Shown in pieces: positions 1 through 64,000 of a stretch of 64,000 nt of DNA. The notes beneath the pieces were generated by a model. The model had not been told where the DNA came from. It worked only from the letters and a program-made list of their open reading frames with translations, and made no database searches. The stretch covers positions 310,001 through 374,000 of the forward strand of contig NZ_AP024525.1 in the NCBI RefSeq assembly GCF_020886775.1, in the 5' to 3' direction. The translations under genes and the position numbers were made by a program. The DNA is from Sinomonas cyclohexanicum. Lineage in GTDB: Bacteria; Actinomycetota; Actinomycetes; Actinomycetales; Micrococcaceae. Numbering within the stretch: position 1 is the stretch's first letter; each line of letters begins with the position of its first letter.

Positions 1-542
1 TGCGCGCGGGCGATCGCCTTTGACACCGCCTGGGTCGTGATGCCGAGGGCCTCCGCCACGGCCTTCTGCTGCCCCCGGACCCCCGGAGTCAGGAGGTCCA
101 GTACCCGCCATTCCGCCGTGGTGCGTTTCACGATGGCGAGCCCGAGCAGGCGAAGCACCCCCTCGGCGTCGTGCGCGAGGGCAGCGTCCGGGCCCTCGAC
201 CGCGATCGCAGGCCCCTCGCCGCTCGCCTGGGCGCGCTCGACGGCGCGCCGCGAGTGTGCGAGCGCTGGCCCGCGGGCGTCGGCGACGCCGAGCGGCAGC
301 GGTTCGTCGAGGCGCCCGACGCCGATTCCGACGTTCCAGCGCACGTCCCCGCACGCGTCGGGCCGCAGGGCGGTGAGGGCGGCGTCGACGGCGGGACCGG
401 GGGCAGTGAAGATGGCCTGCGCCTCGTCGCCGACGGTCCGGTCGAACGGCACGTCCGGCTGCAGCCGGGCGAGGGCCCTGAGGAGTTCGGGGACGCGGTC
501 CCCGGCGGCGCGGTCGCGCTGGTTGATCGTGACCGTGTACAT
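1..542 (-). CDS. SatD-like regulator with C-terminal HTH (partial)
   Basis: The protein begins MYTVTINQRDRAAG and is cut by the window edge after about 180 residues. The N-terminal half (conserved GDEAQ segment, then a glycine-rich GIGVG segment) resembles the SatD family. The C-terminal part (LLTPGVRGQQKAVAEALGI then TTQAVSKAIARA) reads as a winged or MarR-like helix-turn-helix. A TAGGCT box at 549-554 lies 6 bases upstream of the ATG, consistent with a leaderless start. A DNA-binding role is inferred from the HTH; the ligand is unknown. It is transcribed leftward, out of the window. Confidence 0.7.
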   Translation of the reverse strand, partial: MYTVTINQRDRAAGDRVPELLRALARLQPDVPFDRTVGDEAQAIFTAPGPAVDAALTALRPDACGDVRWNVGIGVGRLDEPLPLGVADARGPALAHSRRAVERAQASGEGPAIAVEGPDAALAHDAEGVLRLLGLAIVKRTTAEWRVLDLLTPGVRGQQKAVAEALGITTQAVSKAIARA

Positions 543-600
543 GGCGAGAGCCTAGCGGCGGCGTCCCGCGGAGGGCGAGAGGTGGCCGCCGAACATGCGA

Positions 601-642
601 GAGGTGGCCACTCGACGGGTCAGATCGTCGAGTGGCCACCTC
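601..642. terminator. 17-bp perfect hairpin between ppa and the SatD-like gene
   Basis: GAGGTGGCCACTCGACG at 601-617 is exactly complementary to 626-642 across an 8-base loop. There is no T-tract. Leftward ppa transcription would meet it 58 bases after the ppa stop codon, so a terminator role is likely. A partial echo (GAGAGGTGGCC) lies just upstream at about 578-588, suggesting it may also belong to a repeat family. Confidence 0.6.
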
Positions 643-699
643 TTCACTGCTGAGCGGCCAGCTTGGCAGCCGGTGTCCCTGCGGTCAGGCTCCGTGGTG

Positions 700-1185
700 T
701 CAGTGGGCGTCGCCGAAGCGCTTGATGGACGCCTCGAGCTCGGCCTCGGCGGCGGCGCGGTCGGCCCAGCCGGCCGGCTTGACCCACTTGCCCGGCTCGA
801 GGTCCTTGTACCGCGAGAAGAAGTGCTCGATCTCCTTGATGAGCCACTCGTCGAGGTCGGAGGCCTCCTGGATGTGGTCGAACCGCTTGTCGGCGGGGAC
901 GCACACGAGCTTGGCGTCGCCGCCGGACTCGTCCTCCATGTTGAAGATCGCGATCGGGCGGGCCTCGAGGACGATGCCCGGGAACAGGTCGACGTCCGGG
1001 TACCAGACGAGCGCGTCGAGCGGGTCGCCGTCCTCGCCGAGGGTGTTGTCGAAGAACCCATAGTGGGTCGGGTACTGCATCGAGGTGAACAGCACGCGGT
1101 CGAGGCGGACGCGGCCCGTCTCGTGGTCCACCTCGTACTTCACGCGCGAGCCGCGCGGGATCTCGATCGTCACATCGTGCTTCAT
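700..1185 (-). CDS. ppa: Inorganic pyrophosphatase
   Basis: Family I soluble pyrophosphatase of 161 residues, the usual length for the bacterial enzyme. It hydrolyses PPi to phosphate in the cytosol and so pulls biosynthetic reactions forward. Family landmarks are visible: [18 protein letters not shown] at the start, YPTHYGF, the metal-binding signature DGDPLDALV, and the KPAGW segment near the end. The start at 1185 is chosen because an AGGAG lies 6 bases upstream and the IEIPRGS motif follows; an upstream in-frame ATG would add 22 low-complexity residues. It is divergent from dacB, with 162 bases between the start codons. Confidence 0.96.
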
Positions 1186-1347
1186 GGTGCTCCTTGCCTG
1201 GCCCGGACGGGCCGGATGGCGGTCGGTTGGCGGCCGTCCGGCCCAGCTCACAGGGGCGGGCCGCGGCGGCGACTACCATGAAGGATATCTGCCCCGGGGT
1301 CCTCGATCTCCGTCCCGAGGCCACAGCACCCGAGGACGGAGCGCTTC

Positions 1348-2880
1348 ATGACATCCGAGCGCGGCGGCCGCACGCTCCGCGGGAGCCTGTGGGCGCTCAT
1401 CGCGTCCGCGCTGGCCGTGGCGGTGCTCGCAGCGGTCGGGATGCTCTCCTCGGGCGCGGCCACTGACGTGCACGGCCAGCTCTTCCCCGACCCCACGCCC
1501 ACGGCGACGACCCCCGCGTGGCTCGTGCCGCCGTCGTCCGCCCCGTCCCTCGCGGGCGCCACGCCGCTCTCCACCACCGCCCCGGAGCCCGACTCCGCGG
1601 CCCTGTCCAAGGAGCTCGACGCCCGGCTCGTCCCCGGCTCCGGCAGCGTCGCGGGCACGGTCCTCGACGGCGCGACCGGCCAGACGCTGTACTCGCGCTC
1701 GGGCGAGCAGCCGAGCATCCCGGCGTCGAACCTCAAGCTGCTCACGGCCTCCGCCGTCCTCACGACGCTCGGCCCGGACGCGACGCTCACCACGAAGGTG
1801 GTGCGCGGCGCCGACCCGGGGACGCTCGTGCTGGTGGGCGGCGGCGACGTCATGCTCGGCGCGGGCGCGTCCCAGCCGGGCGCGGTCATGGGCCGGGCCG
1901 GGATGGCAACGCTCGCCGCGGAGACCGCCGCCGCGCTCACCGGGACGCACGACGGCGGAGCCTCGCCGTCCGGGGCGCCGTCGCCGGCCGCTTCGGGGAC
2001 CGCCGCTTCGGGACCCGCCGCCCTGCCCAGCACCCTGACCATCCGCCTCGACGACACGCTCTTCACGGGTCCCGCGCTCAACCCGGCGTGGGCCACCGAG
2101 GACGTCGACGCCGGTGAGATGGCACCCATCTACGCCCTCGCCCTCAATGCCGGGCGCTCGGCCCCGGGCGCCAACGGGCCGCGGCCCAAGGACTCCGCGA
2201 TGGACGCGGCGAACGCGTTCCGGGCCGAGCTCGCGAAGGACCTCGCGGCGTCCGGAGTGAAGGTCGCGGACGGGGTCGGGCGGGCCGCGGCGCCGTCGGG
2301 TGCGGCCGAGGTCGCGTCCGTGCGCAGCGCCACGATCGCCGAGCAGGCCGGCTACGCGCTGCGCGAGTCGGACAACTACGCCGCCGAGGTGCTCGGCCGT
2401 CTCGCCTCGCACGCCGCGGGCGGCCCGGCCAGCAACGACGGGGCGGTCGCCGCGCTCAAGGCCGCCGCCACGCGGATTCTCGGCAGCACGGACGGCTTCC
2501 AGCTCTCGGACGCGTGCGGGCTCGCCATCGCGGACCGGGCGGCCCCCGCGGCTCTCGCGGGCCTGGTCCGCGCCATGACCTCCGGCCCGGACGCCCGTCT
2601 CCGCGCTGCCCTCGACGGTCTCCCCGTCGCTGCCCTCGACGGCACCCTTGCCGGGCGTTTCGGCGGGACGACGACGGCGGGAGGGGCCGGCGTCGTGCGC
2701 GCCAAGACGGGCACACTCAACACGGTGACGGCGCTGAGCGGGTACCTCGTGGATGCTGACGGGCGGCTGCTCGTGTTCTCGTTCGTGGCGAACGGCCTCG
2801 ACCCGGCGGCGCGCCAGCAGGCCGTCGCCGCGATCGACGCCGGCGTGGCCGCGCTGGCCGGGTGCGGCTGCCGCGGGTGA
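1348..2880 (+). CDS. dacB: D-alanyl-D-alanine carboxypeptidase/endopeptidase (PBP4, peptidase S13)
   Basis: A 510-residue class C penicillin-binding protein that trims peptidoglycan cross-links outside the membrane. An N-terminal signal or anchor helix spans about residues 12-35 and is followed by a Pro/Thr/Ala-rich linker. All three active-site motifs are present: SxxK as SNLK (127-130), SxN as SDN (341-343) and KTG (453-455). A low-complexity Ala/Ser/Pro insert at about 200-227 carries a copy of the dispersed 11-mer described in the findings. A TACCAT box at 1274-1279 may be the -10 element. It heads the rightward housekeeping cluster. Confidence 0.93.
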   Translation: MTSERGGRTLRGSLWALIASALAVAVLAAVGMLSSGAATDVHGQLFPDPTPTATTPAWLVPPSSAPSLAGATPLSTTAPEPDSAALSKELDARLVPGSGSVAGTVLDGATGQTLYSRSGEQPSIPASNLKLLTASAVLTTLGPDATLTTKVVRGADPGTLVLVGGGDVMLGAGASQPGAVMGRAGMATLAAETAAALTGTHDGGASPSGAPSPAASGTAASGPAALPSTLTIRLDDTLFTGPALNPAWATEDVDAGEMAPIYALALNAGRSAPGANGPRPKDSAMDAANAFRAELAKDLAASGVKVADGVGRAAAPSGAAEVASVRSATIAEQAGYALRESDNYAAEVLGRLASHAAGGPASNDGAVAALKAAATRILGSTDGFQLSDACGLAIADRAAPAALAGLVRAMTSGPDARLRAALDGLPVAALDGTLAGRFGGTTTAGGAGVVRAKTGTLNTVTALSGYLVDADGRLLVFSFVANGLDPAARQQAVAAIDAGVAALAGCGCRG

Positions 2881-2908
2881 CGGCCCGGGGGCCCGTGACC
2901 CGAGGTCG

Positions 2909-2939
2909 CTGATCGCCTGCCGCGAACGGGGCCGATCAG
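2909..2939. terminator. Weak hairpin after dacB
   Basis: CTGATCG and CGATCAG form a perfect 7-bp stem 28 bases after the dacB stop codon. There is no T-tract, so this is only a candidate terminator. Confidence 0.3.
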
Positions 2940-2988
2940 AGGGCCGCGGGCACAGCGGATTGTCGGCGTGGTGTGGTCGAATGGTGCC

Positions 2989-4095
2989 ATGGATGCCCCG
3001 CAGATGGCCGGCCAACTGATCAACTGGGAGCTCGCAGCCTCCACGGCGGCCCGCCTTGCGCCGCCGGGGCCGTCGCTGAGTGCCGCAGAGGCGCGGGAGG
3101 CGGTCGAGAGCCTGCGCCGCCAGGCGGATGCGTCCGTGGACCACGTCCACCGGATCACCGGCCTCGCCGCGGCCGAGGACCTGCGCGACTCGCAGCTGCT
3201 CATCGTGGACCGCGCCTCGTGGGCCAAGGCGAACGCGCAGGGCTTCGAGGTCATGATGGGCCCCGTCCTGACCAAGCTCGTGGAGAAGAAGGCCAGCGAG
3301 CTGACGCCGGCCGCGGCCAAGGTGGGCGGTGCCATCACGGGCGCCCAGCTCGGCGTCATCCTCGCGTACCTCGCGAGCCGCGTCCTCGGGCAGTACGAGC
3401 CGTTCGCCGCGCTCGCGCCCGGGTCCACGCTGCCCCCGGCCGGGCGGCTGCTGCTCGTGGCCCCCAACATCGTCCATGTGGAGCGCGAGCTGCGCGTGGA
3501 CCCCGAGGACTTCCGGCTCTGGGTGTGCCTCCACGAGCAGACCCACCGCGTCCAGTTCGCGGCCGCGCCGTGGCTGCGCGGGCACATGATCGAGCAGATC
3601 TCCAAGCTCAGCGAGAGCCTCGTCGGCAACATGGACAACCTCATGGAGCGCGCGACGGCGGCCGCCAAGTCCCTGCGCGACCGCACCGGCGGCGCGGCGG
3701 AGCTCCCCAGCAAGGGCGCCATCCTCGACCTGCTCCAGGACCCCGAGGAGAAGGCGGCCATCTCCCACCTCACCGCGGTGATGAGCCTCCTCGAGGGCCA
3801 CGCGAACGTGGTGATGGACGCGATCGACGCGTCCGTCGTGCCGAGCGTGAAGACCATCCGCCAGCGGTTCCAGAGCCGCAGCGAGAACCGCGGGCCGCTC
3901 GAGACGTTCGTGCGCCGGCTCCTCGGCATCGAGGCGAAGATGCGCCAGTACACGGACGGGCAGAAGTTCGTCCGGCACGTCGTGGACGCGGTCGGGATGG
4001 CCGGGTTCAACCGCGTGTGGGAGGCCGCCGAGCACCTGCCGACCGAGGAGGAGATCCACGACCCCGCGGCGTGGATCTCCCGGATGGGGCTGTGA
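2989..4095 (+). CDS. Zinc-dependent metalloprotease-like protein (DUF2342)
   Basis: A 368-residue actinobacterial protein of the DUF2342 family, sometimes labelled a coenzyme F420 biosynthesis-associated protein. A zinc-binding HExxH is present as HEQTH (182-186), and EGHANVVMDAID further on is a likely third-ligand region. There is no signal peptide, so it is expected in the cytosol. The start at 2989 (MDAPQMAG) lies 6 bases after a TCGAAT box and would be leaderless; a GTG seven codons upstream is possible. Its stop overlaps the GTG of tilS, so the two are translationally coupled. The substrate is unknown. Confidence 0.85.
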   Translation: MDAPQMAGQLINWELAASTAARLAPPGPSLSAAEAREAVESLRRQADASVDHVHRITGLAAAEDLRDSQLLIVDRASWAKANAQGFEVMMGPVLTKLVEKKASELTPAAAKVGGAITGAQLGVILAYLASRVLGQYEPFAALAPGSTLPPAGRLLLVAPNIVHVERELRVDPEDFRLWVCLHEQTHRVQFAAAPWLRGHMIEQISKLSESLVGNMDNLMERATAAAKSLRDRTGGAAELPSKGAILDLLQDPEEKAAISHLTAVMSLLEGHANVVMDAIDASVVPSVKTIRQRFQSRSENRGPLETFVRRLLGIEAKMRQYTDGQKFVRHVVDAVGMAGFNRVWEAAEHLPTEEEIHDPAAWISRMGL

Positions 4096-5324
4096 GCGCG
4101 GCCGGTCCCTCCGCTGCCGGCCACTCCGCGGACGGCGGGCCCGCCCTCGACCCTGCCCGCGACTCGGCCTCACCCGCGCGGCGACGGCTGCACCCGGCGG
4201 TCGGCACCGCGCGCAGCGCCGTGAGGGCGGCACTCGAGGAGGCCGGGTGGCCTGGGCGGGTCCTCGTCGCGTGTTCCGGCGGGCCCGACTCCCTCGCGCT
4301 TGCCGCGGCTGTGGCCCACTACGCGCGCCGCGGCGCGGTCCGTGGCCACGGCGGAGCGAGCCACCCGCTCGAGGCCGGGGCCGTCGTCGTCGACCACCGG
4401 CTTCAGGAGGGCTCCGGCGAGGTGGCCAGCACGACGGCGCGCGTGCTGGCCGAGCTGGGCCTGTCGCCGGTGCGGGTGGCCGCCGTGGACGTACAGCTCA
4501 CGGGGGAGGGGCCTGAGGCGGCGGCGCGGACGGCCCGGCACGCCGCGCTCGCCGGTGAGGCCGAGGCGTGGGGCGCGGGGGCGGTGCTGCTCGGCCACAC
4601 GCTCGACGACCAGGCCGAGCAGGTTCTGCTCGGGATCGCCCGCGGCTCGGGGCCGCGTTCCCTGGGCGCGATGCGGCGGGTGCGGGGGCTGCTCGTGCGG
4701 CCCTTCCTCGGGCTGCGGCGCGCGGACACGCTGGACGTGTGCGTCGCCGAGGGCCTCGAGCCGTGGTTCGATCCGACCAACGAGGACCCGCGGTTCATGC
4801 GCTCCCGGGTGCGCAGCGCGATCATGCCCTTTCTCGAGGCCGAGCTCGGTCCGGGCGTCGCGGAGGGGCTCGCCCGCACGGCTGCCCTCCTGGGCGCCGA
4901 CGCGGACTACCTCGACGACGAGGCACGCCGCACCTTCACCGCCCTCGCCGAGATCGGGTCCGGTGACGCCGAGATCGGGTCCGGTGACGCCGAGATCGGG
5001 TCCGGTGACGCCGAGATCGGGTCCGCCCGCAGGGACATGACCCCTCAACACAGGGAGGTGACCCCGGGTGCGGGGGGAGGGGACGCCGTCGTGCTTCGCA
5101 TCGACCTCCCGATCGACGCGCTCCGCGAGCTGCCGCCGGCATTACGCGGCCGGGTCCTGGCGCTCGCGGTGACGGAGATCGGCGGCCAGCCGACGTTCGA
5201 GCGCCTCGGCGCGGTGGAGCGACTCCTCGAAAGGCGCGGGTCGGCCGGCCCGGTCGAGGTGCCCGGCCACGTGAGCGCGTACCGCGGCCGCCCCGGGAGG
5301 CTAGTCTTGGTATCGCACCGCTGA
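4092..5324 (+). CDS. tilS: tRNA(Ile)-lysidine synthetase
   Basis: An ATP pyrophosphatase that converts C34 of the CAU-anticodon tRNA-Ile to lysidine, which is essential for decoding AUA. The PP-loop SGGPDS is at residues 62-67, with [10 protein letters not shown] and the RxxxPFL segment downstream. The GTG start overlaps the preceding stop (GTGA). Between the catalytic and C-terminal parts lies an unusual insert, about residues 286-330: three and a half copies of AEIGSGD, then [16 protein letters not shown]. The insert is rich in direct repeats and carries two modules also found elsewhere in this window. With 410 residues it is longer than many actinobacterial TilS proteins; the insert accounts for much of the excess. 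Confidence 0.92.
4947..5025. repeat. 21-bp in-frame tandem repeat inside tilS
   Basis: Three exact copies of the 21-base unit GCCGAGATCGGGTCCGGTGAC (4947-4967, 4968-4988, 4989-5009) are followed by a partial copy to 5025. Copy-number change would preserve the reading frame. Confidence 0.95.
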
Positions 5325-5340
5325 CCCACAGGAGCCGCAC

Positions 5341-5892
5341 GTGGAATCGACAGACGTCCAGTCAGACCTCAAGCACGTCCTCAAGACCAAGGACGAGATT
5401 CAGAACCGCATCGCGGAGCTCGCCGCCGAGATCGACCGCGACTACGAGGGCCGCGACCTCCTCATCGTGGGCGTCCTCAAGGGCGCCGTCATGGTCATGG
5501 CGGACCTGGCCCGTGCGCTGCACTCCCACGTGACGATGGACTGGATGGCGGTCTCGTCGTACGGCTCGGGCACGCAGTCCTCGGGCGTGGTGCGGATCCT
5601 CAAGGACCTCGACACCGACCTCATGGGCAAGCACGTCCTCATCGTCGAGGACATCATCGACTCCGGCCTGACCCTCTCATGGCTCAAGACGAACCTCGAG
5701 TCGCGGGGCACGTCCTCGGTGGAGATCTGCACGGCGTTCCGCAAGCCGGACGCGGCCAAGGTCAAGATCGATGTCAAGTACGTGGGCTTCGATATTCCCA
5801 ACGAGTTTGTGGTGGGCTACGGCCTGGACTACGCCGAGAAGTACCGGAATCTGGACTTCGTCGGCACGCTCGCGCCCCACGTCTACGAGTAG
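5341..5892 (+). CDS. hpt: Hypoxanthine phosphoribosyltransferase
   Basis: A 183-residue purine-salvage enzyme that makes IMP or GMP from hypoxanthine or guanine plus PRPP. The PRPP-binding loop [14 protein letters not shown] is at about residues 99-112, and the base-binding end ([19 protein letters not shown]) is intact. It starts with GTG at 5341 after an AGGAG. A TAGTCT box at 5302-5307, inside the end of tilS, may give it its own promoter. The order tilS-hpt-ftsH is conserved across many bacteria. Confidence 0.96.
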
Positions 5893-5908
5893 GCCCACCC
5901 GGGCTCCT

Positions 5909-5955
5909 GCCCGATGTGACGCGCGTCGTGGCGCCCGATGTGACGCACGACGGCG
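5909..5955. repeat. Direct repeat GCCCGATGTGACGC in the hpt-ftsH gap
   Basis: The 14-mer occurs at 5909-5922 and again at 5933-5946, 24 bases apart. CGTCGTG after the first copy can pair with CACGACG after the second, giving a 7-bp stem. Part of the repeat (CCGATGTGACG) recurs at 36037 upstream of pstS. Confidence 0.7.
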
Positions 5956-6138
5956 CGAGGTCCAGTTTCGCCCTCAGCGCACCGCGGAGATGATTGCGCC
6001 GGGAAGGGGAACTTTTGCGCCGGGCCGTGCGTGAACGGTTCCGAACAGTGTCATGCTGGTGGGCACAGCGCGGATGTGCACGGCCGGCGTGAGCGCAGCG
6101 GTGCATGAGGAGAAGGGACGGGGCACAGCCCCGAGTTC

Positions 6139-8178
<2,040 letters not shown>

Positions 8179-8211
8179 CGGCCCGTGACCGACCTGTCAG
8201 CCACGCACCGT

Positions 8212-8217
8212 TAGGAT
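8212..8217 (+). promoter_or_regulatory. folE -10 box, leaderless start
   Basis: TAGGAT ends 7 bases before the GTG of folE, so transcription would begin at about the start codon. This gives the folate genes their own promoter within the cluster. Confidence 0.65.
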
Positions 8218-8224
8218 CATTGAC

Positions 8225-8839
8225 GTGACCCACTTCGACGACGATGACGTGTCCGAGCTGCCCGGCCAGGGGGAGGGCATGGATCTGCCCCGCATCGAGA
8301 CCGCAGTCCGCGAGATCCTTCTGGCCGTGGGCGAGGACCCCGACCGCAGCGGGCTGAAGGACACTCCGAAGCGGGTCGCGAAGGCCTACGCGGAGGTCTT
8401 CGCCGGGCTCCACCAGAACCCGGAGGAAGTCCTGGGTGTCACGTTCGACATGGACCACGAGGAGCTCGTGGTCGTCAAGGACATCCCGTTCTACTCGACG
8501 TGCGAGCACCATCTCGTGCCGTTCCACGGCGTGGCCCACGTGGGCTACATCCCCTCCCACGACGGCCGGGTGACCGGGCTCAGCAAGCTCGCCCGGCTCG
8601 TGGACATCTACGCGCGCCGGCCCCAGGTCCAGGAGCGCCTCACGAGCCAGGTGGCGGACGCAATGGTCCGGCACCTCAAGCCCCGCGGCGTGATCGTGGT
8701 CGTGAACTGCGAGCACATGTGCATGTCCATGCGCGGTGTCCGCAAGCCCGGCGCGCACACCGTGACGAGCGCCGTCCGCGGCCAGCTCCACGACCCGGCG
8801 ACCCGCGCCGAAGCCATGAGCCTCATTCTCGGAAGGTGA
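8225..8839 (+). CDS. folE: GTP cyclohydrolase I
   Basis: A 204-residue enzyme that converts GTP to 7,8-dihydroneopterin triphosphate, the first step of tetrahydrofolate synthesis. The zinc ligands are visible: Cys93 and His96 in [12 protein letters not shown], and Cys165 in [11 protein letters not shown]. The GTG start at 8225 is leaderless-like, with a TAGGAT box 7 bases upstream. folP follows after 8 bases, and the stop region (GGAAGGTGA) doubles as the folP ribosome-binding site. Confidence 0.97.
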
Positions 8840-8847
8840 CCACCCCG

Positions 8848-9753
8848 ATGGACTCTCTCGCAGCCGCGCCCGGAACCGGGCCCAACACTTCGCCCCTGCC
8901 CGTTCTCCGCAAGCCCCGCCCTCGGGCCACATTCGCGGGCCTGCCCCGCGACCGCGCCGTCGTGATGGGCATCCTCAACGTCACGCCGGACTCCTTCAGC
9001 GATGGCGGTTCCTACGCGACCACGGACACCGCGATCGCCGCGGGCCTGCGCATGTTCTACGCGGGCGCGGACATCATCGACGTGGGCGGGGAGTCCACGC
9101 GGCCCGGCGCCGACGAGGTGCCCGAGGACCTCGAGCAGGAGCGTGTGCTCCCGGTCGTGGAGGCGCTCGTGAAGGCCGGAGCCCTCGTGTCGGTGGACAC
9201 GCGCCGTGCGGCCACGGCCGAGAAGGCGCTCGACGCCGGCGCGACCATCATCAACGATGTCTCTGGCCTCGCGGTGACGGACGAGATGATCAAGCTCGTC
9301 GCCGCACGGGACGCGTACTACGTCCTCATGCACAACCGCGGCGACTCGAAGGAGATGGACAGCCTTGCGACCTACGGCGACGTGGTCGGGGACGTCATCG
9401 CCGAGACCCTCCAGATCCGTGACCGCCTGCGCTCCGCTGGCGTGGCCGATTCGAAGATCATCCTCGATCCGGGCCTCGGGTTCGCCAAGAACGGCGCGCA
9501 GAACTGGGAGCTCGTGAAGCACGTGGACCGCTTCATGGGCCTGGGGCACCCGGTGCTCGTCGCGGCCTCCCGCAAGCGCTTCCTCGGGGAACTCCTGACG
9601 TCCGCGGGCAAGGCCGCCCCGCCGCAGGCCCGGGACGCGGCGACCGCCGCGATCACCGTCCTCTCTGCGGCGGCAGGCGCGTGGGGCGTGCGCGTGCACG
9701 ACGTCGCCACGAACCTCGACGCCGTCAAGGTCGCCGCCCGGGCAAAGGCCTAG
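8848..9753 (+). CDS. folP: Dihydropteroate synthase
   Basis: A 301-residue TIM-barrel enzyme that joins p-aminobenzoate to dihydropterin pyrophosphate and is the sulfonamide target. The family signatures are present: GILNVTPDSFSDGG (41-54), DVGGESTRPGA, and ILDPGLGFAKN near the pterin site. The ATG at 8848 is preceded by GGAAGGTGA and follows folE by 8 bases. The first 35 residues are Pro/Ala-rich and not part of the barrel. folB starts 6 bases after the stop. Confidence 0.97.
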   Translation: MDSLAAAPGTGPNTSPLPVLRKPRPRATFAGLPRDRAVVMGILNVTPDSFSDGGSYATTDTAIAAGLRMFYAGADIIDVGGESTRPGADEVPEDLEQERVLPVVEALVKAGALVSVDTRRAATAEKALDAGATIINDVSGLAVTDEMIKLVAARDAYYVLMHNRGDSKEMDSLATYGDVVGDVIAETLQIRDRLRSAGVADSKIILDPGLGFAKNGAQNWELVKHVDRFMGLGHPVLVAASRKRFLGELLTSAGKAAPPQARDAATAAITVLSAAAGAWGVRVHDVATNLDAVKVAARAKA

Positions 9754-9759
9754 GACCCG

Positions 9760-10170
9760 GTGGGCGTCCGCGAGGGCGGCGGGCCGGCGCAGCGCAGCCG
9801 TCCCGACCTCATCACCCTGACCGGCGTGACGGCGACCGGGCACCACGGCGTGCTCGACTTCGAGCGCCGCGACGGGCAGCCGTTCGTCGTCGACGCGGTC
9901 ATGCACGCGGACTTCGGCGCGGCCGCGTCGTCGGACAGCATCGACGCGACGGCCAGCTACGCCGAGGTCGCGGAGCGCATCGTCGCCGTCGTCGGGGGAG
10001 ACCCGGTGGACCTCATCGAGACCCTCGCGGTGCGCCTGGCCGAGACGATCCTGGCGGAGTTCCCTCTCGAGGCCGTGGAGATCACGGTCCACAAGCCGAA
10101 GGCGCCGATCGCCGTCCAGTTCGCGGACGTTTCGGTGACCGTGTTCAGGGAGCGGCGGCGTGGAGACTGA
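9760..10170 (+). CDS. folB: Dihydroneopterin aldolase
   Basis: A 136-residue enzyme that cleaves dihydroneopterin to 6-hydroxymethyl-dihydropterin and glycolaldehyde. TLTGVTATGHHGVLDFER carries the conserved Gly-His-His-Gly, and the C-terminal KPKAPI motif with its lysine is typical. The GTG at 9760 gives an N-terminal extension of about 17 residues; no better internal start is obvious. It overlaps folK by 11 bases. Confidence 0.94.
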   Translation: MGVREGGGPAQRSRPDLITLTGVTATGHHGVLDFERRDGQPFVVDAVMHADFGAAASSDSIDATASYAEVAERIVAVVGGDPVDLIETLAVRLAETILAEFPLEAVEITVHKPKAPIAVQFADVSVTVFRERRRGD

Positions 10171-10687
10171 GCACCACGGCTGGATCAGGGCCGTCCTCGC
10201 CCTCGGCAGCAACCTCGGCGCGCGGGCGGAGACTCTTGCGGAGGCCGTCGCGGACCTTGTGGACCGGCCCGAGGTGCGCCTCGTGGACGTCTCGCCCGTG
10301 GTACAGACCAAGCCGGTGGGCGGACCCGAGGGGCAGCCGGATTTCCTGAACATGGTCCTGATCGTGGAGACGACGCTCGGCCCGTATGAGCTCCTCGAGC
10401 ACTGCCACGAGGTCGAGGCGAAGCACCACCGCACCCGAGAGGTCCGGTGGGGCCCGCGGACGCTGGACGTGGACATCATCACGTACGGTGACCTCCGCCT
10501 CGACGACCCCGACCTGACGATCCCGCACCCCCGTGCCGCGGAACGCGCGTTCGTGCTGTACCCGTGGGTCATGATCGATCCCCTCGCGGTCCTCGAGGGC
10601 CACCCCATCGTGGGGCTGCTCGCGGACTGCGAGGATGCGGAGGGACTCGAGGGATACGACCTCCTCACGGACGGGGGGAGCCAGTGA
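10160..10687 (+). CDS. folK: Hydroxymethyl-dihydropterin pyrophosphokinase
   Basis: A 175-residue HPPK that transfers pyrophosphate from ATP to 6-hydroxymethyl-dihydropterin, providing the substrate for FolP. Visible motifs are ALGSNLG, the substrate-contact region QPDFLNMV, and the signature RWGPRTLDVDIITYGD with the Mg-binding aspartates. The GTG at 10160 lies inside the end of folB, implying coupled translation. The next gene starts at an overlapping GTGA. Confidence 0.96.
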   Translation: METEHHGWIRAVLALGSNLGARAETLAEAVADLVDRPEVRLVDVSPVVQTKPVGGPEGQPDFLNMVLIVETTLGPYELLEHCHEVEAKHHRTREVRWGPRTLDVDIITYGDLRLDDPDLTIPHPRAAERAFVLYPWVMIDPLAVLEGHPIVGLLADCEDAEGLEGYDLLTDGGSQ

Positions 10688-11190
10688 AGCCCCTCAAGCC
10701 GTGGGCGCTCGTGCTCGTCGCGATCGTGGTGGGCCTCGTGGGGGTCGCCGCCAACTCGCTCGCGATGCGGGCCTCGGCCGCCACCCCCGTCCTGCCCATC
10801 AGCGCGCTCGGGTCGATGGCCGTGATCGCCGTGGTCACGCTCGTGCTCGGGATCAGGGTGCTCCGGTGGCGCACCGGCCACCGCACGCACATGCTCGATC
10901 CGATCTTCGCGGCCCGTACCCTGGTCCTCGCCCACGCGTGCGCGTATGCGGGCGCGGTGCTTCTCGGGTGGCATGGCGGGGTGATCGCGGACCAGGTCCC
11001 GTTCCTGGCGACCAGGGCAGGCACGCCTCTGGTTGAGACGGCGCTGTTCATGATCCTCGGCGGAGTCGTCATGGTGGCCATCGGCTTCATCGTCGAGCGG
11101 TTCTGCCGGATCCCCCCGGAGGAGGGCGACGAGGACGAGGGGCACGCCGATGGGGGGCGAGCGCCGGATGCCGAGGGCGGACTTGCCTAG
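10684..11190 (+). CDS. DUF3180 membrane protein
   Basis: A 168-residue integral membrane protein with four predicted helices at about 7-25, 38-57, 80-98 and 118-138, and an acidic tail (EEGDEDEGHADGG). It matches the DUF3180 family, which in actinobacteria sits directly after folK. The GTG overlaps the folK stop by 2 bases. Position suggests co-expression with folate genes, but the function is unknown. Confidence 0.85.
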   Translation: MKPLKPWALVLVAIVVGLVGVAANSLAMRASAATPVLPISALGSMAVIAVVTLVLGIRVLRWRTGHRTHMLDPIFAARTLVLAHACAYAGAVLLGWHGGVIADQVPFLATRAGTPLVETALFMILGGVVMVAIGFIVERFCRIPPEEGDEDEGHADGGRAPDAEGGLA

Positions 11191-11701
11191 GACCCCGCGC
11201 CTGGCGATCGACCCAGCCGGGATCGAGTGGCGCCGGCTCGACCCGCGGTACCGGACGCTCCGACTGGCCACGGCGGCGCTGTCGACCGTCGTCTGGACGG
11301 CGATCGCCTGCATCCCGTGGGCGGCGACCTCCGCCAGGATCCTCTCGCTTCCGGCCTGGCTCACGCTCGGCCTGCCCGTCGCGGTGCTCGTGTGGGGAGC
11401 CGTTCAGATCGCGCTCACCCCACGACGGGTCCGCGCGATGGGCTACGCCGAGCGGGATGACGACCTCCTGATCCGTCGAGGCCTCCTCCTACGCCGCGTG
11501 AGCGTGGTGCCGTATGGGCGCATGCAGTACGTCGACGTGTCGGTCGGCCCCCTTGAGGGCGCCCTCGGCCTCGCCACGGTCAAGCTCCACACGGCGGCGG
11601 CCGCCACGAAGGCCGAGATCCCGGGCCTGCCCGACGGTGAGGCGGCGCGCCTGCGCGAGCAGCTCAGCGCCCGCGGCGAGGCCCGGCTGGCGGGGCTGTG
11701 A
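11150..11701 (+). CDS. Bacterial PH-domain membrane protein (YdbS-like)
   Basis: A 183-residue protein with two transmembrane helices (about 42-85) followed by a bPH2-type domain (RRVRAMGYAERDDDLLIRRG, then RRVSVVPYGRMQYVDVSVGP). This is the YdbS half of the paired YdbS/YdbT family. The start at 11150 overlaps the preceding gene by 41 bases; an alternative ATG at 11168 is equally plausible. It overlaps the next gene at GTGA. In Bacillus the pair is linked to resistance to some bacteriocins; whether that applies here is unknown. Confidence 0.83.
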   Translation: MGGERRMPRADLPRTPRLAIDPAGIEWRRLDPRYRTLRLATAALSTVVWTAIACIPWAATSARILSLPAWLTLGLPVAVLVWGAVQIALTPRRVRAMGYAERDDDLLIRRGLLLRRVSVVPYGRMQYVDVSVGPLEGALGLATVKLHTAAAATKAEIPGLPDGEAARLREQLSARGEARLAGL

Positions 11702-11937
11702 GCTCGCCCGCCGCTCCCGTGCCACCTTCGCAGTCCGCGGCCCCTCCGCCCACCGCGCCCGGCGGCGCGTGGCGGCGCGTGCATCCCCTCTCCCCGTGGG
11801 TTCGCGGCTGGATCCTGCTCGTGGCGCTGTTCGTGGGCATCGGCCGCGACTGGATGCAGTCGATCCTCACGGGCGAGCCGATGCGCGGCTGGTGGAGCGG
11901 GGTCCCCACCCCTGTCCTGGCCTGGGTGGCGCCGTGA
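11698..11937 (+). CDS. YdbT-like PH-domain protein, N-terminal piece
   Basis: A reading frame of 79 codons that starts with GTG overlapping the previous stop. It encodes a Pro/Ala-rich leader, then WRRVHPLSPWVRGWILLVAL, which is the conserved N-terminus and first helix of YdbT-like proteins. It stops at TGA 11935-11937 in the middle of the expected second helix, and the rest of the family continues in another frame from 11934. Adding one G in GTGGCG|CCGTG would rejoin the frames and give an uninterrupted hydrophobic helix (WVAAVILLVGGG). It is either half of a frameshifted gene or a true two-cistron split. Confidence 0.6.
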   Translation: MSSPAAPVPPSQSAAPPPTAPGGAWRRVHPLSPWVRGWILLVALFVGIGRDWMQSILTGEPMRGWWSGVPTPVLAWVAP

Positions 11938-13229
11938 TCCTGCTCGTCGGCGGCGGGTTCGTGCTCTCCTGGCTGACCACGCGCTACCTCGTCGACACCG
12001 CGACCGTGCGGGTGAAGAGCGGTATCGTGTTCCGCCAGCACCGGCAGGCACGGCTGGACCGGATCCAGGCGGTGGACGTGGTCCAGCCGTTCCTCGCACG
12101 GCTCTTCGGCCTTGCCGAGCTGCGCTTCGAGGTCGCCGACGCGAGCGGGAACGCCCTGCGCCTCTCATTCCTGCCCGCTGCGGAGGCGCAGCAGCTGCGG
12201 GCCAGCGTGCTGGCCGCGGCCGTCGCGGCCCGGGCCGCCCAGCAGCCTGAGGTTCCGACGAGCCCCGGCGAGGCGGCACGCGCGGGCGGGGAGCCGCCGT
12301 CGTCCGTGCCCCCTCCGGCAGTGTCCGCGCCCGCCCCGGCACCGGTGCCCGAGACCCTCGTGGCGCAGGCCTCGGTGGCGCGGATCCTCGCCTCGACCGC
12401 GCTCACGCCCTTCGTCATCGTCGCCGCCGCAATCTCCGCGGCCGGGATCGTGCTCGAGGTGACCCTCGGCGTCCGCGCGCTGAGCGCCGCGTTCATCCCG
12501 GCCCTGCTCGGCGGCGCGGTCACCGTGTGGAACCGGATCAGCTCGTTCTGGAACTTCAGGGTGATGGCCAGCGGCGACGGGCTCCGGCTCTCGCGCGGGC
12601 TCCTCGAGACCCGCAGCCAGACCGTCCCCGCCGGGCGCATCCAGGCGATCCTCATCCGCCAGCCGCTCCTGTGGCGGCCGCTCGGGTGGTGGTCCGTCCA
12701 CGTGAACGTCGCGGGATACCGGCACACCTCGGAGCGTGAGGGGTCCAAGTCGACGGTGCTGCCGGTCGGGACCGCCGAGGACGTGTTCCGCGTCCTCGGG
12801 CTCATCCTCCCGGATCCCGGGATCGATCCGGGCGCCGCGCGGGCAGCGTTCGAGGCGGGCATGACCGGATCCGGGGTGGACTGGGGCTTCGTGCACTCGC
12901 CGCCGCCCGCGCGGTGGGTGGACCCGTTCGCGTGGCGCCGCACGGGCTTCCTCGCCACCTCGACCGCGCTCCTGTCCCGCACGGGCGTGCTGGCCCGGAG
13001 CCTCGCGATCGTGCCGCACGAGCGGACGCAGTCGCTCGCCCTCACACAGGGGCCGATCGAGCGGTGGCTGGGGCTGGCCGGCGTCGAGCTCCATTCGACC
13101 CCGGGCCCGGTCAGGCCCGTCGTCCCGCACCTGTCCGTACCCGCCGCTGAGGCCCTGTTCGCCGAGCAGGCGGCCCGGGCCGCCCGGGCCCGCAGGCTTG
13201 GTCGGCCAGCACCAGGAGGAAACGCATGA
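11934..13229 (+). CDS. YdbT-like PH-domain protein, main piece
   Basis: A 431-residue frame starting at a GTG that overlaps the stop of the N-terminal piece (GTGA). It holds the second helix (ILLVGGGFVLSWLTTRYLVD), a PH domain (SGIVFRQHRQARLDRIQAVDV), a Pro/Ala linker, two more helices (about residues 150-205) and two further bPH2 repeats (RLSRGLLETRSQTVPAGRIQ, and RTGVLARSLAIVPHERTQSL). The three RxxR...Q-type PH repeats are typical of YdbT. It overlaps the DUF2520 gene by 4 bases (ATGA). Confidence 0.8.
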   Translation: MILLVGGGFVLSWLTTRYLVDTATVRVKSGIVFRQHRQARLDRIQAVDVVQPFLARLFGLAELRFEVADASGNALRLSFLPAAEAQQLRASVLAAAVAARAAQQPEVPTSPGEAARAGGEPPSSVPPPAVSAPAPAPVPETLVAQASVARILASTALTPFVIVAAAISAAGIVLEVTLGVRALSAAFIPALLGGAVTVWNRISSFWNFRVMASGDGLRLSRGLLETRSQTVPAGRIQAILIRQPLLWRPLGWWSVHVNVAGYRHTSEREGSKSTVLPVGTAEDVFRVLGLILPDPGIDPGAARAAFEAGMTGSGVDWGFVHSPPPARWVDPFAWRRTGFLATSTALLSRTGVLARSLAIVPHERTQSLALTQGPIERWLGLAGVELHSTPGPVRPVVPHLSVPAAEALFAEQAARAARARRLGRPAPGGNA

Positions 13230-14188
13230 CCCTTCCGATCTCGCCCCAGCCCGGGGGGCGCTCCCAGCGGCCCGGACGGCTCGGCATCGGGATCATCGGC
13301 GCTGGCAAGGTGGGCGCCGTGCTCGGCGCGGCGCTGCGCGCGGCCCAGCACGCCGTCGTCGGCGTCTCCGCCGTCTCGGAGGCGAGCCGGGAGCGTGCCG
13401 AGATGCTCCTGCCCGGGGTTCCGGTCCTCGAGATCCCGGACATCGTCGAGCGGGCCGAGCTCGTGCTGCTCGCCGTGCCGGACGACGCGCTCGGGCCGCT
13501 CGTGGATGGCCTCGCGAAGCTCGGCGCGTGGCAGCCGGGCCAGCTCGTGGCGCACACGTCCGGACGCCACGGCGTCGGGATCCTCGCCCCCGTCCGCGCG
13601 GCCGGAGCGATCCCGCTCGCGATCCACCCCGCGATGACGTTCACCGGGATGACCCTGGACCTCGCCCGGCTCACGGACTGCTGCTTCGGCGTCACTGCGG
13701 ACCCGGCGATGCTCCCCATTGCCCAGGCCCTCGTGGTCGAGATGGGCGCCGAACCCGTGGTCATCGCGGAGGGAGATCGCGTCGCGTATCACGCGGCGCT
13801 CGCGCACGGCTCGAACCACCTCGTGACCCTCGCGTCCCAAGCGGCCGAGATCCTCGGGCGGATCGGCGTCCCGGACCCCGCGGCCGTGCTCGGCCCGCTC
13901 CTGCGGGCCTCTCTCGACAACGCCCTCGCCGCGGGCGAGTCCGCGCTGACCGGCCCCGTGGCCCGCGGGGACGTCGGGACCGTGGCCGAGCACGTCGCGG
14001 CGCTCGGCGAGCTGGCGGGGGAGGCCACCTCCGGCGGTACCGGCTCGGCGGATATCCTTGAGGCCTACCGGGCCATGGCGCGCGCGACGGCGGTCCGCGC
14101 CGAGCGCCGCGGCCTGTTCGGCGCGGACGTGCGCGCGCGCCTCGAGGCCGCGCTCGATCCGAGCGACACCACCGGAGAGGAATCCTGA
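13226..14188 (+). CDS. Rossmann-fold DUF2520 protein
   Basis: A 320-residue NAD(P)-binding protein. [16 protein letters not shown] (about 22-37) is the dinucleotide loop, followed by an F420-oxidoreductase/ProC-like Rossmann domain and a helical DUF2520 domain containing [15 protein letters not shown]. Such proteins often sit next to panC. A dehydrogenase role in or near pantothenate synthesis is a reasonable inference but unproven. It is coupled to both neighbours (ATGA with the PH protein, a 1-base overlap with panC). Confidence 0.87.
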
Positions 14189-15156
14189 TGCCCATCACCG
14201 TTGTCCGCACCCGGGCGGAGCTGCAGGCCGCGATCTCGCGCGCACTGACCGCGGCCGCGCTGCGGGCCGACGTCGCGCGGGATCTGGCGGAGGAGGCCGT
14301 CGCGGCGCCTCGAGCCGACGACGTCACTGTCCCGTCGCTCGGCCTCGTGCCCACGATGGGCGCCCTCCACGACGGGCACCGCCGGCTCGCTGAGGCCGCG
14401 GTGGCGGGGAACGACGTCGTCGTCGCGAGCATCTTCGTGAATCCGCTCCAGTTCGGCGACCCCGTCGACCTCGAGCGCTACCCGCGCACGCTCGACGCGG
14501 ACGCGGCGCTGCTCGAGTCAGTCGGCGTGGACATCGTGTTCGCGCCCGAGCTCGAGGAGATGTACCCCGGCGGGGAGCCGCTCGTGCGGGTGACCGCTGG
14601 GCCGCTCGCGTCGAAGTGGGAGGGCGCCTCGCGGCCCGGTCACTTCGACGGCGTGTGCACCGTGGTCGCGAAGCTCCTCCACCTCGCGCTTCCGGGACCC
14701 GTTTCCGGTGTGCCGACGGCCTTCCGGGCCTATTTCGGGCAGAAGGACGCGCAGCAGGTCGCGATCGTGCGCCGCATGGTCAAGGACCTCAACTTCCCGG
14801 TGGACATCGTCTCGGTCCCGATCGTGCGCGCCGAGGACGGCCTCGCACTCTCGAGCCGCAACCAATTCCTGTCCGACACCCAGCGCGACGCCGCACTCGT
14901 CCTCTCGCGCGCGCTCCGGCTCGTCGAGGGGCGCGCGGCGGCGCACGAGCCGCTCCTGCCCGACGACGCCGTGGCCCTCATCGAGTCCCAGTCCGGCGTC
15001 GAGCTGGACTACTTCGACGTCGTGGACACCGACACGCTCGAACCGCTCGCATTCAACTGCCGCGAGACGCCGTTCACGGGCGAGGCCCTCGCCATCGTCG
15101 CGGCCAAGGTCGGCCCGGTCCGGCTGATCGACAACATGCCGCTGCGTGCACGCTGA
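14188..15156 (+). CDS. panC: Pantothenate synthetase
   Basis: A 322-residue ATP-dependent ligase that joins pantoate and beta-alanine. Key motifs are [10 protein letters not shown] with the HIGH-like nucleotide site, [28 protein letters not shown], and the KMSKS-like SSRN. An extra segment at about 25-45 (Ala-rich) lengthens the N-terminus compared with the 280-300 residues usual for the family. ATG 14188 overlaps the previous stop by one base. No panB or panD is present nearby. Confidence 0.96.
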
Positions 15157-15164
15157 GACTGCCT

Positions 15165-15193
15165 GCTGACCCCCGCTCCCGAAATGGGTCAGC
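15165..15193. terminator. Hairpin between convergent panC and hydrolase
   Basis: GCTGACCC (15165-15172) pairs with GGGTCAGC (15186-15193). The right arm covers the stop codon of the leftward hydrolase. It is a candidate bidirectional terminator without a T-tract. Confidence 0.4.
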
Positions 15194-16064
15194 TGGCGAA
15201 GAACTCCGCGAGCCGGTCGATGAGGGGCTTGGCGGGGCGGGTCGGGGCATCGTGCGCGAGCTTCGCCAGGACGTCGATGTCCGAGGCGGGCAGCACGCCG
15301 TCGAGCCTCCTCGCCGCCTCGGCGAAGTATTCGGGGCTCGCGCCGCCCACGAGGAAGAGCGTCTCGAGGGGCAGCTCGTCGAAGCCCTTCGCTTCGGCGT
15401 CGGCGGCCACGACGGCGCGGATCTCGGCGGGTCCCGTTGGCAGGAGCCGCGAGAGGACCTTGCCCACGGGCATGCGGCTGCCGATCCGGTTCAGCACGGT
15501 GAGGACGGGCAGGGGCAGCTTCGCGATGGGCCCCGCGGTCTGGAGGCCGCGCAGGAGGACGGCGAGGGCCTTCTCCTCGTCCTTCGCGGCGAGCGCCTCC
15601 TCGAACTCGGGCATCCACTCGGCCTTGATGCTGCCCTCGAACGAGATGATCGGGTCGTACACGGCGATCTGCCCGATCTCGAGCTCCCGCCCGGCGTGCA
15701 GCGCGATGCACCCGCCGTAGTTGTGCCCGAACACGGCGTCGGCGCCGGTCTTGTCCAGCACAGCGGCGAGGTCCGAGATCTCGGTGGCGAGCGAGTAGTC
15801 CGCCGGCTGCGGCGACGACTCGCCGCGCCCCCGCCGGTTGTACACGTGCACCGGCGCCCCGAGCGCCTCGGCGAGCCGTAGCGCGAACTCCTTGTACAGC
15901 TCCGCGGTCACCATGGAACCGTGCACGACGACGACGCCTCCGTGCGCGGTCGCCTTGCCTTCCGCCCCTTCCGCCGCGCTCGACCCCGCGGGCGCGGTGA
16001 ACAGCTCGAGGCTGGCTCCGTCCTGGGTCGTGACGGTCGAGGCGGTGAGCTGGGTAGCGGCCAT
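15189..16064 (-). CDS. Alpha/beta hydrolase-fold protein with Asn at the nucleophile elbow
   Basis: A 291-residue alpha/beta-hydrolase fold protein. VVVVHGSMVTAELY is the oxyanion region and YNRRGRGES follows. The nucleophile elbow that normally reads GHSYGG reads GHNYGG here, with Asn115 (codon AAC) in place of Ser. This predicts loss of classical serine hydrolase chemistry; the protein may be a binding protein or use another mechanism. A TAGGCT box at 16071-16076 lies 6 bases upstream of the ATG (leaderless). It is convergent with panC and divergent from lysS. Confidence 0.85.
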   Translation of the reverse strand: MAATQLTASTVTTQDGASLELFTAPAGSSAAEGAEGKATAHGGVVVVHGSMVTAELYKEFALRLAEALGAPVHVYNRRGRGESSPQPADYSLATEISDLAAVLDKTGADAVFGHNYGGCIALHAGRELEIGQIAVYDPIISFEGSIKAEWMPEFEEALAAKDEEKALAVLLRGLQTAGPIAKLPLPVLTVLNRIGSRMPVGKVLSRLLPTGPAEIRAVVAADAEAKGFDELPLETLFLVGGASPEYFAEAARRLDGVLPASDIDVLAKLAHDAPTRPAKPLIDRLAEFFAS

Positions 16065-16192
16065 GAACCGAGCCTAGCGGCATTCACTGTGGCGCTCAGC
16101 GAACGGTCCGGCCGAAGGAGGGAATCGAGCCATGGCGATGGGGCGGCCGCGGAGCGCTGGTGGGGCCCGGGGAGCCTCACAGGCGGCTGGCC

Positions 16193-16198
16193 TAGAAT
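16193..16198 (+). promoter_or_regulatory. lysS -10 box, leaderless start
   Basis: TAGAAT is followed after 8 bases by the GTG of lysS, placing the transcription start at about the start codon. Confidence 0.65.
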
Positions 16199-16206
16199 TG
16201 AATGCT

Positions 16207-17736
16207 GTGACCGCAGAGAACGCCGCAGGGGAGCGCCCCGCAGGGAAGGGGCCAGCAGAGCCCGCCGACGCCAGCGAACAGATGCACATCCGCCGCGACA
16301 AGCGGGAGAAGCTCCTGGCGAACGGCGAGGCGCCGTACCCGGTGGCGCTTCCGCGGACGCATTCCCTCACCGAGGTGCGCGCCAAGTACCCCGATCTTAA
16401 GCCGGACACGGCCACGGGGGAGAAGGTCGGCGTGGTGGGCCGTGTCGTGTTCATCCGCAACACGGGCAAGCTCTGCTTCGCGACCCTCCAGGAGGGCGAC
16501 GGCACCCGCCTGCAGGCCATGCTGAGCCTGGCCAACGTGGGCGAGCAGCGCCTCGCGGACTGGAAGGCGCTCGTGGACCTCGGCGACCACGTGTTCGTCT
16601 CCGGCGAGGTCATCTCCTCCCGCCGCGGCGAGCTGTCCGTCATGGTGGACGAGTGGCAGATGGCCTCCAAGGCCCTCCGGCCCATGCCGACCCTGCACGC
16701 GGACCTCAACGAGGAGACCCGGGTCCGGCAGCGCTACGTGGACCTCATGGTCCGCGAGGAGGCCCGGAAGATGGTCTACACGCGCTCCAAGATCACCAAG
16801 AGCGTCCGCGACACGCTCGACTCGCACGGGTATGTCGAGGTCGAGACGCCAATGCTCAACCTCATCCACGGCGGCGCGACGGCCCGCCCTTTCTCGACGC
16901 ACCTCAACGCGTTCGACCAGACCATGACCCTTCGGATCGCGACCGAGCTGTACCTCAAGCGCGCGGTGGTCGGCGGGATCGAGCGGGTGTACGAGATCGG
17001 CCGGGTCTTCCGCAACGAGGGCGTCGACTCGACGCACAGCCCCGAGTTCACCACGCTCGAGTGCTACGAGGCGTACGCGGACCAGTTCACGATGGCGGAC
17101 CGCATGAAGGAGATCATCCTCAACGTCGCCGACGTCGTGGGTATCCGCCAGATCGAGACGCCCGAGGGCACGATCGACCTCGACGGCGAGTGGAAGTGGC
17201 TCGGCGTGTACCCCGGACTCTCCGAGGCGGTCGGTGAGGAGATCACCCCGGACACCCCGCTTGAGCGGCTTCTGGAGATCGGCGATGCCCACGGCGTCAA
17301 GACCGACCCGCTGTGGACCCAGGAGAAGGCGGTCATCGAGCTCTTCGGCGAGATCGTCGAGCCCACGCTCCTGAACCCCACGTTCGTCTACGACTACCCG
17401 CCCTCGGCCCAGCCGCTGGCCCGCCCGCACCGCGAGGACCCCCGGCTCATCGAGGCGTGGGACCTCATCATCGGCGGCATGGAGCGCGGCACGGCGTTCT
17501 CCGAGCTCATTGACCCGGTGATCCAGCGCGAGCGGCTCACCGAGCAGTCCCGGCTCGCCGCGGAGGGCGACGACGAGGCCATGGCCCTCGACGAGGACTT
17601 CCTCCGCGCCCTCGAATACGGTGCGCCGCCCATGGGCGGAATTGGCCTCGGCATCGACCGTCTGGTCATGCTGTTCACCCAGGCCGGTATTCGCGAAACG
17701 ATCCTGTTCCCCCTTCTGAAGCCCGAGGCCAACTGA
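16207..17736 (+). CDS. lysS: Lysyl-tRNA synthetase (class II)
   Basis: A 509-residue enzyme that charges tRNA-Lys. An OB-fold anticodon-binding domain (about 60-170, GVVGRVVFIRNTGKLCFATL) precedes the class II core with motif 2 (RVFRNEGVDSTHSPEFTTLE) and motif 3 (PPMGGIGLGIDRLVM). The GTG at 16207 is chosen because a TAGAAT box lies just upstream; an ATG 25 codons earlier would precede the promoter. The stop overlaps the ATG of a small membrane protein gene. Its tRNA partner is at 43.1 kb. Confidence 0.96.
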   Translation: MTAENAAGERPAGKGPAEPADASEQMHIRRDKREKLLANGEAPYPVALPRTHSLTEVRAKYPDLKPDTATGEKVGVVGRVVFIRNTGKLCFATLQEGDGTRLQAMLSLANVGEQRLADWKALVDLGDHVFVSGEVISSRRGELSVMVDEWQMASKALRPMPTLHADLNEETRVRQRYVDLMVREEARKMVYTRSKITKSVRDTLDSHGYVEVETPMLNLIHGGATARPFSTHLNAFDQTMTLRIATELYLKRAVVGGIERVYEIGRVFRNEGVDSTHSPEFTTLECYEAYADQFTMADRMKEIILNVADVVGIRQIETPEGTIDLDGEWKWLGVYPGLSEAVGEEITPDTPLERLLEIGDAHGVKTDPLWTQEKAVIELFGEIVEPTLLNPTFVYDYPPSAQPLARPHREDPRLIEAWDLIIGGMERGTAFSELIDPVIQRERLTEQSRLAAEGDDEAMALDEDFLRALEYGAPPMGGIGLGIDRLVMLFTQAGIRETILFPLLKPEAN

Positions 17737-17873
17737 TGGATTACGTGTTTGCCATCCTCCCGCCACTCGTGGTGGGTCTCATTTTCTGGTTCGCGATGCG
17801 CGCGATCTTCAATGCGGACAAGTCCGAGAGGGAGGCCCTCGCGAAGGCCGAACGCGAGGCGCAGGACTCCTGA
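17736..17873 (+). CDS. Small single-pass membrane protein downstream of lysS
   Basis: A 45-residue frame starting MDYVFAILPP. One transmembrane helix (about 4-24) is followed by a charged, helical cytosolic tail (KSEREALAKAEREAQDS). Its ATG shares a base with the lysS stop, so it is coupled to lysS. Similar tiny proteins occur after lysS in relatives as I recall them; no function is known. Confidence 0.7.
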   Translation: MDYVFAILPPLVVGLIFWFAMRAIFNADKSEREALAKAEREAQDS

Positions 17874-17897
17874 CAAGAATTGATTTGCACGGGTCTT

Positions 17898-17927
17898 TTG
17901 ACTCGTGGCCTTTTGGGCCTCCATACT
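17898..17927 (+). promoter_or_regulatory. lsr2 promoter
   Basis: TTGACT (-35, 17898-17903) and CATACT (-10, 17922-17927) are separated by 18 bases. The leader to the lsr2 ATG is about 110 bases and includes a GAGTC...GACTC inverted repeat. The region is conspicuously AT-richer than its surroundings, which could allow binding by Lsr2 itself. Confidence 0.6.
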
Positions 17928-18043
17928 GTTATTGCTCAGCAGGTGGTGGGCCTTGAGTCGGGGTTCGCCTGACTCGGCGGCTGCTGATTGCTTGAACTCC
18001 CATTTGCTTCGTCCCCAGGCGATGAGAAGAGAGAGAGCCACAG

Positions 18044-18382
18044 ATGGCACAGAAGGTCCAGATCATTCTTGAGGACGACATCGACGGCGGCAAGGCGGAC
18101 GAGACCGTCCGCTTCAGCCTCGACGGGTCAAACTACGAAATTGACCTCTCCACCGCGAATGCCGGCAAGCTCCGCGACGCGCTGGCGGAGTTCATTTCCG
18201 CCGGCCGCAAGGTGACGGCCGCCCGATCGGCATCTACGCCCCGCGTGCGGGCAGCCTCGTCCGGACGCAATTCGGATTCCGCGAAGATCCGCCAGTGGGC
18301 CCGCGACAATGGCTACAACGTAAATGCCCGCGGGCGCATCCAGCAGGAGGTCCAGGAGGCCTATCACCGGGCCAACGGCTGA
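18044..18382 (+). CDS. lsr2: Lsr2 nucleoid-associated protein
   Basis: A 112-residue H-NS-like protein that bridges DNA and silences AT-rich, often horizontally acquired genes. The N-terminal dimerisation half (QKVQIILEDDIDGG, ETVRFSLDG) and the C-terminal DNA-binding half (IRQWARDNGYNVNARGRI) are both intact, including the RGR AT-hook-like triplet at about 96-98. GAGAGAG upstream serves as a ribosome-binding site. An intrinsic terminator follows. Confidence 0.97.
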   Translation: MAQKVQIILEDDIDGGKADETVRFSLDGSNYEIDLSTANAGKLRDALAEFISAGRKVTAARSASTPRVRAASSGRNSDSAKIRQWARDNGYNVNARGRIQQEVQEAYHRANG

Positions 18383-18423
18383 CGAAGTCAATAGCACGTG
18401 ACGGCCGCCCCGCGCGGTCAAGG

Positions 18424-18454
18424 AAATCCCGGCGCCGTGGCGCTGGGATTTTCT
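18424..18454 (+). terminator. lsr2 intrinsic terminator
   Basis: AAATCCCGGCGC pairs with GCGCTGGGATTT (one G-T pair) across a 4-base loop and runs into TTTT. It is one of the few canonical T-tract terminators here. Confidence 0.85.
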
Positions 18455-18596
18455 GTGTCAGGGGTGCCGGCATTCCCGGTGATTCTGTTCGGAGGTGGCC
18501 CGCACTCTGTGTGTTGTGCCGCTCAGGGCAGCTGCGCGCGTGAGGCGAGCGGGCGTCGTCGTGCGCCATGCGACGCCTTGGGCAACCGGGGCCCGC

Positions 18597-18614
18597 GTTC
18601 ACCCTGTGGCGAAC
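18597..18614 (+). promoter_or_regulatory. Possible ClgR-like operator upstream of clpC
   Basis: GTTC and GAAC (second half-site GCGAAC) flank a 10-base centre, 77 bases before the clpC start. ClgR controls clp genes in several actinobacteria through GTTCGC-type inverted sites with a 9-base centre. The spacing here is one base longer and the first half-site is degenerate (GTTCAC), so the match is tentative. Confidence 0.3.
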
Positions 18615-18690
18615 ACCCCTCGCCAGCGGCTCCACGGCACGTAGCATCGAACTACGCAGTGCACCCAAGCTAAACCGGGGAGTTCGAGCA

Positions 18691-21210
<2,520 letters not shown>

Positions 21211-21213
21211 CGC

Positions 21214-21239
21214 TGGATCAGGGTTCACGCGCTGATCCA
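21214..21239. repeat. Small hairpin repeat after clpC
   Basis: TGGATCAG and CTGATCCA form a perfect 8-bp stem 4 bases after the clpC stop codon. The loop region AGGGTTCACGCGC resembles AGGGTTTATGCAC at about 28297, after another gene. Confidence 0.5.
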
Positions 21240-21251
21240 CACGCACGACGG

Positions 21252-21283
21252 CGGCCCCTCACCTCTCTCGAGGTGGGGGGCCG
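21252..21283. terminator. clpC terminator
   Basis: CGGCCCCTCACCTC pairs with GAGGTGGGGGGCCG (14 bp, one wobble) over a TCTC tetraloop. The 11-mer GCACGACGGCG overlaps its left foot. There is no T-tract downstream. Confidence 0.8.
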
Positions 21284-21420
21284 TTGCGCTGCCCGCACCT
21301 CGCGAGGATCACAGGAACACCCAGAGGAAATTAATCCAATCGCTAGACAAACTACCTAAGTGAGGGTACTGTCTTTCTTGGTCTCGGATTCCATCGCATC
21401 CACTTCCCCAGAGAGACATC

Positions 21421-22752
21421 ATGACCATCCAGCTCGAATTCATCACCCTGCAGGACCTCATGCGCGGCGAGGTGCTCGATCCGCGCGACGCCGGCTACGC
21501 CGGCGAGGCGGCGGCCTACAACGCCGCCGTTGCCCATCGTCCCGATGTCGTTGTCGCCGCGCTCGACGCGGCTGACGTCGTCGCCACGGTCCGCTGGGCC
21601 GCGCTCAACTCGGTCAAGCTCTCGGTCCAGGGAACCGGGCACGGCGCCGAGCGTGGAATCAACGGTGGCGTGCTCGTGAGCACCAAGCGCCTCCGTTCCG
21701 TGTCGATCGACCCGCAGGCCCGGACCGCGACCGTCGGTGCCGGCGCCCGCTGGCGCGAGGTCATCGACGCGGCCGCCCCCTACGGCCTCGCGCCGCTGAA
21801 CGGCTCGAGCTCGGACGTCGGCGTCGCGGGCTACACGCTCGGCGGCGGGCTGCCTGTCCTGGGGCGCACGTACGGCTTCGCCGCCGACTCCGTCCTCAGC
21901 CTGGACATCGTCACGATGGACGGCGATGCGCGCACCGTGAGCCGCACCCACGAGCCCGAGTTGTTCGATCTCCTGTGCGGCGGCGGCCCCGGCCTCGCCG
22001 TCGTGACGGGCCTGACGTTCCGCCTCTACCAGGTCTCCGAGGTCTACGGCGGTGCGCTCGTCTTCGACGGGCAGCACGCCGAGGCGGTGCTGCGCACGTT
22101 CGCCGCGTGGGCGCGCACGCTCAAGGACGCCTCGAACACCGCCATCAGGTTCCTGCGCGCCCCGGACGCCCCGGATGTCCCGCGAGAGCTCGCCGGCAAG
22201 CTCACGGTCCACATCAACTTCGCCCACGTCGGCCGTGGCGGCGAGCAGGTCCTCGCGCCCATGCGGGCTGCGGCGCCGGTGCTGATGGACATGGTTGGCG
22301 TGCTGCCGTACTCGCAGATCGACCGCGTGTACTCCGACCCCGAGGAGCCGATGCCCTTCCTGGCCGGTGGGGCCGGGGTCGTGGACCTCGACTACCGTGC
22401 CATCGAGGCGATCCTCGCCCTTGCCGGCCCGGACGCGCAGTGCATCCTGCCCCTCGTGGACTTCCGCCTGCTCGGCGGGGCGATGGCGTCCGACGCCGGT
22501 CACACGGCCTCGGCGCACGGCCTCGGCTATGCGATGCACGTGGTGGGCGTGCTGGCCCCGCCGATCGCGGACGCGGTGCCGGGGGCCATCGCCGGAGTGC
22601 TCGCGGCCATGGCGCCGTTCGGCAACGGCCACTGCCCCCGCAACTTCCTGGGTGACCGCGAGGATCTCACGCCGGCGTGGTCGGACGAGGTCGGGGCGAA
22701 GCTCGCCGCAGCACGCGAGGCACTCGACCCACAGGGGCTCCTCGCGCATTGA
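21421..22752 (+). CDS. FAD-binding oxidoreductase (FAD_binding_4/BBE type)
   Basis: A 443-residue flavoprotein of the berberine-bridge/6-hydroxynicotine oxidase superfamily. The FAD-binding PP-loop region carries GTGHGAERG, whose His is the usual covalent FAD ligand, and the later segment NGSSSDVGVAGYTLGGG lacks the Cys that would give a second covalent bond. The C-terminal NFLGDREDLTPAW is BBE-like. No signal peptide is seen. It is monocistronic, between the clpC terminator and its own hairpin, and the upstream 120 bases are AT-rich. The substrate cannot be told from the sequence. Confidence 0.85.
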   Translation: MTIQLEFITLQDLMRGEVLDPRDAGYAGEAAAYNAAVAHRPDVVVAALDAADVVATVRWAALNSVKLSVQGTGHGAERGINGGVLVSTKRLRSVSIDPQARTATVGAGARWREVIDAAAPYGLAPLNGSSSDVGVAGYTLGGGLPVLGRTYGFAADSVLSLDIVTMDGDARTVSRTHEPELFDLLCGGGPGLAVVTGLTFRLYQVSEVYGGALVFDGQHAEAVLRTFAAWARTLKDASNTAIRFLRAPDAPDVPRELAGKLTVHINFAHVGRGGEQVLAPMRAAAPVLMDMVGVLPYSQIDRVYSDPEEPMPFLAGGAGVVDLDYRAIEAILALAGPDAQCILPLVDFRLLGGAMASDAGHTASAHGLGYAMHVVGVLAPPIADAVPGAIAGVLAAMAPFGNGHCPRNFLGDREDLTPAWSDEVGAKLAAAREALDPQGLLAH

Positions 22753-22775
22753 GCCCGAACAGGCCCACCGCATGG

Positions 22776-22807
22776 GGCGCCCCCGCACCGCGAGGTGAGG
22801 GGGCGCC
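22776..22807. terminator. Terminator after the FAD oxidoreductase
   Basis: GGCGCCCCCGCACC pairs with GGTGAGGGGGCGCC (14 positions, one mismatch) over a GCGA tetraloop. The dispersed 11-mer in reverse orientation (22804-22814) overlaps its right foot, the mirror image of the clpC terminator. Confidence 0.8.
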
Positions 22808-22906
22808 GTCGTGCGTGCAGTGGTTCGCGCTGTCCAAGTGTCTCCGGCCCGGGGTACGCTCCACAAAGACCCCGGCAGAGGCGTGCGGAACGTGCGGAGG
22901 AGCCAC

Positions 22907-23908
22907 ATGAAGAAACTCATCAATAGCCCACAGAAGGTGGTGGACGAGTCGGTGGAGGGCTTCAGCGCGGCACACGCGGACCTCGTGCGCCTCCACCCCG
23001 ACCCGATGTTCATCTCCCGCGCGGGCGGCGCGGTCCCGGGAAAGGTCGGGCTGGTCTCGGGCGGCGGGAGCGGGCATGAGCCGCTCCACGGGGGCTACGT
23101 GGGCAGGGGAATGCTCGACGCCGCGGTGCCGGGCGCCGTCTTCACCTCGCCGACGCCGGAGGCGATCATCCCCGCGACGCAGGCCGCGGACGGCGGTGCC
23201 GGTGTGGTTCACATCGTGAAGAACTACACGGGCGACGTCCTGAACTTCGAGACGGCCGGCGAGATGTGCGCGGCCGAGGGCATCGACGTGCGCACGGTCC
23301 TCGTCAATGACGACGTCGCGGTCGAGGACTCCCTCTACACCGCCGGGCGCCGCGGCGTGGCCGGCACTGTGCTGGTCGAGAAGATCGCGGGCGCGGCGGC
23401 GGAGCGCGGAGACTCGCTCGACGCGGTCGAGGCCGTGGCAAAGAAGGTCGTGGCGAACGTCCGCTCGATGGGCCTGGCGCTGACCCCGTGCACGGTCCCG
23501 CACGCGGGCAAGCCGAGCTTCGAACTCGCCGAGGACGAGATCGAGATCGGGATCGGCATCCACGGCGAGCCCGGACGCCGCCGCGTGGGCCTCGAACCCG
23601 CGGACGCCCTCACTGAGCACCTGCTCGCGCCCGTGGTCGAGGACCTCGGGATCGGTTCGGGGGAGAGTGTCCTCCTGTTCATCAACGGCATGGGCGGCAC
23701 CCCACTCTCCGAGCTGTACATCGTGTACCGCGCGGCGGCCAAGCTGCTCGCCGACCGCGGCATCACGGTGGAGCGCAGCCTCGTGGGCAACTACATCACC
23801 TCGCTCGAGATGCAGGGTTGCTCGGTGACCGTTCTGCGCCTCGACGACGAGCTCACCGAGCTCTGGGACGCCCCCGTCCACACCCCGGCACTGCGGTGGG
23901 GTGCCTGA
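22907..23908 (+). CDS. dhaK: PTS-dependent dihydroxyacetone kinase, substrate-binding subunit DhaK
   Basis: A 333-residue subunit that binds dihydroxyacetone covalently through a histidine. GSGHEP (54-59) and the active His219 in GIGIHGEPG mark the site. The start at 22907 has a GGAGGAG 6 bases upstream; a TACGCT box at 22855-22860 may be the -10. It is first in a dhaK-dhaL-dhaM operon with 1-4 base overlaps. DhaK passes dihydroxyacetone to DhaL-ADP, giving DHAP for glycolysis. Confidence 0.96.
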
Positions 23909-24573
23909 TGGCGGCGGCTGGCACGTCGGTCCTGGACAAGGCGTGGGCAGAGCGGTGGCTGCGCGAGAGCGCCCGCGTGATCGGTGAGCATCGCGAGGAG
24001 CTCATCGATCTCGACCGGGCGATCGGCGACGGCGATCACGGCGAGAACATGGACCGCGGCTTCAAGGCGATCGTGGCGAAGCTCGACGAGGCGTCCCCGG
24101 ACTCCGTCGCGGCCGCGCTGAAGATGGCGGCCATGATGCTCATGAGCAAGGTGGGCGGCGCGGCCGGGCCGCTCTACGGGACGGCATACCTCCGCGCGTC
24201 CACCGCGGTGGGCGACGCCGAGGCGCTCGACGGCGCCGTGGTGGCCGCCATGCTCGCCGCGGCCCGCGACGGGATCGTGGCACGCGGGAAGGCCCAGTCT
24301 GGGGACAAGACGATGGTGGACGCGTGGACGCCCGCGGTAGAGGCGGCGGGATCGGCCGGTGATGGCCTCGCAGCACTCGAGGCGGCGGCCCGTGCCGCCG
24401 AGGCCGGCGCCGAGGCCACCAAGCCGCTCGTGGCCCGCAAGGGCCGGGCGAGCTATCTCGGCGAGCGCAGCGCCGGGCACGTCGACCCGGGCGCCGTCTC
24501 GACGGCGCTGATCCTGCGGGCCGCGGTGACCGCGGCGGCCAGCGAAGCAGCCGCAAGCGAGGCCAGCGCGTGA
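23908..24573 (+). CDS. dhaL: Dihydroxyacetone kinase, ADP-binding subunit DhaL
   Basis: A 221-residue subunit that holds ADP as a cofactor, rephosphorylated by DhaM. The Mg-ADP motif is intact: IDLDRAIGDGDHGENM with the aspartates at about 34-43, then GGAAGPLYGTA and SGDKTMVDAW. The ATG shares a base with the dhaK stop. The C-terminus is Ala-rich and overlaps dhaM by 4 bases (GTGA). Confidence 0.96.
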   Translation: MAAAGTSVLDKAWAERWLRESARVIGEHREELIDLDRAIGDGDHGENMDRGFKAIVAKLDEASPDSVAAALKMAAMMLMSKVGGAAGPLYGTAYLRASTAVGDAEALDGAVVAAMLAAARDGIVARGKAQSGDKTMVDAWTPAVEAAGSAGDGLAALEAAARAAEAGAEATKPLVARKGRASYLGERSAGHVDPGAVSTALILRAAVTAAASEAAASEASA

Positions 24574-25244
24574 GCCCGGTGGGCCTGCTCATCGTCTCGC
24601 ACAGTGCACGCCTGGCCGAGGGCGTGGTCGAGGTCGCGTCGCAGATGGCGGACGGCGTGCCGCTCATCGCGGCAGGCGGCACGGACGACGGCGGCGTGGG
24701 CACCTCGTTCGAGAAGGTCATGGACGGCATCGGGGCCGCGGACACGGGGGAAGGGGTCGTGGTCCTGACGGACCTCGGCTCGGCCGTCATGACCGCCGAG
24801 TCGGTGCTCGAGTTCCTCGACGACGATGAGCGCTCGCGGGTGCGGATCGCAGACGCTGCGCTCGTGGAGGGTGCCGTTGCCGCGGCGGTCGCGGCCAAGG
24901 CCGGCGCGGGGCTCGACGGCGTGGTGCGCGCCGCCGAGGAGGCGGTCAAGGGAGCCGAGGCCGAGGAGCCGCCGGAACTGAGCGAGCCGACCGAGTCCGC
25001 GGTGCTGACGCTGAAGAACCCCCTGGGTCTGCACGCCCGGCCCGCGGCCGTGCTCGCGGGGCGCCTCTCTGCGTTCGACGTGGGGGTGACCGTCAACGGC
25101 GTCGACGGCCAGTCCGTCATGGCGCTCATGGGGCTCGGGGCCGGTCAGGGGCAGCAGCTCGTGGTCGAGGCGTCGGGGCCGGACGCTTCGAGGGCGGTGG
25201 GGTTCGTCAGGGACCAGGTCGAGGCCGGCTTCGGAGAACTCTGA
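24570..25244 (+). CDS. dhaM: Dihydroxyacetone kinase phosphotransfer subunit DhaM (EIIA-HPr)
   Basis: A 224-residue phosphocarrier. The N-terminal mannose-type EIIA domain (about 1-125) has the active His11 in IVSHSARLAEG and the GTDDGGVGTS loop. An HPr domain follows (about 143-224) with His155 in NPLGLHARPAA. Unlike E. coli DhaM there is no EI-like domain, so phosphate must come from PtsI, encoded at 56.9-58.6 kb in this window. The GTG at 24570 overlaps dhaL by 4 bases. Confidence 0.95.
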   Translation: MSPVGLLIVSHSARLAEGVVEVASQMADGVPLIAAGGTDDGGVGTSFEKVMDGIGAADTGEGVVVLTDLGSAVMTAESVLEFLDDDERSRVRIADAALVEGAVAAAVAAKAGAGLDGVVRAAEEAVKGAEAEEPPELSEPTESAVLTLKNPLGLHARPAAVLAGRLSAFDVGVTVNGVDGQSVMALMGLGAGQGQQLVVEASGPDASRAVGFVRDQVEAGFGEL

Positions 25245-25287
25245 GGGGCATCTCCCGCGAGCCATGAACACGCTGGGAGATGCCCCT
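25244..25287. terminator. Bidirectional terminator between dhaM and the DoxX gene
   Basis: AGGGGCATCTCCC (25244-25256) pairs perfectly with GGGAGATGCCCCT (25275-25287), an 18-base loop between them. It sits between convergent genes, the left base overlapping the dhaM stop codon. Confidence 0.75.
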
Positions 25288-25323
25288 TCAGTGGGTGACG
25301 CCCAGAAATCGTGTGCCGTGCGG

Positions 25324-25923
25324 TCAGCGGAGCGCCGAGCGCACGGGGGCAGGTGCGCCCGAGAGGATTCCCTCCCACGTGCGGGCGAGGCCCCATGTGG
25401 AGCCCGCGCCACATGCCGCGAGGGCGATCATGACCGCGGCGTAGATGACGTGGTCGTCGAGTACCGGGTTGCTCGTGAGCGGCAGCGACGTCATCCACAG
25501 CATGGCCATGAGGAGGGTTCCCCCGACGGCGGCCGCGCGGAGCGCGACGCCGAGCACGAGCGCCCCACCCACAAGGAGGAGCCCGAGCATGAACGCCCAG
25601 GCCACCCACGGCTGGCTCGCGAGCACACCGAAGGGCTCTGCGAGCCAGCCCTTGAGGCTGCCGAGGTAGCCGGCGGTGGGCGATCCGCCGTTGAGCCAGG
25701 ACTTCGCCGCGGGCGTCGCGAAGCCGAGGCCGAGGAGCTTGTCCACGAAGGCCCACAGGAGAAGGACGCCGAGCAGGATGCGTACGACGGCGAGTGCCCG
25801 CCGCCCGGGGAGTGCGCGCTCCGGGGAGGTCGGCTCGGAGATGCGGGCTGTTTCAGCGGTGGGGTGAGTGGCAGGGGTCGGGATGGTCGTGGTGGTCACG
25901 GGGATCCTCTCGGGGAGTCTCAT
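25324..25923 (-). CDS. DoxX-like membrane protein
   Basis: A 199-residue protein with a Thr/Pro-rich N-terminus and four helices (about 44-62, 107-125, 130-150, 158-175). The RILLGVLLLWAFVDKLLGLGF segment is typical of DoxX/TQO-type proteins, here of the larger subfamily with a conserved Trp/Leu-rich loop. The start at 25923 follows AAAG and is somewhat uncertain; an internal GTG would shorten the tail. Upstream (25924-26000) is AT-rich, with a TTGACT on the minus strand as a possible -35. A redox or sulfur role is only inferred. Confidence 0.75.
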   Translation of the reverse strand: MRLPERIPVTTTTIPTPATHPTAETARISEPTSPERALPGRRALAVVRILLGVLLLWAFVDKLLGLGFATPAAKSWLNGGSPTAGYLGSLKGWLAEPFGVLASQPWVAWAFMLGLLLVGGALVLGVALRAAAVGGTLLMAMLWMTSLPLTSNPVLDDHVIYAAVMIALAACGAGSTWGLARTWEGILSGAPAPVRSALR

Positions 25924-26069
25924 CTTTCGCCGGAATTAGATGTCTTTACAGAGTTCACATAGTGTTAAACTTCGAAAGTCAACTCACGCAGATACCTTGA
26001 CTCACGGTCGGCCGACGCGCCAAGCGGATGACGCCTCTTCGTGGTGTGCGATTCCTCACCCCGACCACT

Positions 26070-26087
26070 GTGAAAGAAGTGTTTCAC
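26070..26087. promoter_or_regulatory. Palindromic operator candidate upstream of the S9 peptidase
   Basis: GTGAAAGAAGTGTTTCAC is an 18-base inverted repeat (GTGAAA/TTTCAC) in the otherwise gene-free 216-base stretch before the peptidase. GTGAAC and GCTTCAC follow at 26093-26116, forming a looser second pair. Confidence 0.5.
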
Positions 26088-26139
26088 CAACAGTGAACGG
26101 CCCTGTGCTTCACGCCACATTGCGGGTTGAATCGGTGGC

Positions 26140-28272
26140 ATGACTGCCGAGACCGCCGCAGAAGCCGCGACCGCCACTCAGCCCGCCGGGGAGCCCGCCG
26201 CCCAGCCTGAGACTCCGTTCCACGACCTCGACCACTACGTCGCGATCCCGCGGCTTTCCGGCCTCGCGCTGAGCCCGGACGGCACACGCCTCGTCACCAC
26301 GGTCGCGACGCTCAACGGCAAGGGCACGGAGTACGGGACCGCGCTGTGGGAGATCGACCCGACGGGCGACGCCCCGGCACGGCGCATCACGCGCAGCGCC
26401 AAGGGCGAGGCAGGGGCGGCATTTGCGGCGAACGGTGACCTCTACTTCACCTCCGCCCGCCCCGACCCGGAGAAGCCCGACGAGGACCCGGTCAACGCCC
26501 TCTGGCTCCTGCCCCGGGCCGGCGGGGAGGCGAGGGTCGTGCTCAGCCGGGCGGGCGGCGTCGAGCGCGTCCTCACGGCGAGGCACGCGGACGCCGCGTT
26601 CGTCCAGGCGTCCGCGCTCGCCGGCAGCACCGACGAGGCGGACGACGAGGCGCGCCGCAAGGCCCGCAAGGAGGGCAAGGTCGCCGCGATCCTCCACTCG
26701 TCATACCCCGTGCGCTTCTGGGATGCTGACCTCGGGCCCGCGCAGCCGCGCCTGTTCGCGGTGGAGAGCTCGACGGCCGAGCCGGAGCCCGGCAAGCCCC
26801 GCACCGTGGACGAGGCTCCGGCCCTCGAGCTGAGCAACCTCACCCCGGACATCGGTGCCGGCCTGCGCTTCGCCGATACCTTTGCGAGCCCGGACGGTCG
26901 CACGCTCTACACGTCCGTGGCCAAGCCGCTCGCGAGGGGCGACCTGCGCAGCGAGGTCGTGGCGATCGACGTCGCCTCCGGCACCCGGCGGACCCTCCTG
27001 TCCGAGGACCGCATGGACTACATCCCGGGGCCGGTCAGTCCGGACGGCCGCACCGTGGCCGTCGTCGTCGAGCCGCACACGACGCCGACCAGCGCCTACC
27101 GCTCCGAGCTTCACCTCCTTGACGTGGACACCGGGCAGCAGCGCCGCCTCGCGCCGGAGTGGGACCGCATGGCTCACCCGGCCGCGTGGCTCCCGGACGG
27201 CTCGGCGCTTCTCGTCACCGCTGACGACCAGGGCCGCTCGCCCGTCTTCCGCATCGACGTCGCCACCGGGGACGTGACCAAGGTGACGCACGATGACGCG
27301 GCGTACACCGACGTTGTCGTCTCGCCCGATGGGGCGAGCGCCTACGCGCTGCGCAGCTCGTACCTGTTCCCGCCTGAGGCCGTGCGGATCGACCTCGGCA
27401 CCGGCGAGACCACCCGCTTGGCCAACCCGGTAGAGCGGCCCAAGGTCCCGGGCCGACTCGAGGAGGTCACCGCGACGGCCGAGGACGGGACGCCGCTGCG
27501 CGCCTGGCTCGCACTGCCCGCGGAGGCCGCCGAAGGCGGCAAGCACCCGCTCCTCCTGTGGATCCACGGTGGGCCGATCGGCTCGTGGAACGCGTGGACG
27601 TGGCGGTGGAACCCGTGGCTTCTCACCGCCCAGGGCTACGCCGTGCTGCTGCCGGATCCGTCCCTGTCCCGCTGTCACCGCTACGGACAGGAGTTCATCG
27701 ACCGCGGCTGGGGCCGCTGGGGGACGGAGCCGTTCACGGACCTCATGGCGATCACGGACGCCGCCCTGCGGCGCGGAGACCTCGACCCCGAACGTACGGC
27801 AGCGATGGGCGGCTCGTTCGGCGGGTACATGGCCAACTGGGTGGCCGGGCACACCGACCGCTTCCGGGCGATCGTGACGCACGCGAGCCTGTGGGCCCTC
27901 GACGGGTTCGGGCCCACCACTGACATGGCGCTGTACTGGGCCAAGGAGATGGACGCGGCGATGATGGACGCGAACTCGCCGCACCACTCGGTCGGTGAGA
28001 TCCGCACGCCTATGCTCGTGATCCACGGCGACAAGGACTACCGCGTGCCGATCGGCGAAGGCCTGCGCCTGTGGTGGGAGCTCATCTCGGCGTCCCAACT
28101 GGCCGCCGACGAGGACGGCAAGACACCTCACCGCTTCCTGTACTTCCCGGACGAGAACCACTGGATCCTCCAGCCGCAGCACGCCAAGGTCTGGTACGGG
28201 GTGGTCGGCGCGTTCCTCGCCGAGCACGTGCTCGGCGAGGCGCGCGAGCTGCCGAAGGAACTCGGGCTGTAG
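26140..28272 (+). CDS. S9 family prolyl oligopeptidase-like serine peptidase
   Basis: A 710-residue peptidase with an N-terminal beta-propeller (about 35-430, WD/PD40-like repeats such as LALSPDGTRLV and VSPDGRTVAVVVE) and a C-terminal alpha/beta-hydrolase domain. The catalytic triad is visible: Ser559 in GGSFGGYM, Asp633 in HGDKDYRVP, His674 in DENHWI. The N-terminus is Ala/Glu-rich with no signal peptide, so it is probably cytosolic. This fits acylaminoacyl/dipeptidyl peptidases (S9C-like). A TTGAAT lies 7 bases before the ATG. Confidence 0.93.
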   Translation: MTAETAAEAATATQPAGEPAAQPETPFHDLDHYVAIPRLSGLALSPDGTRLVTTVATLNGKGTEYGTALWEIDPTGDAPARRITRSAKGEAGAAFAANGDLYFTSARPDPEKPDEDPVNALWLLPRAGGEARVVLSRAGGVERVLTARHADAAFVQASALAGSTDEADDEARRKARKEGKVAAILHSSYPVRFWDADLGPAQPRLFAVESSTAEPEPGKPRTVDEAPALELSNLTPDIGAGLRFADTFASPDGRTLYTSVAKPLARGDLRSEVVAIDVASGTRRTLLSEDRMDYIPGPVSPDGRTVAVVVEPHTTPTSAYRSELHLLDVDTGQQRRLAPEWDRMAHPAAWLPDGSALLVTADDQGRSPVFRIDVATGDVTKVTHDDAAYTDVVVSPDGASAYALRSSYLFPPEAVRIDLGTGETTRLANPVERPKVPGRLEEVTATAEDGTPLRAWLALPAEAAEGGKHPLLLWIHGGPIGSWNAWTWRWNPWLLTAQGYAVLLPDPSLSRCHRYGQEFIDRGWGRWGTEPFTDLMAITDAALRRGDLDPERTAAMGGSFGGYMANWVAGHTDRFRAIVTHASLWALDGFGPTTDMALYWAKEMDAAMMDANSPHHSVGEIRTPMLVIHGDKDYRVPIGEGLRLWWELISASQLAADEDGKTPHRFLYFPDENHWILQPQHAKVWYGVVGAFLAEHVLGEARELPKELGL

Positions 28273-28404
28273 CGACCGGCGGCGCGGGCCGATGACCAGG
28301 GTTTATGCACGGCCACTTGCCCACGGCCTTCCTGACCTCCTGCCGGTCGCCCACGGTAGGTGAGCCACCCGCCCGAGGCTTCCCGGCGCCGTCGTGCGCG
28401 GAAC

Positions 28405-28410
28405 TAGGAT
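28405..28410 (+). promoter_or_regulatory. -10 box of the ArgA-like gene, leaderless
   Basis: TAGGAT precedes the ATG at 28418 by 7 bases. The dispersed 11-mer in reverse orientation (28387-28397) lies just upstream. Confidence 0.6.
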
Positions 28411-28417
28411 TGAGCGC

Positions 28418-28966
28418 ATGACCGAGACCACCGCTCCCACCGCCCCGCCGTTCACGCTCCGGCGGGCGCGAACGAGCGACGTCGCGGCGATCAAACGGCT
28501 CGTCGCCCCGCTGGCGGAGCGGCGGATCCTGATCTCCAAGGAGTCGGTGGCGTACTACGAGGCGATCCAGGAGTTCTGGGTCGCCGAGACGCCGGACGGC
28601 GGGCTGATCGGCTGCGGCGCCCTGCACGTCATGTGGGAGGACCTTGCCGAGATCCGCACCCTTGCTGCCGCGGATTCGTGGCGCGGCCGCGGCGTGGGGC
28701 ACGCGCTCGTGGACAGGCTGCTGGGCGTCGCGCACGACGTCGGTGTGCAGCGGGTCTTCTGCCTCACCTTCGAGGTGGGGTTCTTCGAGCGGCACGGGTT
28801 CGAGGTCATGGCCGACCAGTCCGGCGTGGACCCCGAGGTGTACTCCGAACTCCTCCGCTCGCACGACGAGGGCATTGCGGAGTTCCTCGACCTTGCCCGG
28901 GTCAAGCCGAACACCCTTGGGAACACGCGCATGATCCGCTGGCTGCACGGGCGGGCGCGCGAGTAG
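28418..28966 (+). CDS. argA: ArgA-like amino-acid N-acetyltransferase (GNAT)
   Basis: A 182-residue GNAT enzyme very like the short mycobacterial N-acetylglutamate synthase (Rv2747 type), which supplies the first intermediate of arginine synthesis without the kinase-like domain of E. coli ArgA. Shared landmarks are RRARTSDVAAIKRLV, QEFWVAE, GCGALHVMWEDLAEIRTL, the acetyl-CoA loop WRGRGVGHALVDRLL and CLTFEVGFFERHGF. The start at 28418 is fixed by the TAGGAT box. No other arginine genes are nearby. Confidence 0.88.
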   Translation: MTETTAPTAPPFTLRRARTSDVAAIKRLVAPLAERRILISKESVAYYEAIQEFWVAETPDGGLIGCGALHVMWEDLAEIRTLAAADSWRGRGVGHALVDRLLGVAHDVGVQRVFCLTFEVGFFERHGFEVMADQSGVDPEVYSELLRSHDEGIAEFLDLARVKPNTLGNTRMIRWLHGRARE

Positions 28967-28970
28967 CGGG

Positions 28971-29474
28971 TCAGCCGGCCCGCAGGCCTCCAGGATCCAG
29001 GGTGGCGGAGGCCGCCGTCGGGCCGCCGCACTCCCGGCCGTAGGGGTAGGTGGTGACCGGGCGGAGCTGGAGGTGGCTCGTCCCAAGGGGTCCGCCCTGG
29101 CTGTCCGAGCCGTTCGTGGTCACGTCGAGCGCATGGTCATTGATGGGGATCTCGATCGTGATGTCCAGGCTTCCGTCAGCCTGCCGTCGCGGCAGGGCGC
29201 GCGGAGCCGTGTGAGGGGTGGGCGGCGGGACGTAGCCGGGGATCGCCGTCGTGAGCTCCGCTGGGCTGAGGGCCACGGACCGGCACGCTCCGTCCTGGCA
29301 GAACTCGGTGGTAAGGGTCGCGAGGTCCGCGGCGCGTTGGGGCGTGACGTGCACCGTCACGGTCGAGATGGAACCGACAGCCGGGCACGCCAGCTGGCCG
29401 CAGGCGGGCAGGGCCGCCGATCCGAGCACGGCGGAGATGAGCATTGCCCCCAGCGTTCCACTCCGGCCCGGCAT
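28971..29474 (-). CDS. Putative lipoprotein, paralogue of its upstream neighbour
   Basis: A 167-residue secreted protein. The N-terminus (LGAMLISAVLGSAALPAC) has a signal peptide ending in LPAC, a possible lipobox. The mature part has paired cysteines (CPAVGSI, CQDGACRS) and ends near YPYGRECGG. It shares its layout with the gene at 29485-29943: CPA after the lipobox, a C...C pair, LQ(L/F)xPxxxYP, and a terminal LD-G motif. The two are 10 bases apart on the same strand and look like a tandem duplication. I do not recognise the family. Confidence 0.7.
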   Translation of the reverse strand: MPGRSGTLGAMLISAVLGSAALPACGQLACPAVGSISTVTVHVTPQRAADLATLTTEFCQDGACRSVALSPAELTTAIPGYVPPPTPHTAPRALPRRQADGSLDITIEIPINDHALDVTTNGSDSQGGPLGTSHLQLRPVTTYPYGRECGGPTAASATLDPGGLRAG

Positions 29475-29484
29475 CTCAGGCAGC

Positions 29485-29943
29485 CTACGACGCCGCCGGG
29501 TGGAGGCCCGTGCCGTCCAAGAGCGCACCGGCAGTGATCACGCGGGGGCACGTGTAGCCCCAGGGGTATGCGATGTGTGGGACGAACTGCAGGCGGTAGT
29601 CGCCGAGCGGCCTCCCGAGGAGATCCCTGCCGGAGACCGTGAGGTCGATCGGGGTCTCGGTCAGGATGCCCATGTTGATCTGCCCCATCTTGCCCGGCGA
29701 TGCGGATCCGGACGCCTGCTCGTCGATGAGCGGGAGGGGGCCTCCGTGGCACGCGGTGTCCTGGCATGCCGTGGCCGTGATCGACGTCGGGTCCAGAGTC
29801 GCTGCGACGCTAGCAGCGATGTGAAGCGTCAGGAACGGCGCGGCCGCGATCGCGGGGCAGGCCACGTCGCCTTGGCAGGCCACGAGCGACGCCGCTGTCA
29901 GGATCCCCACCGCAGCGGTGGCTAGGAGCGCCGTTCCATGCAT
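29485..29943 (-). CDS. Putative lipoprotein of a tandem paralogous pair
   Basis: A 152-residue lipoprotein. MHGTALLATAAVGILTAA leads to the canonical lipobox LVAC (Cys at about 23). The mature part contains CPAIAAAP, a C...C pair (TACQDTACHGG), the segment DYRLQFVPHIAYPWGYTC, and ends in LDGTGLHPAAS. It is first in a two-gene unit with the paralogue downstream. No enzyme motif is visible; a surface-exposed all-beta domain is a guess from the alternating pattern. Confidence 0.75.
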   Translation of the reverse strand: MHGTALLATAAVGILTAASLVACQGDVACPAIAAAPFLTLHIAASVAATLDPTSITATACQDTACHGGPLPLIDEQASGSASPGKMGQINMGILTETPIDLTVSGRDLLGRPLGDYRLQFVPHIAYPWGYTCPRVITAGALLDGTGLHPAAS

Positions 29944-30055
29944 GGCCCCACGGTAGGGCCGCGGTGTCCGCCGCTCAACGCAGTCCGGGTATCGATGTGG
30001 ACGCGATTCGGTGTCGGTGCGTGCTGGGGACGGGGCGTTGGGCGGTGTCCACTCG

Positions 30056-31114
30056 TCAGGGCAGGCGGAGTCGGCCGTCGACCTCGACCGCGAGGCCGTC
30101 GGCGAGCAGCCCGGTGAGGGCCCGTTCGAGCTGGTCCGGGCCCGTGCCGAGCGCGTGGAGGCGGGCGAGGGCTGCACCGACCGGGCTGGCAGCCTCCGCG
30201 AAATGTTGAGTTGAGCAGGGTCCGGAGGCCTCAGACCCTGCTGAACCCAACATTTCGGAGTCGGGGAGCTCCGGCGCGCGGACGAAAAGCTCCCGCACCA
30301 CCGGGTGCTCTGCGGCCCGCAGCACCGCCATGATCGCGCCGCGGACCTGCCGGTCGGTGCCGTGCCACGCCTGCCCCCGGGGAGTATAGGTGGGCGGCGG
30401 CTCACCGGCGGCCAGCCACGCGCACTCTGCGGCCACCGGGCACACGTCGCACCGGGGCGACCGTGCCGTGCACACGAGCGCCCCGAGCTCCATCGCCGCC
30501 GCGTTCCACGCGACGGACTCGGCACGATGCGCTGGCAGGAGCGCGGCGGCGCGGCGCAGCTCGGCGGCAGTCAGCGAGGGCGCGGGCAGGGCCTCCCCGG
30601 AGACCAGACGCGCGTGGACCCGGCGGATGTTCGTGTCCACCACCACGGACCTGCGGCCGAACGCGAAGGCCGCCACCGCAGCCGCCGTGTATGAGCCGAC
30701 TCCGGGAAGCGCGAGCAGTTCCTCCTCGGTGTCAGGCAGCTCGCCGCCATGCTCGGCCGTGATCACGGTTGCCGCCGCATGCAGCCGCAGCGCCCGGCGC
30801 GGGTAGCCCAGGCGGCCCCAGGCCCGCACGGCCTCCCCGGCGGGCTCGGCCGCGAGATCGGCCGGCCGCGGCCACCGCTCCATCCACTCGCGCCACACCG
30901 GGAGTACGCGCACCACGGGGGTCTGCTGGAGCATGACCTCGCTCACGAGCACGCCCCACGGCGTCCGATCCGAGGCCCTCCACGGCAGGTCGCGCGCCTC
31001 GCGCCCGAACCAGTCCGCGAGCGCCGCGTGGAGGGCGCCCAGACGCTCTGCTTCCGGGGCAGGGCCCGGCGTTTCAGGCCGCGCACGACGGCGGGGCGCA
31101 GCTGTTGCGGTCAC
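30056..31114 (-). CDS. mutY: A/G-specific adenine glycosylase
   Basis: A 352-residue base-excision repair enzyme that removes A opposite 8-oxoG. The catalytic Glu is in SEVMLQQTPV, the helix-hairpin-helix is LPGVGSYTAAAVAAFAFG followed by the catalytic Asp in VVVDTNIRRVH, and the 4Fe-4S ligands follow C-x6-C-x2-C-x5-C (CTARSPRCDVCPVAAEC). A near-perfect inverted repeat encodes about residues 286-305 (within SEMLGSAGSEASGPCSTQH) between the catalytic core and the C-terminal segment; this stretch is not family-like. A copy of the dispersed 11-mer lies in the low-complexity N-terminus. GGAGAGG precedes the GTG start. Confidence 0.94.
   Translation of the reverse strand: MTATAAPRRRARPETPGPAPEAERLGALHAALADWFGREARDLPWRASDRTPWGVLVSEVMLQQTPVVRVLPVWREWMERWPRPADLAAEPAGEAVRAWGRLGYPRRALRLHAAATVITAEHGGELPDTEEELLALPGVGSYTAAAVAAFAFGRRSVVVDTNIRRVHARLVSGEALPAPSLTAAELRRAAALLPAHRAESVAWNAAAMELGALVCTARSPRCDVCPVAAECAWLAAGEPPPTYTPRGQAWHGTDRQVRGAIMAVLRAAEHPVVRELFVRAPELPDSEMLGSAGSEASGPCSTQHFAEAASPVGAALARLHALGTGPDQLERALTGLLADGLAVEVDGRLRLP
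30199..30257. repeat. 24-bp inverted repeat inside mutY
   Basis: The arms 30199-30222 and 30234-30257 are complementary at 22 of 24 positions, with an 11-base loop (CGGAGGCCTCA). The outer ten bases (CGAAATGTTG) and the inner nine (AGCAGGGTC) of the left arm match the right arm exactly. The frame is open through it. Confidence 0.95.
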
Positions 31115-31290
31115 GGCACCTCTCCTGTGGATCGAGTCTGGAGGTCATCTTCTGTGGGTCAACTTCTGAAAGTCAGGTCCTGGGTGGCATCTCCTGTGGG
31201 TTGGCCGTCTGGAGGCCACATCACGTGACCGCCAGAAGCTGACTCTCAGGACCTGCCCTTCAGGAGGTGACTCCCAGACGGCGGGGGGTC
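31115..31290. repeat. Mosaic of short repeats upstream of mutY
   Basis: CTCCTGTGG recurs at about 31122 and 31191 with GTCTGGAGG following each, an imperfect tandem unit of about 70 bases. CAGGTCCTG/CAGGACCTG and GCCGTCTGG/CCAGACGGC form inverted pairs. CAGGAGGTGACTCCC at 31261-31275 recurs exactly, in reverse orientation, inside the PrmC-like gene at 47518-47532. Confidence 0.7.
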
Positions 31291-31381
31291 CGCACCACTG
31301 TATCCGGAGTGCGGACGGCCGCGGCGCGCCGGGCGCACGCCCTGCCCGGTCGCCGGGCTCCGCGATCCGTAGCCTAGAAGC

Positions 31382-32137
31382 ATGGCAGGGCAGGGCAAGG
31401 GCGGAGCAGGGCCGCGGGCAGCATCGGCAGGGGCAAAGGGCCCCGCTCCGCGCACTCGGAGGGTGAGCCCCGCCGTGTACCGGCGCCGGCGGATCGCGGT
31501 GCTCGTGCTCATGGTCCTCGTGCTCGGGGTGCTCGGCGTGGGCATCTGGGCCGCCGTCGTGGCCGTCAGCTCCGTCGCCCAGGACCCGGGCGCGCGGACG
31601 GCAGCGGCGGAGCCTGCCGGGACAGAATCCGGCGCTCCCTCATCCAGTGCCGACCAGACGTCCACGGCGACGCCACCCGCGGGCGGCAACCCGTCGGCGT
31701 CGTCCTCGGCGGGTGCAGCCGCGACGCCCGCCGCGACCTCCACCACCACGGCGGCCTGCGACACCCACCTCATCACGGTCTCCGCCTCGACCGACAAGCC
31801 GAGCTACGCCCCGAACGAGAAGCCGGTCTTCACGCTCAAGGTCACCAACGGGAACCCCACGCCGTGCGAGGTCAACGTGGGCACCAAGCAGATGGAATTC
31901 CTCGTGGTGAGCGGCACCGATCGGGTCTTCTCCTCGAAGGACTGCCAGGCGGACGCTCAGGATCTCCCCAAGACCATCGCGGCCGGGGCGTCCGAGACGG
32001 CGAACTTCCCGTGGGACCGGGTGCGCAGCACGGAAGGGTGCAAGGCGGTCACGGTGCTGCCCAAGCCCGGGATCTACGTCATGACTGCGTCGCTGGGAGC
32101 GACCACGAGCTCGAAGGCCGTCTTCGAGCTCAAGTAG
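31382..32137 (+). CDS. Single-pass membrane protein with extracytoplasmic domain
   Basis: A 251-residue protein. A basic N-terminus (RRRR at about 35-38) precedes one transmembrane helix (about 39-62), then a Ser/Thr/Ala/Pro linker (about 70-122) and an outer domain of about 125 residues with cysteines at DTHL, PCEVNV, KDCQAD and EGCKAV. Alternating strands (KPSYAPNEKPVFTLKVTNGN) suggest an Ig-like or BsuPI-like beta domain. A TAGCCT box 6 bases before the ATG suggests a leaderless message. The partner is unknown. The gene converges on disA, 18 bases apart. Confidence 0.8.
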   Translation: MAGQGKGGAGPRAASAGAKGPAPRTRRVSPAVYRRRRIAVLVLMVLVLGVLGVGIWAAVVAVSSVAQDPGARTAAAEPAGTESGAPSSSADQTSTATPPAGGNPSASSSAGAAATPAATSTTTAACDTHLITVSASTDKPSYAPNEKPVFTLKVTNGNPTPCEVNVGTKQMEFLVVSGTDRVFSSKDCQADAQDLPKTIAAGASETANFPWDRVRSTEGCKAVTVLPKPGIYVMTASLGATTSSKAVFELK

Positions 32138-32155
32138 CCCGGAGGCGCGTCGGGA

Positions 32156-33232
32156 TCAGAGGAAACGGTCCAGAAGGCTGGCCTCGGCCATGCGGGAGAG
32201 GCCCTCCCGGACCGTGCGCGCGCGCTGCTCGCCGATGCCGTCCACGGTCATGAGGTCCTCGATGGTCGCGGCCATGAGGTTCTGCAGCCCCCCGAAGTGG
32301 TCCACGAGGCGATCGGCGACGGCGCGCGGAACCGGCTTGAGGCCGGAGATGAGGCGGTATCCGCGCGGCTGCACGACGGCGTCGAGCGTCTCGGTCCCGC
32401 CTGCGTAGCCCAGGATCGCGGCGATCTTGTTGAGGTCGATGAGGTCGACGCTCGAGAGCTCCATGAGCGACTCCACGGCGGAGTCGATGGTCTCCGGTGA
32501 GGCATCGTCGCCGGCGTAGTCGCGGATCACCACGTCCGCGCCGGGTCCGAGGCCCGCCGTGAGCTCCTCGAGCTGGAGGGCCAGGAGGCGGCCGTCGTTG
32601 CCGAGCTCGAGCAGGTACTGGGAGATCTCCTCCGAGATGCGCTGGACCATCACCTGACGCTGGAGGGTCTGGGCGACGTCCCGCACCGTGACCATGGCCT
32701 CGATCTCGAGGGCGGAGAGGGAGTGCGTGACCTGGTCGAGGCGGGCGCGGTACCGCTCGAGGGTCGCGAGGGCCTGGTTGGCGCGGGCGAGGACCCGCTC
32801 GGAGTCCTCGATGACGTGCCGGATGCCCTGGACATAGAGCGCGATGATCTGCATCGACTGGCTCACCGACACCACGGGGAGGCCCGTCTGCTTCGCGACC
32901 CGCTCTGCGGTGCGGTGGCGTGTGCCGGACTCGTGGGTCTCGATCGACGAGTCGGGCACGAGGTGCACCGCCGCCTTGACGATGCTCCGGGCGTCCCTGT
33001 CGCAGACGATCGCACCATCCATCTTGGCCAGCTCGCGCAGGCGCGTGGGGGAGAACTCGATCCCGATCTCGAACCCACCGGAGCACAGGGACTCGACCGT
33101 GGGGTTGTAACCGAGGACAATGAGCGCTCCGGTGCGGCCACGCAGGATGCGCTCAAGTCCGTCGCGAAGGTCGGTTCCGGGTGCGACCCGGGCCAAGGTG
33201 GCTTTGAGCACGTCCTCGGGGGTCCGAGCCAT
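32156..33232 (-). CDS. disA: DNA-integrity scanning diadenylate cyclase DisA
   Basis: A 358-residue enzyme that makes cyclic di-AMP from two ATP and slides on DNA. The DAC domain (about 10-150) carries DGA (72-74) and the RHR triplet (105-107) in GTRHRTAE. A long helical spine follows, and the C-terminal HhH domain ends in VDGIGEQRARTVREGL. The start at 33232 has AAAGGGA upstream. It lies next to radA, its known functional partner, which restrains DisA activity in Bacillus and mycobacteria. Confidence 0.97.
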   Translation of the reverse strand: MARTPEDVLKATLARVAPGTDLRDGLERILRGRTGALIVLGYNPTVESLCSGGFEIGIEFSPTRLRELAKMDGAIVCDRDARSIVKAAVHLVPDSSIETHESGTRHRTAERVAKQTGLPVVSVSQSMQIIALYVQGIRHVIEDSERVLARANQALATLERYRARLDQVTHSLSALEIEAMVTVRDVAQTLQRQVMVQRISEEISQYLLELGNDGRLLALQLEELTAGLGPGADVVIRDYAGDDASPETIDSAVESLMELSSVDLIDLNKIAAILGYAGGTETLDAVVQPRGYRLISGLKPVPRAVADRLVDHFGGLQNLMAATIEDLMTVDGIGEQRARTVREGLSRMAEASLLDRFL

Positions 33233-33351
33233 GAGAATTTCCCTTTCTTGCGTCACGCGTGGCGCGGCGCACGGTTCCCATGGTATCCGCGAGCGCGTTC
33301 GCGCGTTGAGCGCTGCCGCGCGAACTTGGCAACGATTAGGGCACAGCTGGC

Positions 33352-34764
33352 CTAGGCGTCGCCCCCAATCAGGAGCTCGAGGGCCTCGGCGACGTGGCTC
33401 ACCTCCTTCACCCGGAAGCCGTCCGGCACCTCTCCGGGCCCATTGGGGCTCGCCGGGACCACCGCGTGGGTGAATCCGAGGCGGTGGGCCTCCTGGATGC
33501 GACGCCCGATCCCTGGGACCGGCCGCACCTCGCCCGCGAGGCCCACCTCCCCGAACGCGATGAGCCGCTGGGGGAGCGCAGTGCGGGTCTTCGCCGAAGC
33601 TACGGCGAGGGCCACCGCCAAGTCCGTGGCGGGCTCGCTGAGCCGCACCCCGCCCACCGTGGCCACGTAGGTGTCGTCCTTGTGCAGCAGGCAGCCGGCC
33701 CTCTGCTGGAGCACGGCGAGGAGCATCGCGACGCGGGAGGAGTCGAGCCCGCTCGTGGCGCGGCGCGGCTGGGCCGTCGCGGACTCCGCGAGGAGGGACT
33801 GCACCTCGGCAAGCAGCGGGCGCCGCCCCTCGAGGGTCACGGTGATGCACGTCCCGGACACCGGGTCCTTGGTGCGGGAGACGAACAGGCCGGACGGGTC
33901 CGTGACACTCACGATCCCCGTCTCGGTGAGGTCGAAGCAGCCCACCTCGTCCGTGGGACCGTAGCGGTTCTTGACCGCGCGCAGGAGGCGGAGCCGGGAG
34001 TGCCGCTCGCCCTCGAACTGGCACACGACGTCGACGAGGTGCTCGAGCAGGCGCGGGCCCGCGATCGAGCCGTCCTTCGTCACGTGGCCCACGAGCAGCG
34101 TGGTCATGTTGCGCCGCTTGGCGGCCGCGATGATCGACGCCGCGACCTCCCGCACCTGCGAGACGCCGCCCGCGCTTCCGTCTACCTCAGGGCTCGAGAG
34201 TGTCTGCACCGAGTCCACGATGAGAAGCTGGGGTGAGACCTTCTCGACGTGCCCGAGGGCCTGGGAGAGGTCCGTCTCGGCGGCGAGGAACAGGCGGGGC
34301 GCGACGGCGCCGATCCGGTCCGCGCGCAGCTTCACCTGCGCGGCCGACTCCTCGCCAGTGACGTAGAGGACGTCCCGCCCGCCCGTGCCCGAGGCGTCCG
34401 AACCGACCCGCGCGGCGACGTCCAGCAGGAGCGTCGACTTGCCCACACCGGGCTCCCCCGCGAGCAGGATCACGGCGCCGGGGACGAGCCCGCCCCCCAG
34501 CACACGATCGAGTTCCCCGACGCCCGTGGGCAGGAAGGCAGCGTCCGTCGAGTCGACCTCGGCGATGAGGCGCGCCGGCTCGAGGACCGAGGCAGCCGCC
34601 GTCGTGCGCGCGACGACGGCGCCGACCTCCTCGACGGTGCCCCACGCCTGGCATTCGCCGCAGCGCCCCACCCACTTCGCCGCGGTCCAGCCGCACTCGG
34701 CGCACCGGTACCCGGGAGCCTTGCCGTTGCGGGGGGTGCTGCGTGCCGCGGTCTTCGTTGCCAT
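33352..34764 (-). CDS. radA: DNA repair protein RadA
   Basis: A 470-residue RecA-like helicase involved in processing recombination intermediates. A zinc finger (C21, C24, C35, C38 in YRCAECGW and GRCGECQAWG) is followed by Walker A GEPGVGKS, the RadA motif as KNRYG (usually KNRFG), and a C-terminal Lon-like domain. The ATG at 34764 sits 7 bases after a TAGCCT box, so the message should be leaderless. A copy of the dispersed 11-mer falls in the poorly conserved stretch VVARTTAAASV. disA lies 119 bases downstream. Confidence 0.95.
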   Translation of the reverse strand: MATKTAARSTPRNGKAPGYRCAECGWTAAKWVGRCGECQAWGTVEEVGAVVARTTAAASVLEPARLIAEVDSTDAAFLPTGVGELDRVLGGGLVPGAVILLAGEPGVGKSTLLLDVAARVGSDASGTGGRDVLYVTGEESAAQVKLRADRIGAVAPRLFLAAETDLSQALGHVEKVSPQLLIVDSVQTLSSPEVDGSAGGVSQVREVAASIIAAAKRRNMTTLLVGHVTKDGSIAGPRLLEHLVDVVCQFEGERHSRLRLLRAVKNRYGPTDEVGCFDLTETGIVSVTDPSGLFVSRTKDPVSGTCITVTLEGRRPLLAEVQSLLAESATAQPRRATSGLDSSRVAMLLAVLQQRAGCLLHKDDTYVATVGGVRLSEPATDLAVALAVASAKTRTALPQRLIAFGEVGLAGEVRPVPGIGRRIQEAHRLGFTHAVVPASPNGPGEVPDGFRVKEVSHVAEALELLIGGDA

Positions 34765-34827
34765 GGGCCCAAGGCTATGCGAGGCCACCGACAATCCTGG
34801 CGCGCAATCCCGGCGTACGCGGCCGGC

Positions 34828-35977
34828 TCAGATGCGTGGCAGCGCCGCGACCGCCTCGTCGTGGTCGTCCCCCGTGGCCTCGAGGAGGTCCACGAGCATG
34901 GGCCGGAGCAGGACCACGAGGGTCTCTCCCTCGAGCCGCTCCACCTGGAGATCCCGCGGGTGCGCCCGTGCGGCGACGTCGGTGAGGGCGCGACGGGCGG
35001 CGCGCAGGTGCGCAGCGCGCTCCTCCCGCCGTTCGCTCACGAGGCCGACGGCCATGTTCTCGAGCGCGTCGGCGGTGTCGGTCAGCAGCCCTGCGATGCT
35101 CTCCGCCGCCGTCTGGGTCACGGCCGCGTTGTTGATGACCGAGACGAGCCGCCGCGCCACGACCCGCCCGTTGCGCATCGCGAGGTCGAGGTACTCGACG
35201 GCGTTCTCGATCTCCTCGAGCTCGCCGCGGTGGCGCCGGTAGGCGGGGGCCAGGCGCGTCACCTCGGTCGACGACTTGAGGCTTGCCCGGATCGCATCGA
35301 CCTTGGCCTGCGAGCCCCTGCCCCGCACGAGGGCGTGCCACGCACGGGTCGAGTCGGCATCCGCCAGCGCCACGGCGCACTCGCGGAGCATCGTCGAGAA
35401 CGTGCCCACGAGCTCCCGCAGGTCCCGGCGCGGCTGAACGCGCGGATCGCGGGGGAGGAGCGCCGTGAGGGCGAGCGCGATGAGTCCGCCGACTACGGCA
35501 TCGAGGCTCCGCGTGAACGGGCCCCCGCTCGGCGCCGGCAGGAGCACCACGAGGAGGGACTGGAGCCCCAGCTGCGTGGCGAAGATGACGCCCCGGTCCA
35601 GGAGCCGCGCGAGCAGGATCGAGACGAACAGGATGACGGCGGCCTGCCACAGGCCCGAGCCGAGGAAGTGCATGAGGAGATCGCCGACAGCAATGCCGAG
35701 CGTGCACCCGATGGCCACCTCGAGGACCTTGCGGACCGTGAGGTCGCGGCCGAACCCGAGCGAGACGATCGCCGAGGTCGCGGCGAAGATCGGGCCCGTG
35801 TGCCCGAGGACCGTCTCCGCGATGAAGTAGGCGAGCACCGCGCCCAAGGTCATCGCGACCGCCGGCATGACCGACCGGCGGACCCGCACGAGGCCCGCCG
35901 ACCTCAGGTCCCTGAGGTAGTCCCGCGCGATCGCCCACGGCCCGGTCCGGGCCGGGCCGGCTGCCCGAGAAGTCCAT
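34828..35977 (-). CDS. FUSC-family membrane protein, start region with probable frame break
   Basis: A FUSC/aromatic-acid-exporter-like protein: about six helices in the first half (RRSVMPAVAMTLGAVLAYFI onward) and a long helical cytosolic region after about residue 190. The body is in one frame from about 35960 to 34828. The only good initiation signal is an ATG at 35977, 7 bases after a TAGACT box, but it is in another frame; one base of slippage in the run GGCCCGGCCCGG would join MDFSGSRPGP to ARTGPWAIARDYL. Otherwise the in-frame starts are GTG at 35889 or a poor GTG at 36078. Substrate unknown. Confidence 0.7.
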
Positions 35978-36094
35978 ACAGGGAAGTCTAGGGAGCCCGC
36001 AGTCCGGGGAGCCCGCGCGCGCCTCGGCCTATTAGTCCGATGTGACGAAGATAGCAAGCCCCGAAGGGCCCGCGTCACGCTGAATCCGTGCGCA

Positions 36095-36134
36095 GTTCAT
36101 TCTCCGTTAACCATCGGCGGCCAGACTCTTTACC
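36095..36134 (+). promoter_or_regulatory. Candidate PHO box upstream of pstS
   Basis: GTTCATT (36095), GTTAACC (36106) and CTTTACC (36128) are spaced 11 and 22 bases apart, the direct-repeat geometry of actinobacterial PhoP sites (GTTCACC-type units every 11 bases). The unit at 36117 is degenerate. It lies about 70-105 bases before the pstS start. Confidence 0.6.
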
Positions 36135-36200
36135 TGTCGGCTCTAGCTTCGACTTCAGTACGGTTCGTACGCACCCAATCACCCTGGAAGGGGCATCTTC

Positions 36201-37319
36201 GTGAAGGCTCTCCGTATCGGCCGCCTCTCGGCCGTCGCTGTCGTCGCAGCTGGCGCGCTCGCGCTGTCCGCTTGCGGTTCTGACAACGCTGCTGGCACCA
36301 CCAACACCGGCTCGGCCTCGTCCGGCCCGAAGGTCACCGGCACCCTCACCGGCACCGGCTCGAGCGCCCAGTCCTCGGCCATCGACGCGTGGAAGCAGGG
36401 CTTCACCCAGGCCAACCCCGGCGTGACGGTCCAGTACTCGCCGGACGGCTCCGGCGCGGGCCGCAAGACGTTCATCTCCGGCGCGAGCCAGTTCGCCGGC
36501 TCCGACGCCGCGATGAAGACCGACGAGCTCGAGTCCGCCAAGGCCGTCTGCGGTCCCGACGGCGCGCTCGACATCCCCGTCTACATCTCCCCGATCGCCG
36601 TGACCTTCAACGTCCCGGGCGTGACGGACCTCAACCTCACCGCGGACACGATCGCCAAGATCTTCCGCGGCACGATCACCAACTGGAACGACCCGGCGAT
36701 CGCGGCGGACAACAAGGACGCCAAGCTCCCCGACCTGAAGATCACGCCGGTGCACCGCTCCGACGACTCGGGCACCACGCAGAACTTCACCGAGTACCTC
36801 GCCGCCGTTGCCCCGTCGGTGTGGACCGACAAGGGCGCCCAGACCTGGCCGGCCTCGCTCCCGGGCGAGAACGCCAAGGGCACCTCCGGCGTCGTCAAGA
36901 CGGTCACCGACACCCCCGGCGCCTTCGCCTACGCGGACGACTCGGCCGTGACGGGCAGCCTCGGCAAGGCCAAGATCAAGGTCGGCGACAAGTTCGTCGC
37001 ACTCTCCGCCGAGGGTGCCGCCAAGGCGGTCGCCGTCTCGAAGCCGGCCGATGGCCGCGCCGCCAACGACCTCGCGCTCAACCTGGACCGCAAGACGACT
37101 GACTCCTCGGCCTACCCGATCGTCCTCGTCTCGTACCACGTGGTCTGCACGACCTACAAGGATCAGGCCACCGTGGACCTCGTGAAGGCGTGGGAGTCCT
37201 ACGTCGTCTCCGCCGACGGCCAGAAGAACGCCGCCGCCGCCGCGAAGAGCGCTCCGCTCTCCTCGGACCTCGCCGCCAAGGCGAAGACCGCGATCGACTC
37301 GATCAAGGTCAAGTCCTAA
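36201..37319 (+). CDS. pstS: Phosphate ABC transporter substrate-binding lipoprotein
   Basis: A 372-residue lipoprotein that captures phosphate outside the membrane. The signal peptide ends at the lipobox LSAC (Cys25). Ligand-binding segments typical of PstS are present: GTGSSAQSSAIDAWKQGF, DGSGAGRKTFISGASQFAGSD spread over it, and VHRSDDSGTTQNFTEYL. AAGGGGC precedes the GTG start. A candidate PHO box lies upstream, so induction under phosphate limitation by PhoP is expected. A hairpin separates it from pstC. Confidence 0.97.
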   Translation: MKALRIGRLSAVAVVAAGALALSACGSDNAAGTTNTGSASSGPKVTGTLTGTGSSAQSSAIDAWKQGFTQANPGVTVQYSPDGSGAGRKTFISGASQFAGSDAAMKTDELESAKAVCGPDGALDIPVYISPIAVTFNVPGVTDLNLTADTIAKIFRGTITNWNDPAIAADNKDAKLPDLKITPVHRSDDSGTTQNFTEYLAAVAPSVWTDKGAQTWPASLPGENAKGTSGVVKTVTDTPGAFAYADDSAVTGSLGKAKIKVGDKFVALSAEGAAKAVAVSKPADGRAANDLALNLDRKTTDSSAYPIVLVSYHVVCTTYKDQATVDLVKAWESYVVSADGQKNAAAAAKSAPLSSDLAAKAKTAIDSIKVKS

Positions 37320-37336
37320 TCAACACCGCGATGCAC

Positions 37337-37370
37337 GCCCGCCTCGACCGAGTAATCGGACGAGGCGGGC
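37337..37370 (+). terminator. Attenuating hairpin between pstS and pstC
   Basis: GCCCGCCTCG pairs perfectly with CGAGGCGGGC across a 14-base loop, 17 bases after the pstS stop. Partial termination here would leave more pstS than pstCAB message, as needed for a binding protein. Confidence 0.7.
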
Positions 37371-37400
37371 ATTGCGTTGAGTACTAGGGGGCGTGACACG

Positions 37401-38408
37401 ATGACACGACTAGACGGCGGATCCAGCCGCTCCGCACTCAAGGGGCCCGATGTGACCACAACTCAAACCAACAAGAACGCCGAGCGGTCGAGCCGGTTCG
37501 GTTCCGCCGGCGGCGCGGCCGGGGACAAGGTCTTCTCCGGGGCGGCGCTCGCCGCGGGCGTGATCATCCTCGTGGTCCTCTTCGCGGTTGCGGCGTTCCT
37601 CATCGCACAGGCGTTCCCTGCGCTCGTTGCCCCGCAGGACCAGATCGCCGGCGGCAAGGGCTTCTGGGCATACATCGTCCCGCTCGTGGTCGGCACGGTG
37701 ATCGCCGCGGCCATCGCCCTCGTCATCGCAACCCCCATCTCGATCGGCGTCGCGCTCTTCATCTCGCACTACGCTCCGCGTGGCCTCGCCCAGATCCTCG
37801 GCTACGTCATCGACCTGCTCGCGGCGATCCCATCGGTCGTGTTCGGCGCGTGGGGCATCCTCTTCCTCGCCCCGGCGGTCGTCCCCGGATACACGTGGCT
37901 CGCGGATACGCTCGGCTGGATCCCGATCTTCGCGGGCCCCGCCTCGGCCACTGGCAAGACGATCCTCACGGCCTCGATCGTGCTCGCGGTGATGGTCATC
38001 CCGATCATCACCTCGATCTCCCGCGAGATCTTTTTGCAGACGCCCAAGCTGCACGAAGAGGCCGCGCTCGCGCTCGGCGCGACCCGCTGGGAGATGGTCC
38101 GCATGACGGTCTTCCCGTTCGCCCGCCCCGGCGTCATCAGCGCCGTCATGCTGGGCCTCGGCCGCGCCCTCGGCGAGACCATGGCCGTGGCCCTCGTCCT
38201 GTCCTCTGGTCCGCTCATCGCGAGCCTGATCAGGTCGGGCAACCAGACGATCGCCGCGGAGATCGCGCTGAACTTCCCGGAGGCGACCGGGCTGAGCCTC
38301 AGCCAGCTGATCGCGGCGGGCCTCGTGCTGTTCGTGATCACGCTGGCGGTCAACATCGTGGCGCGCTGGGTCATCAGCCGCCACAAGGAATTCTCGGGAG
38401 CGAACTGA
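37401..38408 (+). CDS. pstC: Phosphate ABC transporter permease PstC
   Basis: A 335-residue inner-membrane permease with six helices. The EAA-type loop that contacts PstB reads EEAALALGATRWEMVRMTVFPFARPG, and GLGRALGETMAVALV is the conserved arginine/glutamate helix. ATG 37401 is chosen for the AGGGGG 9 bases upstream; a GTG at 37452 is possible. pstA follows after one base. Confidence 0.95.
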   Translation: MTRLDGGSSRSALKGPDVTTTQTNKNAERSSRFGSAGGAAGDKVFSGAALAAGVIILVVLFAVAAFLIAQAFPALVAPQDQIAGGKGFWAYIVPLVVGTVIAAAIALVIATPISIGVALFISHYAPRGLAQILGYVIDLLAAIPSVVFGAWGILFLAPAVVPGYTWLADTLGWIPIFAGPASATGKTILTASIVLAVMVIPIITSISREIFLQTPKLHEEAALALGATRWEMVRMTVFPFARPGVISAVMLGLGRALGETMAVALVLSSGPLIASLIRSGNQTIAAEIALNFPEATGLSLSQLIAAGLVLFVITLAVNIVARWVISRHKEFSGAN

Positions 38409-38409
38409 C

Positions 38410-39516
38410 ATGGCCATGACCGTCCCGCAGCGCCGCACCTCGGCCCTGACACGGAACCGCCTGCCGCGCTATGCGCCGTGGGTGGCGCTCGTCGTCGCGC
38501 TCGTTCTGGGGGCGGCTCTGTCCTCCCTCGTGGGCTTCAACTTCTTCGGCTGGGGCATCTTCGCCGCGATCGCGTTCACGATCGTCTACGTCGCGTGGAG
38601 CGGCTCGGTCGAGGGCGCCCGCAAGGCCAAGGACAAGCTCGCAACCTGCCTCGTGGTCGGCGCCTTCCTCATCGCGCTGCTGCCGCTCATCTCGGTCATC
38701 TGGACGGTGCTGGCCGAGGGGCTCAAGGGCCTCACCACGCCCGGATTCCTCGGGACGTCGATGAACGGCGTGAGCGGCATCCAGGACAACGCGTCCGCGA
38801 CCAACGGCACGAAGGTCCTCGGCGGCATCTACCACTCGCTCATGGGCACCCTGCTCATCACCCTGTGGGCCACCATCATCTCGGTCCCGATCGGCCTCCT
38901 CACCTCGATCTACCTCGTCGAGTACGGCAACGACGGCCGCCTGTCCAAGGCCATCACGTTCTTCGTGGACGTCATGACGGGCATCCCCTCGATCGTGGCC
39001 GGCCTCTTCGCTGCGGCGTTCTTCGCGACCCTCATGGGTCCCGGGACCAAGACCGGGTTCGTGGCCGCCGTCGCGCTCTCCGTGCTCATGATCCCGGTCG
39101 TGGTCCGCTCGAGCGAGGAGATGCTGCGCATCGTCCCCAACGAGCTCCGCGAGGCCTCCTACGCCCTGGGCGTGCGGAAGTGGCGCACCGTCCTCATGGT
39201 CGTGATCCCGACGGCGATCTCCGGCATCGCCTCTGGCGTGACCCTCGCGATCGCCCGCGTCATCGGCGAGACGGCACCGATCCTCGTGACCGCGGGCTTC
39301 GCGACGAAGATCAACATGAACGTGTTCGCGGACTGGATGTCCTCGCTCCCCACGTTCATCTACACGCAGATCCTGAACCCGACCTCGCCGTCGAACCCGG
39401 GTCCGAGCGCCCAGCGCGCCTGGGGCGCCGCGCTCGTGCTCATCATCTTCGTCATGCTGCTGAACCTCATCGCCCGCCTGATCGCACGCCTCTTCGCGCC
39501 GAAGACCGGCCGCTGA
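38410..39516 (+). CDS. pstA: Phosphate ABC transporter permease PstA
   Basis: A 368-residue permease, longer than usual because of an N-terminal extension with two extra helices (about 24-40 and 45-60). The core shows [20 protein letters not shown], the EAA loop [20 protein letters not shown] and [16 protein letters not shown]. It pairs with PstC and starts one base after the pstC stop. pstB follows after 35 bases with its own AGAAGGA. Confidence 0.95.
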
Positions 39517-39551
39517 CGCCGCACCGACCCAAGAAGACCAAGAAGGAAACC

Positions 39552-40331
39552 ATGTCCAAGCGAATCGACGTCAAGGACCTGAACGTCTACTACGGCAACT
39601 TCCGCGCTGTCGAGGGCGTCAACATCAACATCGAGCCGAAGTCCGTCACGGCGTTCATCGGCCCGTCAGGCTGCGGCAAGTCCACGTTCCTGCGCACCCT
39701 CAACCGCATGCACGAGGTGATCCCCGGTGCCCGTGTGGAGGGCGAGGTGCTCCTCGACGGGGACGACCTCTACGGCCCCGGCGTCGATCCGGTGGCCGTC
39801 CGCTCGCACATCGGCATGGTCTTCCAGCGGCCCAACCCGTTCCCCACGATGTCGATCAAGGACAACGTGCTCGCCGGCGTGAAGCTCAACGGGCGCAAGA
39901 TCTCCAAGGCGGACGCGGACGCGCTCGTGGAGCAGTCCCTGCGCGGCGCGAACCTCTGGAACGAGGTCAAGGACCGCCTCAACAAGCCGGGTTCGGGCCT
40001 TTCCGGCGGCCAGCAGCAGCGCCTCTGCATCGCCCGCGCGATCGCGGTCAAGCCGGACGTGATCCTCATGGACGAGCCCTGCTCGGCCCTCGACCCCATC
40101 TCCACGCTCGCGATCGAGGACCTCATCGAGGAGCTCAAGGAGAACTACACGGTGGTCATCGTCACGCACAACATGCAGCAGGCGGCCCGCGTCTCGGACA
40201 AGACGGCGTTCTTCAACATCGCCGGCACGGGCAAGCCGGGCAAGCTCATCGAGTACGCGGACACGACCACGATCTTCAACAACCCGACTGAGAAGTCGAC
40301 CGAGGACTACGTCTCCGGCCGCTTCGGGTGA
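39552..40331 (+). CDS. pstB: Phosphate ABC transporter ATPase PstB
   Basis: A 259-residue ATPase powering PstCA. Walker A is GPSGCGKST (about 38-46), the Q-loop FQRPNPFP, the signature LSGGQQQR, and Walker [14 protein letters not shown], the wording specific to PstB. AGAAGGAAACC precedes the ATG. No phoU follows; two hairpins and the convergent pit operon come next. Confidence 0.97.
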
Positions 40332-40336
40332 TCAGC

Positions 40337-40402
40337 GGCCGGGAGGCCCTTCCGGCCGAGCGCACGACGGCGGGCTGCCGCGCCCAGGGCGCGGCGGCCC
40401 GC
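40337..40402. terminator. Double hairpin between pstB and pit
   Basis: GGCCGG/CCGGCC (40337-40357) is followed by a 15-bp stem (40370-40384 with 40388-40402, one wobble, CAG loop). The dispersed 11-mer at 40362-40372 overlaps the left foot of the second stem. It probably terminates both convergent operons. Confidence 0.8.
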
Positions 40403-40407
40403 CTCTG

Positions 40408-41433
40408 TCATGGCCGCCAGCGGAGGTCCTCGAACGGCTCGAAGGCGAGGCCGAAGATGAAGCCGAGCACCGCCGTCGTGAGCGGGGTGAGCAGCCAGAA
40501 GCGGATGAGCCGCACCACGAGCGGGCCGTTGACGGCGGCGAAGTCCTGGTTCGCGCCGGCGCCGAGCACCGAGGCCACGACGGTGTGCGTGGTGGAGAGC
40601 GGCCAGTGCAGGCCGAGCGAGCCGAAGACGAGCATGACGCTCGTGACGAGCTGGGATACGAAGGCGCGCAGGGGGTCGACCCGGACGAGACGGTGGCTGA
40701 GCGTGTACGTGATGCGCCAGCCGCCGGCGAGCGTTCCGGCTCCCATGGCTGCCGCCGCGGCCACCGCCGCCCAGACCGGCACCTCGCCGAAGCCGGCCTC
40801 CGAGCCGAGCGCCGTGACGATGAAGAGGGCCATGAGGCGCTGGCCGTCCTGGAGGCCGTGTCCGAACGCCACGATCGACGCGCCGACCGACTGCGCGGCG
40901 CGCAGGCCCGCGTGCGCCTGGTTCGGCTGGCTGTAGCGCATCATCCAGGTCACGAGCGGGGTGAGGAAGAACGCCGCACCGAAGGCGAGCAGCGGGGACA
41001 GGACGAGCGGGAGCCCGACGGACACCCAGAAGACGCTGTCGAGGTGGGAGGGTGCGCGGTCGCCGAGGAGCGTCAGGCCAACGCTCGCCCCGATGAGGCC
41101 GCCCACGAGCGCATGCGTCGAGGAAGCAGGGAAGCCCTTCCACCATCCGTAGACGCCCCACAGAATGGCCGCGACGAGCGTCGCCGCGAGCAGCACGAGC
41201 CCGTCTCCGCCGTCGGGGACCGCTATGAAGGCCATCCCGATGTTCTTCAGCAGCCAGGCGCTCGTCAGGGTGCCCAGGACGTTGAACGTGGCGGTGAGCA
41301 CGAGGGCAATGCGCGGTGTGAGCGCGCGGGTGCGGACCGTGAGCGCGACCGAGGTGGAGGCATCGCGGAAGCCGTTGAGGAATCCGAAGACGCCGACCAG
41401 CACGATGACCGCGCCGGTGAGCGCTGCCGTCAC
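40408..41433 (-). CDS. pit: Low-affinity inorganic phosphate transporter (PiT family)
   Basis: A 341-residue transporter with about ten helices. The two PiT signatures are seen: GFLNGFRDASTSVALTVRTR (normally GANDxAN, here GFRDAST) and the second repeat FGHGLQDGQRLMALF, plus the STHALVGG and STTHTVVAS helical hairpins. It moves metal-phosphate with cations. It starts one base after the DUF47 gene, so the two form an operon. The variant first motif is typical of a subgroup paired with DUF47. Confidence 0.9.
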   Translation of the reverse strand: MTAALTGAVIVLVGVFGFLNGFRDASTSVALTVRTRALTPRIALVLTATFNVLGTLTSAWLLKNIGMAFIAVPDGGDGLVLLAATLVAAILWGVYGWWKGFPASSTHALVGGLIGASVGLTLLGDRAPSHLDSVFWVSVGLPLVLSPLLAFGAAFFLTPLVTWMMRYSQPNQAHAGLRAAQSVGASIVAFGHGLQDGQRLMALFIVTALGSEAGFGEVPVWAAVAAAAAMGAGTLAGGWRITYTLSHRLVRVDPLRAFVSQLVTSVMLVFGSLGLHWPLSTTHTVVASVLGAGANQDFAAVNGPLVVRLIRFWLLTPLTTAVLGFIFGLAFEPFEDLRWRP

Positions 41434-41434
41434 C

Positions 41435-42052
41435 TCAGGACTCCCGCACGATGATCCGGCCGACTTGGATGGCCACCGCCTGGAGTGAATGCACGGCGGC
41501 CACGAGTGCGCGGGCCACCTCGACGGTGCGGGCGAAGTGGCCGATGGAGAGCTCGCGGAGGGCGTTGGCGCTCCACACCCGGTAGGTGTGCTCAGCGCGA
41601 CGGGCGAGCCGGACCATCTCCAGCCAGTAGTCCTCGAGGTCTTCGAGTCGGGAGAGCGAACGCATCGCGCCCACAGTCAGCTCAGTCTGCCGGCCCACGA
41701 TGCCCAGCAGGTCTGCGGCCTCGGACGGGAGCCTGTCGATCGCGTGGAGCTGCATGAGCTCGCCCACGGCCAGGAGGTGGCCCGTCGTCTCCGAGAGCGA
41801 CTCCGAGAGGATGAGCAGGTCCTCGCGGGGGAGGGGGTTGACGAAGCTGGTGCGCAGCTGGGTCAGCAGCGTCCGGGAGAGTTCAGTGCAGCGGGCGTCG
41901 TTGGCGGTGAGCGTGTCCACGAGCTGCTCGTAGTCGGCGCGGCGGGCGCCGAACATCTCCGAGAGTGTCTGGACGCCAAGCACGGATTGCTGGGCCATCG
42001 ATGCGAGCAGTTCGAGGCCCGCGGTCTCCTGCGGGAAAAGCCTGAACTTCAT
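41435..42052 (-). CDS. DUF47/PhoU-like regulator of Pit
   Basis: A 205-residue all-helical protein of the DUF47 (YkaA/TIGR00153) family, distantly like PhoU. It starts MKFRLFPQETAGLELL, close to the family N-terminus, and carries acidic patches (NDARCTELSRTLLTQLRTSF). DUF47 genes are usually coupled to pit and thought to control it. GGAGACCC precedes the ATG. A minus-strand TAAGAT box (42106-42101) gives a leader of about 40 bases, and GTTAACC, identical to a unit of the pstS PHO box, lies at 42116-42122. Confidence 0.9.
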   Translation of the reverse strand: MKFRLFPQETAGLELLASMAQQSVLGVQTLSEMFGARRADYEQLVDTLTANDARCTELSRTLLTQLRTSFVNPLPREDLLILSESLSETTGHLLAVGELMQLHAIDRLPSEAADLLGIVGRQTELTVGAMRSLSRLEDLEDYWLEMVRLARRAEHTYRVWSANALRELSIGHFARTVEVARALVAAVHSLQAVAIQVGRIIVRES

Positions 42053-42100
42053 GGGTCTCCGGGGGCACTGACCATCGGCCGGCGGGTGCCGGCTGTGGGC

Positions 42101-42122
42101 ATCTTACGCGACCCCGGTTAAC
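42101..42122 (-). promoter_or_regulatory. Promoter of the DUF47-pit operon with GTTAACC
   Basis: On the minus strand, GTTAACC (42122-42116) sits in the -35 zone and TAAGAT (42106-42101) is the -10. The heptamer equals the best-conserved unit upstream of pstS, so PhoP binding, perhaps as a repressor, is a possibility. Confidence 0.4.
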
Positions 42123-42130
42123 GACCCCTT

Positions 42131-42156
42131 GCGAGGAGGCGGAGCCGCCTCTTCGC
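42131..42156. terminator. Terminator of the gene at 42.3-43.0 kb
   Basis: GCGAGGAGGCGG pairs with CCGCCTCTTCGC (12 positions, one wobble). Leftward transcripts from the 42326-42997 gene reach it before the pit promoter. The surrounding 42160-42325 contains further GC-rich inverted segments and no gene. Confidence 0.6.
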
Positions 42157-42325
42157 GGGCAAGTCAAAGGCGCCGAACCGGGACCGCCTCTCGGCGGGAG
42201 GCCGCTCGAAGCGGCTCAAAGTTGGAGCCCGGGGGTTCCGCGGCTCGACGCCACCTACAGTGTTCTACGGGCGGCCGGGGCAGTCAACCTTGACTCCGGG
42301 CGCCAAAGGAGCTAGTGGCGCGCGG

Positions 42326-42997
42326 TCAGTCGAGCTGCCCACGCCGCCACGCATTGGCGCTGGCCTCAAGGTCTTCCGCGGTCTTCACGAGCTGGTGCGC
42401 GCTCTTCGTGAGCTTGGTCGCGTGCTGCGAATTGGCCCACTCGGCGCTGTCCGCGACCGTGGCCTGGCCCAGCGCGACGACGCGGCAGAACGCCGCCGAG
42501 CGTTCGAGCGCGACGTCGAACTCGCCGTCGAACGCACCGGAGAGGATCGCGTCCGCCATGGCCGTCAGCTCGTCCGCGCCGGGCGGCTCGGCCACGCCCG
42601 CCACGACGTGCTCGACCTGGGCCGTGTCCTTGCCGGCGCGGAAGTAGACGGAGATCCGCTCGGGGTCCTGCTTCGTGGCCGCGCGCAGCGCGTAGAGGCG
42701 CCAGAGGGCGCCCGGGAGGGAGCGGGCGGGGCTCTCGGCCCACATCTCAGCGATCGCGTCGAGGCCCTGCTCGTCCGCGAGGCGCACGAGGCGGCGGGTC
42801 ACCTCCGGGTCGTCGCTCTCGCGGCCGCGCCGCACGAGGGCCTGCGCCGCGAGGTGCGCGGCCTCGGAGACCCGCGCGGGATCCGCGCCGCCGGCGAACG
42901 GCTCGAAGTCGATGGGCGCGAACGGCTTCGGCTTGTGTGGCCTGACCGGGCCGGAACTGTCTCCCCCCGGCCCGCCGGATGTTGGGTTCCCGCTCAT
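42326..42997 (-). CDS. Conserved actinobacterial hypothetical protein
   Basis: A 223-residue, mostly helical, soluble protein: a Gly/Pro-rich start (MSGNPTSGGPGG), then ARVSEAAHLAAQALV, RRLVRLADEQGLDAIAEMW, SLPGALWRLYALRAATKQDP and VAGVAEPPGADELTAMADAILSGAF. The pattern resembles a family seen widely in actinobacteria that I cannot name; no catalytic motif is visible. It is preceded by a seven-codon frame (MNEAES, 42994-43014) whose stop overlaps its ATG and which itself follows a TACCGT box by 7 bases. It is divergent from tRNA-Lys. Confidence 0.75.
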   Translation of the reverse strand: MSGNPTSGGPGGDSSGPVRPHKPKPFAPIDFEPFAGGADPARVSEAAHLAAQALVRRGRESDDPEVTRRLVRLADEQGLDAIAEMWAESPARSLPGALWRLYALRAATKQDPERISVYFRAGKDTAQVEHVVAGVAEPPGADELTAMADAILSGAFDGEFDVALERSAAFCRVVALGQATVADSAEWANSQHATKLTKSAHQLVKTAEDLEASANAWRRGQLD

Positions 42998-43014
42998 GAC
43001 TCTGCCTCGTTCAT
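42994..43014 (-). CDS. Possible leaderless micro-ORF MNEAES
   Basis: ATG at 43014-43012, seven bases after a TACCGT box, opens six sense codons (MNEAES) and a TGA that overlaps the ATG of the next gene. If transcription starts where the box predicts, ribosomes would load on this frame and be handed to the main gene. Confidence 0.35.
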   Translation of the reverse strand: MNEAES

Positions 43015-43105
43015 GCCCAGTACGGTACTCCTGTTGGCGCGTGTTGGCGCGGGCACATACCCCGGGCTCACACTGCACGCACGACGGCGGGTGGTTGCGC
43101 TGCGC

Positions 43106-43111
43106 TAGAGT
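43106..43111 (+). promoter_or_regulatory. -10 box of tRNA-Lys
   Basis: TAGAGT lies 27 bases before the mature 5' end. The dispersed 11-mer (43079-43089) occupies the -35 zone. Confidence 0.5.
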
Positions 43112-43138
43112 TGTCCCGTCCGGCACGCGCCGGGCGCC

Positions 43139-43214
43139 GGGCCTCTAGCTCAGTTGGTAGAGCAGCGGACTTTTAATCCGCGGGTCGTGGGTTCGAAACC
43201 CACGGGGCCCACCA
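43139..43214 (+). tRNA. tRNA-Lys (TTT)
   Basis: A 76-base cloverleaf with encoded CCA: acceptor GGGCCTC/GGGGCCC, D-arm GCTC/GAGC, anticodon stem GCGGA/TCCGC with loop CTTTTAA (anticodon TTT), and T-arm GTGGG TTCGAAA CCCAC. No mismatch except one G-U in the acceptor. It decodes AAA and AAG. Reversed-strand frames over tRNAs like this often give spurious proteins. Confidence 0.98.
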
Positions 43215-43562
43215 GAGTGCACATCTTGGCGCGAGCACCTTGGAGAGCTCTCTCGCGGACCAAGGGGCCGCTCGGCGAGGTCCGCGGCCGACGACGTGGA
43301 GCACCACATTAGCCGGGCTGTCCGCGCGCGGCGCGATGAGAATCGACCCAGCTGACCCACGTGACTCACGTCGCCCGGCATCGCCAGGCGCCCGGGCCTC
43401 ATGGGGGACTCGGCCCGGGCGCCTCGGCGCGGCAACGGCTTCCGCACCACTCCCCAGCAGTGGCGGCATGCCGCGCGTGGACGACGCTACCAGTGGGTAG
43501 CGGGGTTCGTGAAGCCGTCCAGGGGTTGACGTGCCTGCCCCGGCACGAAAGCGTGGGGAAGC
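43215..43562. other. Gene-free stretch between tRNA-Lys and the GH51 gene
   Basis: This 348-base stretch has a GCGGACC/GGTCCGC pair just after the tRNA, a 13-bp perfect hairpin (43386-43424), a small CGCTACC/GGTAGCG hairpin (about 43485-43502) and a TTGACG at 43526-43531 that could be the -35 for the glycosidase, with a poor -10. No supported gene is present. Confidence 0.7.
43386..43424. terminator. 13-bp perfect hairpin downstream of tRNA-Lys
   Basis: AGGCGCCCGGGCC and GGCCCGGGCGCCT are exact complements with a 13-base loop. No T-tract. It may end the tRNA transcript 170 bases upstream or insulate the GH51 gene. Confidence 0.5.
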
Positions 43563-45077
43563 ATGGCCCCCGCAGAGACAGCCCGCATTACCCTGAGCCC
43601 CGCCTTCACCGTGGGGCCCGTGCGGCGCGAGACATTCGGCACGTTCGTGGAGCACCTCGGCCGCTGCGTCTACACCGGCATCTACGAGCCCGGGCACCCC
43701 ACCGCGGACGACGACGGGTGGCGCGGTGACGTCCTCGATCTCACCCGCGAGCTCGGGGTGAGCACCGTACGCTACCCCGGCGGCAACTTCGTCTCCGGGT
43801 ACCGCTGGGAGGACGGCATCGGCCCCAAGGACCAGCGCCCCAGACGACTCGACCTCGCATGGCACTCGACCGAAACCAATCAGGTGGGCCTCGACGATTT
43901 CGTGGGATGGTGCGCGAAGGCGGGCGTGGAGCCCATGATGGCCGTCAACCTCGGCACCCGCGGCGTGCAGGAGGCGCTCGACGTCCTCGAGTACTGCAAC
44001 ATCCCCTCCGGCACGGCGCTGTCCGACCTCCGCCGCAAGAACGGCGCCCCGGAGCCTTACGGCATCACGGTCTGGTGCCTCGGCAACGAGATGGACGGCC
44101 CGTGGCAGATCGGACACAAGACGGCGGTGGAGTATGGGCGGCTCGCCGCGGAGACGGCCCGGGCGCTGCGGATGGTGGGCGGGGATGGGCTGCGGCTCGT
44201 CGCGTGCGGCAGCTCCGGGCCGGGCATGGACACGTTCGGCGAGTGGGAGCGCATCGTCTTGGGGGAGACGTACGAGTTTGTGGACTACATCTCCGCGCAC
44301 CTGTACGTGGAGAACAAGGGCGACCTCGCCGACCACCTCGCGGCCGGAACGGTCATGGACGCCTTCATCCGCGACATCGTCGCCCACATCGACCACGTCA
44401 AGAGTGTGAAGAAGACCAGCAAAGACGTGCACATCTCCTTCGACGAGTGGAACGTGTGGCACATGTCCCGGCCTCGGGTGCCGGTCCCGACCGGGGACGA
44501 CTGGCCCGAGGCGCCCGCACTCACCGAGGACCTCTACACGGTGGCCGACGCCGTGGTGGTCGGCGACCTGCTCATCACCCTCCTGCGCCACACCGACCGG
44601 GTCCACTCGGCCTCGCTCGCCCAGCTCGTCAACGTCATCGCTCCGATCATGACCGCACCCGGCGGCGCCGCCTGGAAGCAGACCACGTTCCATCCCTTCG
44701 CCCTCACCTCCGCCCACGCCCACGGCGAGGTGCTCGAGGTGGCGACCGAGTCGCCGTCGTATGCGTCCGCGGAGCACGGCGAGGTGGCCGCCCTCTCCGC
44801 CGTCGCGACGCACGACGCCGCGTCCGGCGCCGTGACCGTGTTCGCCGTCAACCGCGGCACGGATGCCCCGCTCGCCCTCGAGGCCGATGTCAGCGCGTTC
44901 GCCGGGCTCGCGCTGGTGGAGGCGGTGGTCTTCGCGCACGAGGACCCGCTCTGGCGGGCCTCCGAGGAGGACTCGACGTCGGTGCTGCCCATGCCGCTCG
45001 AGGGCCCGGCGCTCGACGCCGGCCGGCTCACCGCGGCGCTGCCCCCGGTCAGCTGGGCGATGCTCAGGCTCGGGTAG
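43563..45077 (+). CDS. Alpha-L-arabinofuranosidase (GH51)
   Basis: A 504-residue glycosidase that releases arabinose from arabinan or arabinoxylan oligosaccharides. The (beta/alpha)8 barrel starts with GTFVEHLGRCVYTGIYEPGH; the acid/base is Glu176 in WCLGNEMDGP and the nucleophile Glu295 in SFDEWNVWH. A C-terminal beta domain ends in PPVSWAMLRL. There is no signal peptide, so it acts on imported oligosaccharides. GGGGAAG precedes the ATG. No transporter or regulator gene is adjacent, which is unusual for a sugar-utilisation gene. Confidence 0.95.
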   Translation: MAPAETARITLSPAFTVGPVRRETFGTFVEHLGRCVYTGIYEPGHPTADDDGWRGDVLDLTRELGVSTVRYPGGNFVSGYRWEDGIGPKDQRPRRLDLAWHSTETNQVGLDDFVGWCAKAGVEPMMAVNLGTRGVQEALDVLEYCNIPSGTALSDLRRKNGAPEPYGITVWCLGNEMDGPWQIGHKTAVEYGRLAAETARALRMVGGDGLRLVACGSSGPGMDTFGEWERIVLGETYEFVDYISAHLYVENKGDLADHLAAGTVMDAFIRDIVAHIDHVKSVKKTSKDVHISFDEWNVWHMSRPRVPVPTGDDWPEAPALTEDLYTVADAVVVGDLLITLLRHTDRVHSASLAQLVNVIAPIMTAPGGAAWKQTTFHPFALTSAHAHGEVLEVATESPSYASAEHGEVAALSAVATHDAASGAVTVFAVNRGTDAPLALEADVSAFAGLALVEAVVFAHEDPLWRASEEDSTSVLPMPLEGPALDAGRLTAALPPVSWAMLRLG

Positions 45078-45151
45078 CCGGGCGGGCAGCCGGCCTGCGA
45101 AGGCATCCCCGCCCTTGTGAGAGGGCGCACTCACGTTCCGCGCCGGCCCGC

Positions 45152-45157
45152 TATGAT
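45152..45157 (+). promoter_or_regulatory. -10 box upstream of the VWA protein
   Basis: TATGAT lies 88 bases before the ATG at 45246. No clear -35 was found at the right spacing. Confidence 0.4.
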
Positions 45158-45245
45158 GGCGGGGATCACACGTGGCCGGCGGGGTCCCCTCGCGGGGCAG
45201 ACGCGTGCTCGATGAGCTGATGCCACCTGTGCTGGGAGGAATGCC

Positions 45246-46904
45246 ATGGCGGGACGCAGGGTCGCGAGCCGTGCCGAGGCGAAGAGCGGATGGCGCGCGC
45301 GCCGCCGGAGGAACCGGCTGGCGAGGGTCGCCCTCATCGCCGTGGGCGTCCTCGTCGTGGTGGGTATCGCGGCGTGGGCCCTGGTACCGCGGCTTCTCAG
45401 CGCCACCGCCGCGTCCTGCAACAAGACGGAGACGTATAGCCTCCTCGTCGATCCGACCATGCTGCCAGTGGTCAACGACGCTGTGGGGCGGGTGAGTCCA
45501 TCAGCGTGTGCAGCCTTCAGGGTCGACGTGGCCGAGCAGACGGACATCGCCGCCCGCGTCGCTGCCGGCGCCCAGGCGCCGGACCTGTGGCTCTCCGACT
45601 CGTCCACCCGGGTCACCTCCGTTGTGGCGCTCCCGAAGCCGGACATCGCGGTGGCCTCGGTCGCATCGTCGCCGTCCGTCGTGGCACGCTCCAACGTCGC
45701 CCCCGCGCCCGCGAGCTGGTCCGAGCTCCTCGACACCCCCGGGCTCCTCGTGGGCGATCCCCTCACGAGCGCGAGCGCGGCCGCGGCCCTCGCGAGCGCC
45801 GTGGCCGAGGGCGAATCCGGAGCTGCGAACCCGGCCTCGCTCGCGGCCTCCCTCGGAAAGCTGGCCCAGAGCGCGGGGCAGAAGTCCCGTGCGAGCCTCG
45901 CCGACTCGGCGCTGCTCGACGCCGCCGAGCGCTCCGACTCGCCCGCCGTGGTCTCCGAGGCAGCGTGGGTTGCCTATGCCGCGAGCCGGCCGAACACGAA
46001 GCTCACCGCCTCGGCGCCGGGCGGCGCCGCGGCGCTCGCCGACTACCCGATCGCCGTCACGAGCGCGGACCCGGCCCGGCGCGCAGGCGCGGTCGAGGCT
46101 GCCCGCGCACTCGCCGGCACCCTGTCCGACGACGCCGCCCACCGCGCCCTCGCGGACCACGGCCTGCGCGTCCCCGGCGGTTCCGTGCCGCAGAGCGGCG
46201 CCGACCGGTTCGTCGGGGAGGTCAGGCCCGCGCAGCCCTCCGCGGACGCGCTGACCCGCGCCACGAAGACGTGGGCCCTGCAGGCCGTGCCGTTCCGTTC
46301 CCTCGTGGTGATGGACGTCTCCGGATCGATGAATCTCGATGCCGGCGGCAAGACCCGCATGCAGCTCACCCAGGACGCCGCCGCCAAGGGTGCGGCCCTG
46401 TTCCCAGACAACGCGCAGCTGGGCATGTGGGCATTCTCCGTGGGCCTGGGCGGCCCCGGCCAGGACTTCAAGGAGCTCGACCCGATCCGGCGTATGGACG
46501 CCGTGACGGGCGGGAAGACGCAGCGGCAGCGGCTTGTGGGCGACATCCAGTCGCTCGGCGGGCTCGTGGGGGGCGGCACCGGGCTCTACGACACGGCGCT
46601 CGCCGCCTTCCGCACGGTCAAGGCAGGCTACGACCCGCGCGCGGTCAATTCGGTGATCCTCTTCACCGACGGCGCCAACGAGAAGCCGAACTCGATCACG
46701 CTTGAGGAGCTCCTCGCGACGCTGTCACGCGAGAAGGACCCGGCCAGACCTGTGGTCTTCGTGACGATCGGCATCACCTCGGACGCCGACGAGGCCGTGC
46801 TGAAGCAGATTGCCGCCGCCACGGGCGGGTCGAGCTATGTGGCCAAGGACCCGGCGGACATCCCGAAGGTGTTCACCGAGGCCTTGGTGGCCCGGGCACA
46901 GTAG
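45246..46904 (+). CDS. Membrane-anchored solute-binding/VWA fusion protein
   Basis: A 552-residue protein. A very basic N-terminus (RARRRRNRLAR) precedes one transmembrane helix (about 28-48). A periplasmic-binding-protein-like domain follows (about 60-310), including APDLWLSDSS and the type 2 hinge region. A C-terminal von Willebrand A domain (about 350-550) has the MIDAS motif DxSxS at Asp357 (VVMDVSGSM), a T in GGGTGLYDT and D in LFTDGANE. The MIDAS should bind a divalent metal and a protein partner. It resembles actinobacterial VWA proteins of unknown role. GGGAGGAATGCC precedes the ATG. Confidence 0.85.
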   Translation: MAGRRVASRAEAKSGWRARRRRNRLARVALIAVGVLVVVGIAAWALVPRLLSATAASCNKTETYSLLVDPTMLPVVNDAVGRVSPSACAAFRVDVAEQTDIAARVAAGAQAPDLWLSDSSTRVTSVVALPKPDIAVASVASSPSVVARSNVAPAPASWSELLDTPGLLVGDPLTSASAAAALASAVAEGESGAANPASLAASLGKLAQSAGQKSRASLADSALLDAAERSDSPAVVSEAAWVAYAASRPNTKLTASAPGGAAALADYPIAVTSADPARRAGAVEAARALAGTLSDDAAHRALADHGLRVPGGSVPQSGADRFVGEVRPAQPSADALTRATKTWALQAVPFRSLVVMDVSGSMNLDAGGKTRMQLTQDAAAKGAALFPDNAQLGMWAFSVGLGGPGQDFKELDPIRRMDAVTGGKTQRQRLVGDIQSLGGLVGGGTGLYDTALAAFRTVKAGYDPRAVNSVILFTDGANEKPNSITLEELLATLSREKDPARPVVFVTIGITSDADEAVLKQIAAATGGSSYVAKDPADIPKVFTEALVARAQ

Positions 46905-46950
46905 CAGGGGCGCAGGAGCTGCGGGCACACTAGCGCGGCAGCTCCGCAGG

Positions 46951-47160
46951 TCAGCGCTCGAGGCGGAAGCCGATCTTCAGGGTGACCTGCCAGTCTTTGA
47001 TCTCGCTGCCCTCGAGGTGGCCCCGCACGGACTGGACCTCGAACCAGTCCAGGTTGCGCACGGTCTGGGCAGCGGCCGCGACGCCGTTCTTGATGGCTGC
47101 GTCGATCCCGTCCGGGCTCGTGCCGACGATCTCGGAGATGCTGTACGTGTTGCTGGCCAT
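46951..47160 (-). CDS. Dodecin
   Basis: A 69-residue flavin-binding protein that forms hollow dodecamers storing FMN/riboflavin or CoA. It matches the family throughout: SISEIVGTSPDGIDAAIKNG, then the flavin-stacking Trp in LDWFEVQSVRGHLEG and the ending WQVTLKIGFRLE. GAGGGACG upstream acts as a ribosome-binding site. It faces left, divergent from the PrmC-like gene by 55 bases. Confidence 0.94.
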   Translation of the reverse strand: MASNTYSISEIVGTSPDGIDAAIKNGVAAAAQTVRNLDWFEVQSVRGHLEGSEIKDWQVTLKIGFRLER

Positions 47161-47215
47161 GGTTCGTCCCTCGTTTCGGGTGAATCGTCCATCCGGGTGC
47201 TGGCAGACTATCCCC

Positions 47216-48126
47216 GTGACCAGTGCTTGGCCAGAGCCCGCGGAACCGCCGCTCTCAGCACTCATCCGGGTCGCGGGGCGGCTGCGAGCGGTCGGGTGCG
47301 TCTTCGCAGAGGACGAGGCCGCGCTCCTGGTCGAGGCCGCGACGGACCGGGACGAGCTGGGTCGGCTCGTGGCCCGGCGCACAGCTGGCGAGCCCCTCGA
47401 GCACCTTCTCGGGTGGGCAGAGTTCGCGGGGCTGCGGATCGCCGTCGGGCCCGGGGTGTTCGTGCCGCGCCGCCGCTCCGAGCTGCTCGTCCGGCTCGCC
47501 GCGGATCACCTCCGTCGGGGAGTCACCTCCTGGGGGTCACCTCCTGCCGGTGCCGTGCACGGAATGCTGCCGGAAGAGCCCCCCGGCTCGCCGGCCGTCG
47601 TCATCGATCTCTGCTGCGGCTCGGCGGCGCTGGGGGCGCCCTCGCGGCGACCCTCGAGGCCGACGGATGGCCCGAGCGGGCCCTCGAGTTGCACGCGGCG
47701 GACGTCGACCCGGCTGCCGCCGAGTACGCACGCCGGAACCTCGCCAGGTTCGCCCCACTGAGCGGGCACGTGCACACCGGCGACCTCTTCACCCCGCTCC
47801 CCGCCGGTATCCGGGGACGCGTGGATGTGATCCTCGCGAATGCGCCGTACGTCCCGACCGACGAGATCGCGTTCATGCCTCCGGAAGCACGCGACCACGA
47901 GCCCGTCACTGCACTCGACGGCGGCGCCGACGGGCTTGATCTCCACCGCCGCATCGCGGCACAGGCGCAGGAGTGGCTCGCGCCGGGCGGCCTCCTCCTG
48001 ATCGAGGTGGGTGCGCGGCAGGTCAGTGCCGCGCTCGGGCTCCTCGGCGCCGTCGGGCTTCATCCGCGCGCCGAGGAGGACCATGACTTCGGCGCGGTCG
48101 CGGTGGCGGCGGTGAGGCGTCGGTAG
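47216..48126 (+). pseudogene. PrmC-like protein N5-glutamine methyltransferase paralogue, frame-broken
   Basis: SAM-dependent methyltransferase of the PrmC-related actinobacterial type. The N-terminal part (47216 to about 47640) has LRRGVTSWGSPPAG and motif I VIDLCCGSAALG, then continues out of frame; the C-terminal part has LELHAADVDPAAAEYARRNL and the active motif as NAPY (ILANAPYVPTDE), not the NPPY of true PrmC. One missing base in GGGGGCG|CCCTCG breaks the frame; adding a G restores ALGAALAATLEADGW. A segment at about residue 100 is encoded by two AGGAGGTGAC-type repeats. It is either a pseudogene or a consensus error. The substrate of this paralogue is unknown. Confidence 0.8.
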
Positions 48127-48136
48127 GCTGGGACGT

Positions 48137-48895
48137 ATGACGACGGCGCTCATCACCGGGGCGAGCAGCGGTCTGGGGGCCGAATTCTCGCGGCAGCTCG
48201 CGGCGCAGGGCTACGATCTCGTGCTCGTGGCGCGCGGCCAGGACAGGCTTGAGGCCCTCGCCCAGGAGCTGCGGACTGCCCGCGGCATCGAGGTCGAGGT
48301 GCTCGCGGCGGACCTGACCGACGCGATCGGGCTGGGCATGGTCACGACCCGCCTCGCAGACCCGTCGCGGCCCATCGGCATCCTCGTCAACAACGCGGGC
48401 CTCGGCCTCCTGCACGACTTCCACCACACGCCCCTCGAGGACGAGGTCCACCACCTGCGGCTCCATGTCGAGGCTGCGCTGGCCACGACGCGGGCCGTGC
48501 TCCCGGGCATGCTTGCCCGCGGCGAGGGGCGGATCATCAACGTCGCGAGCGTCGCGGCGTACCTGCCCCGCGGGACATATTCGGCGGCGAAGGCCTGGCT
48601 GTTGGCCTTCAGCCGGTGGGCGAACGTGCACTACCGGCGCTCGGGCGTCAAGGTCACCGCGCTCTGCCCGGGTCTGACGAGGACCGAGTTCCATGCACGC
48701 ATGGGCATGGAGACGCGAGGCCTGCCCGGGTGGGCATGGCTCTCGGCCGAGCGGGTGGTCCGTGAGGGGCTCCGCGACAACGAGGCGGGCAAGGCCGTCT
48801 CGGTCCCCTCCGCTCTGTACAAGGCAGTCGTGGCCGCCTCGAGGGCCCTCCCGGACCGGCTCATGGGCGGCCCGCCGAGGCGCCCGAGGCGCTGA
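48137..48895 (+). CDS. Short-chain dehydrogenase/reductase
   Basis: A 252-residue classical SDR: TGASSGLG cofactor loop (7-14), ADLTD, NNAGLG, and the catalytic Ser and YSAAK tetrad. It uses NAD(P)(H); the C-terminal Arg/Pro tail is unremarkable. A TAGGCT box (48124-48129) overlaps the end of the preceding gene and lies 7 bases before the ATG, so it is leaderless and has its own promoter. Substrate not inferable. Confidence 0.9.
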   Translation: MTTALITGASSGLGAEFSRQLAAQGYDLVLVARGQDRLEALAQELRTARGIEVEVLAADLTDAIGLGMVTTRLADPSRPIGILVNNAGLGLLHDFHHTPLEDEVHHLRLHVEAALATTRAVLPGMLARGEGRIINVASVAAYLPRGTYSAAKAWLLAFSRWANVHYRRSGVKVTALCPGLTRTEFHARMGMETRGLPGWAWLSAERVVREGLRDNEAGKAVSVPSALYKAVVAASRALPDRLMGGPPRRPRR

Positions 48896-48913
48896 GTCTG
48901 GCGGACGGGCCGA

Positions 48914-49936
48914 CTACTTGGCTGGAAGCTCCATGACGCGGACTGGATTCCCGGCGGCCCACGCCTTGATGTCCTCGACCGCGTCCCGGTAGAAGACCTC
49001 GAACTGCTCGCGCGTCACGTACCCGATGTGCGGCGTGAGGAAGGTCCTCGGGGCGGTGCGCAGCGGGTGGTCCGCGGGGAGCGGCTCCACGTCGTACACG
49101 TCCAGGGCGGCGCCGCCGATCGTCCCGGCTGCGAGGGCGTCCACGAGGGCGCCCTGGTCGACGATCGGGCCGCGCGACGTGTTCACCAGGAGGGCGTCCG
49201 GCTTCATGAGCGCGAGCTCCGCTGCCCCGACGAGTCCGCGCGAGCGCTTGGACAGCACGAGGTGGACGGTGAGGATGTCCGCGGTGGCGAAGAGTTCCTC
49301 CTTCTCGACCCTGCGCACGCCCACCTCCGCGGCGCGCTCATCGGTGAGGTTCTGGCTCCAGGCCACGACCTCCATCCCGAAAGCGAGCCCCACGCGCGCC
49401 ACGTGTTCCCCCAGATTGCCCAGCCCGAGCAGCCCCAGCCGACGCCCCTCGAGGCCTTGGCCCACGGTCGTCTGCCACCCGTCGTCGTGCGTCCAGCCGG
49501 TGCCGCCGCTGCCGAGCTCCGCGTCGAGGCGGCGGGTGGCGGCGTGGATGAGCGCCCACGTGTGCTCGGCCGCGGGGGAGGGGAGGTAGCCGGTCGCGCA
49601 CACCGGGATGCCGCGCGCGGAGGTCGCCTTGAGATCGATCGACGCGTTGCGCCGGCCGGTGGACACGATGAGCCTGAGATTCGGGAGCAGCTCGAGCCGG
49701 GCCGCATTGAGCGGGGTCCGCTCCCGCATCGCCACGATCACCTGGAACGGCTCAAGCGCCGCGGCGACGGCGGCGTCGTCGTGCCCGAGATGCCCGCGGA
49801 ATGCCGTCACCTCCGCGCCGGCCGCCTCGAGGCTGGACCAGTCCGCGACTTCCCGGGCCACCCCCTGATAGTCGTCAAGGATCGCGATCCTGACGCCGTG
49901 GAGATCGTGGGGGCGCAGTTCAGTGGGTGAAGTCAT
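48914..49936 (-). CDS. D-2-hydroxyacid dehydrogenase
   Basis: A 340-residue NAD-dependent dehydrogenase of the SerA/LdhA/GyaR superfamily. The dinucleotide loop is GLLGLGNLGEHVARVGLAFG; the catalytic Arg is in VNTSRGPIVDQ, the Glu in the loop after DVYDVEPLPADHP and the His in LTPHIGY. The N-terminus (PHDLHGVRIAILDDYQGVA) resembles proteins annotated as D-3-phosphoglycerate dehydrogenase-like. A TAGGCT box 6 bases upstream marks a leaderless start. It converges on the SDR. Confidence 0.92.
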   Translation of the reverse strand: MTSPTELRPHDLHGVRIAILDDYQGVAREVADWSSLEAAGAEVTAFRGHLGHDDAAVAAALEPFQVIVAMRERTPLNAARLELLPNLRLIVSTGRRNASIDLKATSARGIPVCATGYLPSPAAEHTWALIHAATRRLDAELGSGGTGWTHDDGWQTTVGQGLEGRRLGLLGLGNLGEHVARVGLAFGMEVVAWSQNLTDERAAEVGVRRVEKEELFATADILTVHLVLSKRSRGLVGAAELALMKPDALLVNTSRGPIVDQGALVDALAAGTIGGAALDVYDVEPLPADHPLRTAPRTFLTPHIGYVTREQFEVFYRDAVEDIKAWAAGNPVRVMELPAK

Positions 49937-49993
49937 GCGTCCAGCCTAGGACCCTTCCAACCCTTGGCGATGGCCGACTCTTGACGGTGACGC

Positions 49994-50011
49994 CATGATG
50001 GCGCCATCATG
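49994..50011. promoter_or_regulatory. 18-bp perfect palindromic operator of the RHH-ABC operon
   Basis: CATGATGGCGCCATCATG is a perfect 18-base palindrome ending 5 bases before the ATG of the RHH protein. A TTGACG at 49981-49986 is the probable -35, and the palindrome covers the spacer and the -10 region (CATCAT). Binding there would block initiation, as expected for autoregulation. Confidence 0.75.
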
Positions 50012-50016
50012 AAGTC

Positions 50017-50559
50017 ATGGACATCGACGCGCACCTCCTGAACTTGTCGCGGCAGCTCGCAGACGCGGCCGCGCTCGGCGGGGACGAGATGGTCGAGCTC
50101 GCCGAGCGGCTCGCCGCACCGCTTCAGGCCTCTGCGCGGCTCGTCCTCCAGGACGCACTGTCCGAGGCCATGCAGGAGGTGACACTCGAGCTCGCGCCCG
50201 GGTCGGCCGAGCTGCGGCTCCGCGGGCGTGACATCGACTTCGTGGTCCACCGGCCGCCAGCGGCGGGTGAGTCCTCCTCGAGGGATGACGTCGCCGTGGC
50301 GCCATTGAGCATCGCCAAGGACGACGCCGCTCAGGAGCCTCCCGCCGAGGCCGGCACCGCGCGCATCAGCTTCCGCCCGCCGGAGGCGCTCAAGGCGCAG
50401 ATCGAGGCAGCGGCGGAGCGCGAGGGCCTCTCGGTGAATGCGTTCCTCGTGCGCACGCTCACCACGGCGCTGCGTCCGGCACCACAGCGGCCCCTCCACG
50501 CCGATCCCGGAGTGCCTGAGGGCCGCAACGGCTCGCGCCTCGAAGGGTGGGTGTACTGA
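50017..50559 (+). CDS. HicB/Arc-like ribbon-helix-helix regulator
   Basis: A 180-residue protein with a helical N-terminal half (RLAAPLQASARLVLQDALSEA) and a C-terminal ribbon-helix-helix segment (TARISFRPPEALKAQIEAAA, then EGLSVNAFLVRTLTTAL). It is usually annotated as a HicB-family antitoxin, but no hicA toxin gene is next to it. A perfect palindrome overlaps the promoter and the ATG lies 6 bases after its CATCAT, a leaderless layout. It leads a four-gene unit; a repressor of this unit is the natural inference. Confidence 0.8.
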   Translation: MDIDAHLLNLSRQLADAAALGGDEMVELAERLAAPLQASARLVLQDALSEAMQEVTLELAPGSAELRLRGRDIDFVVHRPPAAGESSSRDDVAVAPLSIAKDDAAQEPPAEAGTARISFRPPEALKAQIEAAAEREGLSVNAFLVRTLTTALRPAPQRPLHADPGVPEGRNGSRLEGWVY

Positions 50560-50560
50560 T

Positions 50561-51352
50561 ATGGACGAGTTCGAGACCGAGGGGCCCGTCCGCGCGGTCC
50601 TTGACGTCGCCTACGCAGACGTCATCGTGCGGAGCTCCGCGACGTCCACGGCCAGGGTGGACGTCGCGCCCGCCCGCTCGGGCAGGAAGGCGGACGAGGA
50701 GGCCGCGGCCGGGACCGCGGTCCGCTTCGCGGACGGCCGGCTCGAGGTCAGCACCCCGAAGCAGCGTGTGCTCGGCGTCCTCGGACGGCTCGGATCCGTC
50801 GTGGTCACGGTCGATCTGCCTTCCGGCTCCGATCTTGAGGCCTCGCTCGCCTACGGCGACGTCATCACGTCGGGGCCGCTCGGGCGCGTCATCGCAAAGA
50901 CCCGCGCGGGAACGGTCCGTGTCGAGGACGGCGCGTCAGTGGACCTCAAGAGCTCCGCGGGGGACGTCGAGGCCGGCCGCGTGCGCGTGGACGGCACGCT
51001 CGCGGCGTCGGCCGGGATGGTCCGCGTCGAGGACCTGACCGGGGCCGTGCAGATCAAGTGCGGGACGGGCGGGGTGTCCCTCGGCCGCGTCGCCGGATCG
51101 GCCCACGTCACGTGCCCCTACGGGAGCATCAGGGTCCGCGAGGCCGTCTCGGGCAGCCTGAATCTCACGTCCACCTACTCCGATCTCATCGTCGGCCTCG
51201 CCGAGGGGACGGCCGCTCGGCTCGATGTCTCCACCAACTACGGCCGCATCCGCAACGAACTCACCCGCTCGGACACGCCGCCACAGGCCACCGAGCGGCT
51301 CGAGGTCACCGCCCGCTCAAACTACGGGTCGGTGACTATCCGGCGGGCCTGA
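50561..51352 (+). CDS. DUF4097 beta-strand repeat protein
   Basis: A 263-residue protein with successive beta-helix-like repeats (YGDVITSGPLGRVIAKTRAG, VDLKSSAGDVEAGRVRVDG, YGSIRVREAVSGSLNLTSTY), the DUF4097/putative adhesin pattern. It lacks a signal peptide or helix, so it is predicted cytosolic. It starts one base after the RHH stop and precedes the ABC genes. A partner role for the exporter is inferred from context only. Confidence 0.85.
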   Translation: MDEFETEGPVRAVLDVAYADVIVRSSATSTARVDVAPARSGRKADEEAAAGTAVRFADGRLEVSTPKQRVLGVLGRLGSVVVTVDLPSGSDLEASLAYGDVITSGPLGRVIAKTRAGTVRVEDGASVDLKSSAGDVEAGRVRVDGTLAASAGMVRVEDLTGAVQIKCGTGGVSLGRVAGSAHVTCPYGSIRVREAVSGSLNLTSTYSDLIVGLAEGTAARLDVSTNYGRIRNELTRSDTPPQATERLEVTARSNYGSVTIRRA

Positions 51353-51408
51353 CGGCCCACTGAACCCATCAATTCCTGCAGGCACGTACTTCAGGAAGGA
51401 GTACCGTC

Positions 51409-52226
<818 letters not shown>

Positions 52227-52230
<4 letters not shown>

Positions 52231-52988
52231 CCACGCACTTCTTCGGCGACACCGCCGTCCTGACAGGCCGCTCGCTGCGACACATCCTGCGCAGTCCCGA
52301 CACGATCATCACCACCGCGCTCATGCCGATCGCCTTCATGCTGCTGTTCGTCTACGTCCTCGGCGGCGCGATCAACTCCGGCTCGGACTCGTACGTGCAG
52401 TACCTGCTCCCGGGCATCCTGCTGATCACGGTCGCGTCCGGCATCTCGTACACGGCGTACCGGCTGTTCATGGACATGAAGGGCGGCATCTTCGAGCGGT
52501 TCCAGTCCATGCCGATCGCGCGCTCCTCCGTGCTGTGGGCGCACGTGCTGACCTCGCTCGTGGCCAACATGGTCGCCGTCGTGGTGGTGGTGCTCGTCGC
52601 GCTGGCGATGGGCTTCCGCACGGGGGCGAGCGTGGTGGCCTGGCTCGGCGTGGCAGGCATCGTGGCACTGTTCACGCTCGCGTTGACCTGGCTTGCCGTG
52701 ATCCCCGGCCTGACCGCGAAGACGGTGGACGGCGCGGGCGCGTTCTCCTATCCGCTGATCCTGCTGCCGTTCATCAGCTCCGCGTTCGTCCCGACCGCGA
52801 CGATGCCCGGCCCCGTGCGCTGGTTCGCAGAGAACCAGCCGGTCACGTCGATCGTGAACGCGATCCGCGACCTGTTCATGGGCCAGTCGGTCGGCTCCGG
52901 CATCTGGGTCGCCCTGGCCTGGTGCGTCGGGATCCTCGTGGTCGCGTACGCCGTGGCGATGCGGGTCTACCGCAGCAAGGTCTCCTAG
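52227..52988 (+). CDS. ABC-2 type exporter permease (DrrB-like)
   Basis: A 253-residue membrane protein with six helices (about 26-50, 59-82, 107-133, 139-165, 171-190, 226-246). TALMPIAFMLLFVYVLGGAI and the PLILLPFISSAFVPTATMPG stretch match ABC2/DrrB permeases. It is coupled to the ATPase by ATGA. The exporter's substrate (drug, lipid or peptide) cannot be told. Confidence 0.93.
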
Positions 52989-53058
52989 CCGGCGGGGGGA
53001 GCGCTGCGGCCTCACCGGCCCCACACAGGCCCACCGGTGGGGCCGCTACGCTCGTCTC

Positions 53059-53733
53059 ATGGCCCGCAGCTCCCGCACGTCCCGTGATCACAGCGCCCCG
53101 CGGCTCGGCGCGCTGGCCCTCACCGGCCTCGTCCATGGCTTCGCGGGAGACATCGAGCCGGGCCGCCGCACCGAGGGGTTCGCGTTCGAGGGCGTGGACC
53201 TTGCCGGCCGTGAGCTGGAGTCCTCGACGTTCTCCGAGTGCCTGTTCAAGGACGTCACGGCGCACGACGCCGGCCTCCGCCTCGCCTCATTCGTGGACTG
53301 CCGCTTCGTGCGGCTCAGCGCTCCGAGCCTGCCCGCCCCGCGGTCCAGATGGCGTGGCGTCGAGATCGAGGCCTCCCGGCTCGGCTCCGCGGAGCTGTTC
53401 GACGCCGAGCTCTCCGGCGTGCTCGTCAGCGGCTGCAAGCTCGGGTACGTCAACCTCCGCGGGGCGACCCTGCAGGACGTGAAGTTCGTGGACTGCGTCA
53501 TCGACGAGCTCGACCTCGGTGGCGCGACCGCCACCCGCGTGGGCTTCGACGGGGCACAGATCGACGCCCTGGACGTCACCGGGGCCGCCCTCGAGCACGT
53601 CGACCTGCGCGGAGCCCGCCTCCACCGGGTGGCCGGTGTCGACGGGCTCCGCGGTGCCACGGTCAGCAGCGTTCAGGCGGTCGAGCTCGCGGAGGTCCTG
53701 GCCGCGCGGCTCGGGATCGACGTGCGGGACTGA
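53059..53733 (+). CDS. Pentapeptide-repeat protein
   Basis: A 224-residue right-handed beta-helix protein: repeats follow A(D/N)LxX-like spacing, e.g. ESSTFSECLFKDVTAHDAGL, VNLRGATLQDVKFVDCVIDE, ALDVTGAALEHVDLRGARLH. Proteins of this fold sometimes mimic DNA and protect gyrase, but most are uncharacterised. A TACGCT box lies 6 bases before the ATG (leaderless). It converges on the transporter gene with 6 bases between stops. Confidence 0.88.
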   Translation: MARSSRTSRDHSAPRLGALALTGLVHGFAGDIEPGRRTEGFAFEGVDLAGRELESSTFSECLFKDVTAHDAGLRLASFVDCRFVRLSAPSLPAPRSRWRGVEIEASRLGSAELFDAELSGVLVSGCKLGYVNLRGATLQDVKFVDCVIDELDLGGATATRVGFDGAQIDALDVTGAALEHVDLRGARLHRVAGVDGLRGATVSSVQAVELAEVLAARLGIDVRD

Positions 53734-53739
53734 GTTCCG

Positions 53740-55440
53740 CTAGCCTGCGGCCGCCGGAACCCTAGCGACCTGGCCCGAGACGGGCCCCGACGCGACCGGC
53801 ACCTCGCCGGAGACCCGCGCTTCCAGTGCAGTCGCCTCCAGGTCCACGCCCTCCGCTTCAGCGGCCTCGACGGCAGCCGGGTGGTCCAGCGGCAGCTGCA
53901 GCGCCGCGCCGTCGTCCGCCACCGCGACCGGCACCTCGGTGAGGGGCATGTGCGTGAGGTCGATGTGCGGGTCCTCCTCCTGGTGCGCGACGACCTCGCG
54001 GGCCTCGGCGGGGGTGTCCACGCTCGGCAGCGAGCCCGGCAGCGGGCGCTGTGCTGACTCGCGCAGGAACCAGATGGCCACGGCGCCCACGGCGGAGGTG
54101 GCCATGAGGTAGTACGCGGGCATCATGTCGTTGCCAGTGGCCTGGATGAGCGCGTCGATGATGAACGGCGTCGTGCCGCCGAAGATCGCCACCGCGAAGT
54201 TGTACGCGATGCCCATCGCGCCGTAGCGGCTCGCGGTCGGGAACTGCGCGGGCAGCGCCGACGCGAGGTTGGCCACGTAGAAGGTCACCGGGAACGCGAC
54301 GAGCGCGAGGCCCGCGAGCGTGGCCCAGACCGAGCCGACGCCGATCAGCGCGAACGCGGGGACGGACAGCACGATGGTGCTCACGGCGCCGATCCACAGC
54401 ACGGGCCGGCGGCCGATCCGGTCCGAAAGCCTCCCGGTGAGCGGGATGCACAGGCTCATGACCACGAGCACCGGGATCGTCAACAGGGTTCCGTGCAGGG
54501 CGTCGTAGCCCTTCGACTCTGTCAGGTAGGTGGGCATGTAGGAGGTCAGGGCGTAGCCCACCGTGTTCGCCGCGGCCACGAGGACCATCGCCACGATGAT
54601 CTCGCGCCAGTAGCTCCTGATGATCCCGAGCGGGCCCTTCGCGGCGGCCTCGTCGCTCGTGGCGAGCTCATGCGTGGCGCTCTCCTGCGCCTCGAGCGCG
54701 GCCTGGAACGCGGGGCTCTCCTCGATGCGGAGCCGGAACCAGATGGCAATCGCGCCGAGCGGCCCGGCGATGAGGAACGGGATGCGCCATCCGTACGCCT
54801 CCATCGCGGCCTGGCCGAGGGCCATCTGCAGGACGGAGACGATCGCCGCGCCGAGCGCGAACCCGAGGTAGGAGCCCATGTCGAGGAAGCTCGCGAGGAA
54901 GCCGCGGCGCTTGTCCGCCGCGTACTCCGAGACGAACGTCGTAGCGCCCGCGTACTCGCCGCCGGTGGAGAAGCCCTGGACCAGCTTGATGGCCACCAGC
55001 AGGACCGCCGCCCACAGCCCGATCTGCGCATAGCCGGGCAGCAGGCCGAGCGCGAACGTCGAGGCCGCCATCATGATGAGCGTCATCGCGAGGACGCGCT
55101 GCCGGCCGATCTTGTCGCCGAGCCAGCCGAAGAACACGCCGCCGGCGGGCCGCGCGATGAAGGTCGCGGCGAACGTGCCGAGCAGGAAGAGGGTCTGGAC
55201 GGTACGGTCGGCCTCGGGCAGGAACACCGGGCCCATGGTGGTGATGAGGTAGCCGAACACCCCGACGTCGAACCACTCCATCGTGTTGCCCACGATCGTG
55301 CCTCCGATGGCTCGTTTGAGCATCGGCTGGTCGACGACATTGACGTCGTCAACCCTCAGTCTGCGCTTGCGGAACACCACCCGGCGGGGCGACCCGGCTC
55401 CTTGGGTTTGATCGGTCATCTGACGCTGGTCTCGTGACAT
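53740..55440 (-). CDS. MFS transporter, metabolite:H+ symporter (ProP-like)
   Basis: A 566-residue major facilitator with 12 helices. It matches the MHS family: GTIVGNTMEWFDVGVFGYLI, FFGWLGDKIGRQRVLAMTLI, and KLVQGFSTGGEYAGATTFVS. Relatives import glycine betaine, proline, or organic acids. The acidic 90-residue tail (HQEEDPHIDLTHMPLTEVPV and onward) is an extension not seen in E. coli ProP. The ATG at 55440 follows a TAGGAT box by 8 bases (leaderless); ATG 55419 is a second option. Confidence 0.9.
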   Translation of the reverse strand: MSRDQRQMTDQTQGAGSPRRVVFRKRRLRVDDVNVVDQPMLKRAIGGTIVGNTMEWFDVGVFGYLITTMGPVFLPEADRTVQTLFLLGTFAATFIARPAGGVFFGWLGDKIGRQRVLAMTLIMMAASTFALGLLPGYAQIGLWAAVLLVAIKLVQGFSTGGEYAGATTFVSEYAADKRRGFLASFLDMGSYLGFALGAAIVSVLQMALGQAAMEAYGWRIPFLIAGPLGAIAIWFRLRIEESPAFQAALEAQESATHELATSDEAAAKGPLGIIRSYWREIIVAMVLVAAANTVGYALTSYMPTYLTESKGYDALHGTLLTIPVLVVMSLCIPLTGRLSDRIGRRPVLWIGAVSTIVLSVPAFALIGVGSVWATLAGLALVAFPVTFYVANLASALPAQFPTASRYGAMGIAYNFAVAIFGGTTPFIIDALIQATGNDMMPAYYLMATSAVGAVAIWFLRESAQRPLPGSLPSVDTPAEAREVVAHQEEDPHIDLTHMPLTEVPVAVADDGAALQLPLDHPAAVEAAEAEGVDLEATALEARVSGEVPVASGPVSGQVARVPAAAG

Positions 55441-55734
55441 GGCAGTCAATCCTAGTAGCGCTGACCGCGACCTGAGAGTATCACTCCGGGTTTCGGGATG
55501 ACGGCGATCACACGGCGGGCACTCGCCCGGGCGGGGGAGTCGGGCTGCCGCGCACGACGGCGCGTTCCCGCCGATCGCCGTCGTCATGCGGATCAAGGCG
55601 ACGCGCGACGCCGGCCGCCCGCCCGCGCGCCCGCCCCGCCTCGGCGCGTGCTCCACGGGATCGGATGGTTATCGATTTGTGATCTTTTGGCCTGAAGATC
55701 CTCCACCACGCCGCCTGCTCGCGCTGCTCGGTTG

Positions 55735-56397
55735 CTAGCTGCCCGGGCTGACCGCCTCGTTCAGCTCGGCGACCGCGATCAGCCCCTCGAGGATCTCGGC
55801 GAACCGTTCGGGGGTGGGTCCGCCGCCGTCGTCCCTCTCGAGGTCGATCTCGAGCCCGACCTTCGCCGTAGCGCTCGGCGTGCCGGACACCCCCGCGGGG
55901 ATCGGCACACCGCGCATCCGCTCCATCATCGCCGCGCGTGGATCCGGGGTGAAGCGGACCCTCGGCAGCCACAGCCGCGACGGCGGCGAGACGCGCGCGA
56001 TCGCCTCCATGAGACCGGCGTCCTGGAGCCGCGCCTCGACCGCCCGGTCTTGGACCGGCATGAGGTCGGGGAACGGACTGAAGCGACGCAGGGCCGCGGG
56101 AGCAGCCTCGCGGACGAACTCGTACACGTGGCCGCCGCCGATGCCCAGTCTCGCCTCGGACCGCACGTACCAGGGCGTGGAGCCGCGGCCCTCGAGGCGC
56201 AGCCGTAGCACGTTGGCATACACGGGGTTGAAGCTGGTGATCCCGGTGAGCGGGGTCGGGTCGAGACGTTCGAACCACGCCTCGACCGCACGGCCCCGCA
56301 CGGTTCCCCGCAGGTGGCCCTCGCGATCCACGGTTCCCTGGATGACGGTGGCCAGGCTCTCGAGCCCGGCGTCCTTGCGGCGCCCCAGTCCGAACAT
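55735..56397 (-). CDS. Uncharacterised soluble protein
   Basis: A 220-residue protein starting MFGLGRRKDAGLESLATVIQ. Features: GTVDREGHLRGTVRGRAVEA, a stretch rich in beta segments (GSTPWYVRSEARLGIGGGHV), and a C-terminal helix ERFAEILEGLIAVAELNEAV. No transmembrane helix or catalytic motif. The start at 56397 has a near-perfect AAGGAGG. It lies 125 bases downstream of ptsH, beyond that operon's terminator, so it has its own promoter. I do not recognise the family. Confidence 0.75.
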   Translation of the reverse strand: MFGLGRRKDAGLESLATVIQGTVDREGHLRGTVRGRAVEAWFERLDPTPLTGITSFNPVYANVLRLRLEGRGSTPWYVRSEARLGIGGGHVYEFVREAAPAALRRFSPFPDLMPVQDRAVEARLQDAGLMEAIARVSPPSRLWLPRVRFTPDPRAAMMERMRGVPIPAGVSGTPSATAKVGLEIDLERDDGGGPTPERFAEILEGLIAVAELNEAVSPGS

Positions 56398-56449
56398 CAC
56401 TGCCTCCTTCTCGAACCGCCCCCGCATGCGAATGGCCCCCGGCAGACGC

Positions 56450-56492
56450 CTGGGGCGCGCCGAACGTCCCGTGGACATCCGGCGCGCCCCAG
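56450..56492. terminator. Terminator of the fructose PTS operon
   Basis: CTGGGGCGCGCCG (56450-56462) pairs exactly with CGGCGCGCCCCAG (56480-56492). The 13-bp stem lies 30 bases downstream of the leftward ptsH stop. Confidence 0.8.
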
Positions 56493-56522
56493 CGCTTGCC
56501 GTGTGAGAGCTACTCGGTCAGC

Positions 56523-56801
56523 CTATGCGGCGTCGTGGTCGGTTTCGAGGACGGTGACGAGCCTGTCGAGGGCCTCTTCGGCGCCGGGGCCTTCGGCGCG
56601 GAGGATGACCTGCTGGCCGTATTCGGCGCCGAGGCTCATGAGGGAGAGGATGCTGGAGGCGTCCATGGCCTCGTCCGCGGGTTCTCCGGCCTTGGCGATC
56701 GTGACCTCGAGGCCGGCCTCGCCGGCGGCCTCGGCGAAGATCGCGGCCGGGCGGGCGTGCAGGCCCACGCGCGAGCCGATCGTAGCGGTGCGTTCTGCCA
56801 T
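56523..56801 (-). CDS. ptsH: Phosphocarrier protein HPr
   Basis: A 92-residue PTS phosphocarrier that takes phosphate from EI and gives it to EIIA domains. Active His15 is in RVGLHARPAAIF, and the regulatory Ser region reads DASSILSLMSLGAEYGQQV. AAGGAGC precedes the ATG. It is last in the leftward fru-pts operon, 78 bases after ptsI. Confidence 0.96.
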   Translation of the reverse strand: MAERTATIGSRVGLHARPAAIFAEAAGEAGLEVTIAKAGEPADEAMDASSILSLMSLGAEYGQQVILRAEGPGAEEALDRLVTVLETDHDAA

Positions 56802-56879
56802 GTGGTGCTCCTTGTCGTTGGGAGTCGTGCGGGTTGGGGAAAGCCTACGGTCCGCGGCCGGGCAGCCGCGGCGGCGGGT

Positions 56880-58592
56880 TCAGAGGCCGAGTTCGTCGAG
56901 GATCGGCAGGTGGGCGCGGACGGCGTCGCGGGCCTGCTGGGCCGTCGGGGCTGCGAGGGCCAGATCCGCGAGTTCCCGTGCCTTCTCGAGGGTCACCGTC
57001 TTCAGGACCGTGTTGACCGCGGCGAGCGACCGCGGAGTCATCGACAGGCTCGTGACGCCGAGCCCGGCGAGCACGACGGCGAGCCCCGGGTCCGCGGCGG
57101 ACTCGCCGCAGACGCCTACGGGCTTGGGGGTCCCGGTGGCCGCCGCGGTCGCCGCGGCGCCCTCGCACGTCGCCTTGACCAGCGCGAGGACGGCCGGCTG
57201 CCACGGGTTGTTGAGGTGGGCGAGCGGGCCGAGCATCCGGTCCGCCGCCATCGCGTACTGCGTGAGGTCGTTCGTGCCCAGAGACGCGAAGTCCGCGTGG
57301 GCGAGAATGTGGTTCGCGGTGAGGGCTGCGGAGGGGACCTCGACCATGACCCCGGCGGTCGAGAGGCCCGCCTGGCGGGCGAGGCCGGTGAAGTGCTCGG
57401 CCTCGTCCGGCGTCGCGATCATGGGGGCCATGACCCACACCTGGGCCTCGTGGGCGGCGGCCGCGGCCGCGATGGCTTCGAGCTGGCGGGCCAGGACACC
57501 GGGGCTCGTCCAGTCGGTCCGGTATCCGCGCACACCGAGTGCGGGGTTGGGCTCCTCCGCGTTGGTGAGGAACGGCAGCGGCTTGTCGGCGCCGGCGTCG
57601 AGCGTGCGGATGACGACCTTCTTGCCCGGGAAGTGCTCGAACACGGCCCCGTATGCGGCGACCTGCTCCTCGATGCTCGGCTCGGTGTCGCGGTCGAGGA
57701 AGCAGAACTCCGTGCGCAGCAGCCCGACGCCCTCGGCGCCGGCCGCCGCGGCCTTGGCTGCGTCCTTGCCCGTGGCCACGTTCGCCAGCAGGGGGAGCAC
57801 ATGCCCGTCGGCGAGCACATTCGTGCCCGTGAACTGGGCCAGGGCCGCGGCCTGCTTGGTCCACGCCGCGGCGGCGTCCGACTCGGCCTGACCGGGTTCG
57901 CTCACGATTCTGCCCGCGGCCCCGTCCACGAAGACGACGGTTCCGTCAGAGATCGCGTCGACACCCTCCGCGGCCACCACGGCGGGAAGGCCCAGCGCCC
58001 GGGCAAGGATCGCGGTGTGCGACTGCGGGCCGCCGGCGGAGGTGACGAGGGCGATCACCTTCGCCGGGTCCAGCGTCGCGGTGTCGGCGGGCGCCAGATC
58101 CTCGGCGGCGAGCACGAACGGCTCATCCGCGACCGGGATCCCGGGGGCCGGCAGTCCGCGCAGTTCGGCCACGATCCTCGAGCGCACGTCGAGGACGTCA
58201 GCTGAGCGTTCGGCCATGTACCCGCCGAGGGACTTCAGCTTCTCCGCGACGGCGGCACCCGACTCCCACACCGCCCGCTCGGCCGAGCGCGACCCGCCGT
58301 CGGCCGAAGCATCCAGGAGCTTGATCGCGCCCTTGACGAGCATCGGATCGGCTGCCATGAGCGCGGTGGCCTCGAGGACGCCCTTCGCGTCCCCCGAGGC
58401 CCCCGCGGCCCTGGCCTTTAGCGAGGCCTGCACAGCCTTGGACGCGGTGCGGATCCGTTCCGCCTCGGCCTCGGCCGTCGACCCCGCGGGCAGCCCCGCA
58501 CCGGCCTCCGGCTCCCGGACCGGGGCCGGCATCTGCCGCACCGGCCCCACGACCCGTCCCGGAGTCACACCGACGCCCAAGAACTCCTGCAT
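56880..58592 (-). CDS. ptsI: PTS enzyme I (phosphoenolpyruvate-protein phosphotransferase)
   Basis: A 570-residue enzyme that starts the PTS cascade from PEP. The phospho-His192 is in SAGGPQSHTAILARALGLPAV, and the PEP-domain signatures LLRTEFCFLDRDTEPS, VIRTLDAGADKPLP and VGVCGESAADPGL are intact. It should serve FruA and, through DhaM's HPr domain, dihydroxyacetone kinase. The start at 58592 (MQEFLGVGVTPG) is the family start. It follows fruA by 25 bases. Confidence 0.96.
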   Translation of the reverse strand: MQEFLGVGVTPGRVVGPVRQMPAPVREPEAGAGLPAGSTAEAEAERIRTASKAVQASLKARAAGASGDAKGVLEATALMAADPMLVKGAIKLLDASADGGSRSAERAVWESGAAVAEKLKSLGGYMAERSADVLDVRSRIVAELRGLPAPGIPVADEPFVLAAEDLAPADTATLDPAKVIALVTSAGGPQSHTAILARALGLPAVVAAEGVDAISDGTVVFVDGAAGRIVSEPGQAESDAAAAWTKQAAALAQFTGTNVLADGHVLPLLANVATGKDAAKAAAAGAEGVGLLRTEFCFLDRDTEPSIEEQVAAYGAVFEHFPGKKVVIRTLDAGADKPLPFLTNAEEPNPALGVRGYRTDWTSPGVLARQLEAIAAAAAAHEAQVWVMAPMIATPDEAEHFTGLARQAGLSTAGVMVEVPSAALTANHILAHADFASLGTNDLTQYAMAADRMLGPLAHLNNPWQPAVLALVKATCEGAAATAAATGTPKPVGVCGESAADPGLAVVLAGLGVTSLSMTPRSLAAVNTVLKTVTLEKARELADLALAAPTAQQARDAVRAHLPILDELGL

Positions 58593-58617
58593 GATTCGAC
58601 CTCGAACTCTCTCCGCC

Positions 58618-60654
58618 TCAGGCGGCGACAGGTACGGCTTCGGCGGTCTCAGGCGCCTTCCTGCCAACGTAGCGCTTGAGTGCGATGGTGGCCAGAGCTG
58701 TCACCACGACGCCCACAGCGATCGAGACGACCCAGAGGAGGAAGTTGTCGATCGCGAAGAAGACGAAGATGCCGCCGTGAGGCGCCTTGGACGAGACGTT
58801 GAACGCCATCGACAGGGCACCCGTGATGGCACCGCCGAGCATCGACGCCGGGATGACACGGAACGGGTCAGCAGCGGCGAACGGGATCGCACCCTCCGAG
58901 ATGAACGAGGCGCCCAGTAGCCATGCCGCCTTGCCGTTCTCGTGCTCGGTCGCGTTGAAGTTCTTGTGGTCCAGCACGGTGGCCAGCGCCATCGCGAGCG
59001 GGGGCACCATGCCCGCAGCCATGACGGCCGCCATGATGTGGTACGGAGCAGCGTTCGTCTCGCTCGCGGCGCTCAGGCCGGCCACCGCGAACGCGTATGC
59101 GACCTTGTTGACCGGGCCGCCCAGGTCGAAGCACATCATGAGGCCCAGGATGACGCCGAGCACCACGGCCGTGGCGCCGCTCATGCCGGTCAGCCAGTCG
59201 TTGAGGACCTTCGTGACCCACGCGATCGGGCCGCCGAGTACCAGGAACATGAGGCCCGAGGCGATGATCGACGCGACGAGCGGGATGATCGCCACCGGCA
59301 TGAGGCCGCGCAGCCACCTGGGTGCCGGCAGGGACGCAAGCCAGTGCGCCGTGTAGCCGGCGAGCAGGCCGCCCACGATTCCGCCGAGGAACCCGGCGCC
59401 CATGAAGCCCGCCACGGCGCCCGCCACGAAGCCCGGCGCGATGCCCGGCCGATCGGCCAATGCATAGCCGATGTAGCCGGCCAGCGCGGGGACCAGGAAG
59501 CCCATCGACAGGCCACCGATCTTGAACAGCACCGCTCCGAGGTATGCGCCCAAGGAGCCCAGCGCCTGTGGCCCGTACTCCGTGGGCAGGTTCAGGATGC
59601 TGTTGTGGACCACGATGTTGTCCGCGTACTTCGTGATGTCGAACCCACCCAGCAGGAAGCCGAGCGCGATCAGCAGGCCTCCGCCCGCCACGAACGGGAT
59701 CATGTAGCTCACGCCCGTGAGGAGCGCACGCTTGAGCTTCGCCCCGGTCGACTCGCTGGACTCGGCGCCGGATGCGGACGACGCCGACCCGGCGGCTCCC
59801 GCTGCGATCCTCCGCCCGTTCGGGTCGGCTGCCACAGCGAGCGCCTCATCCAGCATCACGCCCGGCTCGTCGATGCCGCGCTTCACGGGCGACTGCACGT
59901 ACGGCTTGCCCGCGAAGCGCTCCTTGCCCCGCACGTCCACGTCCACTGCGAAGACCACGGCGTCCGCCGCGTCGATCACCGAGGTGGGCAGCGGCGTCGA
60001 GCCTGCGGACCCCTGGGTCTCGACCTGCACGTCGATGCCCTTGTCCTTGCCGGCGGCGACGAGGGAGTCGGCGGCCATGTAGGTGTGCGCGATGCCGGTG
60101 GGGCAGGCGGTCACGGCGACGATGCGCTTGGTTGGGCGGCCGGCGGCGGGCGCCGCCGCCGGGGCCGCCGGGCTCGCCGCTGTCGCTGAGGTGGAGGGAG
60201 CGGAGAGCCCAAGGGCCTCGTTGACCAGGTCCACAATGTCCCCGCGGGTCTGGGCCGCACGGAGTGCCGCCGTGAAGTCCTTCTTGATGAGGCTTCGGGC
60301 CAGCTTGGCCAGGAGTTTGAGGTGCTCCTGGTCCGCGCCTTCCGGGGCCGCGATGAAGAAGACCAGGTCAGCCGGGCCGTCCTTCGCGCCGAAGTCGACC
60401 TTCTGGGACAGGCGGGCCATCGCGAGCGACGGCACCGTCACCGCAGTCGAGCGGCAGTGGGGGATCGCGATCCCGCCGGGCACGCCGGTGGCGGTCTTCT
60501 GCTCGCGGGCATACGCGTCTGCGAACAGGCCCTCCACCTCGGTGGCGCGGCCGGCGCTGGCCACGAGGCCGGCCAGATGCCGGATGACGTCGGCGGGCGT
60601 CGAGCCCAGCGACGCGTCGAGCTCCACAAGCTCGGGAGCGATGAGTTCGGTCAT
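58618..60654 (-). CDS. fruA: PTS fructose transporter subunit IIABC
   Basis: A 678-residue transporter that imports fructose as fructose 1-phosphate. The IIA domain (1-150) has His66 in GIAIPHCRS; IIB (about 175-275) has Cys184 in VTACPTGIAHTYMAAD; IIC (about 320-665) has about nine helices including GGLLIALGFLLGGF and FDLGGPVNKVAYAF. All three domains being in one chain is the usual actinobacterial form. GAAGGAAC precedes the ATG. It follows fruK by 12 bases. Confidence 0.97.
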   Translation of the reverse strand: MTELIAPELVELDASLGSTPADVIRHLAGLVASAGRATEVEGLFADAYAREQKTATGVPGGIAIPHCRSTAVTVPSLAMARLSQKVDFGAKDGPADLVFFIAAPEGADQEHLKLLAKLARSLIKKDFTAALRAAQTRGDIVDLVNEALGLSAPSTSATAASPAAPAAAPAAGRPTKRIVAVTACPTGIAHTYMAADSLVAAGKDKGIDVQVETQGSAGSTPLPTSVIDAADAVVFAVDVDVRGKERFAGKPYVQSPVKRGIDEPGVMLDEALAVAADPNGRRIAAGAAGSASSASGAESSESTGAKLKRALLTGVSYMIPFVAGGGLLIALGFLLGGFDITKYADNIVVHNSILNLPTEYGPQALGSLGAYLGAVLFKIGGLSMGFLVPALAGYIGYALADRPGIAPGFVAGAVAGFMGAGFLGGIVGGLLAGYTAHWLASLPAPRWLRGLMPVAIIPLVASIIASGLMFLVLGGPIAWVTKVLNDWLTGMSGATAVVLGVILGLMMCFDLGGPVNKVAYAFAVAGLSAASETNAAPYHIMAAVMAAGMVPPLAMALATVLDHKNFNATEHENGKAAWLLGASFISEGAIPFAAADPFRVIPASMLGGAITGALSMAFNVSSKAPHGGIFVFFAIDNFLLWVVSIAVGVVVTALATIALKRYVGRKAPETAEAVPVAA

Positions 60655-60666
60655 GGTCGTTCCTTC

Positions 60667-61629
60667 TCAGAGGGCCGTGACGGTCACGGCGGAGGGAGTT
60701 GTCTGGTTCACTGCCGGGACAGTGGATCCCGGCAGGGACGCGGCGGCGGCCCCGTGGGCCACGGCCTGGCGCAGGCGGCCCTCATCGTCCGCCCCAGTCG
60801 AATCGGCCAGGAGGAACCCGGCCAGTGAGGAGTCGCCCGCACCGACGGTGCTGACGGCCTTGATGGGGGAGTGCGTGGCATGCCACGCGCCCTCCGCGGT
60901 CACAAGGACCGCGCCCTTGGAGCCGAGCGTCGCGAGGACAGCTCCCACTCCTGCGTCCACCAGGGCGCGTGCAGCCTTCGCCGCCCGCTCCGGTGAGGCC
61001 TCGAGCTCGGCCGCCGAGCCGGCGTCGTGCAGGCCGACCATCGCCGCGAGCTCGGCGAGCTCGTCGGCGTTGGGCTTGAGCAGCTCCGGCTTCCCCGCGA
61101 GGGACGCGGCGAGCGGGGCGCCCGAGGAGTCCACGGCGATCCGGGGAGCGGCGCCGTCCGCTGCCGCGCGGAGGCGCTGCGCCGCGGTGGCGTAGAAGTC
61201 ATCCGGGACGCCCGGCGGGAGCGAGCCCGCCAGGACCACCCAGTCGGCACCTCGCGCCCGGTCGACGAGCAGGGCGAGGAGCGCCTCCTGCTGCTCCTCG
61301 GAGAGCATCGGGCCCGGCTCGTTGACCTTGGTCGTGACCCCGTCCGGCTCGGTCAGGGCCACGTTCGAGCGGAGCGGGGCGCCGATGGGCAGTGCGGCAA
61401 ACGGAACGCCTGTGGCGGTCAGGCCCGCGAGCACGGGATCCCCAGCGTCGCCGGGCAGCACGGCCAGGGTGGCCAGGCCCGAGGTCTTCAGGGCCCGCGA
61501 GACGTTGACCCCCTTGCCGCCCGATTCCTGCCGCACGGAGACGGCACGCTGCACCTCGCCCCGGGCGAGGGGCCCGCCGAGCTCGACCGTGCGGTCCAGG
61601 CTCGGATTCGCTGTCAGGGTCACGATCAT
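60667..61629 (-). CDS. fruK: 1-phosphofructokinase
   Basis: A 320-residue PfkB-family kinase converting fructose 1-phosphate to the 1,6-bisphosphate. The substrate motif GGKGVNVSRALK and the nucleotide signature STVGAGDSSLAGFLLA with the catalytic Asp are intact; ITLNPSLD-like start reads LTANPSLDRTV. It overlaps fruR by 4 bases (ATGA), so repressor and kinase are co-translated. Confidence 0.96.
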   Translation of the reverse strand: MIVTLTANPSLDRTVELGGPLARGEVQRAVSVRQESGGKGVNVSRALKTSGLATLAVLPGDAGDPVLAGLTATGVPFAALPIGAPLRSNVALTEPDGVTTKVNEPGPMLSEEQQEALLALLVDRARGADWVVLAGSLPPGVPDDFYATAAQRLRAAADGAAPRIAVDSSGAPLAASLAGKPELLKPNADELAELAAMVGLHDAGSAAELEASPERAAKAARALVDAGVGAVLATLGSKGAVLVTAEGAWHATHSPIKAVSTVGAGDSSLAGFLLADSTGADDEGRLRQAVAHGAAAASLPGSTVPAVNQTTPSAVTVTAL

Positions 61630-62423
61630 GGTCTGCCTGCCTCCACAACTTCCACTCCGGCCTCCGCAAGCGCGTCGGCCATATCTCCCGTGGGCGCCAC
61701 ATCAGTGACGATGGCGTCCAGCTGGTCGAGCCTTGCGAACTGGACCAGGGCCTCGACACCGAACTTGGTGTGGTCCACGAGGGCCACGACCCGGCGAGCG
61801 CTGCGGACGAACGCGGCCTTGACCGCGGCCTCCTCTGTGTCCGGCGTGCTGAGGCCGAACTCGGCGTGGAGGCCGTTCGCCCCGACGAAGGCGAGGTCCG
61901 GGCGCAGGCGCCCGACGGCGTCGACCGTTGCCTGCCCGACCGCGGCCTGGGTGAGCGGCCGGATCCGGCCGCCCAGGAGCTGCACGTTGAGGTTCGGGTT
62001 CGCGGCGAGCTTCTCCGCGATCGGCAGCGCATTGGTGACGACGACGAGGCCCTGGCCGTCGGGCAGCGGGCCCATGAGCCGCTCCGCGAGGGCCTCGGTG
62101 GAGCTGCCCGCGTCGAGCAGCACGCTTCCAGCGCGCGACGACGCGACGAGCGCCGCGGCCGCGTCCGCGATCGCGCGCTTCTCGAGGAGGTTCTGCACCT
62201 GCCGCTCGAGCAGGCTCTCCTCCGACGTCGCGCCCCGCCCCGCGGGGACCGCGCCGCCGTGGACCCGGCGAAGCACGCCCGCGGTCTCGAGGGCTGCGAG
62301 GTCGCGGCGCACCGTCTCCGTGGTGACCGAGAACCGGTCGGCGAGCTCCGTGACGCTCACGCGCCCGGCCTCGGCGACCCGGTTTGCGACCAGCCGCTGG
62401 CGCTCTTCGGCGAACATCGACAT
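61626..62423 (-). CDS. fruR: DeoR-family fructose operon repressor
   Basis: A 265-residue DeoR regulator: an N-terminal winged HTH (FAEERQRLVANRVAEAG, then VTTETVRRDLAALETAGVLR) and a C-terminal sugar-phosphate-binding domain (LLDAGSSTEALAERL, VGANGLHAEFGLSTPD). By family, its effector is likely fructose 1-phosphate. It is first in the operon behind a TTGACA/TACAGT promoter flanked by a 16-base inverted repeat, so autoregulation is expected. Confidence 0.93.
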   Translation of the reverse strand: MSMFAEERQRLVANRVAEAGRVSVTELADRFSVTTETVRRDLAALETAGVLRRVHGGAVPAGRGATSEESLLERQVQNLLEKRAIADAAAALVASSRAGSVLLDAGSSTEALAERLMGPLPDGQGLVVVTNALPIAEKLAANPNLNVQLLGGRIRPLTQAAVGQATVDAVGRLRPDLAFVGANGLHAEFGLSTPDTEEAAVKAAFVRSARRVVALVDHTKFGVEALVQFARLDQLDAIVTDVAPTGDMADALAEAGVEVVEAGRP

Positions 62424-62465
62424 GCCCTGCGCCTCCCTTCCGGTCTGTGTCCCCCATCACACGAA

Positions 62466-62520
62466 TGTGGGATTGATTGACTGTATCTTCGTTTCTGTTG
62501 GGATGTCAATAGATCCCACA
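62466..62520 (-). promoter_or_regulatory. fru operon promoter and FruR operator
   Basis: On the minus strand, TTGACA (62509-62504) and TACAGT (62485-62480) are 18 bases apart. TGTGGGATTGATTGAC (62466-62481) and GTCAATAGATCCCACA (62505-62520) are inverted copies matching at 14 of 16 positions; each covers one promoter box. Confidence 0.75.
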
Positions 62521-62592
62521 CAAACAAAGATCGACCCGCCGGAGCGTGTGCTCCGACGGGCCGATGTGTGCGCTGGTGAAGGTGGTTAGCGG

Positions 62593-62844
62593 CTAGATGT
62601 CCCGGGTGTCGCGGCGGGTCACCGCCTCGCCTGTATCCGGGTCGACCATCTGACGCGACTCGCTCACGCGACGTCGCGGCCCGGTGCTCATCATGACGAG
62701 CGAGACGATCAGGCCGAGAACGCCCACGCCGATCAGGATGTAGCCGACGAGGGTCTGGTCGACGTAGGGGATGAGGCCCGGCGTGATGGCGAACGCGAGG
62801 ATCGCGCCGACGGCGATGAGGAAGATTGAGGCACCGATGCCCAT
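62593..62844 (-). CDS. DUF6458 small membrane protein
   Basis: An 83-residue protein with two helices (about 2-20 and 33-53) and a charged tail (RRRVSESRQMVDPDTGEAVT). MGIGASIFLIAVGAILAFAI is the DUF6458 N-terminus. AAGGAGC precedes the ATG. Function unknown. It is divergent from the next gene by 189 bases, which contain a tandem direct repeat. Confidence 0.85.
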   Translation of the reverse strand: MGIGASIFLIAVGAILAFAITPGLIPYVDQTLVGYILIGVGVLGLIVSLVMMSTGPRRRVSESRQMVDPDTGEAVTRRDTRDI

Positions 62845-62939
62845 GATTGAGCTCCTTCCGTGGCTGCGGGTGCTTGGCGCAGCGTCTGCAGCCGGCGGGT
62901 CCGCTGGCCTGCCTGACCGATGCCCCGCTCCGACGCGTT

Positions 62940-62973
62940 CGAAACATGCAGCCTGTCGAAACATGCAGCTTGT
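62940..62973. repeat. Tandem 17-base direct repeat in a divergent promoter region
   Basis: CGAAACATGCAGC(C/T)TGT occurs at 62940-62956 and 62957-62973, head to tail with one difference. Placement between divergent genes suggests a regulator site. Confidence 0.7.
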
Positions 62974-63033
62974 CCGAACGGACGACCCCGGGGCCGGACG
63001 ACGCCTGCCGGACGACGCCGCTACCCTAGGGCC

Positions 63034-63987
63034 ATGGCGAAGAAGAACATTGCCCTGCGGATCGCCCAGGACACCGCCCACCAGGCGATGTTCGACTCTC
63101 AGGGCCGCGCTACGCCGCGTCTCCACCGGATGCTCCTGCGCGCGGTCGACGTCCAGCGGCCCCTCGTGCTGGCCAACCTTCGGCGCGTGCGGCGCGTACA
63201 CCCGGACGACACTCCGGCCCAGCTCGCCCGCCGCCTCGAGCGGGACTACCTCACGGCAGTGGGCGGGACCGGCGCCGCGGTGGGCGGTACCGCGGCCGTG
63301 CCCGGCGTCGGGACGATGACCTCCCTGGGCCTGTCCGCGGCGGCCACCGTCGGCTTCCTCGAGGCGACCGCGCTGTACGCGGCCATGATCGCCGAGCTCC
63401 ACGGTGTGCGCCTCGAGGACCCCGAGCGTGCCCGGACCACGATCATGGCCCTCATGCTCGGCGAGGAGGGCACCGCGATGCTCTCGGCACTCAGCGGGCA
63501 GGCGCTCGGGAAGGGCGCACACCCCGCCCGCGCTTGGGGTGCTGCGCTGAACCGTTCGGTCCCGTCCTCGGCCGTCAAGACCATCCAGGGCACCGTACAG
63601 AAGCGCTTCCTCGCGTGGCTCCTCAAGAAGCAGGGCGGGGCGCTCGTCGGGCGCGCGCTGCCGTTCGGCATCGGCGCCGTCGTCGGCGGCGCGGGCAACC
63701 TCGTCATGGGGCGGGCCGTCATCAGGGCCACGCGCGAGGCCTTCGGGCCCCCTCCCGTTGCCCTGCCGGGCGATCTCCGGGCGGCGTCGGGGATCGTGGA
63801 GAAGAGGCGCGGCCTGCTCGCGCTCGTGACCACGTCCAGAGCGCGTTCGGTCCCCGCGCGGCCGGGCGCGCCGGCCGCGGTGCGGGCGGTGCGGGCGGTG
63901 CGGGCTGCGGAGACTCCGGAGCAGGCCGTGGAGCGGGAGATCGAGGAGCGCCGGGCGCGGCTGCACGAGCGCGGCCCCGAGGGCTGA
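63034..63987 (+). CDS. Uncharacterised hydrophobic-centre protein
   Basis: A 317-residue protein. The middle (about 80-130: GGTGAAVGGTAAVPGVGTMT, then ATVGFLEATALYAAMIAELH) and another stretch (about 205-235: ALPFGIGAVVGGAGNLVMGR) are Gly/Ala-rich and hydrophobic, resembling EcsC-like or membrane-inserting proteins. The tail is Ala/Arg/Glu-rich with a short VRA repeat. A TACCCT box lies 6 bases before the ATG (leaderless). I do not assign a function. Confidence 0.75.
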   Translation: MAKKNIALRIAQDTAHQAMFDSQGRATPRLHRMLLRAVDVQRPLVLANLRRVRRVHPDDTPAQLARRLERDYLTAVGGTGAAVGGTAAVPGVGTMTSLGLSAAATVGFLEATALYAAMIAELHGVRLEDPERARTTIMALMLGEEGTAMLSALSGQALGKGAHPARAWGAALNRSVPSSAVKTIQGTVQKRFLAWLLKKQGGALVGRALPFGIGAVVGGAGNLVMGRAVIRATREAFGPPPVALPGDLRAASGIVEKRRGLLALVTTSRARSVPARPGAPAAVRAVRAVRAAETPEQAVEREIEERRARLHERGPEG

Positions 63988-64000
63988 CCCTGGCCTGCCT

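Follow-up and report, generated by a model that had tools for sequence, protein, structure and literature searches.

Dispersed palindromes of Sinomonas, one of them inside mutY, and their probable dependence on a palindrome-flanked nuclease gene

The palindrome lying in frame within the mutY gene of Sinomonas cyclohexanicum is one copy of a dispersed family of REP-like palindromes. Upkeep and dispersal of this family are probably (at a rough probability of 0.7) the work of a restriction-fold nuclease, in which case the copy in mutY would be a tolerated insertion. The candidate enzyme, P0001, is a protein of 322 aa whose gene (G000:C1:3780173-3781138, where G000 is the S. cyclohexanicum genome; L009:2174-3142) is bracketed by two copies of the palindrome, 1.09 kb apart. 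Relatives of this gene are repeatedly flanked by palindrome pairs of their own, and each palindrome type tends to be dispersed where its gene is found.

The mutY copy lies in a window of 64,000 nt, this being the whole stretch of DNA analysed. Its host is a minus-strand open reading frame of 352 aa (30056-31114), recognised by the Pfam domains HhH-GPD, HHH and EndIII_4Fe-2S, and by solved MutY structures that match residues 29-237 (best E 4.2e-44). The element spans 59 bp (30199-30257, with no strand assigned), as located by the repeat search, BLAST, a covariance model and folding; the covariance-model match covers G000:C1:340193-340261. The left arm, CGAAATGTTGAGTTGAGCAGGGTC (30199-30222, from the repeat search and an 18-copy alignment), and the right arm (30234-30257, from codon phase and consensus) are each 24 nt long, pair at 22/24 positions (92% complementary) and enclose a loop of 11 nt (30223-30233, from the repeat search), exactly as a preliminary description had proposed. 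With 24-nt arms and loops of 5-15 nt, no better palindrome occurs in the window, and the best palindromes in 20 hexamer-block shuffles of the window reached only 18-19 pairs. The same description expected strong folding of the transcript and a position in frame with mutY, and both expectations were borne out: as RNA in the mutY sense, the element folds at -43.9 kcal/mol (z -8.05; equalled in 0/200 shuffles), and it encodes residues 286-306, SEMLGSAGSEASGPCSTQHFA, C-terminal to the conserved part of MutY. No Rfam family matched the palindrome. The window's single match at Rfam gathering scores is a tRNA gene (43139-43211, plus strand, 71.7 bits).

An alignment of Micrococcaceae MutY, the comparison proposed for this segment, comprised 30 loci, namely the S. 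cyclohexanicum protein and 29 of 57 relatives, with L052 contributing only a fragment. The palindrome-coded segment corresponds to a variable linker near the C-terminus, and most of the relatives in the alignment lack it, including G004, G013, G008 and G003 in the same genus; a conserved, non-palindromic segment shared by most relatives was not seen. An alignable, decayed segment is present in the MutY of G014 and G002, and perhaps, in a more distant form, in that of G012, with the arms in G014 and G002 pairing at 13/22 positions, against 20/22 in the copy described here. Such decay with the reading frame kept fits tolerance of the element rather than its use as a linker. In the right arm of the S. 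cyclohexanicum copy, TCA stands where the family consensus, in the same phase, gives the stop codon TGA. The insertion may have survived by keeping the reading frame, by carrying TCA rather than TGA, and by falling beyond the iron-sulfur motif, where the linker varies; the mutY copy is best read as a passive insertion that was tolerated with its in-phase stop lost.

Further copies, for which a genome search had been suggested, were found. BLAST of the genome with a 101-bp query returned 31 rows, representing 18 places, while the covariance model (R1) returned 44 rows, representing 22 places in the chromosome. The palindrome is a dispersed element of ~55-65 bp with arms of ~20-30 bp. Among the 18 aligned copies, both sides have changed at 6/24 pairs; this count was equalled in 90/500 shuffles, and the covariation score of 0.102 (shuffled mean 0.069) was reached in 0/500. 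Model matches were obtained in 12/15 genomes of the genus, or 11/15 once three places read as a different hairpin (two of them in G009, the third in G010) are dropped. These (G009:C1:3050031 and 3389467, and G010:C3:148651) are long hairpins with TTGCGCCGTCA arms that match the model weakly and probably form a separate repeat family. As R1 was trained on copies from the S. cyclohexanicum genome, match counts in other genomes are biased low. The exact core, GAGCAGGGT-N-ACCCTGCTC, is found in 8/395 genomes of the family, six from Sinomonas and two from the genus containing a 'Renibacterium sp.' MAG, the outer arms differing in the latter two. Separately, a perfect palindrome, TTGAGCAGGGTTTATTGCAATAAACCCTGCTCAA, in the Chloroflexi contigs L091, L092, L098 (Thermoflexus MAG) and L084 (Roseiflexaceae MAG) has the 11-bp core of the Sinomonas element, perhaps by chance. 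A parS-like fixed, origin-proximal function was considered from the positions of the copies, and informally set aside.

At the P0001 gene, the 3' copy of the palindrome supplies the final codons together with the stop (CGC GAA ATG TTG GCC TGA). The orthologous gene and its palindrome pair are present together in G000, G013, G007, G011 and G003, and also in G010, where the palindrome has diverged; the hairpin script alone detects both flanks in 4/6 of these orthologues. The whole unit is absent from the fadR-dcd interval of seven other genomes (G012, G014, G002, G006, G001, G005 and G009). In two more, G008 (L207) and G004 (L208), this interval has no nuclease gene and holds a different repeat, made of GGCGAGAAGTGCACTTCTCGCC-like units. 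Compared by blastn with G000, identity is 69-75% for the gene, 83-88% for the downstream sequence and 81-85% for the upstream sequence (73% upstream in G011). P0001 is under purifying selection, with dN (0.077) well below dS (0.503) relative to the S. cellulolyticus orthologue. By eye, a target-site duplication was not discernible in either the fadR-dcd gap or the mutY linker.

Queried alone, P0001 matched nothing in Pfam, NCBIfam or, by phmmer, the PDB, and it matches no known transposase. Across 27 aligned homologues, PADLOC AbiEi models match the N-terminus of all 27 (E up to 0.1), and at the same threshold there are weak matches to Pfam MTES_1575 in 20/27 (best 9.7e-6) and DUF559 in 12/27 (best 3.1e-4). 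A profile of these homologues found an 'endonuclease-like protein' as its best match among solved structures (E 0.048), and E207, Y252, G254, H257, D266 and R269 are invariant in the alignment, with D240 nearly so. An AlphaFold2 model of the S. cellulolyticus orthologue, made without an alignment, had a pLDDT of 31.8 and was discarded. MTES_1575 is classed as a Vsr-fold REase in the available part of PMC3710099. Hence these weak matches and invariant residues lead to the prediction that P0001 combines an AbiEi-like N-terminus with a C-terminal PD-(D/E)XK nuclease of the Vsr/MTES_1575 type, and the MTES_1575/DUF559 Vsr-fold nucleases and AbiEi-type proteins are the probable family of the driver gene. 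No relative was confirmed in viral contigs; among phage records, one unannotated record stood at 31.5% identity.

Flanking by palindromes extends to other members of this protein family. The flanks of 68 Micrococcaceae homologues were scanned, these being 30 loci and 38 further rows, with weaker rows left out. Hairpins occurred on both sides of the gene in 28/68, and formed a matching pair in 25/68, one of which is doubtful (L299, a tandem repeat). Control windows shifted 700 bp outward gave 0/67 for two-sided hairpins and matching pairs alike, and the flanks of mutY 0/30. With narrower windows and a stricter match, 17 of the first 30 homologues had two-sided hairpins and 13 had matching ones. 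The palindrome sequence varies from homologue to homologue. The script found no matching pair at 43/68 homologues, including the three other retrieved homologues of the S. cyclohexanicum genome itself (L274, L292 and L295), and the link between palindrome and gene is therefore not obligate. Two loci stand apart: the homologue L200 (G032:C3:811782) has two strong flanking palindromes that are unlike each other, and is possibly a hybrid of two types, while L325 (G022:C15:498480 and 499603) consists of two palindromes separated by 1.12 kb, between which no homologue could be detected, and is possibly a dead or replaced unit.

In a sample across the phylum, 38/149 genomes had a homologue match (E up to 1e-15), and 28/30 loci could be scanned. 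Hairpins were two-sided in 8/28 and matching in 6/28, with none at the other 22, most of them distant homologues. Two of the six matching pairs are known Micrococcaceae, three come from the genus g56, of the same class, and one is repeat-rich; two additional g56 loci have matching pairs as well. Four plasmid homologues were also available, of which one from Arthrobacter and one from Tsukamurella have a matching pair, and two from Arthrobacter a one-sided hairpin.

In sequence dialect, a genome's dispersed copies tend to resemble the palindrome pair that flanks its own gene. They mostly carry GCACGGT in G013, GCGGGT with AATTGTCGG arms in G003, and GCAGGGT in G000, in each case agreeing with the palindrome pair at that genome's gene. 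Across six genomes, the genome's own gene-flanking pair was the best of the six for 39/56 dispersed copies (one G010 hairpin being doubtful), a total reached in 0/2000 label shuffles. By genome means, the own pair was best in four of the six; on average, dispersed copies from G011 come slightly closer to the pairs of G000 and G007 than to that of G011 itself, and those from G010 are closer to the G003 pair. Where copies occupy orthologous sites, 12/18 are nearer to other copies in the same genome than to the orthologous copy, and 6/18 are not.

These dialects bear on the possibility that P0001 is a nuclease of the defence or restriction type, with the palindromes as operators and as titrating or self-marking sites that spread by ordinary recombination. 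The AbiEi-like N-terminus found by PADLOC throughout the alignment would suit such an enzyme, and palindromes so close to both ends of the gene could be operators. However, an operator role needs neither a second copy over the stop codon nor tens of copies near unrelated genes, and the lineage-specific dialects, like the insertions within mutY and pxpBC, suggest mobility. Hence this alternative is considered unlikely, if still deserving of attention.

Spread by the nuclease agrees with the distribution of the palindromes, types of which are correlated with genomes or genera carrying the cognate gene. A close P0001 orthologue is present in 6/15 Sinomonas genomes, in which the model gives 44 (G000), 16 (G013), 22 (G007), 22 (G011), 7 (G010) and 16 (G003) match rows, against 8, 2, 0, 0, 6, 4, 4, 6 and 0 in the nine genomes without it (rank test p 0.001, relatedness ignored). 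The ordering is imperfect, as G010, which has the gene and a diverged type, has fewer rows (7) than the gene-less G002 (8). Arms pair at a mean of 18.95/22 positions over 65 sites in genomes with the gene, and 16.25/22 over 12 sites in those without (p 4e-4, relatedness ignored). As the genomes are related, these tests are not independent. Nor does the present-day occurrence of copies coincide strictly with that of the gene, since a few copies remain in five Sinomonas without a close orthologue (G002, G004, G008, G012 and G014), and one site of another type, that of L182, lies in G174, whose retrieved homologues carry different palindromes.

Palindromes from other homologues follow the same tendency. 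The L182 type gives 80 rows in G160, 47 in G061 and two in G174, and none in 15 others (3/18 genomes), and homologues with L182-type flanks are present in both G160 and G061. Dispersed copies of the L187 palindrome occur in 4/21 genomes, all of one genus, and were not found in the 17 others; for three of the four carriers (G032, G081 and G124), a homologue with L187-type flanks was verified. For a second Sinomonas homologue, the L286-type palindrome was predicted beforehand to be dispersed, within the genus, in G003, G007 and G010 alone; these gave 23, 34 and 33 rows, compared with 0/12 in the other Sinomonas, none of which has that palindrome at its retrieved homologues (Fisher p 0.002, relatedness ignored). 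Overall, the L286 type occurs in 5/19 genomes, the other two being G022, named as a possible carrier (16 rows), and G032, which was not predicted (8 rows) and in which a homologue on contig C4 was then found to be flanked by the L286 type. The outer arm ACTTGGGCGCAG is common to the dispersed copies of G130 and G146 and to the palindromes flanking homologues there (L271 and L202).

Such correlations also weigh against a REP or MITE moved by an ordinary transposase, with the nuclease gene as a captured passenger. The general look of the elements is REP-like, and sites near gene 3' ends recall those of REPs in the available text of PMC3733652; yet the Y1 enzyme (Y1_Tnp; Transposase_17, PF01797), the only transposase searched for, was found in 0/15 genomes of the genus (E up to 0.001), the same search being positive in 5/14 control genomes. 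Capture of a passenger is improbable to the point of being a minor contender, because one protein family is repeatedly bracketed by differing palindromes, and the presence of a palindrome type agrees with that of its gene.

The sites occupied by the 22 copies were described using ORF heuristics, with Pfam for 30 adjacent ORFs at 14 loci, the scan not extending to the ORFs beside four copies (in L170-L172). By these heuristics, convergent genes flank ~10/22 copies; others come after the end of a gene, and some overlap the ends of ORFs with uncertain starts or stops. Conserved coding regions hold 2/22, one in mutY and one in a fused, PxpB-PxpC-type carboxyltransferase, where the copy is in frame in the linker between the CT_C_D and CT_A_B domains. 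This second insertion is at an identical place in five Sinomonas species (L017 = G000:C1:3735004, L132, L152, L157 and L167), with copies that vary between species in sequence and decay. The preliminary description had likened the mutY palindrome to the palindromic elements of Rickettsia, and the likeness stands as regards in-frame insertion in protein genes (PMC10969869, as far as its available text goes). It does not extend to size or coding share, as the same text gives Rickettsia elements as ~150 bp, with nearly half of those of R. conorii in ORFs, against ~60 bp and 2/22 here; nor to the tie with a palindrome-flanked nuclease gene, which distinguishes the present family. That the copies are bidirectional terminators or RNA-stability hairpins under selection, similar through concerted evolution of useful sites, is very improbable, as strong stems and convergent neighbours would suit this role, but copies lie within mutY and pxpBC, relatives have empty sites, the inspected copies have no evident T-run, and the palindrome types are linked to one gene family.

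If a restriction-fold nuclease does maintain and spread these palindromes, the process would most likely operate as follows. Firstly, the P0001 protein would recognise the palindrome of its own type, perhaps when this is folded into a cruciform or hairpin. Secondly, it would cut at or near that palindrome. Thirdly, repair templated by another palindrome would both generate new copies and homogenise old ones, in a homing-like gene conversion, a mechanism suggested by the class to which the enzyme probably belongs and by the way the copies evolve in concert. Fourthly, the gene with its flanking palindromes would constitute the autonomous unit, and the solo palindromes its non-autonomous form. 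The Vsr-like (EDxHD) homing endonucleases are an example of a Vsr-type nuclease able to drive the copying of DNA via repair; what they insert into an intact target is an entire intron or intein, whereas the dispersed unit here is a short palindrome.

The REP/RAYT systems, in which REP/BIME repeats go with a REP-associated tyrosine transposase (RAYT), are the known case where palindromic repeats have an enzyme of their own, and the spread of REPs is still debated. In the available text of PMC2817692 and PMC3733652 there are several parallels: as in 'REPtrons', the gene is flanked by two palindromes of a dispersed family, an arrangement that holds for part of the P0001 protein family; enzyme and palindrome co-vary, with the presence of the gene tracking copy number; the gene evolves fast; and copies lie near gene 3' ends, giving stop codons, and are sometimes intragenic. 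By contrast, RAYT is a Y1/HUH transposase, whereas the enzyme here is predicted to be a PD-(D/E)XK nuclease with an AbiEi-like N-terminus, and REPs are 20-40 bp with a GTAG-like head, whereas these palindromes are ~60 bp with no GTAG seen in the consensus and 80 copies inspected. The hosts also differ, being Actinomycetota rather than the gammaproteobacteria to which the RAYT-REP sets of the 2010 survey were confined, and copies number tens rather than the usual >100 of REPs, again according to the available portions of those articles (PMC2817692, PMC3733652). The system was therefore not filed as REP/RAYT, as the defining Y1 enzyme was not found; it appears to work like one.

A link between palindromes and this nuclease was not found in the literature searched, which was partly available and left out most subscription papers. 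In its accessible text, PMC3710099 does not tie MTES_1575, DUF559 or AbiEi-type proteins to dispersed palindromes, with no words beginning 'palindrom', and that of RepRanger (PMC12306157) tabulates one Arthrobacter, with no words beginning 'RAYT', 'nuclease' or 'DUF559'. More tentatively, with odds falling somewhat short of even, the palindromes might represent a whole class, within Actinomycetota, of selfish or domesticated REP-like elements, of an origin independent of RAYT, built on a Vsr-type PD-(D/E)XK nuclease instead of a transposase, which would cut its own palindrome, copy and homogenise it through break repair, and leave short in-frame peptides in proteins such as MutY.

The gene, its cognate palindrome and the non-cognate ones are each defined and specific to a lineage, which would make this an easy test system. 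If the proposal is true, an unrelated class of enzyme with the architecture of REP/RAYT would show convergence, and a role would be gained by a group of actinobacterial AbiEi/DUF559-like genes whose present annotation is hypothetical or limited to a domain. Some of the AbiEi/DUF559-like genes that are counted as defence hits may instead belong to selfish elements.
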